Positions 1 to 64,000 of a stretch of 64,000 nt of DNA are shown piece by piece. The DNA is from Heliocidaris erythrogramma. Its lineage: Eukaryota; Echinodermata; Echinoidea; Camarodonta; Echinometridae. The stretch's first letter is position 1. Every line of letters starts with the position of its first letter. The notes beneath the pieces are model-generated. The model was not told where the DNA came from and did no database searches. It was given only the letters and a program-made list of their open reading frames with translations. The position numbers and the translations under genes are program-made. The stretch lies in contig CM046867.1 of the NCBI GenBank assembly GCA_025617745.1, positions 32,056,628 to 32,120,627 on the forward strand. Direction: 5' to 3'.

Positions 1-523
1 TTTATTGAAAATTTGTTTTCCTTAATTCACACCAACAAAGGATGGAGAGAATTTTACCTCTCAAAAACACAAAAAGAGCTCTTGATCGATAGTGGAAACC
101 TCATAAGAGTTCTTGAATTAAAATTTATAATACTGTATACACAGATAACTACTGAGGAATTCTGACTTCTTTGTCAAACGAAAATCGTGCAAATGCTCCA
201 ACAAACAAAAGAAGAATGTTCACGATCATAACCACTTCTAATACAGGAAATTATTTTCTGGATGACTTTCCATAATTTCCATGCTTTTCACATCCATCAC
301 CTGCTAATTTCATTCACCGTGACCAAGTCTCATTGCCAATGTTATATTTCCCAGATGTTCTACGATCTGCTACTACGATCTAAACATGCAAGTAATTACT
401 GTTAAAGGCATAAAGGCTTCCCAAAAAGTTAAATGACTTGGCAGACGGTCACAATAGGATGTCAATCATATTGTCCGCTGAGACAAAGGGAATTAATATA
501 GGCCTACATGTATTATAAAGTGA
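1..523. other. Gene-free AT-rich flank
   Basis: No open frame with coding character, no RNA gene and no clear repeat boundary is visible here. The sequence is ordinary AT-rich intergenic or intronic DNA. Confidence 0.5.
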
Positions 524-700
524 AACCTATCTATAAAGACCACTCAAGGCAGACAAGAAAAGTGGTCTTTATGAGCAGGTGGTCTTTATGTACAGGTTCC
601 TTTAATACATGTTTCAATGAGAAACACTTTTCAAGGGAAACAAAAATTATGGTCTTTACAGACAGGTGGTCGCTAAAGCAGGTTTGACTGCACATGTACA
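524..700 (+). repeat. Dispersed repeat with GGTCTTTACAGACAGGTGGTC core
   Basis: The block contains several degenerate copies of a GTGGTCTTTATG word and ends with GTCTTTACAGACAGGTGGTC followed by a GTTTGACT word. The same order of words is found reversed at about 24138-24300, so this is a dispersed repeat family with two copies in opposite orientation in this window. No coding capacity is seen. The class is unknown. Confidence 0.6.
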
Positions 701-1192
701 TGTACATTGATCTCCTGTTAATTCTAACTAAATGTTGCGTTTTTTAATGATAGTAAATGAGCCCTATTTTCTTTCATACTTACAGGTAATGATTACATTT
801 GCAGCGAAAGGTTTACATACAAATTCACTTACTTTCAAGCTTGCCTTTGACATATTTGGAAAGCTATCACTTCCCTTTAAGACCCTCTGGTTTTCAGCAC
901 ACAATACATGTATATTCTACGACTAATATTCTCAGAATTCATATAGATATATATAGAAAGGGATTTTTTCCCCCCTGTTCTAATAATCTCTTGCAGGGTT
1001 GGCAGTGTAATAACTCTAGGTTTTGATTCACAGACAGATGTGAATAAGCTGTATTCATCCACACAGAAAGACAAAGAAGAAGGCAGAAGCGTCGTTGGAA
1101 GCGCTGCAGTATTATATCATTGCATGGGTCACTTCATTCTCCTGGTTTATGAAGATCTTTGTATTACATTTTCATTACAAATAACACTTTTT

Positions 1193-1250
1193 AGGTGGTC
1201 TGTCGATATCGACAGATCACCTATTAATTTTGTCAGAATTTTCTTCTTTA
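1193..1250. repeat. Palindromic leader of the 2.15 kb tandem element
   Basis: Positions 1194-1221 form a 28-base palindrome centred on GATATC with one mismatched pair (GGTGGTCTGTC on the left, GACAGATCACC on the right). The GGTGGTCTGTC arm recurs inverted as GACAGACCACC near the right end of both 2.15 kb units (3364-3374 and about 5523-5533). The leader precedes unit 1 only; unit 2 lacks it. It therefore looks like the subterminal inverted repeat at the left end of the element. Confidence 0.55.
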
Positions 1251-2471
1251 TTTTTATTATTTCTTCTTTTTATTACAAATTGTTGTTCCCACCAAATCTC
1301 AAAATCGGCCATATCAATGTCATCGCGTTTCATGTCATGTATGAGGTCAATCATGTACATGGTCCATTAAGCTTTTGGAGGTCATCAGGTCATCGTGACG
1401 TGATCAAGACGCCATTTTGTAAATTTACAAGATCGATTATATCTTCATAATCGATCATCAAAAATCAACTATATTCACATCACATAAACTTCACATGACG
1501 GGTCATCAAGTCATGACCTCACAGGTCATCTAGAGGTCAGGACGTGCGCGTACGCGCGCGTCAAAATTTTAAAATGCTCAAAATAACGTAGGATCAAGTC
1601 TGCATACGTTTCAGGTCATTTTGAGCATTTCAAAATTGTCCGTGCGTAAGCGTCCGCGCGCGCGTTTTACGCGCGTGCAAGTCGTAAATAACGTTAAAGC
1701 GCTGTTTTTTTTATTGATTTGCAATCCTGACACTTTTCTTCATCATTTCCATCAACTTGGAATCAATTTCAATCAATAATGTCGTCGTACGGGCGCGTCA
1801 AAGTTCAAAATCCGTGCGCGCGTCTATGGCGAAAATAACGTAAAAACGTGCAAAAACATGCCTCTACAAAATTAACTCTAGCTCTTTAAATAGTCCATAA
1901 ACCCCCCAATTTTTTTTCATCATCAGGTAGGGTATGAATCATAGATATGATTTCATGTATCATTTGACCCTTATAAACATTATGACGTCATCAAAATGGC
2001 GCTAGAATTCAAAATTTCCATTTTTCATGTTTTGACGTCATCACATTTATGCAAATTTGGCTCTCGATTCGTAATTATTGGTCGTTTTTCGTCCAGATTT
2101 TAATATGTTGTAGCTGAGGCAATTTCCTACAAAATCAGTCTCCACCATTTTTCATTTTGATGACGTCATCACAGTGAAATTTTCAATTAAAGATGCCATG
2201 TCAGAATTTTCCCTATTTGCGTGTTATGTCTATGGAAGATGATTTTTTTTAAAATCATGAATCTACATAACATTGTTCTCTGAGCTGTATCTCAGTTGTT
2301 TTTGGTCCATTTTCTTCCAGATTTTAGTATGTTATAGCTGAGACTATAAGCTTTTATAAGTGTGGTCTCCAATTTTTGATCAGATGTCCGGATCATCCCC
2401 AATTTTTCACTACAAAATGTGATTTGAGAATCCCGATTTCGTTTACGTGTTATCTCTATGGGAAATGTTTT

Positions 2472-2556
2472 GGTATATTGGTCAAAGCACTTGCCTCTCA
2501 CTCCGGTGACCCAGGTTCGATTCCTGGTGGGTCCATTAAAATTTTTTTTTTTTTTT
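2472..2556 (+). repeat. tRNA-like segment with A and B boxes followed by poly(T)
   Basis: A box-like TGGTCAAAGCAC (2479-2490) and a perfect B box GGTTCGATTCC (2514-2524) lie at tRNA spacing. The B box sits in a 5-bp stem (CCAGG/CCTGG), as in a T arm. The 3' side ends in GGGTCCA but no matching 5' acceptor strand is present, so this is not a functional tRNA. A run of about 16 T follows at 2541 and would stop RNA polymerase III. It looks like a tRNA-derived SINE head carried inside the tandem unit. Confidence 0.55.
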
Positions 2557-2765
2557 TTGCTTCTTTTTGCCTTTCATTTTAACATCTTGTTCGACTATTA
2601 TAACATAAGCAATCACAAACCACGTAATAAACTGCCTTATTTTGAGTGTTATGTCGATTAGAAAGTAGTGTGCAGTGGTTTATGTATAACCCTATGGAAA
2701 ATCTGATTCCCTGACGTGTATTAAACTATCCTGCAATATCATTAGTCCTCTTTGATATCACAATT

Positions 2766-3200
2766 TCTCAAAATGATAATGATGTTGATGATAATCATGA
2801 TGATGATCATGATTATCATCAACATCATTATCATCATCACTGTCACGATATTCATGATGATGATTATCCTCAACATCATTATCATCATCACTGTCATGAT
2901 ATTCATGATGATGCTGATGATTATCATCAACTTCATTATCATCACTGTCATGATGATATTCATGATGATGATGATGATGATGATTATCAACATCATCATC
3001 AGCACTGTCATGATATAATGATCATCATCATGATTATCTTCAACATCATTATCATCATCACTGTCATGATGATATTCATGATGATGATGATGATATAATA
3101 TCATCACCGTCATGATCATCATTGCTATTATTATTGTCATCACCATCATTATATCACCTTCATCATGATAATCATCACCATTATCATGATTGTTATCTTG
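2766..3200. repeat. ATCATG/CATCAT minisatellite, copy 1
   Basis: Long stretch of ATG/CAT/ATT triplets with a higher-order unit of about 60 bases containing CATCACTGTCATGATATTCATGATG-type words (shown here only as a description). The six-frame readings are strings of Met, Ile and Asn or His and Asp and are artefacts of the repeat. It can fold on itself, since GATGAT and ATCATC blocks alternate. Confidence 0.85.
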
Positions 3201-4624
3201 CACAAATATTATCACATCTTCCAATGACCGTTCCACACCTTTTCTGCATTCCTGTCCTCAAGAAGCATCTCCATGCGTGGCATTCTTGACTTCCTATCTT
3301 CAGTTTAGTATTTCCCCATTATTATGATCATCCTGATTACAATGATGATCATACCAATTGAAAGACAGACCACCTAATTCGTCCTCATGACGAATTAAAT
3401 TCTAGTTTTTATTATTTCTTCTTTTTATTACAAATTGTTGTTCCCACCAAATCTCAAAATCGGCCATGTCAATGTCATCGCGTTTCATGTCATGTATGAG
3501 GTCAATCATGTACATGGTCCATTAAGCTTTTGGAGGTCATCAGGTCATCGTGACGTCATCAAGACGCCATTTTGTAAATTTACAAGATCGATTATATCTT
3601 CATAATCGATCATCAAATATCAACTATATTCACATCACATAAACTTCACATGACGGGTCATCAATTCATGACCTCACAGGTCATCTAGAGGTCAGGACGT
3701 GCGCGTACGCGCGCGTCAAAATTTTAAAATGCTCAAAATAACGTAGGATCAAGTCTGCATACGTTTCAGGTCATTTTGAGCATTTCAAAATTGTCCGTGC
3801 GTAAGCGTCCGCGCGCGCGTTTTACGCGCGTGCAAGTCGTAAATAACTTTAAAGCGCTGTTTTTTTATTGATTTGCAATCCTGACACTTTTCTTCATCAT
3901 TTCCATCAACTTGGAATCAATTTCAATCAATAATATCGTCGTACGGGCGCGTCAAAGTTCAAAATCCGTGCGCGCGTCTATGGCGAAAATAACGTAAAAA
4001 CGTGCAAAAACATGCCTCTACAAAATTAACTCTAGCTCTTTAAATAGTCCATTAACCCCCAATTTTTTTTCATCATCAGGTAGGGTATGAATCATAGATA
4101 TGATTTCATGTATCATTTGACCCTTATAAACATTATGACGTCATCAAAATTGCGCCAGAATTCAAAATTTCCATTTTTCATGTTTTGACGTCATCACATT
4201 TATGCAAATTTGGCTCTCAATTCGTAATTATTGGTCGTTTTTCGTCCAGATTTTAATATGTTGTAGCTGAGGCAATTTCCTACGAAATCAGTCTCCACCA
4301 TTTTTCATTTTGATGTCGTCATCACAGTGAAACTTTCAATTAAAGATGCCATGTCGGAATTTTCCCTATTTGCGTGTTATGTCTATGGAAGATGATTTTT
4401 TTTTTAATCATGAATCTACATAACATTGTTCTCTGAGCTGTATCTCAGTTGATTTTGGTCCATTTTCTTCCAGATTTTAGTATGTTATAGCTGAGACTAT
4501 AAGCTTTTATAAGTGTGGTCTCCAATTTTTGATCAGATGTCGGGATCATCCCCAATTTTTTACTACAAAATGTGATTTGAGAATCCCGATTTCGTTTACG
4601 TGTTATCTCTATGGGAAATGTTTT

Positions 4625-4711
4625 GGTATATTGGTCAAAGCACTTGCCTCTCACTCCGGTGACCCAGGTTCGATTCCCGGAGGGTCCATTAAATTTTTTT
4701 TTTTTTTTTTT
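4625..4711 (+). repeat. tRNA-like segment with poly(T), copy 2
   Basis: Second copy of the tRNA-like segment. A box-like TGGTCAAAGCAC at 4632-4643, B box GGTTCGATTCC at 4667-4677, then GGAGGGTCCA and a run of about 18 T. The T-arm stem here is CCAGG/CCCGG, one pair different from copy 1. Confidence 0.5.
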
Positions 4712-4929
4712 GCTTCTTTTTGCCTTTCATTTTAACATCTTGTTCGACTATTATAACATAAGCAATCACAAACCACGTAATAAACTGCCTTATTTTGAGT
4801 GTTATGTCGATTAGAAAGTAGTGTGCAGTGGTTTATGTATAACCCTATGGAAAATCTGATTCCCTGACGTGTATTAAAGCTATATCCTGCAATATCATTA
4901 GTCCTATTTGATATCACAATTTCTCAAAA

Positions 4930-5360
4930 TGATAATGATGTTGATGATAATCATGATGATGATCATGATTATCATCAACATCATTATCATCATCACTGTC
5001 ACGATATTCATGATGATGATTATCCTCAACATCATTATCATCATCACTGTTATGATATTCATGATGATGCTGATGATTATCATCAACTTCATTATCATCA
5101 CTGTCATGATGATATTCATGATGATGATGATGATGATGATTATCAACATCATTATCATCAGCACTGTCATGATATAATGATCATCATCATGATTATCTTC
5201 AACATCATTATCATCATCACTGTCATGATGATATTCATGATGATGATGATGATATAATATCATCACCGTCATGATCATCATTGCTATTATTATTGTCATC
5301 ACCATCATTATATCACCTTCATCATGATAATCATCACCATTATCATGATTGTTATCTTGC
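4930..5360. repeat. ATCATG/CATCAT minisatellite, copy 2
   Basis: Copy of the minisatellite at 2766-3200, differing by single substitutions only. The higher-order structure is conserved, so copy number has not drifted since the duplication. Confidence 0.85.
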
Positions 5361-5564
5361 ACAAATATTATCACATCTTCCAATGACCGTTCCACACATT
5401 TTCTGCATTCCTGTCCTCAAGAAGCATCTCCATGCGTGGCATTCTTGACTTCCTATCTTCAGTTTAGTATTTCCCCGTTATTATGATCATCCTGATTACA
5501 ATGATGATCATACCAATTGAAAGACAGACCACCTAATTCGTCCTCATGACGAATTAAATTCTAG

Positions 5565-8500
5565 TTTATTTTTAATTTGATTGTTAACTTTTAGGCTTAA
5601 ATGCACAACTGGAAAAAATAAGCCACTCTCGTGTTCTATCTCACTTTGACAAATCCATTCCATTTTATTTCATTTTTATTTCATTATTTGCAATGTATTA
5701 TACATTTAAACTAGAGAAGCCGCATCTCATATGTATTGTATTGTTTGTTTGTTGATATGTTTTTCCCCTCTTCATTCTCTTGTTTTGTAAACACTGATTT
5801 GTAACTTTCTCAAATGTTTGTGGACCCCTTTGAAAACCAACTTTTTTGATAGGGCAATCCACCCCATATGTTTTTGAAAAATGATTAAAAACATTATTAG
5901 TCCTAAATAAAACAAACATGCTGAAGTACCTTAAAACACAATTTCTCATTTGTCCAACAGATCGCTCAGTTAGCCAATTAATCAAATAAATGTTTACCTA
6001 CTCCACAAACAAATCAATAACTATAATTAAATTTGATCTGCATTACAAAATCAATATTTTCATCAACACCATGAGAGTGTTAAATAAGGTTTGCCTCAAA
6101 TGTACAATCAACATAAAAAAAATTCATTTCTATAATTGGTAATATTTGCCATCTGATTCAATGAAATGAATCAGAATCTGTAAACAAAGGAAAACAAACA
6201 AAAAGCCACAATTATTCTTCCATGCATGAGTCATATTTCATAATTTTATGAATATGTTTATCCAAAGCTGTGTCAAAACAAACAAAGAGCCTGAATTGAT
6301 TGCCACCAAAACACAATGGACTCTCTGTTTTGCTTTGTTTAGCTTAATACAGAGATCGGAAATTACTGCACGTATTTTGCTTTATGTTGTAAATGTATAT
6401 TTGTGGTTTGTTTTTAATCAAATAATCACCAAACAGTTAAACATTTATCATGAAAGGGAAAAAAATGCAAAGGCTATTTCTTTGCTCAAATAAAACAAAG
6501 TACAGAGCAATACATTTCATACAATATAAAAAAAGCACAACTTCATGATGTATTCCCTCACTAAATGAAAAAATATCAATGCACATTATGGGGGCAATCT
6601 AAGAAATAAATCCACAACAATTAGACAATAGACAGTGCTTAGCATACAATATTGCTGATTGGTTTAGCAGTAAAATTAATATCAACAGTGATTTCCAAAT
6701 CATCTAAACAAATCTTGAGTAATGCAAGGAGTCGTCATGCAACTGAGAGGGATTACACACTGATCAATTCAGATGTATAATACTGTATGTATGTGTACTG
6801 TAATCCTATATAAGTGTCACTGCCAGCAGACATTTGGAAGGGCTAGGGTGTGGCGGGGTGTGGCGGGGCTTGGGGGACAGTGATGTATCTACATTGTAGA
6901 AATTGTTATACAGGGAGTGAAATCCTTCCCACATTGGTAGAAGTATAAATGTAATGTGTATATCTGGGAAGCCTAGTGTGATATACAACATATATACATC
7001 CATTCCAACTTCTACTGATTTTTTACCTGGATCTCAAGAGGATGGGGGGGGGGGGGGGGGGAGTGGGAGCATACCCCTGAATCACGATATGCTGTCTCTG
7101 CCTCTGCATGTGTAAATAACAGTAGTGTGTGGACAAATAAATTTCAGTCATATAAAACTGCAATTAAAATTTTAGTTTTAACAGTTTTTTGTATATGTAC
7201 TATTTAACAATCATGAAGAGTTGGTACATGTACATCAGTTAACTACATTTTATGCAAGACTACCGGTAATTCAAACATTCTTTAAAATGAAGGAAAAATT
7301 GTATACTTTGATAATAGTACAGTATATTATTGCATTAACTTTCAAATAAGGCTCCATTCCAGCCTAAACCAAGATACCAATCTTCAGGTGTTTTGGTTTG
7401 GTTTCAGGAAATGTCTGTCAGTGAAATACATTTTCTCCACCTCACAATCACTGTGGTTTATGTGGTGGATCAAGCCATGCCCACATTTTGAAGGCCGTGT
7501 TTGACAATTTAGCAAAAGATTTCATTTCGAATTTTAAAACCCAGTGTGCCACATACACATACATGTATGCTACATGTAAAGTGACTGGAATGTATGCACA
7601 ATATACATTAATTGAATAAATACCGGTAATACATGTATGTATGTACATAAATCAATTGTAGACAAACGTTCAAAAATAGCAGGTCATTTCTTTCCTCACT
7701 TTTTTTGCTGTTGCATTATCTGGACAAATTTGCAAGTTTGTCCAATACACATACACATATACATACATGTATGTTATAAAAAACCATTCCACCATCCACC
7801 CCCCCAAAAAAATATATTTGTAAAAATTTCATAAATTTAGTTTGTCCATTTAGTCCTATGCTTAGTAGCAGTCTGTCTTCCCTTAAACCTGTATATTATG
7901 TGCCCCTTTATAAGTCTGGTACATGTACATGCATCACACCTGTCTGGATGATGACAAACTATATCCTTAGAAAAAAAAAAACTTCCTCTCTTTACTCTTT
8001 CTCTCTCTCCTATTCTCTCTCAAGCTCTCTCTATCATGAAAATCCATATTTTTCATGAATTTCCCTCTGAATCTCAAAACCAGACAGCATTTCTGGATGA
8101 ATCATCCAGGAAAGTCAACATCCTTCACCAAGAGACGTACACACCTTTCCATGTTCTTCCTTCTCAACCGCATGCTCTTTCTCTACTGTAGTTTTTTTTT
8201 TTGTGGGGGGGGGGGGGGCACTGAAATGTGAATAGGAGTATGTTTCAGGGTGTTTTATTTTATTTGCCTAAGGACTGATGCAGACCCTTTTCATTTCCTT
8301 CATTCACAACAGTTTTTTTTTTTTAATGAAAAGTGTCTGCATCAATCCAAAACACTTTGTTTATTTGTTTGTATTCAGTCTGATGCTACAGTTCACCAAA
8401 GAGGGTTGAGTTCTGACTCGGTCCGCACCCAAAATGCTATCATGAACGATATCAGCATCTTGCTCTGGAAACAACTACTCTGTGGTCAATGTCTAGTTAC

Positions 8501-9720
8501 ATGTAGGTTAGTTTCGAACTAACCCTAACTCTAACCAGAAATCTTTGAGTATGACATAATACTTCCTGGAGAACTGTCACTGGAATACCTACAACACGTA
8601 CTGGTAGATGATCGATCACCTCCATAACCTGTCATTACAGCGAGCATGCGCAAATAACGTGAGATCATGTTGATCTCAGTCAAGAATATCCCCCTCTTCC
8701 TTCTGAACCACATCCCACATACCCTACAAATCCACCTGCTCTCTTTATACCCATCCCCAGATACATGTACACGTACCACACATCCTACACCCACGAATCC
8801 CAGAGAAGCTGTTGACTCTCTTGCAGCAGGGATGCTCATGGGGGTTAAGAGAGTTCTTTGGGGGTAAGAGATCTCTCTGGAGCAATTTTTAGAACACATC
8901 CTGTCTTGCTGGGATCCCTCCCAAATGCTACCTTAAGACATTTCCAGATTATCGCCACGTATCTCTAGATCTAGATAAGTTCTGAGCCAATCTTCCATGC
9001 GGCTAATCTGGCAACCGCACATGCTCTGGGGAAGTATGTTGTACATGTTGACATGTTCCCCAAAACATTTACAAGTATGCCTGGGATTACAGGAGTGCAT
9101 TTACCTGTATGTATGCCAAACTGCAACCCGAGTGTGAGCAGAGATTTGGGCAAGAAAAGGAGTGGTTCTCTTGGGAAGGAATGAGATAGAACTGCGCCAT
9201 AAGCATGAAAATTAAGCAGTTATTTGTCAAACAGTAAAACATGCACCCGGTACATGTATTCATTCACCTGAAGTTACATGTACATCCATGTGCAGAACCC
9301 CAAAAATGCATAATCCAACAAAATTGTAAAAGAGGTGTGAGATTAAACAGGGATACCCGTTGGTTTTACCCATGTAGCCTGACAATATACCCATACATAT
9401 GCAGGGCCCTGCCCCCTAAAATCTTCTGTACAATAGCCTGAAAAATCCCGAAACGGAGAAGGACATCTCAAGTTATAGAAAATACACAGGAAATGGCAGC
9501 TATGTAACGCTTGTCCCTCAGCAAATATGTCACATTTTCTAGAGAATCCAAAATCACTAGAAAGTTTGCAAATCTTTTTTTTATGCCTTTAATAGCTGAT
9601 AATTGAAAAATTAATTACATGATATAAACTCCTGTCATCACAAAGACGACAACAACTTTTCATTTTGAGTTACAATTAGTTTGACACCCAAAAAGCCCTC
9701 AAATCTGTTTCTCATTAATG
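5565..9720. other. Gene-free AT-rich region with homopolymer runs
   Basis: No exon with coding character is seen. It contains a run of 18 G at 7044-7061, a run of 14 G at 8205-8218 after a T-run, a short CT-rich tract near 7988-8030, and GTGGCGGGGT repeats near 6850. The stretch 8540-9200 is less AT-rich; its longest minus-strand frame (8531-8899) has no recognisable domain and is not called. Confidence 0.5.
8276..8344. repeat. 20-bp inverted repeat (hairpin)
   Basis: TGATGCAGACCCTTTTCATT at 8276-8295 pairs with its reverse complement at 8325-8344 with one mismatch, around a T-rich loop of about 29 bases. It may be a very short foldback element. No target duplication was resolved. Confidence 0.6.
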
Positions 9721-10111
9721 TTAACCCTTTCAGGACAGGAATTCTTTAAGGGCTAAATTGATTACATTTTGTTCTTCAAATTGGCAACAACAATATTTTT
9801 CTTTTAGTGCTACATGGTTCTAACAAGGTGTAATGTCTTTGAAAATAATACCCATGGTAAGGAATCTTGTCGAAAAGTTGAAAAAAATGCAAATTTGATA
9901 AAAACTAAAGATTTTGAACCTCTCAACATGTTGCCAAGTTAGGGATTTAAAGCTTTTTCTCCTTTTCAAAATTCCCGGCAACAAGCACAATATGGTAATG
10001 CAACAAAAATGGACATAGTGGGTGCAGAAATTTGTGCTCTTTCTACTCATGCATCTGGTATATTTTTAGAGCTCTGAATCAAAAGTAATTGAGCCAGCTC
10101 GAAAGGGTTAA
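9721..10111. mobile_element. piggyBac-like MITE (TTAA-flanked)
   Basis: The segment is bounded by TTAA on both sides, and the termini are CCCTTTC on the left and GAAAGGG on the right (9725 and 10107). TTAA target duplication plus CCC...GGG termini are the hallmark of piggyBac elements. The inside (about 380 bases) has no transposase frame, so it would depend on an autonomous relative. Two further TTAA/CCC elements are at 19501-19729 and 48050-48409. Confidence 0.6.
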
Positions 10112-11240
10112 GTGTGAAGTTCAGTTAATGCTTACCAGCATAGGACGCTACATTGGAAAGGTGCCAGAGGAGTGGCATTCAGTGTATGAAAAAATACATT
10201 ATCATATGACAGTCAACAATGCTTCTTCACAGAATGAAACAACTAAAATAGTTTCAAATTACCCAATTCATGTCTGACCTTTAAAGTCTCATATCAAGTA
10301 ACCTTTTCTCTTATGATGAGACTTACAATCAGTACTGCACTGATCAAAATTTAAAGGGGGTGTTAAGTATCAAATTATGATGAATGACAAGACTATTTCT
10401 GTCTCATTAATGATAGCCAATTTAGGAATTATTAGAGTACTGTAGTTTTTGTTGCTCAATAATGCCTTTCTTTCAATTGCCAAGTTTTAAAAAGCACAAT
10501 AAAGCACAAAGATTATATTAATGTGCAATTCTATAATGTATAAAGGGCCCCCTTCTTCATCTTCATCAGTTACAATCCATTCTGTAAATCCATTGTTTAT
10601 TATTTGAATGCTTATGCTAAATGCTCTTTTGAAATAATAAAACTTGATAAAAGACATATCAATGAATGGCACAAATGTATACTAACCGAGTGCCCAAGGT
10701 CCCAGTGCAAATAAAAATAGCCATCTATATGGGACGATGCAATTGCCTGACATGGCAACCGCATATCTTCGTGGTCGAGTCCTGGGTACATGCACATCAT
10801 AATTTTTTTTTTCAAATTCTAATGACATCGAGTCAACGTGAGCAGATAGCCAAGTGAATTTATGAGGAAGAGAATAAGCCTTTAATCCATCTTTAAGTGT
10901 GACATCCTGCCAACTAAAATGTACATGTAGATGTACTCTACAAACCATCTACAGAATGAATAGGAACCCTTCAACAAAACAAGCAGTCATGTGCCTCATT
11001 TTGCACCATGCGGAGTTAAATGACATTAGTTACGAATCAATTTGAAACGTATGTCCCAGATTCAATGCACAATATGTTTTTTCTCATTCTTCTTTTTTAC
11101 CCATCCCCTATCTAGCCCACCCCAACCCCAAATCTCCCTCCCACTTTTTTTTTCTCATCTCAAAACAATAAATTTCTGATTTGTGAATTAATTAAATAAT
11201 AAAAAAATTTGGTCTGGAGTAGGCAGAATGAATTTTTTGC
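10112..11240. other. Gene-free stretch
   Basis: Nothing beyond AT-rich sequence is seen. The overlapping small frames at 10487-10948 on both strands have no recognisable domain and no splice support. Confidence 0.4.
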
Positions 11241-11312
11241 TGAGAGCCAGAAGGGCATTAACTAATATAATTTTATATCTAGAAAACGCCTTTCTGGCAC
11301 TCAACAGACGAT
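11241..11312. mobile_element. Short palindromic element, family 1, copy A
   Basis: GAGAGCCAGAAGGGC at the left pairs with the inverted GCCTTTCTGGCACTC on the right around an AT-rich loop. The right end continues TCAACAGACGAT. Related copies are at 12262-12342 and 15562-15644. This copy seems to lack the outermost left bases of the family palindrome. Confidence 0.6.
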
Positions 11313-12261
11313 GAACATTCAGTATTTTCATAATAGCACCTGGATATGGCCTAACTGTGATTGCCTGAATACTGGTATAGTAAAAAGACTCAAATAGTCA
11401 TCAAGCACATTTTTAAAGCAGCAAGTCTGTAAGCAATGTTGTAGCCCACATGTAATCAAATAAGTTCAGTAATATTAATGTTTATATAATTATAAAGAAA
11501 ATATACATACTCTATTAAAATGCATTGTTTTCAATTTTAATTCACAGTATATTATATCCGACTATTGTATAAATTTCATGAAATAAATAGTATTATTAAA
11601 GCTTAAATGAAGCTCAGATCAAATATACGGTAACATAAAATGACAGATTTGAAGTCAATTAATGTTGATAACTTCAAAATACTTGGTAACACATGATACT
11701 GAATAACCAAATACCTCAGACTTGCTTAATTAATAGCACATTATTCCAAAGTTAAACTCTTGGTATAGATATACATGTACGGTACTCACTGTTATTAAAT
11801 TCCACACTTAAAGACACATTTTCATCTTCCCAAATGTTAGCCCCTGAAGTTGTCAAGGTTATAAAAACATGATCCAAAAATAAAATAGCAACTGCTCCAT
11901 ATTCTAACACCTTTTTTTGTATATTTACGACACATACCAAAATATAGAGTCGAATGTAATTTGGCTACATGTAGCTCTCTCTCACAGAAACACATGCCTG
12001 AATACGTTCATCGCTTTGACATGCTTTTCAAAATGAACATCCATATGTTTGAAGACGAAAAGTATCGGAACATATAGAGCATAACTACCATGATAACATG
12101 GGTTTCCATTCCCTTCCAAATAGAGAAAAGATCAATTCTATTTTCTGAGAGCTATTTCAAAGCAACTTGAATTACTGGTAAAAAATTACGGAAATAAATT
12201 TTCACAAAATCAACCCAAACTGATGCTAAATGATCAAGACTACATATCAGTACTGCTACAT
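11313..12261. other. Gene-free stretch
   Basis: AT-rich sequence without coding signals or identifiable repeats. Confidence 0.4.
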
Positions 12262-12342
12262 ATCGTCTGTTGAGAGCCAGAAGGGCGTTAACTCTGTGTT
12301 AAAGTATATGAGTTAACTCCATTCTGTCTCTCAGAGGACAAT
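12262..12342. mobile_element. Short palindromic element, family 1, copy B
   Basis: Starts ATCGTCTGTTGAGAGCCAG, continues AAGGGCGTTAACTC, and returns as GAGTTAACTCC plus a decayed CTCTCAGAGGACAAT. It is about 81 bases long and forms one long imperfect hairpin. Confidence 0.65.
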
Positions 12343-15300
12343 ATACAAATGAATGCTACATGTACATTTATGATTTTGGTAGAAAATATGAATTAGCTTA
12401 ATAATGAGCAAAGAGAGAAAGGGAAATAATACAATAAACAGAAAAAGTAACTTCAAGTATAATGAACAAAGAGAACAATAATAATCACTTAAGGCATTTG
12501 AATTTCAGAGAGAAAATGAGACATAAATGCATTGTTTTGGGGGTATTCCTGTAAGGCTCTAGAAAGTAGTATTATCCACAAATTGTCCAGGGTAGAGAAT
12601 CAGCCTCTTGCACCTACCTTTGTTTTCCTGGTGCTTCAAGCAGTTCAACCATGTTTTTCCTGCCATGTTTTCAAACCATTCACCTCCAATCGGTTCCAAT
12701 TAATTTCTCACAATCCAATCACATCCACTCTAAAATAGGAGAAGGAAATGAGCAGGCCCTGCGTCACTACCCTCGCAGGGTTTACAGAGCTTTCCAGGAG
12801 AATTTATTTTACTACGAGGCAATTTTTTTTTAAACAGAAGTTCATTCACTATCAAGCAATAGCTTCCTGGGCTTTGGAATCAATCAGCAATCGTCAGCTG
12901 AGAACTCGGTAGTCGGTATATTATTCCACTGATGGAGAGATGGCAGAAATAGAACCATGATACCTCTGCATTCTGCAGTATTCGTTCTTGGCGGTTGTTT
13001 CAGAAGTCGTACGACTCACATTGATGTCACAATCCTAAACACAGATCTATTGAATTCTTGGCTCGGTTCCTGTTCCAATGCGTGACATCACGTACCGTTC
13101 ACGGTCGTATCTAGCAGATTGCAGCGTGTGAAAACACAAACTTGACATATGCAAAAATCCTTAGCAGAGAGAGTCATCCAGTGGCCTTTGACGTGACCAA
13201 GTGAATCTTCAAACGTCAATCGCTACAATTTGTTGGTTTTCAACAACAGCTGCACTTCTTTGCATGGGCAAAGAGCTGCTTGACCATTTCAAGTGCAGCT
13301 CATTTGCAGTCTGAATTAACATCATGGTTCAAGTCATTGCCATTATTCTTCTTTCCCTATCTGGGGCTTGGGGAGCTAAATTTAAATGCAAAAGGAAATG
13401 CATGAGTCAGGTATCTGACAGGTCTGTATAGTTCTATACTGGAGGCAACTTTGTCTCTTTACTGCCCGATTGTAAAGCATTGTTGTTGTTGACTAGTCTC
13501 TCAACTAATTATCACGTAACTGAGATGGCACTTATCGACAGCTCCTGACTCTTGTACAGTCGATGGTTTTTAAATTGGCTGGCTTTGCAATGATACTGCA
13601 CATAAGGTCTACATTATCTTTGAAGATAGACATGGAAATGAGTACATTTGGCCACTTTCCTTTTATGGCTCAAAATATATTTGTCACAAAGTACACTCAC
13701 TCATCGACAATCTTCAGGTACAAGTAATTGTTGTTGAATAACATCCTTCTGTACACATTTCTTTTCTTTTTCTAATATTTTTCTATCAATCTTTTAATTT
13801 ACCATAATGCTACATGTATAACATGTAATATTTCAATTGTTATATTATCCATTTAATTTTCTCTCCCTTTCTCATTTTGCTAGTATTCTCCTCTTGCTCT
13901 TTTGTTGTCATACTTCAGACCCGTCAAAACTGTAAATGAATCTTTAGAACAATGATATTGTCTAAGGGGGGATTCATATTCTTTGCACTTTCCAACTTGT
14001 CTTCTTTTTATTAGCTTTTCAGAGCTAAACTGTCCTCTCCTAGAATGCATTTCTCACTGCCCTGTAATAAAACTGACAACAGTTTATATTTCGAAGGACG
14101 TGACAGACGGTATTTAAAAGATAAGGTATAAAAAGGAAGAGCTTCCATATACATGTAGTGCTAATGAACTGTATCCTGAGAGCTTTGTTGGCACCATGGC
14201 CAATATTCAATTCTATCTATACATCAGATATATCAGGTTTTTACTCCGTTTTCTGCTTTCTGGTAGATAAAATAAATAGCCAATGTTGGTATTTAGTTGG
14301 GTTATCAGGCTGGGTTACATGTATATTCTTAGTTTAAGAAAGCTGGTTAGCAGACTGAAGTCAATTATTTGAAAGCCTTCATTTGGCTGGCAGTGATTTC
14401 CATTAATCATCTTAAGCTGCCCACAAGCTGCCAACAAAGCAAAATTAAATGCACACAGATATATATCTCAATGTGCATGATTTGGAATTGTTTGTGATGT
14501 CACAATAGCAATTAGTATATGTTTTGGTAAAGGTTGGCGTCATACTTATGTGATCAGAATAAGATTTAAGCCATTCTACTTTAATAGCCAAGCGAACTGT
14601 GCCTTAATTTGATAATGCCGGCCCAGAGGTCATAAGTATGACAGAAATAAAGACAACACATGGCGTTGGTCAAAGTCAAGGATATTTCTTGTCGCAGCTA
14701 TATATTGATTCCTCAAATAGCTTGAAGCTGGATTATAACTTTTAAAAGACAAACTCATAGTGTAGTTTCTATCATATACAAGGACATGTACATGTACATA
14801 TAGGCCCACAAACATTACATTACATCAGTGCCTACATAAGGCTAAAATTAGATCCATGCTATCAAATGATTTTGGTTTCCATGGCAACACTGTTTTGTTT
14901 ACTTTGTATCAATTTTCTTGCCAGGCATAACTAGATTATACCCAGGGATATCTAAACCACAATATATAATGTAGGGTAAAAATAGGACATATATATATTC
15001 TCTTTTTAACCGCAGAAAGCACAGTAGACCAACGTCTGATAGATTCAAATGAAGTTAGTCTCCAGCAGGATATTGATGTAAATATGCAAGGCCTATAGAT
15101 CCATATATATTCAGCGGTTTAAAATGGGTCTAGCCATTGAGGGGGCACTTGTGTCATGTTTGGGGGAGGGGGGAGCAGTCTATAGATCCATAAATATCAG
15201 GTGGATGAAATGCTACAAAACAAAGCCATACATGTAATAGTGACAGTCTGGTATGGGAGGTGGTTGAATCATCTTCTCTCTTTCTTCTTTTGTTTCATTG

Positions 15301-15561
15301 ATACAGGGCACCCTCCACCAGTAGCTAATGCATGCCACTGCTTATATTAATAGTATAAGTACAGTTATCATTTGTTTTTAAAACAGCTAGGACTGCATGT
15401 TAATCATTAAACTCCAAAATTTCAAGGTGTTTTTGTTCTTTTTCTTTACTCAGACATTCATACATGTACTTTATGAAACTTTAATTGTCCAAAAGAAGGC
15501 ATGGTCATCATAATTTCCCTTCCTCACAAGAGTCACAGTAAAGATTTCATCCAAACTACAT
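12343..15561. other. Gene-free stretch
   Basis: No supported exon. A GC-richer part at about 12880-13330 ends in a tiny ATG frame (13325-13405) with a hydrophobic start, discussed under rejected items. The rest is AT-rich, with GTACATGTA words and no clear repeat boundary. Confidence 0.4.
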
Positions 15562-15644
15562 ATTGTCTGTTGAAAGCCATAAGGGCATCAACCCATATAA
15601 TTTTACATTGAGTTAACGCCCTTCCGGCTCTAAACTGATGATAT
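15562..15644. mobile_element. Short palindromic element, family 1, copy C
   Basis: ATTGTCTGTTGAAAGCC at the left and its inverted partner ending in AACTGATGATAT at the right, with GAGTTAACGCCCTTCCGGCTC in between. It abuts the 5' edge of the reverse-transcriptase remnant that begins at 15651, so it may mark the break point where that element is truncated. Confidence 0.65.
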
Positions 15645-15650
15645 CTACTT

Positions 15651-17187
15651 CACATTATAGATTTTAAAAAAGCATTTGGCACTATTGATCATAGAATTCT
15701 TATAGAAAAGATAGAATATTATGGTATATGAGGTATAGTATTACAATGGTTTCAAAAATACCTATCAAATCGGTCACAAGTGTTACGTTACAAGGAAGAA
15801 TTATCTAGTACCCTGTAATAGTGTGATATCGTGTGGTGTTCCCCAAGGATCTGTCCTCGGGCCCACCTTATTTCTTTTATATATTAATGATTTGCCATGT
15901 TCCACTAATTATTTTCAATTTCGAATGTTTGCAGATGATACAAATATGTTTCATACATTTGATAGAGTACAACGAGAAATAGACATGACTGAGATAAATG
16001 ATAAATTGATGGAAGTACAGCAATGGTGTATAGTTAATAAATTAACAATAAACTTGAATAAAACAAATTATATGTTCCTTAAAGGGCAAAGGCAAACTAT
16101 TACCATAAGGGGTACCTTAAAACTTTCTGAAATAGAAATAGAAAGAGTTGCTATAGCATCCTTTATTGGAATTCTTATTGATGAAAGTTTGATATGGAAA
16201 ACCCAAATTCAAAATATTAATAAATGTATTCGGAGGAAAATTGGTCTTCTCTTTACTTTAAGACATTATGTACCAAGGTACATTCTTATGCTCTTATATC
16301 CAGCCTCACATGTTTTATGGAATTGAAGTTTGGGGAAGTTGCTTTAAAAGCCATTTAAATTGTATTTTTCTGGCACAGAAAATGGCTATGCATGCTATTA
16401 CTTTCTCCCCACTCAGGACAAGTTCAAAGCAATTATTTGTAGACCTGGAAGTATTAAATATACATAAGTTATTTCAGCTCTCAGTCTCAACATTTGTATA
16501 TGATCTACAGAGAGGACATTTACCACATTCATTAGAAGAATGAACCATGCATATAGAACTAGAGGGAAAGACAATTCATTGTTAAGACTAACAAAGTGCA
16601 ATACAACTCAAGGCACATTTACTATTTCTTTTGTTGGGGCAAAACTCTGGAATGATCTACCCTTAAATATAAGAAAGGAAATGACAAGATTTTCCTTTCG
16701 CAAGAACCTAAAAATTATTTTGTTGAACTAGGATTAATGTTCAGAGTTAAGGTAGATGTAATAATTTCCTGACTTTGTATAATTTGACATTATTAAAGTA
16801 TGAATAAACCGGAGAACCAAACTCGACTAGCACTTGTGATAACTTTTGGTTCTCCCGTTAGCAACATTTTCAACTTCAAAGTTTCTGTATAATATATTAT
16901 AGTAAATCTTTTGTGGATATTTTTGACAATTCTATGAAGTATTTTGAGTCAAAATTATTTTTCGATCCTGAAAAAATAACATGTTGTCAGGTAATTCAAA
17001 CTTTTAATTCCTGACTGTTTTTTTTCTTCTTCATATCTGTATGTCATCTCTATCCATGTTTATATTAAGTATACATATAATGACAATCTTTATGTTATGT
17101 ATACATGTATTGTAAATGTTAGTAAACATCAATTCATTCATGTAAATATGTTGTTAATCAAATCAAATCAAATCAAAATCAAATCAC
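15651..17187 (+). pseudogene. 5'-truncated, decayed non-LTR retrotransposon (reverse transcriptase, CR1/Jockey group)
   Basis: The sense-strand frames read FKKAFGTIDHRIL near 15660-15700, then GVPQGSVLGPTLFLLYINDL (about 15835), then FADDT (about 15930), the catalytic [FY]ADD motif of reverse transcriptase. A thumb and tail region follows with WNDLPLNIRKEM near 16650. This order is typical of non-LTR retrotransposons of the CR1/Jockey group. The copy is dead: TGA at 15729, TAA near 15811, and frame changes near 15815, 16270-16320 and 16540. The coding part ends at a TAG near 16731. The 3' untranslated part has an inverted pair GGAGAACCAAA/TTTGGTTCTCC (16810-16856) and ends in an (AATCA)n tail at 17154-17187, as these elements often do. 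The N-terminal half, including any endonuclease, is missing. Confidence 0.85.
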
Positions 17188-17633
17188 ATTCATGATCAAT
17201 GAAAGCTTTTTAATAATATATTATTAAAATGACATGAGAGTAAAACCTCAATGGAGAGAGTAGCTTTTTAGCAGATAATTACTATTATTTATTTGATGTC
17301 AGCTGTGCCTGGGAAGCGAAAAGCGAATACGATCACTATACTCCTTGGGTCTTTCCTCCCGTGGAATAACTGCTTGGAATGTGCAGTTTGGAAGAATATC
17401 ATTAAAACAGATCCTTGAAAAGGATTGCTCTTCAAATGCCCTAATATTCTAATTACGATGAGAAATAGCTGAAGTGTTCGGGCCAAACATTCATGGCAGG
17501 TGTGTGTGTACTGTCCCATATACACATTTCTGTGTGTGAGCTGCAGCAACAGTGGGTCAATTTCTCGCCATTTTGATGATTCCAATACAGACCTCAGAAT
17601 TTACACCAATTGTTGTGTTATCAACCTTTCCCC

Positions 17634-17867
17634 ATAGACCGCTTCTGTAACGTATACAAATTTATGCACATATATTTGCTGAGCACCTAGTGACGAGCTT
17701 TTCCATTAACCTGCTTTTTATAAGTGAGCCTGAATGTTTGGAATCCAGTTTGCATACATTTTTTGTTGCTATGTCTGGCAAGCCTCCGGCAAGCTTTCAG
17801 GTTGTCAAGAACAACCTTTGTTTGAAAGGTATGCATAAAATTTGCATACATTACTGAAGCGGTCTAT
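17634..17867. mobile_element. MITE family 2, copy A
   Basis: Left end ATAGACCGCTTCTGTAACG and right end (read in reverse) AATAGACCGCTTCAGTAATG form terminal inverted repeats of roughly 35 bases. The inner part contains TTGTCAAGAACAACCTTTG, which is found inverted in the second copy at 24921-25156. The length is about 234 bases. No frame. Confidence 0.7.
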
Positions 17868-19500
17868 TGCTTTGAGACAGTTTCTTTCATCATATAATCG
17901 CATTCATGTGACCAGAACTCATCTTTATCTTTAAGAAATTCGGACAGAGGTCAAGTTTCCTATTGTTATTCATGACTTAAACCCACAGTCTCGTTCAACA
18001 GAATTAGTAAAATATGGGCCCCAAGAGACTTTCTTATTCAAGTTGATCTTTGAGAAGAGCGTCTGTCTTACTCAAGTGAAATGTCATCTTGATAAACCCC
18101 AAGGATAAGGAAAGCCAAGCTGATAGATGGGATCCATGGGCAAATTTCAGGGTTATGTGTCATTCTCTATCTCCCTTCCACTTTACATGCCGCTGAGGGC
18201 GTTTGACGGATCAGACACAGGCACAGTTTCACAGGACCTTGTTTTTCAAGTGTCTGAGGACTATGTTTGAGATATTTTAAGTTATCATACGTGTATTAAG
18301 ACTGTACATACTCAATATACATGTAGCCAGATGTATATGTACATCTACAGTTAGAAGTTGTTGTTTTTTTTTACTAAACTTGGGAATACAAAGTTATGTC
18401 CCAATACAAAAACTTCTTTTGCAATGCTAACTTTATGATCGAGTGAAAAAGATGTGAATAAATGATTGATTACCATTATAATCAACAATATACCAGCCTA
18501 CAAACTTGTATCCAGTAATCTTTTTTTTTTCATCATGAACATGCACATTGTTATTGACATGACAGATTTTTTTTTCTTTCTTCTAAATTCTAATCACGAG
18601 TGGATCCAAAACATGAACCGATGTGTACACGTCATGACCCCCTTTTTTTTTTTGATGTTTTTTAGACCTGTGCCACCCCCACCCCCTCCCCATCAACTTC
18701 TAAAGATCCTGTATAAGCCACTGCTAACATGTGACTGCAACATAACCATAATAATCATAAATTTTGTTTCATTTGCTCTTTAATTGTTAAGAAAGTATAA
18801 AGCCTTATGCTTGGGTCTTCTGTTTTATAATCACTGCATATCATTTGCATTCCAATGCTTGTAATGATTACCAGTATGTAAAACTAAGGCTTCTGTAGTA
18901 GAATATAAAGCTACATTTCCAAGTTAAACTAAAGTGCTTCTAAATCCAGTATCAATAATAATGTTGTGATGATTCAATTATATCCTCTCATCCTACAGGC
19001 TAATTTGCACACCTGGCCATGGATCTGTTCACATATGGCGCATATTTTAACATTCCTTGGCAGACCCATGGGGGTCAGCGCTCCATGACAGACCCTGTCT
19101 CTGCTGGGTGCATGAAGCTTGGCCTGTTGCTAATATCCTAGCCCAAACCATGCTAGCCTGACTCATACATCCTGCCTGCAGCCTCAAGTCTATCGTTCCT
19201 TAATCCAATAGAGGCGGGTGCACTATGCAGAGAGAACTTCAAGTAACAGCCCCCTCTATCGTACGAAGGGGGTACTTTGAGGTAGTCTACATACTCAACG
19301 AGCTCTAGATCTACTGAAATGTAGCGGTGTTTTCCAGGTAACAAACTTTGCAGAAGTTTGTGACCTTTTGACAATATATTTACCTTACTGCTAAAAAAAG
19401 CAAGTACATGTAGGCCCTATGTGCTTGTACAATATAGGTAAGCTACCAGAAGCCCCTACAGCTTGAAGCCCTATCAGAGGTATTAGGTAATAATGGTTAA
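17868..19500. other. Gene-free stretch
   Basis: AT-rich DNA with T-runs near 18520, 18570 and 18640. A 48-codon frame at 18127-18270 and other short frames have no recognisable domain and are of a length expected by chance. Confidence 0.4.
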
Positions 19501-19729
19501 TTAACCCTTCCATGCCACCAGAGTTTTGAGCAATTGTCAAAAATGAACTTTCAATGAGTTTTTTTCTTGAGCAAACTGGCTAAAGATTTTTTGCATAGGT
19601 ATAAACATTATATTGGAAGCACAGGTTTCTGTATGAGGAAGAATTTTCAAGCCCTTCTGAGCCTAAACAAAATGTTCAACACTCACATTTTTGGGCAGGA
19701 TTTGCTGCCCATGGCATGGTAGGGGTTAA
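19501..19729. mobile_element. piggyBac-like MITE (TTAA-flanked)
   Basis: TTAA at 19501 followed by CCCTTCCATGCCACC, and GGCATGGTAGGGG followed by TTAA at 19726. Termini of about 15 bases are inverted copies with one inserted base. This is the same TTAA/CCC design as the element at 9721-10111 but with different subterminal sequence, so it is a separate family. Confidence 0.65.
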
Positions 19730-19739
19730 ATGTACTTAC

Positions 19740-19806
19740 CAAGGATGCTAGAGTATTTATTGACTTGGTTACGAGACCACTGCTCTACCACAGAGCCATC
19801 TCGTTA
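19740..19806 (-). repeat. 5' half of a tRNA-like sequence
   Basis: Read on the minus strand it gives TGGCTCTGTGGTAGAGCA, an A-box and D-arm, followed by TGGTCTCGTAACCA, an anticodon-arm hairpin with CGT in the loop. No B box follows. It is a truncated tRNA-derived sequence, similar in style to the SINE at 32761-32943. Confidence 0.5.
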
Positions 19807-19972
19807 AGATTTGTTTCACAACTTGCATGATAAGTTACTGAATTACTGACGGGTAATACATATATGCACATGGGAAAATCCCACTGGTCCTTCATGTATG
19901 CATTGTACGTACCACTGGTACCACTAATGTTCATGTAGCAACACTATAGCTATTTCCATATTTCTGTTATGG

Positions 19973-19998
19973 GTTAGGGTTAGGGTTAGGGTTAGTGT
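19973..19998 (+). repeat. Short interstitial telomere-like (GGGTTA)n
   Basis: Four to five tandem GGGTTA units. The unit matches the usual animal telomere repeat, but the tract is only about 26 bases long and internal. Confidence 0.8.
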
Positions 19999-21049
19999 TG
20001 GGCCAAGGAACTGGATTGATATTCTCTTACCTTACAATGTAATTCTAAGCCCCTCTTTTATTCTGGCACATATTTATCAATGTTCATTAGATGTTCTTAC
20101 CTTTGAAATATATCCTGAATCAAAAGTTACTCCTGAATTGATTTCCACTCTCTTGGTGACCTAAGAAAGTAGTGGTTCTGGTGAAGAAAAATCCCAACTG
20201 TACAGCATCTATTCCTGTCATTCTCCTTTCTTCACTTTAGATGAGATTCCATTCCTGACAAGAAAAATAGAGAACCTACTTTAGCGATCATATAATGTGG
20301 AAAACAAGCTGCTGAAATGTGTCTATAAACGAAATTTTTTTGGGTTTCTCAGCAATTCTCAATAAAACCAGAACTAAAGAAATCTGAACATACAGACCAC
20401 CTTCCTATAAATATCATTTTTTAAAATCTCCTTTGACCAGTCTTTATATAAAGCTTTCACTCCATGTAATTATACATTAATGAAAATGATTTACAGATAA
20501 ATACATGGATTTATGTCTGTATATACCACAAGTAAAGATATATAGGTACAGAATACTTACATTATATAGATGTGTATATTTTACCAACCAGGAAATCATA
20601 TAAGTATATGTATCACTGATTTGTGAAGTGCTATCATAAAATATGTAAAATGAGTCACAAAATCCACTTGCAGTTCTATAAACAATTATATCAGTGCTAA
20701 ATTTAACAAATATTTGCACAACTTCATCAGAATCAGACCAGCGAATTGTATCTGTGACAATTAATCCCTGATCAGGCGATCAAATATGCACAAGTACAAA
20801 GCAAGCAAGTTAATATTGCTCCTAAAATTTGCCAATATTATACAGGGGTGTCAAGACAATTTTGACATTCATTTACAGGGCACATGTACAAATACTGCTC
20901 ATACCTGCAGTGCATAAGTTGAGAAAATGAAAATGAAACATATTTGCTTTGTTGTTCCAGTTCAGATATTGAATAGATCTTGCAGAGTTCCTGATAATAT
21001 CACATTTTAGTTTTAAAGTGGCATCTAAACTTGTGTTTACATGAACTAA

Positions 21050-21381
21050 GTGTTAAAAAAATAAACAGTGGACACTTTTGAATGTTAATAACTAAAAAAA
21101 TTATACATCGTATCAGACTGAGGTTTTTGCATAGTAAAGTTGAAGAATGTAAAATTTATTGGCAGCAAGTTTTATGACATTTCTCTGAATACTTTTCTCT
21201 AAATATTGCTGTGAATATTAGTTATAATAGATTTTTCACTTTTTGAAAAATCAAGACAACAAAATTTGTGTGTATAAGTAATTAATTCAGAACACAACAT
21301 AAAAACCTCAGTCTGATACAATGACTATATAATGTTTGAGTTATTAAAAATCAAAAGTGTCCACTGTTTTTTTTTTAACAC
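21050..21381. mobile_element. MITE with 80-bp terminal inverted repeats
   Basis: Left arm TGTTAAAAAAATAAACAGTG continues with GACACTTTTGA and reaches CAGACTGAGGTTTTT; the right arm is AAAAACCTCAGTCTG through GTGTCCACTG to TTAACA. The arms pair over about 80 bases with a few mismatches and small gaps. The middle, about 170 bases, is AT-rich and non-coding. No clean target duplication was found. Confidence 0.75.
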
Positions 21382-21554
21382 CTACATGTAGTATATAACA
21401 TGAGTATAAGCCTCTAAAGCATTTTATTTTCATCTTGGAAGTATATATTGTAATGGCAAATATATGAAATAAAAGTATAATAAAAAACTACTCAAAATGG
21501 CAACACACACACATAGTTCCTCTCTGTTTATGATGAAAGTATGTGTAAAAGTGA

Positions 21555-21800
21555 TGGGTCATTGTTAAAGCAATGGTCTTGTAACCGGTACATCCCAGGT
21601 TCGAAAATGTGTCGATGTGCTTTTGCCTTTCTGTGAAGCATTAATCCTCACTGCTACATTCCTCAGAAAGGACCAAGGAGGTACAGTACTAGGCAAGCAA
21701 TTTACATTGTATGCAGGTCACACATGTCGCTTACCTAAACTTACCTATACCTCCTTCCTACAGTGTAATAGCCATGTATACTAAACCATCAATCAATCAC
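21555..21800 (+). repeat. tRNA-derived SINE-like sequence
   Basis: The segment TAAAGCAATGGTCTTGTAACC resembles a D arm plus an anticodon arm with TGT in the loop, and CAGGTTCGAAA is a B box. A non-tRNA body follows and ends near CAATCAATCA (21788-21800). No poly(T) directly follows the tRNA part. Confidence 0.5.
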
Positions 21801-22497
21801 TGATTAAGTAAAAAAAAATATGAAACACAAAATATTAAAGTGCTTTCCTATAGCTACTTAACTCTTTGCTTTTAATTTTATCTCTACTTCAAAATCAGAA
21901 TAATTGAATGAAAAGCCCCAAAACTTACACCTGTACACGGTAAAGTGTAATCCAAAGTAATCCACTACAAATGATTGTACACAAACACTTGCTCCACACA
22001 AGATACAAAAAGCTCACTGAATACAAATGTGTGAAGCAAAGACGTCAAAAACTGTCAAGATCTACATGTACACGTATTGACCCATCAATTGGCAGGGCAG
22101 TCCCCAGGCCGATGGGGGACAGTATGACTAATAGAGGTTAAGGAGAATAGGTTAGCAAGGATGTAAATCAAATCAATGACCTGCAGTAAATTATCTGTCA
22201 GAGAAACCTGTTTATACAGGAAAAGTCTGTCTTTTCTTATAGGAATCGATGTAGCAAGTCTCCCGATATTAATTTGGTAAATGACAGGAGGATGAGGAGA
22301 GAGCAATATGAGGAGAATCGTCGCAGGAGGAATGGCCTGCTCTTTCGAACGAAACAGCACAGGAGATGAACGATGATAATTGAATTAAAAACATTAGTAT
22401 CCCGACTTTTATTTACACGGACAAAATTTTGAAATCTCAGCAGAAAAGACAACAAAGCAGGCCGTACAATGCATGCAACGCTCAAAGCAACCGCAGG

Positions 22498-22548
22498 ATC
22501 ATGACATCATATCCAATGGCCTGCTCATATCCAATGATGTCATGATCG
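22498..22548. repeat. Short inverted repeat GATCATGACATCAT
   Basis: GATCATGACATCAT and its exact reverse complement ATGATGTCATGATC flank about 20 bases. Within the loop the word ATATCCAATG is also duplicated. Confidence 0.6.
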
Positions 22549-22579
22549 CTGCACTTCCGGGATCGCATTTGGGCCCGCG

Positions 22580-22636
22580 TGCGTTTACAGTGAAGTTTAG
22601 TCCGGCCTAGGCCCGGGCTTACTCTCACTGTAAACG
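22580..22636. repeat. Small foldback with CGTTTACAGTGA ends
   Basis: CGTTTACAGTGAAGTTTAGTC on the left is mirrored by a reversed CCCCGTTTACAGTGAGAGTAA on the right, around CCGGCCTAGGCCCGGG (motif given as words). It is about 57 bases long and nearly all hairpin, GC-rich against AT-rich surroundings. Confidence 0.5.
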
Positions 22637-22639
22637 GGG

Positions 22640-22960
22640 TCTAATATAATGCCAAGATACACGTACATTTACAATCAATTTATTGCAATCATACAAGTAT
22701 TTGACTAGCAACTGTTAAAGAAGAATCATGGATATTATTCACAGCATACTTTGTCATGCACATGTACATGTATTGTTATGTTAAATCATTTGTATTCATA
22801 CATTGTGTGCTACATGTATACTGTTAAATTGATGTTTTGTATACATGTACATGTATCTGCAGAAACAGCCAGAAAATGATTTTTATGCAAAAGGTATCTT
22901 TATTTTTAAGTGCATGGCCAATAAATTTGAATTGAATTGAATTGAACTGAATTTAATATA
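22640..22960 (+). repeat. Probable 3' end of a non-LTR element with (TTGAA)n tail
   Basis: The segment ends CAATAAATTTGAATTGAATT and further TTGAA units (22925-22952). Tails of this kind mark 3' ends of CR1-like non-LTR elements; the retroelement at 31401-32500 has a similar GAATT-rich tail. No coding frame is left. Confidence 0.4.
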
Positions 22961-23100
22961 AAAACATTCTTTTCTCATTAGGCATATTTTCTTATCAAAA
23001 CATCAAATCCATAATACTACATGTACACTCTGCATGCAACAGTATTATGCAAATCCATATTCTGGCAAAGAAAACCGTGGTCATGTATTTCTCTCTCTCT

Positions 23101-23112
23101 CTCTCTCTCTCT
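23101..23112. repeat. (TC)n microsatellite
   Basis: Pure CT repeat running from about 23089 to 23112. Confidence 0.7.
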
Positions 23113-23718
23113 CAAAGAATTCAAGGACATTCCCGGTCCACTCTTTCTGATACACTGCAGTGTAGTTCAAGATTAAGGCTTCTAACAGTTAGACATGCAT
23201 GACTTTGTACAGTGTAGTATATACATGTAAACAGTAATGACATTTTAAAGTGTACAATCACCTGAAAAAATAATTTGCATACAGCTAGAAAGTATAAAAT
23301 CAACCTCAATTAAAGAACTTTATCTCGTATTCTAAAGGTCAACATGTAAGGAGTATGAAGAAAATAAAGGATAAAATGAAGGTGCGCTCGCGGAACTGAA
23401 CTCCAAGTTGGGTTCCGCGAGACCTTATCTTGGCGAGCGTGTACGGGTGCATCGAGTAGTCCACTCATATATAGAGAGAGTAATTACACTTGCAATAGAA
23501 GTAATATTTGAAGCCCATATAGTATAATGACATGGAACCTCTAATATACTAGCAAAATATTTTTTGGTGATCGGTACCCTTAAAAGACTGATATGACAAG
23601 AACTACATGTACATGTACTTTAATAGCACATGTACAATCTATGTCCATGTTTACAGCCCATCCTTGTGTGAAGTTCATGTATTCTGATGCAGATAACATT
23701 TTTCAAGTTCAAAACTGG

Positions 23719-23854
23719 AGAGCGTTTCATCAAGCGTTTTGTCAGTGATTTTCACCGACAACTGTTATAAGCTACTGAAATCCTTGCATCTGACTGGCTG
23801 CGAGCAAATTTGTCAGTAAAAATCATTGACAAGACACTTGATGAAACACCCCCC
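23719..23854. mobile_element. MITE family 3 (AGCGTTTCATCAAG), copy A
   Basis: Starts AGCGTTTCATCAAGCGTTTT and ends with the inverted AAGACACTTGATGAAAC followed by a C run. Inner arms TCAGTGATTTTCACCGACAA and TTGTCAGTAAAAATCATTGA also pair. It is about 136 bases long and almost entirely foldback. Two further copies lie next to each other at 48109-48246 and 48247-48385. Confidence 0.8.
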
Positions 23855-24137
23855 TGATTATTCAAACAAGTCAAGACTTGCAAGATGTAGGCCTACAGTG
23901 TACACCCAAGAACACAAATGTAATCAAGCTGATTAAAGCGGTCATTTTGTACGCACCACGATGTACACACCAGTATGATTTTACTTGATAAACAAGTAGC
24001 GCATCCACCAAAACAGATGCGTGTGCATGTACAATTTGGGGCCATTTGTTACATGAATTACGAACTGGCTTACTGTTGGAGATACAACATGAGAGCAACA
24101 GAACAAGCTTCAGCATCATACACACGACATTTCACTT

Positions 24138-24300
24138 TGTGTACTTGTATAGTCAAACGTCCTTATAGCTATCACCTGTATAGGAAGCTAGACCACCTGT
24201 CTGTAAAGACATCTTTGTTTCCCTAGAATATTTTTTCTCATTGAAACGTACAGCAAGGGAACCTGTCTAAAAAGACCTCTTGTCTAAGATAAAAAAAAAA
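24138..24300 (-). repeat. Dispersed repeat with GGTCTTTACAGACAGGTGGTC core, inverted copy
   Basis: Reverse complement of the repeat at 524-700: on the minus strand it reads AGTGGTCTTT, then GACAGGTTCCC, CAATGAGAAA, AGGGAAACAAA, GTCTTTACAGACAGGTGGTC and GTTTGACTAT, the same order as the first copy. The right edge meets the SINE-like sequence at about 24300. Confidence 0.6.
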
Positions 24301-24415
24301 AGACCACTGATCGGACCCAGGTTCGAATCTCAGTCACGTCTTTTGGATGGTGACGTTAAAGGTCGGTCCCAGACGTGAATAATCATATTTGATTGATACA
24401 CTCTGTAAAAACCAA
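24301..24415 (+). repeat. SINE fragment (B box plus GACGTTAAAGGTC body)
   Basis: CAGGTTCGAATCTC is a B box, without a recognisable A box upstream. The body has TTTTGGATGGTGACGTTAAA and GGTCGGTCCC, words common in tRNA-derived SINEs of marine invertebrates. It is probably 5' truncated. Confidence 0.5.
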
Positions 24416-24683
24416 ATTACACGCACACACCGCTTTTCTTGTCTCCCTCACATGGTCTAAAGGTTTCACTGTATATGGATTCTACCAAAGCCATAGAGAT
24501 TTTCCAAGGGCTGGTACAGTGTATGTACTGCATGGTGGGAGAGAGAGAGGGAGGTAGAATTAATCTCATAAGTTTATATACCCCCACAACAGTATTACTG
24601 TATAAAACATTACAGGAGTTTATGAACAAAACCACATGGGCACATCATCTTAGTGCTGGTGTCATGCTCATCTTCTTTTTCAG

Positions 24684-24809
24684 AATACTCCTCAGTGTTT
24701 CATCTGGAACCAAATGAGGAGGATGAGGGAGCAGTTTGCAGGCACAGTGTCTGAACTGCAAGACTACCATATGCCCTATATTATAGCTGCTCCTGACACA
24801 GGATATTGA
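24684..24809 (+). CDS. Possible terminal coding exon, unknown product (weak)
   Basis: A strong-looking acceptor (CATCTTCTTTTTCAG, 24669-24683) is followed by 41 open codons in phase 0, ending in TGA at 24807. The reading contains NQMRRMREQFAGTVSELQDY, a helix-like charged stretch with ordinary codon use. No ATG and no donor are needed if this is a last exon. I find no upstream exon that clearly belongs with it and recognise no family. Open runs of about 40 codons arise often by chance, so this is only a pointer. Confidence 0.2.
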   Translation, partial: NTPQCFIWNQMRRMREQFAGTVSELQDYHMPYIIAAPDTGY

Positions 24810-24920
24810 CATGACCAGTCGGTAGCTGGGTTAGGCTTCTCTCAAGACAATGGTTTTCTGATATAGTGTTAAATTAGGGTCTGTGCTTGCAGACTTAAGA
24901 GGGAGTGTGCAATGTTTCTT

Positions 24921-25156
24921 AATAGACCTGTTTACTAAGTGATTCAAATTTTATGCATACTTTTGAAACAAAGGTTGTTCTTGACAACCTGCAAGCTTGC
25001 CAGAGGCTTGTCAGACATAGCGACAAGTAATGTATACAAACTGGATTCCAAGTATTGTAGTTCATTCATTAATAACAGGTTAATGGAATACCTCGTTACT
25101 AGGTCCCCAGGAAAGAATCATCCATAAATTTGAATCACTTAGTAAACAGGTCTATT
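24921..25156. mobile_element. MITE family 2, copy B
   Basis: AATAGACCTGTTTACTAAGT at the left is repeated exactly in inverted form at the right (ACTTAGTAAACAGGTCTATT), giving terminal inverted repeats of about 33 bases. The middle contains CAAAGGTTGTTCTTGACAAC, the reverse complement of a segment in copy A at 17634-17867, so the two copies lie in opposite orientation. TTA flanks both sides. Confidence 0.8.
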
Positions 25157-25391
25157 AGACCTCATTCCTTGAGTCTTGGTTGCAGAAGAAATTTGTTGCT
25201 TGAAGTTACACTTTTGTCCTTCTCTCTCGTTCTCTCACTCTCCTCAAACATTGTTATTCAATGGGAATACATGTACATGAAAGAAAATAGTACAGTAACT
25301 GAGTCATAATCTATCAAATCTATCTTTTGATAAATTGTGAATCTATCAAAAAAGGATAAACAGATGATAAAAACATGTAGGCCTATTAAAC

Positions 25392-25478
25392 GAAGAAGCT
25401 TGATGGGAGGAATTTTAATTTGTAAACAAATTTTTAGGCATTTTACTCCCAGTGTTAAAGATTGTATGCTCGATGTAG
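25392..25478 (+). repeat. Repeat with GAAGAAGCTTGATGGGAGG start (segments A and B joined)
   Basis: Segment A (GAAGAAGCTTGATGGGAGG through TTGTAAACAAATTT) runs directly into segment B (TTAGGCATTTTACTCCCAGT through GCTCGAT). At 45277-45555 the same two segments occur apart, with B inverted and a tRNA-like sequence between them. Confidence 0.6.
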
Positions 25479-25594
25479 GCCTATTGTTGTCATATACATT
25501 GTAAGGCTAAGCAAGCTAAACAAACAACAGAGGATGATCAGTTCCTCTGCATATATATATGCCAACTTAATTATGGATCATCTGAAGTAGTTCA

Positions 25595-25716
25595 GGGCCC
25601 CTCTTGCATAAAAAGTTGTGATTAAACGCAACTTGATTTTCAACCAATCAGGATCGTGTATTTTGGACTTGCGTTAAATTTTTTGAGTTGCGTTTAATCG
25701 GTATGCAAGAGGGCCC
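25595..25716. mobile_element. Palindromic MITE with GGGCCC ends
   Basis: GGGCCCCTCTTGCATA at the left and TATGCAAGAGGGCCC at the right, followed inward by ATTAAACGCAACT and its inverted copy AGTTGCGTTTAAT. The arms extend about 40 bases each. No coding capacity. Confidence 0.7.
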
Positions 25717-26170
25717 AGAAGTGATAAATAAAAAAGATTTTCCATGGGCCTGTCTAGTATAGTAGAACTTCAGAGCAAAGAAAAAAATATAGTTAAATTT
25801 CTGTCTGATGGAAAAGGAATTGAGATTTTCTAGATGTCAATGAACTTGAAAATAAAAGGAACTGAATATACATGTAGTTTCAATTTGTCATCTTGCACTC
25901 GTCCATGGCCTGGCCTAGAAAAATGCACAAACAATTATAACCTTGTTCATTGGATAAGTGCAATGAGCCATGCATCTCTTTACTTTACTTTTAACACTGT
26001 CTATAATTATAAGACTACCGTATAGACTTATGTCAACCTGAAATTTGTACCACACTCTTTATATTATAACAAAGGTACAAAGTATATATTGACTGCATGA
26101 ATGTGCCATAGAGCTCAGTATGGTGCATATGATTAATTTGATGAGAAAACACAATCTCTCTCATTCTCAG

Positions 26171-26311
26171 CGTCATCTGTCACGTGAAAAGATGCTGAAA
26201 TGGCCTGCAGCAGCTGTTGGCGTCGGCAGCATAGCAGCTAGCGCCAGCTCGCCAAGTGCACCGCCGTCTCCTGGCGGACGCAAAACAGGCAATTCCACCT
26301 CCAGTCTGTAA
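26171..26311 (+). CDS. Possible terminal coding exon, unknown product
   Basis: A pyrimidine-rich acceptor (TCTCTCTCATTCTCAG, 26155-26170) is followed by 46 codons in phase 0 and TAA at 26309. An AATAAA lies 31 bases after the stop (26342-26347). The reading is low-complexity, rich in Ala, Ser, Gly and Pro (SSPSAPPSPGG), and the segment is much more GC-rich than its surroundings. It could be the last exon of an upstream + strand gene whose other exons I cannot identify. The minus strand is also open for part of it, so a GC-rich first exon or promoter of a minus-strand gene is an alternative. Confidence 0.3.
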   Translation, partial: RHLSREKMLKWPAAAVGVGSIAASASSPSAPPSPGGRKTGNSTSSL

Positions 26312-27249
26312 TCCAAACGTTTCATGAGATGAATGCTCTAAAATAAAGGTCAAAACTCATTTTTTATTTTATAAAAGGAGTCAATGTGTCGCTACATATT
26401 TCATACAATACAAAAAGACTTACCCACGCCATGCACAGCCGAAGAATTTCACTAGAAAAGCATAGTGATCATTCCTTTCCTATTCTTCCGCCAGAACGTC
26501 TATTGTTTACCTCTAACTTCTAGGCTCTAGAGATATACGCAGTGAATGCTTTGCAATGATGATATGAGAGTGTGTATAGGATCTAGAAGAGAGGACTTGT
26601 CCAAAGTGCAGTGTGTGTGTGGTTCCGTTCGTTCTTTGTGTACAGGTGGTGGAGGGCTCTTCACGCTTCAATGAACAACGTGTAAAAAGGTGTTCAAAGG
26701 TTTCACCGCTTTCCCGACGTTTATAAAGAAAAGAAAAGAGGGCGTGGTATGCGGGTGCGTTCTCACCATAGACAAATTAAAGATGCCATGGAGTTTGTAG
26801 CGATTCCCCGATTTCGCAGGGTTTTCATTTCATGGATTGTGCTTGGAAATATGATACGGCGTTTTCAGAGCCTCAGTAGAGAGATGACTGGAGATCATGA
26901 GCTGCTTCCCACCATTTCCCTAGGCCCGATCCCCCGACCATGGGTCTAAATGTACACCCCTCTAAATGACGTAGAGTCTCACTCTGCTTTCTGCAAAACC
27001 TACCACATGTGGCGTGAAAAAGTGTATATTAGCTGAATTTACAGTATGAGTTGGCCTACTGTAAGCTGTAATGCAATGCTAACGAAATAATACCTCCTTG
27101 ATTATACCAGGGGGCCGTTCAGTATATATATGCTAGTGAATTAATTAAAATATTATGATTATACTGCTGTACTTCCCTATTTGATGATGCCTTTCCATCG
27201 GTTCCATGACATTTGATCCTGCGACAATTGCTCCGGTCTAACTTTGCCA

Positions 27250-27308
27250 TGTTAATCCTAAACCTAAAGTTAAACCTAACCCTAACCCTAACCCTAATCC
27301 TAATCTTC
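27250..27308 (-). repeat. Interstitial telomere-like (CCCTAA)n, degenerate
   Basis: Several CCTAAC/CCCTAA units flanked by decayed versions (CCTAAAC, CCTAATC). Short and internal. Confidence 0.7.
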
Positions 27309-27616
27309 ACATTGTTCTTAACAAAAAAACAAATCATGACCTTGACCTTAACCTTTGACCTTTCGAGATATGAACGGAGGAGCAAATGTCGCAGGAGCAA
27401 ATGTCGCGTCACCCTTTCCATCATTCTGTTTCGATTGTTCATTTTCAACTGCTTTAATTCTTTTTTTCCTGAAAATTGTTGATTCTATTTCAATAAATGA
27501 ATTATTTGGGGGAATATTGCCTCCGCCCCACCCAGGATTCGACGCCCCTGTTTTAGAGATCAATAATGATGGGGAATCTCCAATACAAGTAATTTGTCAG
27601 TGTGATGTCTTACAAG

Positions 27617-28171
27617 CAGGGGCGGATCCAGGATTTAGTATAAAGGGGGGGGGGGGGCACACAAATACAGGTTTGTCAACTTTGGGAAAAGGTAGACCCG
27701 TATTTGCTTGGTCTTGCCAGCTTCTCGAAAAGTCGCTCAGTGTGTGCGTGTGTGTGTGTGTGTGGGTCTGTTTAGCAGTATATCCGAAGACATTTTCGGA
27801 CAGAGAACAAAAAAAAATCATGACAACAATGGTCCTCGGAAGCTGGACAATAGTCCTCGAACGTCGAACAATGAATTTGTGCTTTATTCCGTCGACTGTC
27901 CGAGGACGAGGAACAATAAAGGAACAATACCTGTCCTCGGAAGTAAAGCCATGTAGAGCTGTGTGTGTGTGTGTGTGTGTGGGGGGGGGGGTGGTCCAGT
28001 TTCCCTCCATAATTCTCTGACAAGAAAAAAAAAAGTTTTTCATTCTAAAAGGGGGCCGGGGGGGGGGGAACCAATCGACAAAAGGGCGGATCCTCTATGG
28101 TCAAAATGCATACTTTTCTTCCAAAGGGGGGGGGGGCACAGGCCGGAGGTGCCTCCCTGGATCCACCACTG
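27617..28171. mobile_element. hAT-like MITE with exact 8-bp target duplication
   Basis: Ends are CAGGGGCGGATCCAGG (27617) and CCTGGATCCACCACTG (to 28171), inverted copies with two mismatches. CTTACAAG directly flanks both ends (27609-27616 and 28172-28179). An 8-bp target duplication and CAG...CTG ends are typical of hAT elements. The 555-base inside has runs of G next to both ends, two (TG)n tracts and no transposase; long frames in it are repeat artefacts. Partial relatives of the end sequence are near 53990-54052, 55322-55375 and 56935. Confidence 0.8.
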
Positions 28172-28337
28172 CTTACAAGGACCCCAACCCCCTCCTACGA
28201 CCCTTTGACAACAGGCTAGGTTAATACGTTATCTCCCGGTAAAAAAATCATTATGTCCACTCTAGTTGAATAGTTTTATAGAAAGTTAAATGGATGTGTA
28301 TGTAGGCCTATTACGTATACAGAAGATTCGCCAAATC

Positions 28338-28515
28338 TTTTCAAAAGAAAAAGAAAAAAGAAGAAGAAGAAGAAAAAGAAAAAGAAGAAACAGAAGAAGA
28401 TAAAAGGAGAAGAAGAAGAAGAAGAAGAAAAAAAGAAAAACAAAAAGGAAAAAGAAGAAGAAGAAGAAGCAGAAGAAGAAGAAGAAGAAGAAGAAAAAGA
28501 AAAAGAAGAAGACGT
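28338..28515 (+). repeat. (GAA)n microsatellite
   Basis: About 180 bases of almost pure purine, mostly AAG triplets with A-rich interruptions. Long frames in this stretch (poly-Ser/Phe/Leu) are artefacts. Confidence 0.95.
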
Positions 28516-28619
28516 AATTGCATGGGAACGCAAAAAATCACATGAAACTATATGTTAGTTTCACTTTTATATAGTCTTAGCTGACGAGCAAGACCATATT
28601 ATGTTATGGAAGGTAATAA

Positions 28620-28760
28620 ATATTCAGAAAAAAAAAAAGAAAAGAAAGAAAGGGAGAGGGAGAGGCAATATGAAAGGAAGGTGATTCCCCCCTTTCACAA
28701 CACCACCCCGCACTCGAAGACAAACAGAGAGAGAGAGAGAGAGAGAAAGAGCAGGGTGGC
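28620..28760 (+). repeat. Purine-rich (GA)n tract
   Basis: Two AG-rich blocks (28629-28680 and 28726-28752) separated by a short unique segment. Confidence 0.8.
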
Positions 28761-28799
28761 GGAGCATCTTTCAAAGTGGGAGGAGGTACCAGCAGAAAA

Positions 28800-29110
28800 G
28801 GGCAATTTTTGGAAAAAGGGGGCACCTAAAAAGGGAAAGAAAGGAAAATTGTGTGATATTGGTATTACGCTGTACACCTAATGAAAAGGGGGAATTATCG
28901 GAAAGGGAAAGGACACACATTAGAAAGCTAAAGGACCCTTATCTGAAATTAAAAAGGGTACTTATCAGAAGGGTAAAGGGCACTTATCAGAAAGAAAAAA
29001 TTGACACTTATTAGAAAGAAAAAGGGGCACTTTTAGTAGTAAAAACTTAAAAGGTACTTATCAGGGAGGAAGAGGGCATGTTTAGAAATATAAAGGGGCA
29101 CTATTTGGGT
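28800..29110 (+). repeat. Degenerate minisatellite, unit GGGCACTTATCAGAAAG
   Basis: Roughly ten imperfect units of 25-35 bases, each built around G(G/T)(C/A)ACTTATCAGAAAG and spaced by A/G-rich sequence. No coding capacity. Confidence 0.65.
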
Positions 29111-29445
29111 ACTTGAAAAAATGGGCGCACTATAAACCCCCCCCCCCGAGCGCCGCCTATGAGAGAGAGAGAGAGAGAGAGAGAGCAAAATAACAAACAA
29201 TCAAAAACATTACAAAACAATAACTTAAACTTGTAATAAATATCCTTTGATTTAATACAGTTATACATGATGATATCCAATGCCCCCAAGTAATAGATGG
29301 GGGCTATCGCCCCTTTTTTAATTCTTTCTTTCTCTGTTTCTCTGAGCTGTATTAAAACACTTCAAACTTTGCTCCACGTTAGAGTGGTCCGAGCCACCCC
29401 CCCCCCCCCCACCCCCACTTCACAAACTTTGCAGGTAGATCAGAC

Positions 29446-29478
29446 CAAGGAGTTATCACGTTCTGTGATAACTCCTTG
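29446..29478. repeat. Perfect short hairpin CAAGGAGTTATCAC
   Basis: CAAGGAGTTATCAC and its exact reverse complement GTGATAACTCCTTG are separated by five bases. The downstream sequence repeats GATCAGACCA near 29434 and 29492. Confidence 0.7.
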
Positions 29479-30232
29479 ACCAGGGAAGTGTTGATCAGAC
29501 CATACTTTACCGTATTGCAGGCACAGTACATGCACTGTACACATGCACGCGCACTGCGCTGCATGGCACATTTGACATTTGTATTGTGGTGGCGTGTGGA
29601 ATGTGGTGGCGTGTGGTGAATACAAGTGTACGCCTATTTCGGTAGGTATTTTATTGCTATTAATGAATACCGACTTCAGATTAAGATTTAAATTGTGAAA
29701 TATATTCGGGCCAAACTTACTGTTATAAAGTGTATTGAGATTTGCCCTTTTTTAGATGATATTTCGTAAAAGAATCCTTGTTCATCATTTCATATACTTC
29801 TTTCAGTCCCATATATGCTTAACCATGTAGTATGCTAAAATTGGAATTGTAACAACCTGTTGATCTTGATGCTATGCGATTGTCATGCCTCGTAACACAT
29901 GATTTCTACTTCATTGAATTTGGGTAAAACAGAAAGAGAGAGCCAGAGAGGGAGAGCTTGAGAGCTGTGACAGAAAATTGTGCGAGTATGCGGCTAGCCA
30001 TGCTAGCACAGAGAAAGAGATAGAGAAAGGTCTCTGTCAGAGAAAATGGGAAGGGCATCATCATGACATGAGACTGAGAGAGCATGCCTTGCCCCTTGTG
30101 GTATATTATTGGACCTCTTTGTCTTGTAGGTGTTGCAAGTGTTCCAGGTGAGCGAGAGAGAAAAGAGCGTTAAAGTTATGGAGATAGTGGAGTCTAAGCC
30201 GTCAGACTAAGGCCAAGTAAAAAAATAAACCA

Positions 30233-30401
30233 GTTTAGCATCCAGCCTTTTTGAAAGGAAGGAAGGAGGAGGCTCATTTTTTTTTTTTTTTAATAATGAA
30301 AGGGGAAAAATTATTTTTGTAAAGATTGTTACAAAAATCATTTTCCCCTGTAAATATTAAAAAAAAAAAAAAAAAAAACCAGGGGGGTTCAAAAAATAAA
30401 G

Positions 30402-30434
<33 letters not shown>

Positions 30435-30441
30435 GCTAAAC
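30233..30441. mobile_element. Palindromic element with GTTTAGC ends, poly(A)/poly(T) arms and a 30-G run
   Basis: Ends GTTTAGCATCC (30233) and GGACGCTAAAC (to 30441) are inverted copies with one mismatch. Inside, a T run (about 30280-30293) faces an A run (30359-30378), and between them GGGGAAAAATTATTTTTGTAA faces TTACAAAAATCATTTTCCCC around a 6-base loop. The right side carries a run of about 30 G (30403-30432). The whole 209 bases can fold into one long imperfect hairpin. Confidence 0.65.
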
Positions 30442-31400
30442 ATAAAATTATTTTTACTTCGCCTTTTGAGCTCTTAAGTTCTCAGAGAAGTCAAGGGTAT
30501 AGGCGTATAGCTAATCTAAAGAAAGGACCCATGTAGTGGCTGGTTATAGTATACGTTTGTGCCATAGAAAAATATGCCTTGTACAAACTAAACCAGGACA
30601 TTCAAATAGACAATTTTTTGTAGTGCAGTCACATATATAATTATATACACTTGGCCAGTAACACCTGTTGCAAAGTGTATCATGAAGTATATAGCCGGAA
30701 TTCAAGTGGCATGTTGTTGCTAGGTCGAACTGACATGGCTTGCCCAACCTCACAAATGTAATATATGCAATTTGCATTCTGACTATCGAAATGCAATTAT
30801 TTGTAACACTAACTGGCGAATGAAATAATTTCTTATTAGGCACGTGACAAAGATATATGCATTGAGTTTGAATTTATATCAAGAAAACAGCCTGTTGTAA
30901 AGAAAAAAAGAAGATATTCTATTTATATCTACTGTGATTTGTCAATTAAAGAATCTTGCCAAAGTTGCCATTGTGTGGTCCTCTGCGATAAGTCCCTGAG
31001 TTTTCAGCAATCCAAAAATAATATCGAAACCAAGTGTTAAGAAATACCCCTCGATTCCTGTAAGTTGCGGCTATAATGATTAAAGGGCATTTCAATCTTT
31101 GTTGCAAGTAGAATTTGGTGAAAAAAAGAAAAATTTGAGAAAAATGTTGGTGGAAAAGGGATCATTAAAGATATGATTGAAAGTTTTTTGTCAAGTTAAT
31201 GCTCTTTTAGCAGTCATCCTAGATGATAATAATAATAAACTTGTGTTTGTATAGAACATATAACTTTTCAGTCCCTATGCACTTTAGAAAAAAGGGATAG
31301 ATATAGATACATATTGAGTGAAATATGGCCTTATGATATCCCAGGGAGGTGGTGTATGAGGACCAAAATAATTTCAGAGATTGAAAGAAGGCATTGACTG

Positions 31401-32500
31401 ATTTCAATTCAATTCATTTCAATTCAAAGTTTATTTCCACTCGAATATACATACAATAAAAACAGTGATACATTTGAGGCATAAAAAACATCGACAATTC
31501 ACAATATATAAAAGAAACACAAAAATGGACATGAGTGAGGGTTAAATTAAAGATGATGGACATCTTAGTGCTTTCAGCCAAACAAAGCAGTAGTAATAAA
31601 CAAACAAGATGGCCAGAGAGAGAGAGAGAGAGAGAGAAGCTGAGGAGAAAGGGGAATAGAGAGAGAGAGAGAGAGAGAGAGAAGTTGAAGAGAGAGGAGG
31701 GAGAGAAAAGAAAGAAGCGGAAGAAAGACGAACAAGAGAAATGGATAGACTGTTAGGCAGGTAATAGAAAAGAGGGAAATACAAATAAAGTCATCAAAGA
31801 AGAAAGCAGATAAAGAGCAGTAAGCTATACTATATAGCACAATAGCAATCAGCTCCCTAGCGACTGGTCCGGTCTATTTAAAAGCATTTTCTGAAAACTA
31901 CGTTTGAATACATTAATAAAACAACATACTTTTAAGGCAGGTGAAAGTGAGTTCCAAAGCCTAGGTCCTACATAGAATACTGCTTTTTTAGTTATTGCAA
32001 GTCGTACTTTAGGCATTTGAAAATCATCTTTATAACGTGATGAGTATGAATGGATATCAGAATTGGCAAGAAAATATCTAGCTAAGGATGAGGGTAATAG
32101 CTTATTATGACATGAATACATAAACAGAGCCAGTCTAAATTTATATAAATCGAAAATATTCATGAGTTTTAATCATCTGAAAAGGGGCTCTGTATGAGCA
32201 TTGTAAGTTACATTTAGAGATTATTCTTACTACCCTCTTTTGTAGTTTTTGAATTCTTGCAAAAAATTTTTCAAAAGATTTCAATGCCCAAATAATGATA
32301 CGATATGACAGATATGGATAAATCAGTGAATAATATAAGTTGAGTAATATTGATTTAGACAAGAAATTGAGTTTGTTGATGACACCAATATTCTTACACA
32401 TTTTTGAGCATACTCAGTCAACCAGAGTATTCCATGTTAAATGATCATTGATATAAACCCCATGAAATTTAGTGTTGTGTACATAGTAATATGCAATTGC
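31401..32500 (-). pseudogene. 5'-truncated non-LTR retrotransposon remnant (reverse-transcriptase C-terminal part)
   Basis: Minus-strand frames show, in order, GVYINDHLTW (about 32455), VCSKMCKNIGVINKL, YYSLIYPYLSY (about 32310), LQKRVVRIIS (about 32240), then after a frame change near 32155 NKLLPSSLARYF and GPRLWNSLSPALK (about 31960). These are the thumb and C-terminal signatures of CR1/Jockey-group reverse transcriptases. An in-frame stop lies just before the VCSK segment and a frameshift near 32155. The catalytic region is absent, so the copy is truncated at the 5' side. The 3' untranslated part holds GA-rich microsatellites (31612-31720 on the + strand), and the element ends with a GAATT-rich tail at 31401-31428. 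Confidence 0.8.
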
Positions 32501-32760
32501 TTTTCTATTCAAGTAAATCTTGGGTTTCCTCTATTTATTACCCTTGTCGGTATCCTTGTTAAGAGAATCTACACATGGTTTTCATTTTCTGAAATTCCTC
32601 ACCCTTGGTATCAGCACCAAGGGTTATATGGCATGTATTGACAAGAAGGCTACATACACCTGGAAGAAGAACAGTTTACCGCACATTTCCACGACTTCAC
32701 TCATTCTTTTTAAGAGTGAAAGTTGGTTGGTTTGATGGTTTATTTCACCGGACTGCCAAG

Positions 32761-32943
32761 AAAACATGTGTATGCTTATAAGTTGTAAGTAAGCAACCAG
32801 GGGACCGATGGCTTTGAAGTCCTCTCTGAGGTAATGAGGATGATTGTCTTACCGAAGAGCACTCGCGCATCCACTTGGTATCGAACCCGGGTCCTCCCGG
32901 TTATGAGACCAGTTGCTGTACCACTGAGCCATTGCGCCTCCTC
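32761..32943 (-). repeat. tRNA-derived SINE
   Basis: On the minus strand: A box region ATGGCTCAGTGGTACAGCA, an anticodon-like arm CTGGTCTCATAACCGG (CAT in the loop), then a B box in CCGGGTTCGATACC. A non-tRNA body of about 110 bases follows. The head resembles an elongator Met-type tRNA in its anticodon arm. The acceptor stem is not kept, so it is a SINE and not a tRNA gene. Confidence 0.7.
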
Positions 32944-33397
32944 AAATGTAATATATTTCAGAATTATTTCAGTCAATGTATTTGTCCTCCTGAGGAGAAA
33001 AGTTAGCAGGAATGAGTGAATTTGGGAAAATGTATATTGGTTTCTGGGCCCAACTGTACATGTAACGTCACAATCTGTTAATGAATCAGGACATGTAATG
33101 GAATGACGTCATTACATGTACATCAGTCAGTTATGACAAATATTGATCATCATAACTTAGAAAATATTTCAGCTTTGAGTGGGAAATATTTCTTGAAGAG
33201 CTGTACAGTCAGTGGCTATTATATTGCTATCAAAATATTTTGTATAGCATTGTAATTTTGAAAAAACAAAATGAAAATGTTGGGGAATAGTGTTTTGTGT
33301 CAATTTGTTACCATTGAATTGTCCAAACGATGCAAAAGTATTGAAGATCGCATTATATTCTAATTATTACTACAACATTTTTTTGTGTTAAATAGAC

Positions 33398-33599
33398 ATG
33401 GCAGCTACTATATTAAGCTTTGATATTGCAACACAGTGGGATGGCAGACTGGTGAATCACCCCACTCCAGTTAGGCTTTCATTGTCTAAGGCTACAGACG
33501 GCTCTGGAGTTAATCTGGAAGTCATGGCACCATTCCACAATGACCATGCACCTCCAGGTCCTGCTGGTAGCCCTCAGTCTGGGCTATGGGATTATGAAG
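33398..33599 (+). CDS. C4orf33-like: UPF0462 (C4orf33-like) protein, coding exon 1
   Basis: First coding exon of a five-exon gene. The ATG is the first in frame: an in-frame TAA lies at 33389-33391, and an AG at 33394-33395 after a T-rich run could be an acceptor from an untranslated upstream exon. The exon ends GAAG|GTAGGC in phase 1. The reading includes TQWDGRLVNHPTPVRL, EVMAPFHNDHAPP and SGLWDYE; the vertebrate C4orf33 protein has the same order (IEHTWDGFPVKHEP, APFFRDPPAP, LWDYEVVEAFF), quoted from memory of the family. The spliced product is 198 residues against about 199 in human, so the gene model looks complete. The biochemical role of UPF0462 is not established; these proteins may have a carbohydrate-binding-like beta fold, but that is uncertain. 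Confidence 0.9.
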
Positions 33600-33869
33600 G
33601 TAGGCTTCTACTCGTTGTCTTCTATAATGGCTTCAATGCTGAATCTTTCACTGCAAAGTGTCAGTGTTTCCTTGTGTTTCCTTGTGTTTCCTTGTGTTCC
33701 CTTGATACATTCACTTGCTAATGCCTGTTACTATGTGGTTTTTCTGTCATGAATCATTCCCTCCCTTCTAGATAGATAAATTTTTCAGTATAATTTACAT
33801 TGACATATTACATTTATTTGATTATCTGCCATGTATTTGTTGCTATTGTTTCTTATTTTCTTATCTCAG

Positions 33870-33927
33870 TTGTTGAAGCATTTTTCCTGGGATCAGATGA
33901 AAAGTATTTGGAGGTGGAACTTTGCCC
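33870..33927 (+). CDS. C4orf33-like: UPF0462 (C4orf33-like) protein, coding exon 2
   Basis: A 58-base exon between TTATCTCAG and GTAAGT. Joined to exon 1 in phase 1 it reads VVEAFFLGSDEKYLEVELC, the best conserved core of the family (vertebrate VVEAFFL...YLEVELCP). It ends in phase 2 with CC, completed to Pro by exon 3. Intron 1 is only 270 bases; intron 2 after it is 13,589 bases. Confidence 0.95.
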
Positions 33928-34731
33928 GTAAGTAAAGCAATTTGCAATAGATTATTGAAAGGCCCATTTACACTGGAAATACCCAATCTGAAAGACCATC
34001 TTTGTTTTTTGAACTACCATCATTTACACTACTGGAAAAGCCTGTTTTGCTTTACATATATATATACATTTATTTCACATTTTTCTGTTTGTACATTTGC
34101 AAAATACATCAACAGCATTGCAATTTCTCCTCTTCTAAAAATGTTCAAAGTGAAATATTTGATGTACAAATTAGCTACATGCATTTGTGTCACACAAATT
34201 ATTAATTATAACTAAATAAACAAACAACAACAATTTATGCTATTTCATATGAATAGAATTAGATATGAGTATACATAGAAATTGGAAGAACAATAAAGGA
34301 AAATGAAGCTACTGATGTTGTGTGTATATGTACCAGTAACAGTTTTAACATATTTCTCCTTTTTTCTCCTGAATATTCATTTGCTAGTTGATATTGAATG
34401 TTGGAGAGTGTACTAAACTATCTCAATATTAAGCATATTATTGCTTCCTAATTATATTTGTTTGAATGCTATTTGATTGAATCAATCATTAATTATGCTG
34501 TTTAACTTTCTTTGAGTGAAAAATAAAAGTGAAGAAATAGAAATGGGTAATTTCACCAGGTTGGGACACGCTTGAAAATTTTGGATGAAAAAGCTTGTAT
34601 CATTGAAAATATCAGTAGAATCAATGCAGTTATCTTATGTAATATTAAGATTAGGGTAATCAATCATTTCATATGTTTCTCTCCATGTGTACACATGATT
34701 TATTTTAAAAATACCTTAAAAACCTATAAAT

Positions 34732-34768
34732 CTGACGTAACATTGACACGGTGTCAATGTTACATCAG
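34732..34768. repeat. Palindrome TGACGTAACATTGACAC, copy 1
   Basis: CTGACGTAACATTGACAC is followed by an inverted copy (GTGTCAATGTTACATCAG) with one mismatch and one centre base. The outer TGACGTAA half resembles a CREB/ATF half-site. Confidence 0.75.
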
Positions 34769-35293
34769 AATTTTGGCTTGTCAAGTTTCTCTTTGTTTTT
34801 CCTATAACTAAAAACTTAAACTTAGCTCATCTGACTCAATATGAACACTCTATCTAAAACACCTGCTTTGATGATATCCAGCATCTTTGTACAAGAGAAA
34901 TAGCAAATTTGTTACTATTGTGGTGTCATGTTATGTCATCACTCTCATTTTATACTTTTCTCATCTTTCTGCTCTTTGTGTACCCCAATTTCTGGAGAAA
35001 TTACTTTTTTTTCTGTCCAGATGTATCCTCAAGACAACACATACAAAATGTTTCTAAATCATGCGAAACAAAATAAAAATATTTTCATCTACATCGTTTA
35101 GATTTTTCATGTCACACCACAAAGTGGAAAATGTTAAGTCAGAGATTGTTTTATTTTAGAAAATCCACATAAACCCCTGGAATTTAAACATATTAATTAT
35201 GTAGAAGAGAGAGGATTCTATCTGAAAACCACTTAAGTTTGATGGATAATCCTGTGACTGGACCACAAATTACATACTAATCAGCATGTGTGT

Positions 35294-35332
35294 GCTGACG
35301 TAACATTGACACTGTGTCAGTGTTACGTCAGC
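35294..35332. repeat. Palindrome TGACGTAACATTGACAC, copy 2
   Basis: GCTGACGTAACATTGACAC and GTGTCAGTGTTACGTCAGC with one mismatch around a centre T. It is the most regular of the three copies. Confidence 0.8.
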
Positions 35333-35493
35333 ATTCAAATTTTGTTTGAAACAAGTTTTCCACCATATTATGATATCAATTATGAAGGATAAAGGTTTCA
35401 TCTGTTGTCGAAGCATGTATTGTAAATATTTATACTTAATATGTCCCTAACTGTTGGTTACATTCCAGAAAAACAAAGGAAATGTGTTTTTCA

Positions 35494-35528
35494 TGACGTA
35501 ACACTGACACCGCGTCTATGTTACGTCA
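35494..35528. repeat. Palindrome TGACGTAACACTGACAC, copy 3
   Basis: TGACGTAACACTGACACC faces GCGTCTATGTTACGTCA with three mismatches. A further half copy, GAATGTTACGTTAGAGGC, follows at about 35533-35552. Confidence 0.7.
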
Positions 35529-36204
35529 GAGGCGAATGTTACGTTAGAGGCGACACTTTTAATCATATCTTTGTGATAGCCTAACTTTCCTGACTGAAAA
35601 CAACTTAAAATATTTAAATACTCGGATATGAATATTTTATGAAATAAAAAGAAAACCTGCTGATAATTTTAATGATACAAGCCATGTCACACAATGTGTC
35701 CCAACCTGATGAAATGACCCAAATACAATATTGTCAGTCCACTCTTCAAATATGTGACTCTTAGTCTCTTCATGAAAAAAGCTTTGAGTAAAAAAGTTAA
35801 TCCTGTAAGCACGTTGATTACCACAATTATGATAAATGGCATGATACATACATATAGCGAACCCCTTTTCATATCCTAGATGATACATGTAAATGTTTGC
35901 ATCTTATCCATGAGACCTTTGCCTTCAGTTGCTGCAAGGTTGTAGAATAAGCTACCCACTACCTTGAAGACTGCGACATATTTGGGCCAGTTCAAGAATT
36001 TTTGAAGGCCCAATTATTTTGTTAGAGAATATGGATTCATTGGATTGTTGTATGTTTTTATCGGCTCAACTGGTCGTTTGGAAGTGTTTTACATCAGTTG
36101 TTCAAGTGGCCCTTACTATATGGAGCAAGTTGTGAATTGTTTTCTTACTGCGAGGAAAAGGTGCTAACTCTGGATTAATTTGGATTGCAAAGTCAAGAAA
36201 CATT

Positions 36205-36556
36205 TGTCATAGTGATAGATATATCTTCTACCAGTCTGTCCTGCAAAAAAATACATGTATTTTCTTCATCTGTCATTTAAAAGCCAATCGCATTTGATCA
36301 AGACGAATATGAAATCACCGTATTTTGAGATTTTGGTGCTTGAAGGTCGAGTGCAGGTGCTATCCAAGGTGAATGAACATCATGGTAATGCCATATTTTC
36401 CCATATTTTACCGTTGGTCTGTATATGAAGGCTTCCTGCAGGTTTTTGGCCGGCTCCAGGACTAGGGACCTTTCCTTGAAGGCATGTCCAAGTTTTCTGA
36501 GGATAGGTCCATCTGTAGATGAAATCCAGGACTAAACTGGAGGCACTCACCTTTTG
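36205..36556 (-). pseudogene. Decayed duplicate of the 3' part of the KCTD-like gene
   Basis: This stretch aligns along its length with 36690-37055, which covers the C-terminal coding part and 3' flank of the KCTD-like gene. Shared words include TCCATCTGTAGATG, AGGCACTCAC, CTTTCCTTGAAGGC and TTTTTGGC(C/T)GGCTCCAG. The minus-strand reading keeps SASGLVLD.IYRWT as SASSLVLDFIYRWT, but small deletions break the frame, including loss of about 15 bases where the gene has the SSELILRE part. It is a tandem partial duplicate, not a functional gene. Confidence 0.8.
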
Positions 36557-36630
36557 AGTGATCAAAGTGCATAAATTTGTGGCAGTCAAATCTTCAGAGA
36601 TATGAAAAATCCCATGGTAAAGAAACTCCA

Positions 36631-36636
36631 TTTATT
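36631..36636 (-). promoter_or_regulatory. Poly(A) signal AATAAA of the KCTD-like gene
   Basis: AATAAA on the minus strand, about 126 bases after the stop codon of the KCTD-like frame. It lies between the gene and the decayed duplicate. Confidence 0.45.
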
Positions 36637-36761
36637 TGTTCAGGTGTGAAACATTTTCATCATATCGATGAAAGTAATATAAAATGTCAGAGTTATGGAT
36701 ATTTTTACTACCAGTTTCTCCTGCAAAGACATATCCTGTGGAACCATCATTCAAAAGCTAA

Positions 36762-37454
36762 TTAGGTTTGATGAGGACGAATATAAAATCGTCGTATTTT
36801 GATGAGATCTTGATGCTCGAAGGTTGAATGTAAGTGGTATCCTAAGTGGACCAACACCATAGTAACGCCGCATATTCCCATATCTACCATTGGCCTGTAC
36901 ATGAGGGCTCCCTGCAGATTTTTGGCTGGCTCCAGTACTACGGACCTCTCCTTGAAGGCTTGTCCAAGTTCCCTGAGGATAAGTTCTGAGGACTCAAAGG
37001 TCCATCTGTAGATGGAGTCCAAGACCAAACCAGAGGCACTCACAAATAAGAAATCCATTTGTGTGTGCCTGATTGGAAGGAGAGGGTTGAATGTGGAGGG
37101 GCTCCTGGGCGATGGAAGACCCTGGGCAGCTCCAGTGGAGCTTGAGGATCCAGGCTGCGGAAGATCAGCGATCAAATCATAGATCTCGTAAAAAGAAGCC
37201 TCTTGAGCGAGCATTTCAAACTCCTTGTAGTCATCTGGCAGGATGACCCGTCCGGTACGCAGGTAGTTAAGAATGTGGCGGAATAGAACAGGGTCACGGT
37301 CAATGAATAAGAAACTGCCTTCTGGAGAAAGAGACGACAGCTCCCTTTCCTTTATCATGTTGGCGAGCTTTGAGAGGGGGAAACGCGTTAAAGTCTGGAA
37401 CTTTGAGGTGATGAAGCTTCCCCCAACATTCAGTGTGATTAGTCGATCATCCAT
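36762..37454 (-). CDS. BTB/POZ (KCTD-like) domain protein, single exon
   Basis: The frame encodes 230 residues. Residues about 5-95 form a BTB/POZ domain of the T1/KCTD type: ITLNVGGSFITSKFQTLTRF, then FIDRDPVLFRHILNYLRTGR, then LAQEASFYEIYDLI. These match the KCTD signatures (LNVGG, FIDRD...F..ILN.LRTG, L..EA.FY.I..L). A Ser/Pro-rich linker follows (about 100-128), then a C-terminal part (about 130-230) I do not recognise. KCTD proteins usually form oligomers through the BTB domain and often act as adaptors for cullin-3 ubiquitin ligases; that role is inferred for this one. The start ATG has A at -3 and G at +4. The gene is antisense inside intron 2 of the UPF0462 gene and has an AATAAA downstream. 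The intronless structure could be native to the family or mark an old retrocopy; the frame is intact. Confidence 0.85.
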   Translation of the reverse strand: MDDRLITLNVGGSFITSKFQTLTRFPLSKLANMIKERELSSLSPEGSFLFIDRDPVLFRHILNYLRTGRVILPDDYKEFEMLAQEASFYEIYDLIADLPQPGSSSSTGAAQGLPSPRSPSTFNPLLPIRHTQMDFLFVSASGLVLDSIYRWTFESSELILRELGQAFKERSVVLEPAKNLQGALMYRPMVDMGICGVTMVLVHLGYHLHSTFEHQDLIKIRRFYIRPHQT

Positions 37455-38419
37455 CTTGTGATTAATGCACTTGAGCTGGTTTAAAATGTATGTCTATTTT
37501 TCCATCAGTGTTAGAAATATACGTCCTAAATCATGTGGGTTTGTTGCATAGTACAATCCTGTGAAACTATTGGAACCTGGTTGGGTAAATAAAGTAGAAT
37601 TTTGCTGAATGCTTGCAAGGAATCACAGCTAACCTTTCTCTAAAACTTTGTGCAGTACATAAGAAGCTTCAAAGTGAGGTATAAATTGACTAAAAGTGTA
37701 TTTTTTTACAAGCCAGTGCACTACAGTCATAAGTTGTACTTGCATGAGTAAACAAACCATGTATCACTCATTATGATGCCAGACCAGACAATCCCAATAG
37801 CCTTTAATACACACTGTTGTACAGCGAATCCAATCGTTGTTTATCAATTTAATAACGTTGGTCAGTGAGTATAAATTACCATAATTGCTCTGTAAAAATT
37901 GTTTCAAGTCCCGCCATTGACATCTCTCTTTATCATCGTGCTATGAAGTGCTCATATTTCAGCTGCCAACTACAGGGAGCAAGGATGGATGCAAAATTGG
38001 AGTCGATCTTAGAGATGAAGTATGTTTCCGTCTTAAGTAAATCCTTGTAGCCTTGTAGCTGTACTGTAGCTATTGAATGCATATATACAGATAGATCCTG
38101 GTTCTTTGGTTAAGATACAAGACAGTTGCGAATTGCAGATATGTTGTTGAGTGACTGCTCATACTATGTGAAACCCGTTATGCTTAAGCAGCTCGTACAT
38201 AGCAGATACATTATCATATATGCCCTTGACTGTTTCACATACAGTGTACTTATTGTGAATCCACCTGAAAATCAATAACTGTGGCACAGCATCAAAATGA
38301 TTATTTCACACAGGGTCTGAACATTATGCATTAAACCATGGATAGAGTCATTCAATTATTAAACCTTAGATAGGGATATTGCATTGTCAAGCTCCATGGC
38401 AACTAACCATTTATGCCTT

Positions 38420-38443
38420 GGGGGGGGGGGGGGGGGGGGGGGG
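38420..38443 (+). repeat. Run of 24 G
   Basis: Uninterrupted poly(G). Similar runs are at 7044, 8205, 30403, 42667, 54631 and 56745, and poly(C) at 47650. Confidence 0.95.
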
Positions 38444-39333
38444 ACTATCATGTTGCTAATAGTCTTAACTATCAGACTGTAATATAAGCAAACAGCAAAA
38501 TTGTTAGTGATAGTAGTGAATTCAGAATTGTAGTTCGATATGTAATGACAGTTTTGGTAATATTAAGAAAACCAAGGTAGAAGAATTTCGTTTACTTGCA
38601 TGCTCTATGGCTTATTGATAAGTTTCTACCGTAATGCAGTAAAATTATGATTTTCCACAATTACCCGGTATGTATTTAGCTTTCCGGACACATCTTTTCA
38701 TGACAATACATTTTCCTAAGCTACCTTTAATAAACAATAACCTCCAGGGAATATTTCACTATATTTAGATTAATCACATATACATGTACATGTACATGTA
38801 TGGGGATTAGTGGTATATTCATACTTATTGATAGATAATAATAATAATAAGTCACCAGAAGAAAAAAAAGCAGTAAAGGGAAAAAAACAGTTGAAAGGAG
38901 TTGATTGTCAAGTTAAAATTAAAAAACATGAAATCAAACTTTTTGCTCTATTTCCAGAGAAACCAGCATGATGCAGCTCTTTGTCTTTTATAACAACAGT
39001 CATATCAGAGGCAGGCTGTTCAACATTTTCTCCCATTTCCCCCCTCATTTCATCATTACCGTCTGGCATAGTCCCAACTCAGTGCTCCAGGGAAATAAAG
39101 TCAGTGGATCCATAAAGGTACAAGGAGTCATGTGCTGTTTCCTGGATCTTTTAAAGCCACCAGTCAAGTATCCTGTCTCTTCCACACCACCAATAAGCCT
39201 GATTGTTTTCATTTGCCTGAGCAGGGGTGGACTGGATTGGGAGTTTGGGGAGTTTGGGGAGTTTTCCCCACAGGCCGCACAATATTTTGGCTCGAGGGTC
39301 TTTCAACTTGTCGTCTGAGGGGCTGGTTTATAT

Positions 39334-40392
39334 TAGCCTCTTGTCGAGGCCCTGGCGCTGTTGAAATCATTGGCGATATGGAGGCAATGGAGGCAAACCG
39401 AGGCGCTTGCGCCGAGGGCCTCTTTACACCCGACCTGAATTATATATTCATGAGGCACGATTTCCTACTGAATTATGCATGAAAACGTGAATAGTTAGAT
39501 AACCGCGGCGATCGCCCAGCAAATTGGCCAATGAAATCTCAAGGATTTCTTACTTCAGTTCTGGACTAGTCTATTATTTTTTGGGGGGATTACGTAAATC
39601 TCTTGCTCAAAATACATTCACAGACAAGCACATTATGAAGAATTCGATCTCTAGCTTACAAACCATGGTAATTTGAAATAAGACAAATGTACATATTTCT
39701 CAAGAGATCATCATATATTTACAAATAATGAAGAATTGGCAATAAAAGTCACCGTTCAACAATAGATGCATCTCCATCAATTCTGATGTAACCAAGGAGT
39801 TACCAGCAACTTCACTGCCCGGCAAGGACCCGGGGGATCCGCCTGGCCTAGGCCCTAGCATAGCTCGCGAATTCAAAGCAGCAGTCTCCCTGGCCCACGG
39901 AGGTAATCACCACAGAGCGGTAGCGCGTGAAAAATAACACTTTTTCCATAGCCAGTAGGCAGATTCACAAAAACATCTTGTCCTTTAAGTGCAGATTTGA
40001 TTGCATCAACTTGCAAATCTTTGAATCTGTCAATCTTCAACATTCTAGCGGCATATTCTAAGCTCTTACAAATATCGTCATCACTCGTCGTGGAAGAAAC
40101 GTTGAACGCCATTTTTGGGCTGCGAATAATTAATATGTAAGAAATAGCGTGCAGTCGAGTCATGAATATTTAACATTACGTCATGGTAGCTCGCGCTTAT
40201 TGGATGATTTTCACCGACCAAAATTTGGTCGGAATATTCGTCAAAACAATAAAATACAAAAGAAATTCAGATCAGGTGTCAAGAGGCCCTCGGCGCAAGC
40301 GCCTCGGTTTTTCTGGCGCGCGTCGCTCGCCAGAAATTTTGCCTCCATATCGCCAAGGATTTCAACAGCGCCAGGGCCTCGACAAGAGGCTA
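39334..40392. mobile_element. Mutator-like (Pack-MULE-like) element carrying a RecQ helicase fragment
   Basis: Exact 9-bp direct repeats GGTTTATAT flank both sides (39325-39333 and 40393-40401). The ends are TAGCCTCTTGTCGAGGCCCT and its inverted copy. Inverted repeats run about 107 bases on the left and 127 on the right; the right arm has an extra segment near 40310-40336 that is itself a palindrome (TTTCTGGCG/CGCCAGAAA). Long inverted repeats with 9-bp target duplications are typical of Mutator-like elements. The inside has no transposase but carries a RecQ-like coding segment on the minus strand. The element interrupts the older MITE at 39222-40463. Confidence 0.75.
39911..40112 (-). pseudogene. 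RecQ-type DNA helicase, N-terminal fragment within a transposon
   Basis: The minus-strand reading from the ATG at 40112 gives about 67 residues with ARMLKIDRFKDLQVDAIKSAL, then GQDVFVNLPTGYGKSVIFHA. This matches helicase motif 0 (F...Q..AI) and motif I/Walker A (LPTGYGKS) of RecQ helicases. All later motifs (DEAH, IV-VI) are missing. After Cys at the end a GTGATT could be a splice donor; otherwise the frame runs to a stop at 39873. It sits between the inverted repeats of the 39334-40392 element, so it is most likely a captured or residual first exon. No in-frame stop is present, so it may be recent. Confidence 0.7.
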
Positions 40393-40635
40393 GGTTTATA
40401 TAGGCTGAGTTGGCCGGTTACTTCAAAATTTCCTGACCGAATTTCAGTCCCAGTCTGCCCCTGAGCTTGACTATTCCAAATACCCTTCAATTTCTAATCT
40501 TGGGAAATTAGCATGATTGCAACGAGCTCATGCTAATTTGCCTTGCAGATGCAAATAGCAGGCTATTTCACTCCTGCGCTTGGGATATCAGCTTAAGCTA
40601 TTGTTCCAAACAAAGTATTGCTTGTTCGCAAAATG

Positions 40636-40661
40636 GCCAGCTATTTGGCCAAATAGCTGGC
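40636..40661. repeat. Perfect 26-bp palindrome GCCAGCTATTTGG
   Basis: GCCAGCTATTTGG is followed directly by its exact reverse complement, centred on GGCC. The surroundings (40490-40830) repeat AGCTTAAGCT, GAGCT and GCTAATT words but have no clear element boundary. Confidence 0.75.
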
Positions 40662-42845
40662 TAATTCGCTGATGAAGGTGCACTCAGACTATATCTGCTC
40701 TGAAGCTTGAGCTGATTCCTAGAGCGAGCATGGATTGGTCAATGCCGGCTTTTAGAGAAAGGGAACTTCAAACATTTTGCTCGAAAATTGACGACAGGTC
40801 ATATATCTCAAGCTTATTTGAGCTAATGGAAGTGCACCTCCTGTGAAGACGATTATACAGAGCTGACCAACGGATGATACATCGTGAGGAGGAATTCTGC
40901 CACAAATAACCCTATTCTAAGAATATCTCTCCTTTTTATATACTCGTGAGTCAGAGTGTGGTTAGAATTATTTCTCTCGAAGATCGAGTGTTCAAGCTTT
41001 CTCCTTGTTTAGAAACTAGCACTTTTACGTGGCTCTTTCGTAGCATGGGAGTATACAAAAATAAAGATAATTGATTTGGAACTAGTATTAAGATTCTGAC
41101 TGGTCATGACAGTTTTACCCTGCAGAAATGCCTTTGTAATATTCCTCAGGCCAAATGTCATTCGTTCACATGCTCTTACTCATTTCTTGTGGTTCTCCAG
41201 GTTCCTTTGGGGTTTTGGGAAGGGGGAATAGACCTGCAGTGTAGTTCTCCCCCTATCATCAGTGGCTTCATAGTTTGCATCACTACATGTAGTATATGTA
41301 CATGTTCATGTAGCACAGAGGCCTACCTTGTCTCCTATTGTCCCCTGCCTAAAGAGTTCAGATTAAGCTGTCTTTTCGGTTCGATTTGATTTCCTTTTTA
41401 CGAATTAGATATTTTATCTAATAATCAATATTACTTATAATTACTCTTGGACTCTTCTTCTCTACTTTTCCTTCTGTAACTCACATTAATCATTCACGGT
41501 TTACATAAACAATGTATGTAGCAAACTACATGGAAAGGGAGTTTGCCTACAGTTGCACTCTTGTGCAAAAAGAGTACATTAGTAAACAATCCTGATTAAT
41601 TATGAATCAGGGTACGGTACAAGACATTTGTCAGGTCGTCTGACATTTGTCTGTGATTTCTTTGACACCTGTCAGAGTGTTGGTGTGTCTAATGGGGCCT
41701 CATGATACAGTCTCACCTAGGCCCTACATGTAGCTCTCTAAAGACTTTCATCTTCCAACTTTCAATTTAAAGGAACTATTAAACCTTTTTCTAGTGAAAA
41801 AACTTAAGTTTTAAGATTGTACGCCAGTCTCTAAATGCTTGATAAATCTATTTGAAAATTTTATTTTTTACTTTCCCATGACGGGCTATTCTGTATTGGA
41901 AAAAACAAACTGTTTGACAACATTTTAAAGGATGCTGACTTTACAGTAATTGATGAAAACTTGTTTGTGTTCATCATAATATATTGATATACGAAAGAAT
42001 CATTTCATCGGTTTATAGCTAAAAGGTCATTAAATCATATACTTTTTCATAGAGTAGTACCCTTCTAGTGTTCGGCAGATTATTTGTCAATGGTCTTAGT
42101 CGTGCTGAGTAATTTTTCCATTTTGGATGTAATATAGAAATAGTTATGTGTTACTTTTAATACCAGACACCTTCCATACATTGTTCAAATTGTTTACGAC
42201 CTGTGCTTAATCATCGTGCATTCCATTAAAAATCTTCATTAATCATTTGTCTTATTAGGTAATTAGTAAGCTTGATTTGCTCAAAATAGAACATTCTTAA
42301 TCTTTAATTTAAAGGGCCAAATTTTGTATGTAAACACATTGCTTTATTTTTAGTCTACAGGAATCGAAATATGAGTAAGTCCCTTGTGAATTTCCCATGT
42401 AATTATTAGGAGGCCTTGAAGGCTAAAATATAATCCATAATGAAGGCCGTTACTGAAATGTTGGGCATGGGCCAACACTTAAACAAACTATGTAATTCTT
42501 TTATTCACATTGCAGAAAAGAAGAGAGTTGGATTGGAGGGGCAGGGGGATGGCGTAGTTATTTCACTTGTTTTAAATTTACCCACACATACATACAATAG
42601 TGTAACACAATAACCACAAACCATGAATGTATTTTGCCTCTCAAGAACTTGTGCCAGAATTGTGATGGGGGGGGGGGGGGGCTGAGAAGAAAATTAAAAA
42701 TGTAACAAAATTAACAATGGTAGTTATTTCGAGCACACTGGTTCAAAGCACTAATTCATCAGTAATAAAGGACTTGCAAACATTGATCAGAGCAAAAATG
42801 ATAAGAAGCATTTCTATCAAGAGTATCTATTCCAACTAACTCTTA

Positions 42846-43058
42846 CAGGCCTGGAAAATATTATTAGACCAAGCTTCTGTAATAAGGGTACCATAATATA
42901 TGCATATAAAATTAGAAAATGATTTGTCTTTGTATTTCATTGAATGAATACCAAATTCCAGCAATTATACCTTGCTTTTATGTAATTTTATTTCCTTCTT
43001 ACCACAAAAATAACACTATCAGTAACCATGCTTGGTCTAATAATTTTTTCCATGGCTG
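42846..43058. mobile_element. Tc1/mariner-like MITE, complete copy
   Basis: TA flanks both ends (42844 and 43059). The left end CAGGCCTGGAAAATATTATT (then AGACCAAGC) and the reversed right end CAGCCATGGAAAAAATTATT (then AGACCAAGC) give 29-bp inverted repeats with a few mismatches. It is 213 bases long without a transposase frame. TA target duplication suggests the Tc1/mariner group. A partial copy in the opposite orientation is at 55593-55729. Confidence 0.75.
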
Positions 43059-43384
43059 TACGTATATTTAGTTTTAATGATGCATGCATGTATTTTGATA
43101 ATAATGATACTGAAATTGATATATAAAAGCATACAATGTTCTCTATGGATTCAAAGAGAACACAGAAAGCAAATTAGAGAGAATTAATGAAATACCATAG
43201 CAGACAAATCCATTTGAATCACTAAATAGATTTTTATTCCCACTTTTAATTTTGATAATCTCTAGTGGATTAATAATTTTATTGAGGGAATTTGCAAGGA
43301 TTGGGGTCGACATTCCCCCTCTATGGAGGAAGAAATTGTTATAGCACAAGATTAAAACTGTCTGGTGTCATCGGGAGAGGAAAT

Positions 43385-44005
43385 CCTCATTAGATGTCCA
43401 CCTACAGAGGACCTGTTCACACCCAAATAATGTGTTACAACTTTAATAGGAGATGTAACTGCATCAAGTCCTGTTTACATCTAAACGGATTTCTGCTATA
43501 CGAGATTAACCTTTCTCATGTCCTCATTGAACCTGAAGAAGCTGTTACCATAGGAGATTGAACTGTGTCATGTACATTCACACTTGAGAAAACTTGTAAA
43601 CATGGGAGATTAAACTGTTCACACCTTAATAAATTGCTAGCATATTAGATTAAACTGTTCACAGCTTGAAGAAATGTTAATGTAGAAGATGAAACCAAGT
43701 ATCACGTCCTATTAACACCTAAAGAAATTGGTTCAGTAGGAGATCAAAATGTTTCCATATCCCAGGTCCTGTTCACATCAAAAGAAAAATTATCATTAGA
43801 AGAAAAAATTTGTCATTTCATTAGGAGATAAAGTCCTTTCCTCTTCCATAGGTCCTGTTCACACCCGCAGATATTTTAGAGCAAGGGATTAAAACATTTC
43901 ATTTTATAGGAAGATGAGTCCTCATGACACATGAAGGTCTATCCATCCTCTTACACAGGTCCTATTCACTTTAAAGGAATGTTTTAGCAGGAGATCTAAT
44001 AGGCT
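43385..44005 (+). repeat. Degenerate tandem array, unit CCTGTTCACACC ... AGGAGATTAAACTG
   Basis: About nine imperfect units of 60-75 bases. Each has a form of (A/G)GTCCTGTTCACACCTAAAG followed by ATTAGGAGATTAAACTG. A single related start (GTCCACCTACTCAAGTCC) recurs at 44799. No conserved frame, so I read it as an old satellite-like array in intron 2. Confidence 0.65.
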
Positions 44006-45276
44006 GTTCAGAGTAGTTCAGACTACAAGAGAGTTATACAAGATTTTTGCAAAGAAACGTATAAAGAAACATCGTATAGCAAAAGGAGCATACAGACTAG
44101 ACTACAACATCGTATAAAGAAATGTTATATAAAGAAACATGTTTGTGGGAAGTCAGCTGACACCATACCGTTTTGTATCGGGTTATTTCATGCCCAATGA
44201 TGGAGCACACAAATTACAGCTGATGCATGGTCACATCAGCGTGCACACATGATAAGCCTGTATGACTTTTGTATGCTATAAAATTCAGACTGCTAAGGGA
44301 TGTTGATTCCTTATCAAGTTTTTGTTTGAAACGACGCTCAATTAAGCATGCAATTCGCTAAACGTTGTTTTGTTGCATAATGTTCGTTATAAGACATTCA
44401 CACTATAAAAAATTAATTACGTAATGTATAGCTATACGGTTTTCATATAGCGATACAATGATTTAACCATTTAGTCACTGAGGATTACGCGCATTGTAGT
44501 TATTTACGGTACTCACTGAACTCGGTCTCAGTAAACCATTTTGCGGCATAGACTCTCTGCTGTACGCAAAATCTTTCAACAGTAAAGCATCGCTTCAATG
44601 TGGATTCTAAAGGGCTTATGTGTAAAGATAGCACACACAAAGATTCAGTGCCCAGTATCCCCTACAATACATTTGCTGTAGTGTTACACAGGTCAAAGTC
44701 CATTGGCGGTCTCGGGCGGTTCAGTTGCTAAAGGGTTATGGTTGTCTGAACAGGGGGTAACTATCGAGTCATTTGGAGAGGAACGTATTCATTACATGTC
44801 CACCTACTCAAGTCCTTTTCACACCCAAAGGGCCCCTCCTTTTCGATTACTCTCAATCTCTTAATCTCATTTCAAATTTGGTCCCTAGAACTCATGACGC
44901 TGCACTAAAATGTATGTGTTTACCTTTTTACGAGTTCTAGTCATGAAGCCGCATGTACCTTATAGAAGAAACTGACTGAAAGATTTTTTTTCAATATTTA
45001 TGTACATTTATGTATTGTACAAGTGTGATGAGATACACTTTCCGTGGAGAAAAAGAACATTTTAATTAAAGGGAAATCTCAGAGCTGCCACTTTGTGTTT
45101 GATTGATCACAACTTTAAAACTGTATTTTTTTTAAAAACCCTGTACTGTAAGTGGAAATTTTCATGCATTTAACTTTTCTGCACTTGGCTGAGTAAAGTG
45201 AATTTCATGTGTTTTTAAGTTTGCCTAGGCTCATGGGCAAAAAATTACATGTTAAACTAAAATGTTTTTAGTAAAT

Positions 45277-45555
45277 GAAGAAGCTTGATGGGAGGAATTT
45301 TAATTTGTAAACAAATTTTCATTTACTAACCATTGTCTACGGCGGACCGTTAAATATTAATGAGTCAGAAAGAAGAGGATCTTGGGTATTTGATTCCAGT
45401 TCATTGAACCAGAATAGCCTGGTGGTTAAGTCGCTGCCCGGCAAGCAGTAGATGACAAGTTCGAATCCCGCTGGTTCCAATTTTTTCTGACTTGTGTTTT
45501 TCATTACAGATCGAGCACACGATCTTTAACACTGGGAGTAAAATGCCTAAAAATT
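45277..45555 (+). repeat. Repeat segments A and inverted B around a tRNA-like sequence
   Basis: Segment A (GAAGAAGCTTGATGGGAGG) lies at 45277-45320, and segment B in reverse (ending GAGTAAAATGCCTAAAAATT) at 45510-45555. Between them is the tRNA-like sequence 45406-45478. At 25392-25478 A and B are joined head-on. The arrangement here may be an inverted-repeat element with a tRNA-like centre. Confidence 0.5.
45406..45478 (+). tRNA. tRNA-like sequence, probably non-functional (Ala-GGC-like)
   Basis: A 73-base sequence with a perfect 7-bp acceptor stem (GAACCAG/CTGGTTC), an A box TAGCCTGGTGG, a five-pair anticodon stem including one G-T pair (GCTGC/GCAGT) with loop CCGGCAA, and a T loop TTCGAAT. 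The loop would read anticodon GGC (Ala). Against function: base 33 is C instead of T, base 8 is A, and only two of five T-stem pairs form. A T-rich run follows the 3' end. It is most likely a tRNA pseudogene or the head of a repeat. Confidence 0.35.
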
Positions 45556-47211
45556 TGGTGTTAAATTAAAATGTTTTTATTTTCGCACCAATTCTATGCC
45601 GCGTGAAATGTGTGAAAATTTCCACACTGCAAAATATTCCACGTTTACAATATTTGAGTTACCTCAAACTTTCCATGATCTATATCTCACATTTTCTGCT
45701 TTTATCAGAGTCAGGGTCCACCCAGCCATCAACTTTGGATAACGCTTGAGAAAATTCAGTGTGACCCCTGCTATCTTGAAGGCCTTATAGAATCCAAATA
45801 TAACTTATAAAAATCTTTCAAGTATTACTGCAGTGTGTATCATCAAATGTTATTGAGTCTTTTGGGAAATGTAGTTAATAACATAGCTTTAATCAGATTA
45901 TGTGCATTTTCCGACAAATGTAGCCCCAGGATTGCGTGTTGATCAATGGCATCCAGCCATTTGAACATGAATCTTTAAATTTGTCATTAATCTATTAATT
46001 AGCTAAAAATAAGATATTGGCTGTATTGATATCATTTTTAATTTGCTCATCAATATGAAATTTAAAGTAATTGATAAACGTGGCTTTTGGCAAACAGCTT
46101 TGGCATTCAAGGTTGTATTGAAATGAGAGAATTACACAATTATTACTAAAATTCCTCAGATTGAAAATATGTACTTGCGTCATACATGTATCATGATGTA
46201 CATGTATGCGGCCCATATGGCTAGGTACTTATTTCATTCTATTACCTTCAATTGCATGAGATCAAGGCATTCATGATTCTGAAAACAATTTTCAGACCCA
46301 GTGAAATAACATATAACGCTAACCCTAGAAGTCCCTTACAGTATAAAACTTACGGCCCTAAAGCTAACCCACACCCTCAAACTATATAGACTAATAGGAT
46401 AGGAGCAATTGGAATGAAAAGTGTGTGTAATAACAATGTTTTCATTGGTCCAGTTGGGGAATTTCCCAACAAAGATGATGCAGGACCCAAGGGATGTTGG
46501 ACCTTTCGTAAACCCTCGTGAGTGCATAATAGGAGCAGAATAAGAGCATGTATGTAAAGGTATCTGCATCCTAATAATAATTTGAGGGGTCCTATTACAT
46601 GCATAATACCCACATTTTCTGGCAAATGCTAGGTTTATGAACACCATAGAGTGGACCTACCTGTAGCAATATCTCACCCTGATAGCAGCAGATTCCACAT
46701 GATGCGGGGGATTCTGAATGGGTGTTCATAAAAACAAACGCTCCTATGTGGCTTTTGATAGTGTCTGAACTTTATTTTTATTGCTATAGGTGTGCAGTAT
46801 TTCATTGCGCATACCATGCAGTAATAGGAGCATCGGTTTCTGAAAGGGTATGAGAGATGTATCGTAGTACCCTTGTGCTGCATATAATTTAAAGTTCCTG
46901 TACTCTTTGATAGTGCAGACTCACTGTAATCATTTCTTTATACATACAAGTTGAGAGAGTGTGTTAATATGCAATAACTTGGTATAATCAGTGCTTTGGG
47001 CAAGACTTTGTGTAATTGTTTGGATAATTAGGAACTAATTTAAAAGCGATCATTTACATGTACAGCTGACTTTTAGATGTGAATGGGGCATTGGTGGGCT
47101 TGACTCTGCGTAATTGTTTGAAGAGTTAGGAAATAACGTGATTACCTGTGCTAGACTGCTGTCCGTCATGATGTATCATACATCATACATCATACATGTG
47201 TAGGTGAATTA

Positions 47212-47350
47212 CCCAGGACAACGTTTCACGGAACCATCATAATAAGTACAAGTTCGCAGACATCTAAATGGGTGTATTATTATTAACATGCGTTTCAATG
47301 AGATGTTGGCAAACTTGTACTCATGACGCTTTTGTGAAACGATGCCCAGG
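47212..47350. mobile_element. Palindromic MITE with CGTTTCAC arms
   Basis: CCAGGACAACGTTTCAC and AGTACAAGTT on the left pair with AACTTGTACT and GTGAAACGATGCCCAGG on the right. It is about 139 bases long, with the arms taking up most of it. It lies just upstream of exon 3 of the UPF0462 gene. Confidence 0.6.
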
Positions 47351-47516
47351 TAACTGCTGCGAGACAATATCTAACAGGAGATTTTATTTATTTTGCACAT
47401 GGTTGAAGTTGTTTATTATTTAGAAGGAGTTTCATCTGGCATGAAATTATGATTACTTCGTCTTTTATATTGCTTGGTCCTTCAGTTTATCATTTTATAA
47501 TCTTTTTTTGTTTCAG

Positions 47517-47568
47517 GCATGGACAGCATTTGGTATTGCGTCTCCATGGAGTGAGGAATATTATTGAG
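47517..47568 (+). CDS. C4orf33-like: UPF0462 (C4orf33-like) protein, coding exon 3
   Basis: A 52-base exon between TTGTTTCAG and GTGGGT. With CC from exon 2 it reads PHGQHLVLRLHGVRNIIE, matching the family segment PHGQHLVLLLSGRRNV of vertebrates. It ends in phase 0. Being so short, and having no neighbour closer than 6.5 kb, it would be missed by frame-length searches. Confidence 0.93.
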
Positions 47569-47620
47569 GTGGGTAAATGATCTTCCTCCATGTCGGTATG
47601 ATCTTTTGAAAGGGGTGTAT

Positions 47621-47845
47621 ATCAGGAACATCGCTAGAGTCGGGTGTGGTGCCCCCCCCCCCCCCCCCATTTATTAAGTTCTATCAACAAATAACCTTTT
47701 CATAAGCTGACAAAAAACAAAACAAATTACCTTCTTTTTTTCTTGCTTGCTTGTTTGTGACAGATTTCAGCAACCTATAATTGTCAGCAAATTTAGTCTG
47801 ACGACCCCTTCCCCCCATTTAAAACGGTCTAGCAAAGCTCCTGAT
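47621..47845. mobile_element. MITE-like element with ATCAGGA ends and C-runs
   Basis: ATCAGGAACATCGCTAGAGT on the left and reversed ATCAGGAGCTTTGCTAGACC on the right. A run of about 18 C lies inside the left arm and CCCCTTCCCCCC inside the right arm. About 225 bases, non-coding. Confidence 0.55.
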
Positions 47846-48108
47846 AAACATGTATATGTTGATGGAATTCCAATTGCTGTCTTTCTGATTACATTAGTAG
47901 AATAAAAGTGTACAAATGTAGTTGCAGGACGCTTGCAACAACTTTTAAGTACTTAAACAAAAACAACAACCTAAAACATGTTTCAATCTACGCTGGTAGA
48001 TGGAACTTGCATACACACTGCTTGCTTTCTTTCACCTCTTTGGTAGAAATTAACCCATTGACTACTGAATTCTCTAATTCCCATAGGCTTAGTACATGGA
48101 CCACCAGC

Positions 48109-48246
48109 GGAGCGTTTCATCAAGCGTTTTGTTAGTGATTTTTACAGACAACTGTTATAAGCTACTGAAATCCTTGCATCTGATTGGCTGAGAGCAAATT
48201 TGTCAGTAAAAATCACTGATTAGTCCTTTCATGAAACGCCCCCCTA
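48109..48246. mobile_element. MITE family 3, copy B
   Basis: Starts GGAGCGTTTCATCAAGCG and ends with a decayed inverted end (CCTTTCATGAAACGCCCCCC). It carries the family middle AAATCCTTGCATCTGATTGG. It directly touches copy C. Confidence 0.8.
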
Positions 48247-48385
48247 GGGGAGCGTTTCATCAAGCGTTTTGTCAGTGATTTTTTACCGACAAATGTTATA
48301 AGCTACTGAAATCCTTGCATCCGATTGGCTGAAAGCAAATTTGTCAGTAAAAATCACTGACAAGACACTTGATGAAACGCTCCCC
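48247..48385. mobile_element. MITE family 3, copy C
   Basis: GGGGAGCGTTTCATCAAGCG at the left and CACTTGATGAAACGCTCCCC at the right, an almost perfect 139-base foldback. It is the best preserved of the three copies. Confidence 0.85.
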
Positions 48386-49184
48386 AGGTTCCCGTAGGCA
48401 ATGGGTTAAGTTTATCAGGCTGCGTGACTTTTCTTGAAGCATGCATGTACTTTTAAAAAAAACTTTGATGGTGATATGTTGTTAGTTAAATGTACAGAGT
48501 TTATGCTCAATTCACCCTGGTGCATGTATGTAGCATTCAGAAAAGTGACAAATTATGTTTATGCTGAGGGCATGCAGTAAATATAATGAAACTTTCTTCT
48601 GCAATTGTGGGCTCTTGGTATACACCTTTCAATCTTCATCTTTCAAACTTACCACATAATCAAGAGTACACGATTGAGTTTTTGACATATCGATCAATCT
48701 GACATCATAGTTTGGGGGCTATCAGTTTTGTCTTATTTCCTATTTATGAAAAGATTGACCTTACAATCTATGAACGACAAATTTTGTGTGAAGAGCACTA
48801 AGCAGACATGTTGCAGCGCAAAGTTTTTCCTCAAGGATATAAAATAAAACAAAAGCAAACATTATCACTTACCAGACTTTGATATTTCCCGTGCAGCTTT
48901 CCGAGTTAAATCAAATTCACTATTGAAAAACAAGTTCCTATGAGCAGTCAATTGGTAGTAGGCTCTTTCTATATTCCTGTATCTTCCTTTGGGTGTACGT
49001 TCCTGCCTGGATTATCTCCAAATCTACTGTCTTTTGCACTTGTTGCGGGTAGAACGGCTTGACTAACGGTTCGATGCCAGAGTGAATCACCCCCGACTGA
49101 TTCTTGGTCCCTCTTACTAAGCGATGAAACACAGGAAGATCACTTGCCCGGGAATGAGGCAGGGAGTCTTTTCCCTGATCAGAG

Positions 49185-49794
49185 AGGGAGAGAGAGAGAG
49201 AGAAAGAAAGAAAGAGAACCTTGCACAGGAATCCCTTGTGGCTTGTGACAGAGTTAGAGTCACAGAGAGAGCCCCCTGTGCCGGGTTCTCTCGTGGCTTG
49301 TGACACAGAGAGAGTCGGGAGATCGAGAGAGAGAGAGGGGGGAGAGAAGCAGAGATAAAAAGAAAAGAAGCATAGAGAATAGGATAGAAGCAGAGAGAAA
49401 AGGAGAGAGAAAGAGAGCATGAAAGAGATTGGCAAAGAGTGAAAGAAGGGGGACAGGAGAAATATAGAGAAGATAGCGAAATAGAGAAGAAAGGAAGAGA
49501 GAGAAACAGACCTGTAGACCGAGAGATTGAGGAGAGAAAAGGAGATATGAATATTAAAGAGAAAAGGAGAAAGAGAAAGAGAAAGAGAGACATGGAGGTA
49601 AAGGAAAAAAACAGAGGGATAGAGATAAGAGAAAAGGAGAGAAAGAGAAAGGGGAGAACTGGCATAGGAATCCCTCATGGTTTAAGATGAGCAATGCATA
49701 ACTTCATTCCAAGTCATTAGTGACATTCCTCTCTTGCTATCCCTCCCCCTTTCCCTCTTTAAAAAAAAAGAGACGCACCCACTCTCTCTCACTT

Positions 49795-49864
<70 letters not shown>

Positions 49865-49870
49865 CCTGTT
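49185..49870. repeat. Purine-rich (GA)n region followed by (TC)n tract
   Basis: Bases 49185-49680 are mostly G/A with GAGAGA and AAAGAGA words and embedded repeats of a GAATCCCT(T/C)(G/A)TGG word (near 49228 and 49668). Bases 49782-49870 are (TC)n. The long frames read here are Ser/Leu/Phe or Arg/Glu/Lys strings and are artefacts. The region can form opposing purine and pyrimidine tracts. Confidence 0.9.
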
Positions 49871-50009
49871 ACTCTCTCCCTGTCACTTTAAGAACTTGGT
49901 GAACTATATACTGGTATATTCATGTAGCTCTGCCCGATGGTTAATATTTGGGTAACATTTGCAGGTCTTCTTGAGCAGACTAAGAAGTTCCTTTGCCCTT
50001 CCTGCAAAT

Positions 50010-51345
50010 CAATCTGGTTTCCATTTCTGCGGTTGTTGTGAGGACCAAGAATACCGCTGCATCACTGCCGAATGAGCGACTTGATGTGAAGGGTTCCTCC
50101 GAACCTGTCATGGATGATCCAACGTTCAATTTCCTGCACATGATGCACACACGGCATTCAGGTATCTGATTTAGATTGGGAGATTGGAGGTTGTTTTATA
50201 TAGTCACGGAGCAGGGCCTGATCTCCGAAAAATAAAATGCATTGATTCTGAGTGCTTTATTCAGTGTTTCTTTTGATCTTCAAGGAATCATACTGCTTTA
50301 ATGCCAAAGAAGGATTCTTCAAATTAAGTGAGAAAGGATACCCTCTTCACTTTCATACCCAAATATCCAGCTTTTCAAGAGTCTAAGGAAGTGAAATATG
50401 TGATCCTGCTCAAGGCGAAAGAACTTGATGTTAAGGGTTCCTCCAAACATGTCAGGGGTGATCCAACGTTCAATTTCCTGCATATGAAGCACGTACTGCA
50501 TTCAGATATCTGATTTAGATAGCTCCAGAGCAGAACTTGCTCTCCATAAAAATGAAACACATTTGATTCCCGGTGCTTTATTCTAAGTTTCTTTAGATGT
50601 TCAAACAATTGTTATGTGAAGACATGAGCAATCCAAAGAAGGGACTTGCTGTAAAGGGACCTCCAAAGCTATCAGGGGTGATCCAACATTCAATTTCCTG
50701 TACATGAAGCACGCACTGCTTAGATATCTGATTTAGATAGCCACAGAACAGGGTTTGCACTCCAAAAAAATAAAACTCATTTAATTCTACGTGCGTTATT
50801 TGAACAACTGTACAATACCCTACCACACATTCGATCCTAACCCAGACCCCAACCCTAACCCTGAGCCCTAAACTCAACTCTTACCCTAACCCAGACCCTG
50901 ACCCTCATCCTAACACCAATACATTGTATTGATAAGTGCAGTTGAGTTATTCTGCAGTTAGGCCTTTTCCATGTTTTATTAGATGTTCAAAGAGTGGTAA
51001 AGTGAAGAATCATGTTGCATTACTGCCAAAGGAGGGACAAGGTCCTCTGAGACTGTGACCCTCATCCTCACCCCAATACTTGTATTGATTTAGTGGTTCT
51101 GATATTCTGCAATTAGGCCCTTTTTTCATGTTTCATTAGATGTTCAAAGAGCTGTAAAGTGAAGAAACATGTTGCTTTACTGCTAAAGAAGGGACAAGGT
51201 CCTCTGAACCTGTCAAGGGTGATCCAACATTTCATTTCCTGTACATGAAGCACACTGCAAAGATATCTGATTTAGATAGCCTCAGAGCAGGGTTTGCACT
51301 CCAAAGAAATAAAACTCATTGAATTCTGGGTGCTTTATTTGTAAC
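50010..51345 (+). repeat. Degenerate tandem array in intron 3
   Basis: Four or five units share GGTGATCCAACRTTCAATTT, then TGAAGCAC, GATATCTGATTTAGATAG, a GTGCTTTATT word and ATGTTCAAAGA. Core words start near 50115, 50457, 50678 and 51220, so spacing is irregular, and (CCCTAA)-like tracts at 50833-50920 separate some units. No frame is kept across units. Confidence 0.7.
50833..50920 (-). repeat. Degenerate telomere-like (CCCTAA)n
   Basis: CCCTAACCC and CCCAGACCC words in tandem. A similar stretch lies at 51358-51470. Both sit within the tandem array region. Confidence 0.65.
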
Positions 51346-51513
51346 AACTGTGGAATACCCCACCACACATACAACCCTAAATGTGACCCTAGCAGTGTTG
51401 CTAGGGCTTAGCTATGACCCTATCCCTAACCCTAATCCTGAGCTTGATCCTAAGCCTAACCGATACCGAACTCGTATTTGGGTTCTGTGCAGCCCTATTC
51501 CTGGCGAGTATAG

Positions 51514-51636
51514 CAGAGGCGGCGGAACGTTGGGCTCGGACAATGGCATTGGGAGGGGGGCACCTTTTTGTCAGCCAAACAAAAGGTGCCCCCCCCCCCA
51601 CTTTCATTGTTCGAGCCCAACTTTTCGCCACCTCTG
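51514..51636. mobile_element. hAT-like foldback MITE with 8-bp target duplication
   Basis: Ends CAGAGGCGGCGGAACGTTGG and, reversed, CAGAGGTGGCGAAAAGTTGG. GAGTATAG (51506-51513) and GAGTGTAG (51637-51644) flank it, an 8-bp duplication with one change. Inside, GGGGGGCACCTTTT faces AAAAGGTGCCCCCC, so nearly all 123 bases fold back. Confidence 0.75.
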
Positions 51637-52194
51637 GAGTGTAGTTCTGAGTCAATGTACTGGTATGTGAAAATGCTTGCAGAGTGTACATGCAGAGTTA
51701 GCATTTGTTGTGCGTAACAGTTTTACTTTGCCATTCACATGCCTTGCTGCAACTATTTCATACAGATTGAGTCTAAGAGTATACATTTAAAGCTTAAACC
51801 GGTAACATTAAAAAAATCTTGACATGACTGATGTCACCTTACCATGCTCACTCTGACTCAGCATTTTGGGGTTTCCTTGACAATATCCATGGCAATTTGC
51901 AAATTCTCTAATCTTCAGATCATGCTCACTCTGTCAGCCTCTTGAGCTAGGCTGTCTTGATGTCAGCATCGAAACATCTTGGAATTAGAGTGATTCATCC
52001 ATGTATTTCTGGGTTTGTTTTTAGGGGAAAATGTCATTTTCCTTTTCCCAGCTGAAAATGCAGTAACCATGGCGATGAATAGAGTTACTTGATTAATAAT
52101 ATAGATGTATTTCTCGTCGGGCTTGACATTTGCTGTTATCTGGCCCCTATTACCAACCAACGTTTCGTTTTATACATGTACATGTACATACATG

Positions 52195-52505
52195 TAGATA
52201 GAAATGTATTACCGTTCAACTCATTTGCTGTTAGCAAAGCAAGAGCAAAAGCAAAAGGAAAAGCAAAGCAAAAGGAAAAGCAAAGCAAAAGGAAAAGCAA
52301 AGCAAAGCAAAGCAAAGTAGATATAGAAATGTATTGTACTCATTTGCTGTTAGAAAAGCAAAAGTAAAAGTAAAAGCAAAAGCAAAAGCCAAGCAAAGCA
52401 ACATAGATATAGAAATGTATTGTACTCATTTACTGTTAGCAAAGCAAAAGCAAAAGCAAGAGCAAAAGCAAAAGCAAAACAAAGCAAAGCAAAGCAAAGC
52501 ATATT
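52195..52505 (+). repeat. Higher-order repeat of AAAGC pentamers
   Basis: Three units of about 85-120 bases, each with AGAAATGTATT, then ACTCATTT(G/A)CTGTTAG, then a run of (A)AAAGC repeats of variable length. Frames in it are Lys/Ala/Gln strings and not genes. Confidence 0.9.
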
Positions 52506-52919
52506 GAATGAATACCACTTACAGAGAAATGGTAGCCATTTTGAAAGGGGTCTATATGACACCTTGTAGATTCAAAATTCTAAAGATACATGTATTACAG
52601 GATGCAGTATTGCAAAGAAAGCCTGATATCTTTCAGTGGTAGGGCACATACGTACAGTTCATTCTATTTCATGAACATGTAACAACAGCAGAACTCTAAA
52701 TCTTGGCCTAAAAGAAAAGAAAAAGTCATCTAGTCATGTTTCCTGTTGGGGCTGATAGATCTCAAGAAAAAAAAGATGCCGAGGGAGAGATACATGTATA
52801 TAGAGGTAAAAGAAGAAAATGATTGAGGAAATGGGGAAGATATTTACAGGATTCCAGACAGAATTGAATTTTATGAGGAAACATGAAAAAGTAGAGATTT
52901 AAACACAGGGAAGAGAAAG

Positions 52920-53055
52920 AGATTTGTACAGACATAGATAAGGAGGAAAGAGATTGGGAGGGAGTGAGAGAAAGAGAGAGAGAGAGAAAAAAAATGAAAG
53001 TATGAGAGGGAGAGAGAGAGAGAGAGAGATTACGAGAAAGAAAGAGAGAGTATGA
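52920..53055 (+). repeat. (GA)n microsatellite
   Basis: Purine-rich tract with several pure GA blocks (for example 53009-53030). Confidence 0.9.
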
Positions 53056-53989
53056 TGAGCATAATATCATTAGTATACACATTCAAATTGGTGTGAAAAT
53101 ACTTATCTATGGAAAAACTGAATAAAGCAATTTGTATGTTTTTTAATTTTTTCCTGAACTATTTTGGAGCTCTCCATGGCTAGATTGCTTTTCACTTCTA
53201 TGTATTTTTCCTGTGGTCCATTTTGAGTTGCATTTTTTCACATTTACATGTAGGAGTGGATTCTCACTAAATAAGTGATGGATTTATAGAAAAGCTTACT
53301 TTATCATCTTTATGTAGAAGTGCATGAATGATCATGGGCTACTCTTATTTGTAGAAGCTGGCCTCGGTGTAATTCCTTTTGAAAAACAAAATTAACTCCT
53401 GCTGATATCTCAATCAAAACAGGATATGATGTCTCATGGCTTGTGTAGGGCTCTCTCCAAAGATGTTGTTTCTCCCACATCTTCAAACTATCTTTTTTAT
53501 TTTGGGAGCCAAACTTAAGATACATGTGCATCAGAGTATACATTTTTTTCGGGTCTGACTCTTGTAATGTTTAATAGCTCTGCTTTGTTGTTGTTGTTTG
53601 TGTTTTTTTCAAGTTTGGTCACCCCAGCCCTTGTTTCGCTCAAGAGAACATACGTGTAAATAATATGCCTCTTTCCAAAGGAGTGTGATTGAAGGTTTAC
53701 ACTTACAATGTAATCATACTTAACATTTGAAATCTGGTTTTGCAGTAGATCCAGGACTCTCTGTCTTGGTGAGGGATCGGGCACACAGGCCATAAAAAGT
53801 GCTGGAGCAAAAAAAAAAAAAAAAAAAAATGTATTATCAAATTTTCAGTTTTACCAAATGGATGAAGTCTAAAAAAATATCTGAGAAAAAAAGGAACAAA
53901 CAAACTTGGCAGATGGGTGGCTGGGATCACAGACCTCATTTTTAATATTTTTAACATTGTGGGTATTTAAAGTTATGCCAGATTTTGTT

Positions 53990-54052
53990 GTGGTGGGGGG
54001 GGGGGGAGAGGTGGGCAAGTGCCCTGTGTGCCTTCCACTAGATCTGCCACTG
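53990..54052. repeat. Right-end fragment of a GGATCCAGG/hAT-type MITE
   Basis: A G run followed by GTGTGCCTTCCACTAGATCT and GCCACTG, the right-hand end type of the element at 27617-28171. No left partner was found nearby. Confidence 0.5.
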
Positions 54053-54156
54053 TAAGATTATAGGAATTCTATGAGTTAGGTAAGCATCAGGTCAGATTTC
54101 TCACATCCTCTCTCTCTCATTCTCATCCTTGCCCATTTCTTCTTATTCCTGTACAG

Positions 54157-54353
54157 GAAGGGCTTCCCCTGGAGTTCCAAGCTAGCATCCAGGAGGACCA
54201 TTCTTCGTGGAAGGGGTCAGCCACTGTACCCCTAGAGTACCTGCCTCCTGGTCTGAAAGGGTTCAATGCATATGCCATTCACGGGGCGGGGGAGCAGAGG
54301 GAGTACCAGGCTCTCTACCCAGCCGAGAGGGGAAAGCATGAACACCCAGACTT
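54157..54353 (+). CDS. C4orf33-like: UPF0462 (C4orf33-like) protein, coding exon 4
   Basis: A 197-base exon between CCTGTACAG and GTGAGT, entering in phase 0 and leaving in phase 2. It reads EGLPLEFQASIQEDHSSWKG, then LEYLPPG, then FNAYAIHGAGEQREYQALYP, then HPD. This follows the vertebrate order (LPLSF, W.G.AYLPWSYFPP, FNSFAIHGS...YEALYPVP, KPDF). The exon has no ATG and so is invisible to ATG-based frame lists. Confidence 0.95.
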
Positions 54354-54429
54354 GTGAGTTTCTATGGGAGGAGTTTTTTGGGTGTAGCGCAGAAGGAGGT
54401 TAGGGGGTGTTTATTGTCTGATGTATTAT

Positions 54430-54645
54430 AATGGGATTGGGAGAGGGCATGGAGGAGGAGAAGGAGAAAAAGAAAGTGGAAAGACGGAGGGAAAGGAAGG
54501 GAAAAGAGAGCTTAGGAGGAAAAGGGAGAGAGAGAGAGAGGGAAAAAGGGAGGGGAAGGGAGGGGAAAGGAAGAAACAGGAGAGGATGAAAAGGGAAGAA
54601 CAAGGAAGAGGGAGGCAGGGAGGTAGGTAGGGGGGGGGGGGGGAC
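54430..54645 (+). repeat. Purine-rich tract with G run
   Basis: GGAGGAGAAGG-like sequence ending in a run of about 14 G (54631-54644). Frames on either strand are low-complexity artefacts. Confidence 0.9.
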
Positions 54646-54753
54646 AAGAAAATCGATAGAGCAAGTGCATGTATCTATGGATGAGGGGATTGGATATTAC
54701 AGGCCAGTGTCAGTTGATTGGAGTTGGGCGAGTAGTCATTTGCCCATGATGCA

Positions 54754-55150
54754 GTGACAGGACATGAAGTTTGTTTGTTTTTAAACCAAATAATGGAAAG
54801 AAGGGATGTATCATGACCATTGATGCTGCAACAAAGAAAAAAGGAAAGTGAGAGGGGAACTTTAAAGTTTGCCAGGGCTGGAGTTCACTTTTTTGTACCG
54901 TTCACCTCTGGAAGGAAGTAAGTACTACTTGGAGATCTATGCATAGATTGTGTGACAGGACATGAAGTTTGTTTGTTTTTAAACCAAATAATGGAAAGAA
55001 GGGATGTATCATGACTATTGATGCTGTAACAAAGAAAAAAGGAAAGTGAGAGGGGAACTTTAAAGTTTCCCAGGGCTGGAGTTCACTTTTTTGTACCGTT
55101 CACCTCTGGAAGGAAGTGAGTACTACTTGGAGATCTATGCATAGATTGTG
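54754..55150 (+). repeat. 198-bp tandem duplication
   Basis: GTGACAGGACATGAAGTTTG starts at 54754 and again at 54952. The copies run to GCATAGATTGTG and differ at only a few positions (for example GACCATTG against GACTATTG, and GCTGCAAC against GCTGTAAC). It is a recent direct duplication in intron 4. Confidence 0.95.
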
Positions 55151-55321
55151 GTTTTTAGACTCCTGCAGAAAGGGGGTAGGAGTAATGTGAAGAGATGAAA
55201 ATGGGACACTGACAAAGCCCTGGCTCCCACATATTTACATCCTACCCCTCCCAATCATCTATAATGCCATAGACTATGTGTGCAGACATTACTTGAAATT
55301 ATAATTTATATATTATGCAGG

Positions 55322-55380
55322 GGCAGATCCAGGATTTTTTTTTTTTAATATTTTAAAAAGGGGAGGGGGCACAATTCTGA
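55322..55380. repeat. Left-end fragment of a GGATCCAGG/hAT-type MITE
   Basis: CAGGGGCAGATCCAGGATTT followed by a T run and GGGGAGGGGGCAC, the left-hand end type of the 27617-28171 element. No matching right end close by. Confidence 0.5.
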
Positions 55381-55592
55381 AAAAATTCTGACAATACAAA
55401 AAAAAAAAAAAGAAAAGAAAAAAGAAGCAGTTATATTTTGTGGTTGCCTATTGGGTAAACAATTTTGAAAGAGGGAGGGGGTAAACTGGATTAGTTTGAT
55501 TGTGTACTGAATGGGAAGTCCACTCTGATAGTAAGTTGGTTTTAATAGAAGCAGAAAAATGAGAGAAACGATCAGTGAAAACATGAGCAAAA

Positions 55593-55729
55593 TCATAAAA
55601 GCAAGGTATAATTGCTGGAATTTGGTATTCATTCAATGAAATACAAAGACAATTCATTTTTATAATTTTGGATGCATATTATAGTACCCTTATTACAGAA
55701 GCTTGGTCTAATAATTTTTTCCAGGGCTG
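55593..55729. mobile_element. Tc1/mariner-like MITE, partial inverted copy
   Basis: Reverse complement of about 42846-42985. It keeps one end (GGTCTAATAATTTTTTCCAG then GGCTG and TA) and breaks off inside at about 55593. Both copies are in introns of the UPF0462 gene. Confidence 0.75.
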
Positions 55730-56149
55730 TACATGTACCTGGGATAATGCCATATTGGGTAGGGTGAGGGAAGGTCGAGGGGGATTTTATGGATCTAGAT
55801 GGGGAACGGACTAAAATGACAACTTCCCTGTGGTGTTTTTGTGGACTTTACATACATGTACAAGCCACATGCAAGCCACAGAACAGGTGTTCAAGGGTGT
55901 GATAGCAACAAAGAAAAGGAAAAAGGTCTTTGCAGCTGAGAGCAACAATTAAGTTCTGGAAAGCTTAAACGAGAGGCCACCCTTAAATCCCCTCGACTTT
56001 CCTGAGCCCTCTTCCAAGGAGCACTACCCCTGGGGCCATATTCTGAAGACTCTGTTACTTTTTTGACTAAACCAGCACCAAAAAACTACATGTACTTTTA
56101 CAAAAGCCAAGAAATAATAACTTCAGAGCTTTGTTACTCCCTTGTCATA

Positions 56150-56527
56150 GTCGTAGTCGAGTGGTTTAATCACTTGACTGGGAATGCAAAGGTCGTGGGT
56201 TCGAACCCCGGCACGACACTTATGCCCTTGAGCAAGGCATTTTATCTACATTGCTTCTCTACACCAAGGTGTTAAATGTGTACCCAGTAGGATGCGAATG
56301 TCATTGTTGTTGGATTAGCATGTGCGCGCTTGGAAACAGGCGACTGGCTGGAATGCTCCCTAGAGGAGTGGAAAATGTGCTCTGTATGTAATGTGCAGAA
56401 TCGCAACTGATTCCAGTGAATGGGGTAATAATGCTCTAAGCCCTTTGGTGAGTTCCTTTCTAACTGGTAAGGCGCTATATAAGAAACAAGGAGAAAAAGA
56501 GAAAAGAGATTATTATTGTTATTATTG
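56150..56527 (+). repeat. tRNA-derived SINE, apparently full length
   Basis: The head (56150-56220) starts GTCGTAGTCGAGTGGTTTAA and has a B box GGGTTCGAACCCC; GTCGT pairs with ACGAC as a partial acceptor stem. The A-box style is close to Ser-type tRNAs, but there is no long variable arm. The body has CCCTTGAGCAAGGCATTTTA, TGTACCCAGTAGGATG and GGCGCTATATAAGAA, and it ends in an ATT-rich tail (56508-56527). No frame. Confidence 0.8.
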
Positions 56528-57643
56528 CCAAACTTTCAGGATAAAAATTCAAACCGAGGCACCGCATCCAAACATGAGATTGAATATCAAAATTTCCGAA
56601 TTTAAAATGTGCCAGGAAAATGTAATTATTCATAGGGGATGTTGTTAAATACCCTCCTGGCTGTATTCTTTCTCCTTCCCACCCACTCCCTAAGAAAAGT
56701 TCAAACAGTAATAGGCTCATAATTTGCCTTCTGCACAATTATGGAGGGGGGGGGGGGGGTGAATTACCCCCTGCCCCTCTCCCCCACCACCTTAGCAACA
56801 ACTGGCAACTCCCTCGCCTTTCCTTTCTAGGACTCGTTTTGGAAGAGAGGTACCCAGAGGCACTATGTGGTTTGGAAGCAGGTGTATGGATAACGTCAAC
56901 CGCTTCCTCTGTGCTAACATGGTGTATTTAGGGGCTGATCCAGGGTGGGGTGGGGGGGGGGGGTCAGCTGGTTCTCTCTCCCCTTTTTTTTTTGTTGCTT
57001 TTCCAAGACTTTTTGGTTGTACATTACCACAGCAAAAATATGTCTTTTGTTTATTTTTGATGGATGTAAGACTTTTGGAATTCGACCTCCCTTCTTTTGA
57101 CAAGATCCTGGAGCTGCCCCTATGTATTGTTCAGGAGCTCAGCAGAAAATGTCACTTCTTAACTGTTTGTCATCTAGGGCCCCCATGTGGGCTCAATATA
57201 GGGGGGCTAACAAAGGTGTATAAACACCTGAAAGATTAAGAGCAGTGCATGTGCCATTTGAATCATCAAAAGTGAAATAAGATACACTGTACTGACTTTA
57301 TGAAGTGTTCACATTAGTTGCACTCTGCTTATCGTACCAGTGTGCAGTAAGCAATGATGACAGTAACTCAATAGGAGATTTTGATCTATTTTAAATATGG
57401 CCTCTGGAATTTAACAGAGGGTACACATTGCCGTAAATCACCCTATGAGCAATCATCAGAGAACTTCATTTATGTATTTTTCAGTGGCCTACACATTCTC
57501 AGCCTTCGACAGGTTAAGGATTACTTTGAGATAATCTTCTTGTATATAGGCTTCTTGTATAGCATTCTGGTCTCATGGTGTTCCAACATTATTACCCCGG
57601 TCATAGCCGAGTGGCCAAATTATGTACATACATGTAATGGGAT

Positions 57644-58532
57644 CCTGAGTCATATCGAATATTTCATAATCTGGGATTCGACGGCTTTGATTCGATCGAA
57701 TACCGGTGCATCGATAAATGATGGGCGGTGAAAACAGAGTTGCACACAGTTGCACCATGCACCGGTGACCGGTCCGCTGGCATCGCGGGCATATGTGTAT
57801 GGGCTCTCGCTGTCAATGGCTAGTAAAAATCACAGCGGACGAGCCAAAATCTTAAGTTTCTAGTCCGTATGGCTAGCCAAAATATCACTCTAGTGTCGCA
57901 CGAAGCGATGCTCATTGTCGACACACCCGACAATGATTCAAATTCAAAGAATTAATAATCTTACTTTGTCTTTGGAGAGCTGAATGGAACACGTTTGTTC
58001 GATGCAAAAAAAAAAAAACAATACGAAATAAACTTTTCGTCGCTCATGACTCGACTTCATTCAGCTTCAGATCATATCATTCAGAAGTAATTGCCAATTT
58101 GATGAGAGTGTGATATTAGTTATTGCGAATTAAGTAGGAACACCCGTACTCATGCCCGTATTTATCATGTTCAATTATACAATTGTCAAATTGACAATGC
58201 AGAGAGAGTGCAAGAATATTATCGTAAACTTCAGTTCGTAACGACAAAACAATTTTTCCATAGAGAAAGCACAGGTAAAGCGCGACGTCCTCCGCGAGCG
58301 AATTAGCGAAAGTTAGCCAACAGTTTGAAGTCGCCTTCACGTTCTCTGCTAGTATATACGTTATGTAGTATGTACGTTACGGAGTTTCTTTTTTATTTGC
58401 TTTTTTCATGGTGGCTACGGTAGTCAAAAATCTGGCGGACTACAAATCGATGCACCGGATTTGCCAAAACGAATTCGGGATTCGATGTCTTCGATCGAAC
58501 ACCGGCTAACCAATCGATTCGACTCAGGCTTA
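57644..58532. mobile_element. Possible inverted-repeat element with CCTGAGTC ends
   Basis: The left side has CCTGAGTC, GATTCGATCGAATACCGGTG and CATCGAT; the right side has, reversed, CCTGAGTCGAATCGAT, GGTGTTCGATCGAAG and CCGGTGCATCGAT. Order is kept but spacing differs, so the arms are imperfect. No target duplication found. The inside has no clear frame. The left flank has an A-box-like CATAGCCGAGTGGCC. Confidence 0.4.
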
Positions 58533-59863
58533 ATACATGAAGTGCTGTGGAGTGGAGAGTGGCAATTAATGTCTTGCCAAAAGACGGTGCCGAGCTGGGC
58601 TTACGAAGCAAGCTGCATAAATTTTTGGGGAAAATTATTTTTCAATTCTTTTCTGTTTTGATCTGCAAAATTTGTGTACTCGATGTTAGGCAACACACAC
58701 CTGATCATACCAGTGTATACAAGCTGACATGCTTCCTACCAGGTCCTTATTTATCTCCTGTGTAGGGAGTGGTAAATATAGATTAATGCTTGCAATATGA
58801 GAATAATGCTGTGCCAGGACACGAACCCCAGGCCTTTCCATCCCCAGTCAAGTTTCCATTAGACCAGTTTAGTGATAAGGTATATTTCTGTAAAAGTTAC
58901 TTAGAATGACCTGAAAGTTTGCCTAACATAGCAGCAAATAGAGTGCTTAATGGATTCAGTCCTTGCGGATGCTTTCATTTGAAGCAGCTAAACTTCTCGT
59001 TACCAAGGGTTTTCCGAAGTGACATCCATAAATAGTAAAGGCATAATAAGTAAAAGGGTTTTCTCACATTAATACGATACCTCTATATTCCATCACCTTT
59101 TTCCCCCCTCTATCAAGACAAGATTTTCTTCTGAGTGATGTGTGATTTGCACCGTTGATACTCCATTCATAGGGTCCAGACAGGGGTGGGATTACTTAAA
59201 AGTTTGAAGGCCATGTAGATTAAGAGAGGGTACAAACATTGCCTTACAGGGTGTCACGGGTGGAAAAGGATTACTTATCCCTTAATATAGACTTAATGTG
59301 TAATCAGTCATCTCGTAATAGCATCAGTGCCTTAGTGCTATGAGAAATCATGGTGCATGGCCCATTTTAGCAAATATTTTTGAAAAATTTAAGTAACCGT
59401 ATTTACAGTACAAGATTTTTATGTATTTTTTGATGATGCAGAAAAATTATATGAGAAAGGAAGAGAAGTATGAAGTCATCTTTTTTTAAGAGGGGACCAA
59501 GAAGAATATAAAGTTAGTTTTGTGCAGCATTGTACATGTAGGTGCATGTATGAAGTTGTTCAAGTGTTCATTACCGGTCATTCAATAAGTGGTTCAGTTA
59601 GTATAATACACTACTGCTTTGCATGGGTAGTGTAATTTCAATTTAAATCTTAATTTCAAGCAAAATAAATATTTTTGTTGGAAGCTATTTACCCATTTCT
59701 TTGATTTGGGAGGACTTGTATGCAGTTTGTGGGCATTTGTCCAAATTAAAAATATATCCATCCATACATCCATCCATCCATCAATTCTCAAATCAACCAG
59801 TTAGTAAGTATTGAACTAGTTGAGAGGTCAATAATCAATCAGTTCCGATTTATTATATTTCAG

Positions 59864-59951
59864 CCACAGACTGGAATACTTCAAGGAGATAGCATGGGAA
59901 GGCATCGTTGATGTATCAAGTTTACCACTGGCAACATCAGTTTGGAAGTGA
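59864..59951 (+). CDS. C4orf33-like: UPF0462 (C4orf33-like) protein, last coding exon
   Basis: Follows TTATATTTCAG, enters in phase 2 and completes F from exon 4. It reads HRLEYFKEIAWEGIVDVSSL and ends ATSVWK followed by TGA (59949-59951). The HRLEYFK part matches the family (HCLEYFKSF in vertebrates); the last 20 or so residues are lineage-specific. No canonical AATAAA was found close downstream, so the 3' end of the transcript is not placed. Confidence 0.93.
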
Positions 59952-60358
59952 GAGGAAACGTACATTCTCAGAAACTCGTCCTTCCCTCTAACATGGAACT
60001 TGTCATCCAATGGCAACATCGTCGTCATCAACATCATCATCTCTCTTGAGTTTATTGAGCAGCATCTGGGTAAAAATTTCTGAAGCTCTTTGGAAGCGCA
60101 TAGAGATGTTTAACATGATACACTGTATGCTATACAAGAACTGAATATTGATATATGATATAGTGTGTGTAAAGTCTACAGAGATTATGTGCTCTTTAGC
60201 CATTTACTTTAAGAATTGAGTAGTTTCAAACAGGTTGAAATAATGTTTCCTGTGCAGTAATACTGCTTTCAAAACTGGAAAAAAAAATTGCTGAGGAACA
60301 CGAAAAGATAACAATATCATAGTGCATTTAATATGAAACAGTGGAAGAAGCAGTGAAC

Positions 60359-60562
60359 AAGCCAGTTCGTAAATAGTACATGGTACAGGTGACCCAGGTG
60401 ACCCTGCCATGACCCCAATTTGTACGCTCACGTGCAAACTAATTATCATTCTGGTGCACGCATCATGGTGCGCAATCTATGAAAGCGCATAATGGTCAAT
60501 TGTACTCGGTACAAATGACCTTTATCTGCACACGTGCAAATTGTAATATTACGAACTGGCTT
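60359..60562. mobile_element. MITE with AAGCCAGTTCGTAA ends
   Basis: AAGCCAGTTCGTAA at the left and its exact inverted copy at the right. Inner words GGTACAGGTGACC and GTACAAATGACC, and CACGTGCAAA twice, give further imperfect symmetry. About 204 bases, non-coding. Confidence 0.6.
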
Positions 60563-61650
60563 CTTTGAATGGTGTCAGATGCATGCATATTAAAATACCT
60601 TGTGCAGTACAACCTTTTTTTGTATGAAATCAAACATGGGGATCCCTGAAGAAAATGACGACATCGTTACGCAAGATTCCATACTTGTGGTGCAATAGGA
60701 GGTGAGAGGCTTTCGGCTACATCAAAGTCTTATACAGGATTCATAACTGCATGTGGGACCCAAGTAGATTGTTGTTAAACATCCTGGTCATAATTGATAA
60801 TTTCCTTGTTTTCAATTTGTCTTGTCTCATTTGGGGAGAAGGATGTACTGGTCAAGGTTTTTTAGTCAGTCCTCGGCTTAAAAAAGATTCCTGATATCCC
60901 ATAGATTAATATCCAGAATTACGAAAAAATGTATTGTGATGCACGTTCTTGCCAAATGAATGAAGACCTTCGCACAATTTGTAATCTGATTATGACTGGA
61001 TTTTGAAAGAATTAGTTGTCACTTAGGCCTATTATGGTTTTATTAATATGGGCCCTGCATGCATGCATGTTCTCATGTTCCACTAATTACAACATTCACT
61101 GTATGGATCGCTGAAAGAAAAGATGAACAGCCAGTATACCCCGCTTGGAATCTTTACTCTAAGCGATCCAACAATTCAATTTCTTGGCAGGATATACTGG
61201 CGAAAATGGTAAATGATTGGTCCCAAAATGAGGCATTCTGGCACAGAAAAATTGCAGACGTACATTGCAAGATGTCGCCTCTTGAAAACCAATAGTGCTC
61301 TGCCGGTTTTTACATTAATTAGCACATATGGACAAGTAAATTACGGAACGGTATCTGCGAAGTAAAACACATAGTGAAAATCAGTTTCTTCAACAAAACA
61401 TCCTCCCCCTGCCCATGAGGCCTTGCCTCAATGCATAAATCAAGATATCAATATCTGTATCATAATGCCAGAAGGTAATATAAATTGCAAACCTATGTAA
61501 CAACCTGCTGAAAAAACACACACGATAAGTTTCATTGTTGCAAAATAATACTGATAAACTCTTTTAAAGTCAAATTCAGTCTCATCTAGCTCGCGATTTA
61601 TAAACAAAACTTGTGGGTCTCTACAAACAACAACACTAATTGAGAAAAGA
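60563..61650. other. Gene-free stretch
   Basis: No coding signal. The frame at 61059-61295 has no recognisable domain. Confidence 0.4.
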
Positions 61651-61750
61651 ACTGATCACGAGTAAACTTGTTGCGAGTACAACTGATTGCGAGTATAAAA
61701 ACTGATCGCGAGTAGAGCCGATCACAAGTAGAGCTGATCATGAGTAGCAG
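61651..61750 (+). repeat. Minisatellite, unit CTGATCRCGAGTAGAG
   Basis: Six imperfect units of 15-19 bases, each close to (A)CTGATC(A/G)CGAGTA with variable spacers. Confidence 0.85.
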
Positions 61751-61983
61751 TGCTAAAACTGAAATTGCTATGCAATGCATGCTAATTTAATTTGCTGCAG
61801 AAAAAAGGACACTTGTATTCATGCATCTCTTATATTAAATTTCACCTTCATTTCAAAAGACTTTTCCATAAATAATGCTTTTAAAGTTATTACATAAACA
61901 TACTTTTATCAATATGCGCTCTTCAAATGAATGCAAAACACATTTCTATCAATTTTCGTTATCCTCTGTATTGCAAAAGACAT

Positions 61984-62844
61984 TCACTCATCTTCATATC
62001 CTCCTGCAGGGTATATAATTGCGATTTTGCTGAATGGGCGACAGTACTCTCTCGAAGTGGTTTTAACTTTGACATTGCGAACTCTCCCATCTGGACCAGG
62101 GTACACTTGGATTACTCGACCCAACGGCCACTTTCCGCGGACTGCGTAGCATCTGCTAACATGACGATGTCATCAACGCGAACATTTTGACCATCTGCGT
62201 TCCATCTTCACGGCGGAACCAGTAGAGGTAGGACATCTCTCGTCCAGCATTGCCAAAAGGAGTTGACAATTTGTTGAACATATTCAACTCAATGTCTTGG
62301 ATTTCACGAACTTCGGAATGGACCTTGTGGTACGTGACTCAAAGCTGTCCATAGTAGCATGTCGTTTGGACATAAGTAGCTTACGTCATCAGGGTCGTTA
62401 GGAATCCTACCAACAGGATGCTGATTAACCAGGTTGGTTACTTCTAACGGGCATGTGTAAAGCTCAAACGGTGAAAGACGTTGCTCTCCGATAGCTGTCT
62501 TGAGTGCGAATTTACAGCTATTCATCAGTGACTCCGCACATCCATTCTGATGAGGTGCTGAAGGGGTGGTGAATTTCCACTTTGTGCCTTTGTACAAGTA
62601 ATCTTCACTCCATACGGCCCAAAGTAATCTTCACTCTAAACGGCCCAAAGTAATCGCATGAAGTACTGTAGAATGGTAGGGTATGAGGGGCAACTGGTTG
62701 ATCAGGTAATTCTGCCATCAGCTGTTTTTCTACTTTGTGTTCCATCTCTCTACACTTTGTGCATCTGAACCAAGCCCCTAAAGCGGCCGCCATTACACTG
62801 TAAAATTTGGGCACGATTTGAACGCGCCCGAAGCCCCTATGCAT
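61984..62844 (-). pseudogene. BEL/Pao retrotransposon remnant: integrase and C-terminal domain, internally deleted
   Basis: Minus-strand reading, from 62844 downwards: RCTKCREMEHKVEKQLM, a zinc-binding-like part, then YSTSCDYFGPF, the start of the BEL/Pao integrase core. A jump follows, then PSAPHQNGCAESLMNSCK (the PHxxG...E segment with the last catalytic Glu) and a CPNDMLL word. The part down to 61984 fits the DUF5641-type C-terminus (NVRVDDIVMLAD, then YPAGGYEDE and a stop) but has at least one frameshift. Roughly 140 residues of the core, including the central catalytic Asp, are missing. The break is marked by a 25-29-base direct repeat (TAATCTTCACTC...CGGCCC) at about 62599-62655. It is a dead fragment. 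Confidence 0.85.
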
Positions 62845-64000
62845 TATTCATTTTGTAAGATGCTTCCCTACCGCGTATATGCTTTACACGCAAGTAAAAT
62901 ATAAATGTGGATCAGTGTCACGCATGCGCATTAAAAGAGATGTCAAATCCGCTTAATCTATTTGTAGGGGTCATTAATTGAACAACTAGATTATTATTTC
63001 ATTGGACAAATTAAATTACCCTCTGGGTTCGAAAACTATCCGTTATTAAAAGAGACGCGAGATGCACGTGTTGCTCATGGCAAAAGGTATTTATAACTAA
63101 ATGTTCAACCACTAGTAATCTGATATCAACCATACCACCAAGATTCGAGTCACAATCGAACACCCAACATCTCAATCATAAACAAGCACTCAAGGTGTAA
63201 ATCACTTAAAATGCACTTCTAACAACCGACACCTAGACCTATCTAAAAGAGCTAAAATTGTGGTTTAAAACAAGTAAAATGAGCAAACATACTGATTTGA
63301 ATTAAATTAGTAACCCCCGGAATTGAGGTTTAATGAATAAACAAAATAATATTAATCATTATGTTGGGTAAGATACAAAAGGAATATAAAAGAAAACAAC
63401 TCCTTGTTCACAAATATAAAATATCAACACATGAACAATCATATCAAGTCACACAGTTTAAGGTGTTCCCCATGTTAAAGTAAAGAGAAAGTACCGGTAT
63501 AATTATAATAAAAAAGAAAATAACGAATGGCCATAAAAATTAACCAAACTGTTCTCGCAGACGAATATGCATGGCACCGACCAAATTTCACTCTTATAAA
63601 CAGGAACCTTGACAACGGATCAAATCTAAAACTCCTCGTAAGATCTGTCATATATGATGAGTCGACCACTAGTTATGTAGTAATGGCGATTAAAACTCGT
63701 ACCACGAAGCAAGTTCCCATCCATCGACGCAGCCATCTCCTGGAAGATTTGGACTGTCTTTCCGCCACCGTCAAGTGTTCACCAGCAGCCAACGTACGTT
63801 GGTGGTCGTATATGTGCAAAACATTTCAGCACATGAAGAATATAATTAGATGATAAACTTGAAGAAGATACATCTTGGAGACTTGTATCATGTCCCCCTT
63901 CCAAAATATTATAAAAGGATGGAATCACATAATTATCAGGAGCATACTGCAGTCCAACAAACAGTCACAACAGTCATCTCCTTCACAACCGGCGATTGCT
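62845..64000. other. Region upstream of the BEL/Pao remnant, no gene called
   Basis: AT-rich DNA. A 108-codon + strand frame lies at 63527-63853 with no recognisable domain and no hydrophobic or catalytic motif. It might be an antisense view of further retrotransposon sequence, but nothing confirms this. Confidence 0.35.

Follow-up and report, generated by a model that had tools for sequence, protein, structure and literature searches.

The element at positions 39334-40392 of the 64,000-nt stretch of the Heliocidaris erythrogramma genome analysed here (the window) is probably a non-autonomous element that arose by internal deletion from an AcademH-like cut-and-paste DNA transposon, and the RecQ-type helicase fragment inside it was most likely left over from a helicase gene that the transposon itself carried, and not captured from the host. 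The element is 1,059 bp long and is flanked on both sides by identical copies of a 9-bp sequence (Table 1). Its terminal inverted repeats (TIRs) are made up of an outer arm pair (39334-39387/40339-40392, 54 nt, 98% complementary) and an inner arm pair (39395-39441/40264-40310, 47 nt, 94% complementary), and the 22-base TIR tip occurs at two sites in the window, both of them ends of the element, and at none in 100 shuffles. The junction at which the helicase homology ends and the inner TIRs are among the most variable patches across copies of the element, and it is at this junction, after ADYLRGPG, that the reading frames of the copies part ways. Searches with Rfam gave no match anywhere in the window at gathering scores. 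Elsewhere in the window, an open frame on the minus strand (36762-37493), by eye a KCTD/BTB-T1-like gene, lies ~1.8 kb from the element, and two near-identical low-complexity frames on the minus strand (2742-3257 and 4904-5416), ~2.2 kb apart, represent a local duplication.

Table 1. Features of the helicase-fragment element in the window, with the evidence for each
Feature	Position	Strand	Evidence
Target-site duplication, left copy GGTTTATAT	39325..39333		Sequence; family-wide duplications
Left TIR (54 + 47 nt arms), starts TAGCCTCTTGTCGAGG	39334..39441	+	Arm pairing, tip search
Left interior, no recognised coding content, common to the family	39442..39813	+	371-bp query search
Variable GC-rich junction, end of helicase homology; presumed internal-deletion joint	39814..39911		Copy variability
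RecQ-type helicase 5' end: 67 codons, from ATG through Walker A LPTGYGKS to HALPLC	39912..40112	-	Pfam, PDB, copy searches
Presumed 5' leader, TIR to helicase ATG	40113..40263	-	Position only
Right TIR, 28 extra bases between its two arms	40264..40392	-	Arm pairing
Target-site duplication, right copy GGTTTATAT	40393..40401		Sequence

The sole protein match of the element, on its minus strand, is MAFNVSSTTSDDDICKSLEYAARMLKIDRFKDLQVDAIKSALKGQDVFVNLPTGYGKSVIFHALPLC, the start of a RecQ-type helicase to just past the Walker A motif, and the recognisable coding content consists of the first 67-75 residues of such a helicase and nothing else. The match (MAFNV...NLPTGYGKSVIFHALPLC) is contained in a 98-aa open frame (39873-40169, minus strand) with the helicase ATG at 40110-40112; it starts inside one end of the element, 280 bp from ATG to element end, and reads inward. 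The Pfam DEAD profile scored 25.8 bits on the fragment (E 9.9e-6), 0.2 bits short of the cut-off of 26 bits, and the PDB matches are chains of helicase Q1 and the Bloom helicase (E 8e-5 to 1.6e-4). No transposase is present. An earlier note on this DNA had described exact 9-bp direct repeats, inverted repeats over 100 bases long, a RecQ N-terminal segment with LPTGYGKS as the only coding content, and the lack of a transposase, all of which hold, with the inverted repeats resolving into the two arm pairs.

Many copies of the element are found in the genome. With the whole element as DNA query, scoring of the best 40 of 909 candidate places yielded 41 near-full matches (at least 879 of 1,077 query bases covered) at 91-100% identity, including the window's own copy. 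With the 67-aa fragment as query, the 150 scored of 1,026 candidate places yielded 150 matches, at 97-100%, the left interior (371-bp query, 39450-39820) gave 40 matches at 99-100% identity (40 scored of 706), and the TIR alone pointed to 1,325 candidate places, 40 of which were scored. The totals of 909, 1,026, 1,325, and 706 are first-look places and not a true copy count, and the family perhaps comprises ~1,000 copies. Among 29 copy-bearing loci examined (L001-L023 and L063-L068), both ends were located in 25, each left end being paired with whichever partner gave the fewest mismatches; no end pair was obtained in L004, L018, L022, and L065, and the right end of L065 is absent from the DNA read. 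Other copies thus share the ends and duplications of the element, as the mobile family envisaged in the earlier note would: all 25 paired copies are flanked by 9-bp duplications (20 exact and five with one mismatch), representing 19 different exact sequences. Since 600 cross-pairings of the flanks produced two matches, both exact and none with one mismatch, the duplications are not a product of chance; both of the cross-pairing matches come from L013 and L014, a locally duplicated pair sharing one site. In one of the copy-bearing loci, on C21, a 351-bp miniature element (TAGTCTAG...CTAGACTA; L003:1151-1501) with long inverted repeats and an exact 9-bp duplication (GGCAAACCG) has inserted into the left TIR region of the window-family copy and seemingly belongs to another family of the same kind.

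Whole helicases of related type are encoded in larger elements. A search of the genome with a RecQ profile, in which 37 of 828 candidate places were scored, produced 38 matches and pointed to C14 and C17, which harbour two elements of 13,043 and 12,929 bp (family A; L054+L059 and L055+L060) that are 99.5-99.6% alike, start with TAGTCC, finish with GGACTA, and have 9-bp duplications, one exact (ATTAGTATA) and one identical at 8/9 positions (TATCACCGC/TATCACCCC). Inward from one end they encode a two-exon RecQ helicase with DEAD (E 2.4e-12) and Helicase_C (E 1.8e-16) domains in Pfam, its ATG 724 bp (L054) or 611 bp (L055) from the element end, and inward from the other end, on the opposite strand, a protein spread over several exons, in which DUF6589 was recognised (E 1.2e-21 and 2.3e-8) and whose start resembles zf-AD below threshold. 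In ten open frames of the larger relatives L054, L056, and L059, none of which is a parent with TIRs identical to those of the window element, Pfam recognised helicase-type domains and DUF6589, along with zf-AD and zf-RVT below threshold, and no MULE transposase. Directly outside the family-A element on C14, a 21-bp unit is repeated in a long array (L054:3017-3857). Family B (L057 and L058, copies on C1 and C9, 7,263 and 6,628 bp) is bounded by TAG...CTA and by exact 9-bp duplications (GCTCCGATC and TGCTTCGCA) and contains remnants of a helicase, and the DNA read for this family and for C4 contains no match to the exons of the DUF6589 protein.

DUF6589 is not confined to these elements. In a genome search for the domain, all 64 candidates were scored and 34 matches emerged. 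The best of them (C1:514008-514919) is convergent with a sequence-divergent helicase (C1:520160-522302); the DUF6589-protein exons on C1 share 41-74% identity with their counterparts on C14, and no TIR or duplication was seen around this pair in the pieces read. A listed RecQ match is close to five of the 34, which fall at three places (C1, C14, and C17). Many of the others are single frames of 1,000-1,800 aa that have no listed RecQ neighbour, and the helicases on C6 and C4 have no nearby DUF6589 match among the 34. The facing arrangement of the two genes, at two of the three places in one bounded element, points to DUF6589 as the putative transposase of the group, and our literature search found no paper naming this domain. 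On C13 (9146600-9152100; L071/L072), a single 1,806-aa open frame combines DUF6589 with a TCR cysteine-rich domain according to Pfam and might be an AcademX counterpart. By eye only, the C-terminal part of this protein resembles an XPG/PIN-type nuclease; Pfam recognised no such domain and the PDB searches gave nothing relevant, and this reading was set aside.

How the fragment relates to these helicases and to those of the host bears directly on its origin. In tblastn, it is 40-48% identical to the whole helicases of C14, C17, C6, C4, and C1 (55-69 bits), with 68-69 bits for family A, 58 for the C4 helicase, and 56 for the C1 helicase; the broken family-B pieces scored 29-39 bits, and the host-type exons 34 bits (RECQL-type) and 28 bits (a second type, whose exon begins inside the compared stretch). 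The host side of this comparison consists of two Walker-A exons (L024 and L025/L027/L043/L044), with types named by eye, from RecQ loci other than those on C8 and C20; drawn from these two host exons, the comparison appears to favour the transposon helicases over host RecQ as the closest kin of the fragment. The host counterpart that the earlier note sought at the nucleotide level did not appear: in blastn searches of L024-L062 (E up to 1), the fragment matched transposon helicases only (79% over 57 bp in L049/L026 and 81% over 36 bp in L061), the remaining hits were short A-rich stretches outside the fragment, and the host RecQ loci in this set had no DNA match inside it. That the fragment is an exon of a host gene reaching past the element was rejected, because the family that contains it is mobile, with exact duplications, and none of the host RecQ loci compared matches the fragment in DNA. 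A closer relative is found on C5 (L006:2870-3090), a stop-broken sister helicase start with 56% protein identity and 78% DNA identity over 55 bp that differs from the fragment by 10 silent and 2 replacement changes and is broken just past the Walker A motif by an inserted window-family copy. Beyond this locus (L073), a weak, stop-broken match to the DUF6589-protein exons was found (E 6e-5 in a 701-base search).

A complete parent of the family was sought with the fragment joined to a composite of the remaining exon 1, a query for which an intact parent would rank near the top and a parent broken inside exon 1 could be missed. Among the 150 places scored of 1,121, no intact parent exon was seen: the full-length matches are only those on C17, C14, C6, C4, and C1 (56-62% identity), and the other 145 listed rows end by query position 90. 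A parent with the ends of the window element was not found with the chimeric helicase query, the DUF6589 search, or the TIR search (40 of 1,325 scored), and the TIRs of the larger families are unlike those of the window element beyond TAG. A longer copy with these inverted repeats of the kind that the earlier note proposed to look for, one holding a full RecQ gene or a MULE transposase, was not recovered among the 40 scored. In both the fragment and the parent searches, a host exon ending at the end of the fragment would look like another copy.

The earlier note had proposed a Pack-MULE-like element carrying the Walker A exon of a RecQ helicase. On such a reading, a Mutator-like element would have taken up exon 1 of a host RecQ gene and multiplied afterwards. 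Pack-MULEs carry many different captured host genes, and the window element resembles them in having TIRs and a 9-bp duplication and in enclosing a gene fragment but no transposase. It differs from them in that the fragment apparently is the transposon's own gene and recurs in 150 scored places (of 1,026), so that the non-autonomous TIR element with its 9-bp duplication and RecQ fragment stands and a one-off capture does not. The 9-bp duplication and long TIRs fit MULEs and are not discriminating; the missing complete parent of this exact family would also suit a capture, as would a host exon hidden among the copies. Nevertheless, the absence of DNA matches in the host RecQ loci compared, the lower scores of the two host-type exons relative to the whole transposon helicases, the placement and orientation of the fragment like those of the helicase start of larger TIR elements, and the lack of a MULE transposase in the ten frames scanned all argue against a captured host exon, which we consider unlikely. 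The earlier note had also taken the lack of an in-frame stop as a sign of recent capture. The open frame of the window fragment does fit a young copy, as the interior of DNA-chosen copies differs from the majority sequence by 0.9% when the variable patches are left aside; capture appears unlikely, given the closer match to transposon helicases than to the two host-type exons. The note's other suggestion, that RecQ-like genes are regular cargo of the family and that the rest was deleted, comes close to our result, with the whole helicase retained in the 13-kb relatives.

Alternatively, the helicase start may have been kept for a function, with a truncated N-terminal peptide or the promoter repressing or titrating the helicase of active relatives, for which the KP product of P elements is a precedent of a truncated product acting as a repressor. 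No stop interrupts the matched 67 codons in 149 of the 150 best-scoring copies, but this figure is biased towards intact frames because the listed copies are those with the best protein scores. In DNA- and TIR-chosen loci (L001-L008 and L063-L067), with the L006 sister row excluded, replacement changes number 14 and silent ones 8, against 158:43 sites; this is below the neutral ratio yet non-significant (binomial P 0.076) and does not establish purifying selection on the fragment. The seven paired DNA-chosen copies alone have 8 replacement and 1 silent changes, whereas the 13 paired protein-chosen copies have 3, all silent, and are unusable for a selection test because their choice favours intact frames; the reference for these counts is the majority sequence of those 20 copies. 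Six of the 40 TIR-query places were additionally fetched, choosing places absent from the DNA and fragment listings, which favours poor fragments. Five of them are ~1-kb copies, with a whole fragment in L064 and L066 and a broken one in L063, L065, and L067, and with duplications that are exact in L063, L066, and L067 and have one mismatch in L064; the sixth, a 176-bp miniature, has both TIRs but lacks the fragment, and its duplication carries one mismatch. As this miniature and copies of 943 and 930 bp, in which the fragment is deleted and the duplications are exact, all bear the mark of insertion, the fragment is dispensable for movement. Overall, these sequence comparisons give no firm sign of peptide use, and retention for function appears very unlikely. 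It also seems rather unlikely that the ~1,000 truncated frames, as peptides or decoy promoters, curb the helicase-dependent transposition of relatives, or that a parentless family is mobilised by a helicase/DUF6589 pair that shares little of its TIR beyond TAG.

An origin from KolobokH or another helicase-bearing superfamily is extremely improbable. Kolobok elements have TTAA target duplications, whereas those of the window family are 9 bp of varied sequence, and the duplication length thus refutes KolobokH if the TTAA rule holds. The likeness lies in the RecQ helicase of a DNA transposon, which is described for KolobokH and for one red-algal Kolobok, with KolobokH known from fungi only (PMC9587614).

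Among the known groups, the window element is best filed as a non-autonomous AcademH-like transposon with DUF6589 as its candidate transposase. AcademH of the Academ superfamily is said, going by the title of a 2020 paper by Kojima (Mobile DNA 11:15), to comprise helicase-encoding DNA transposons of animals and fungi. Two further sources give target-site duplications of 9 or 10 bp for AcademH and 3 or 4 bp for AcademX, linked to helicase and nuclease (PMC10045372), and cite AcademH as an origin of fungal helicase domains (PMC10799480). The window family and the larger families A and B all have duplications in the AcademH range, the window element has TIRs, and the larger relatives combine RecQ helicase, TIR tips, and 9-bp duplications; the encoded helicase is present as its start in the window element and as a whole two-exon gene in the 13-kb relatives, which have different TIRs. 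The window element differs from AcademH in having the helicase start only and in lacking the Academ DDD/E transposase, the putative counterpart of which, DUF6589, is paired with a helicase at three places. No description of the window-element family was found in titles or abstract starts of the AcademH or RecQ-Academ literature.

In the AcademH-like parent, a gene for a RecQ-type helicase and one for a transposase would have been read inward from opposite ends. The whole stretch from the middle of helicase exon 1 up to and including the transposase may then have been lost in an internal deletion that brought the helicase start next to the terminal region of the other side. The shortened element would have retained the TIRs and could have been multiplied in trans by the transposase of a relative, perhaps also with its helicase, each insertion making a 9-bp duplication. 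The element thus looks like an ordinary internally deleted transposon from a little-known group of helicase-bearing transposons. What had been read as gene capture becomes a more likely self-derived deletion, and the family would represent a deletion derivative of helicase-bearing DNA transposons that has been very successful in this genome of 1.06 Gb, in which the role of the RecQ helicase in cut-and-paste transposition becomes testable.
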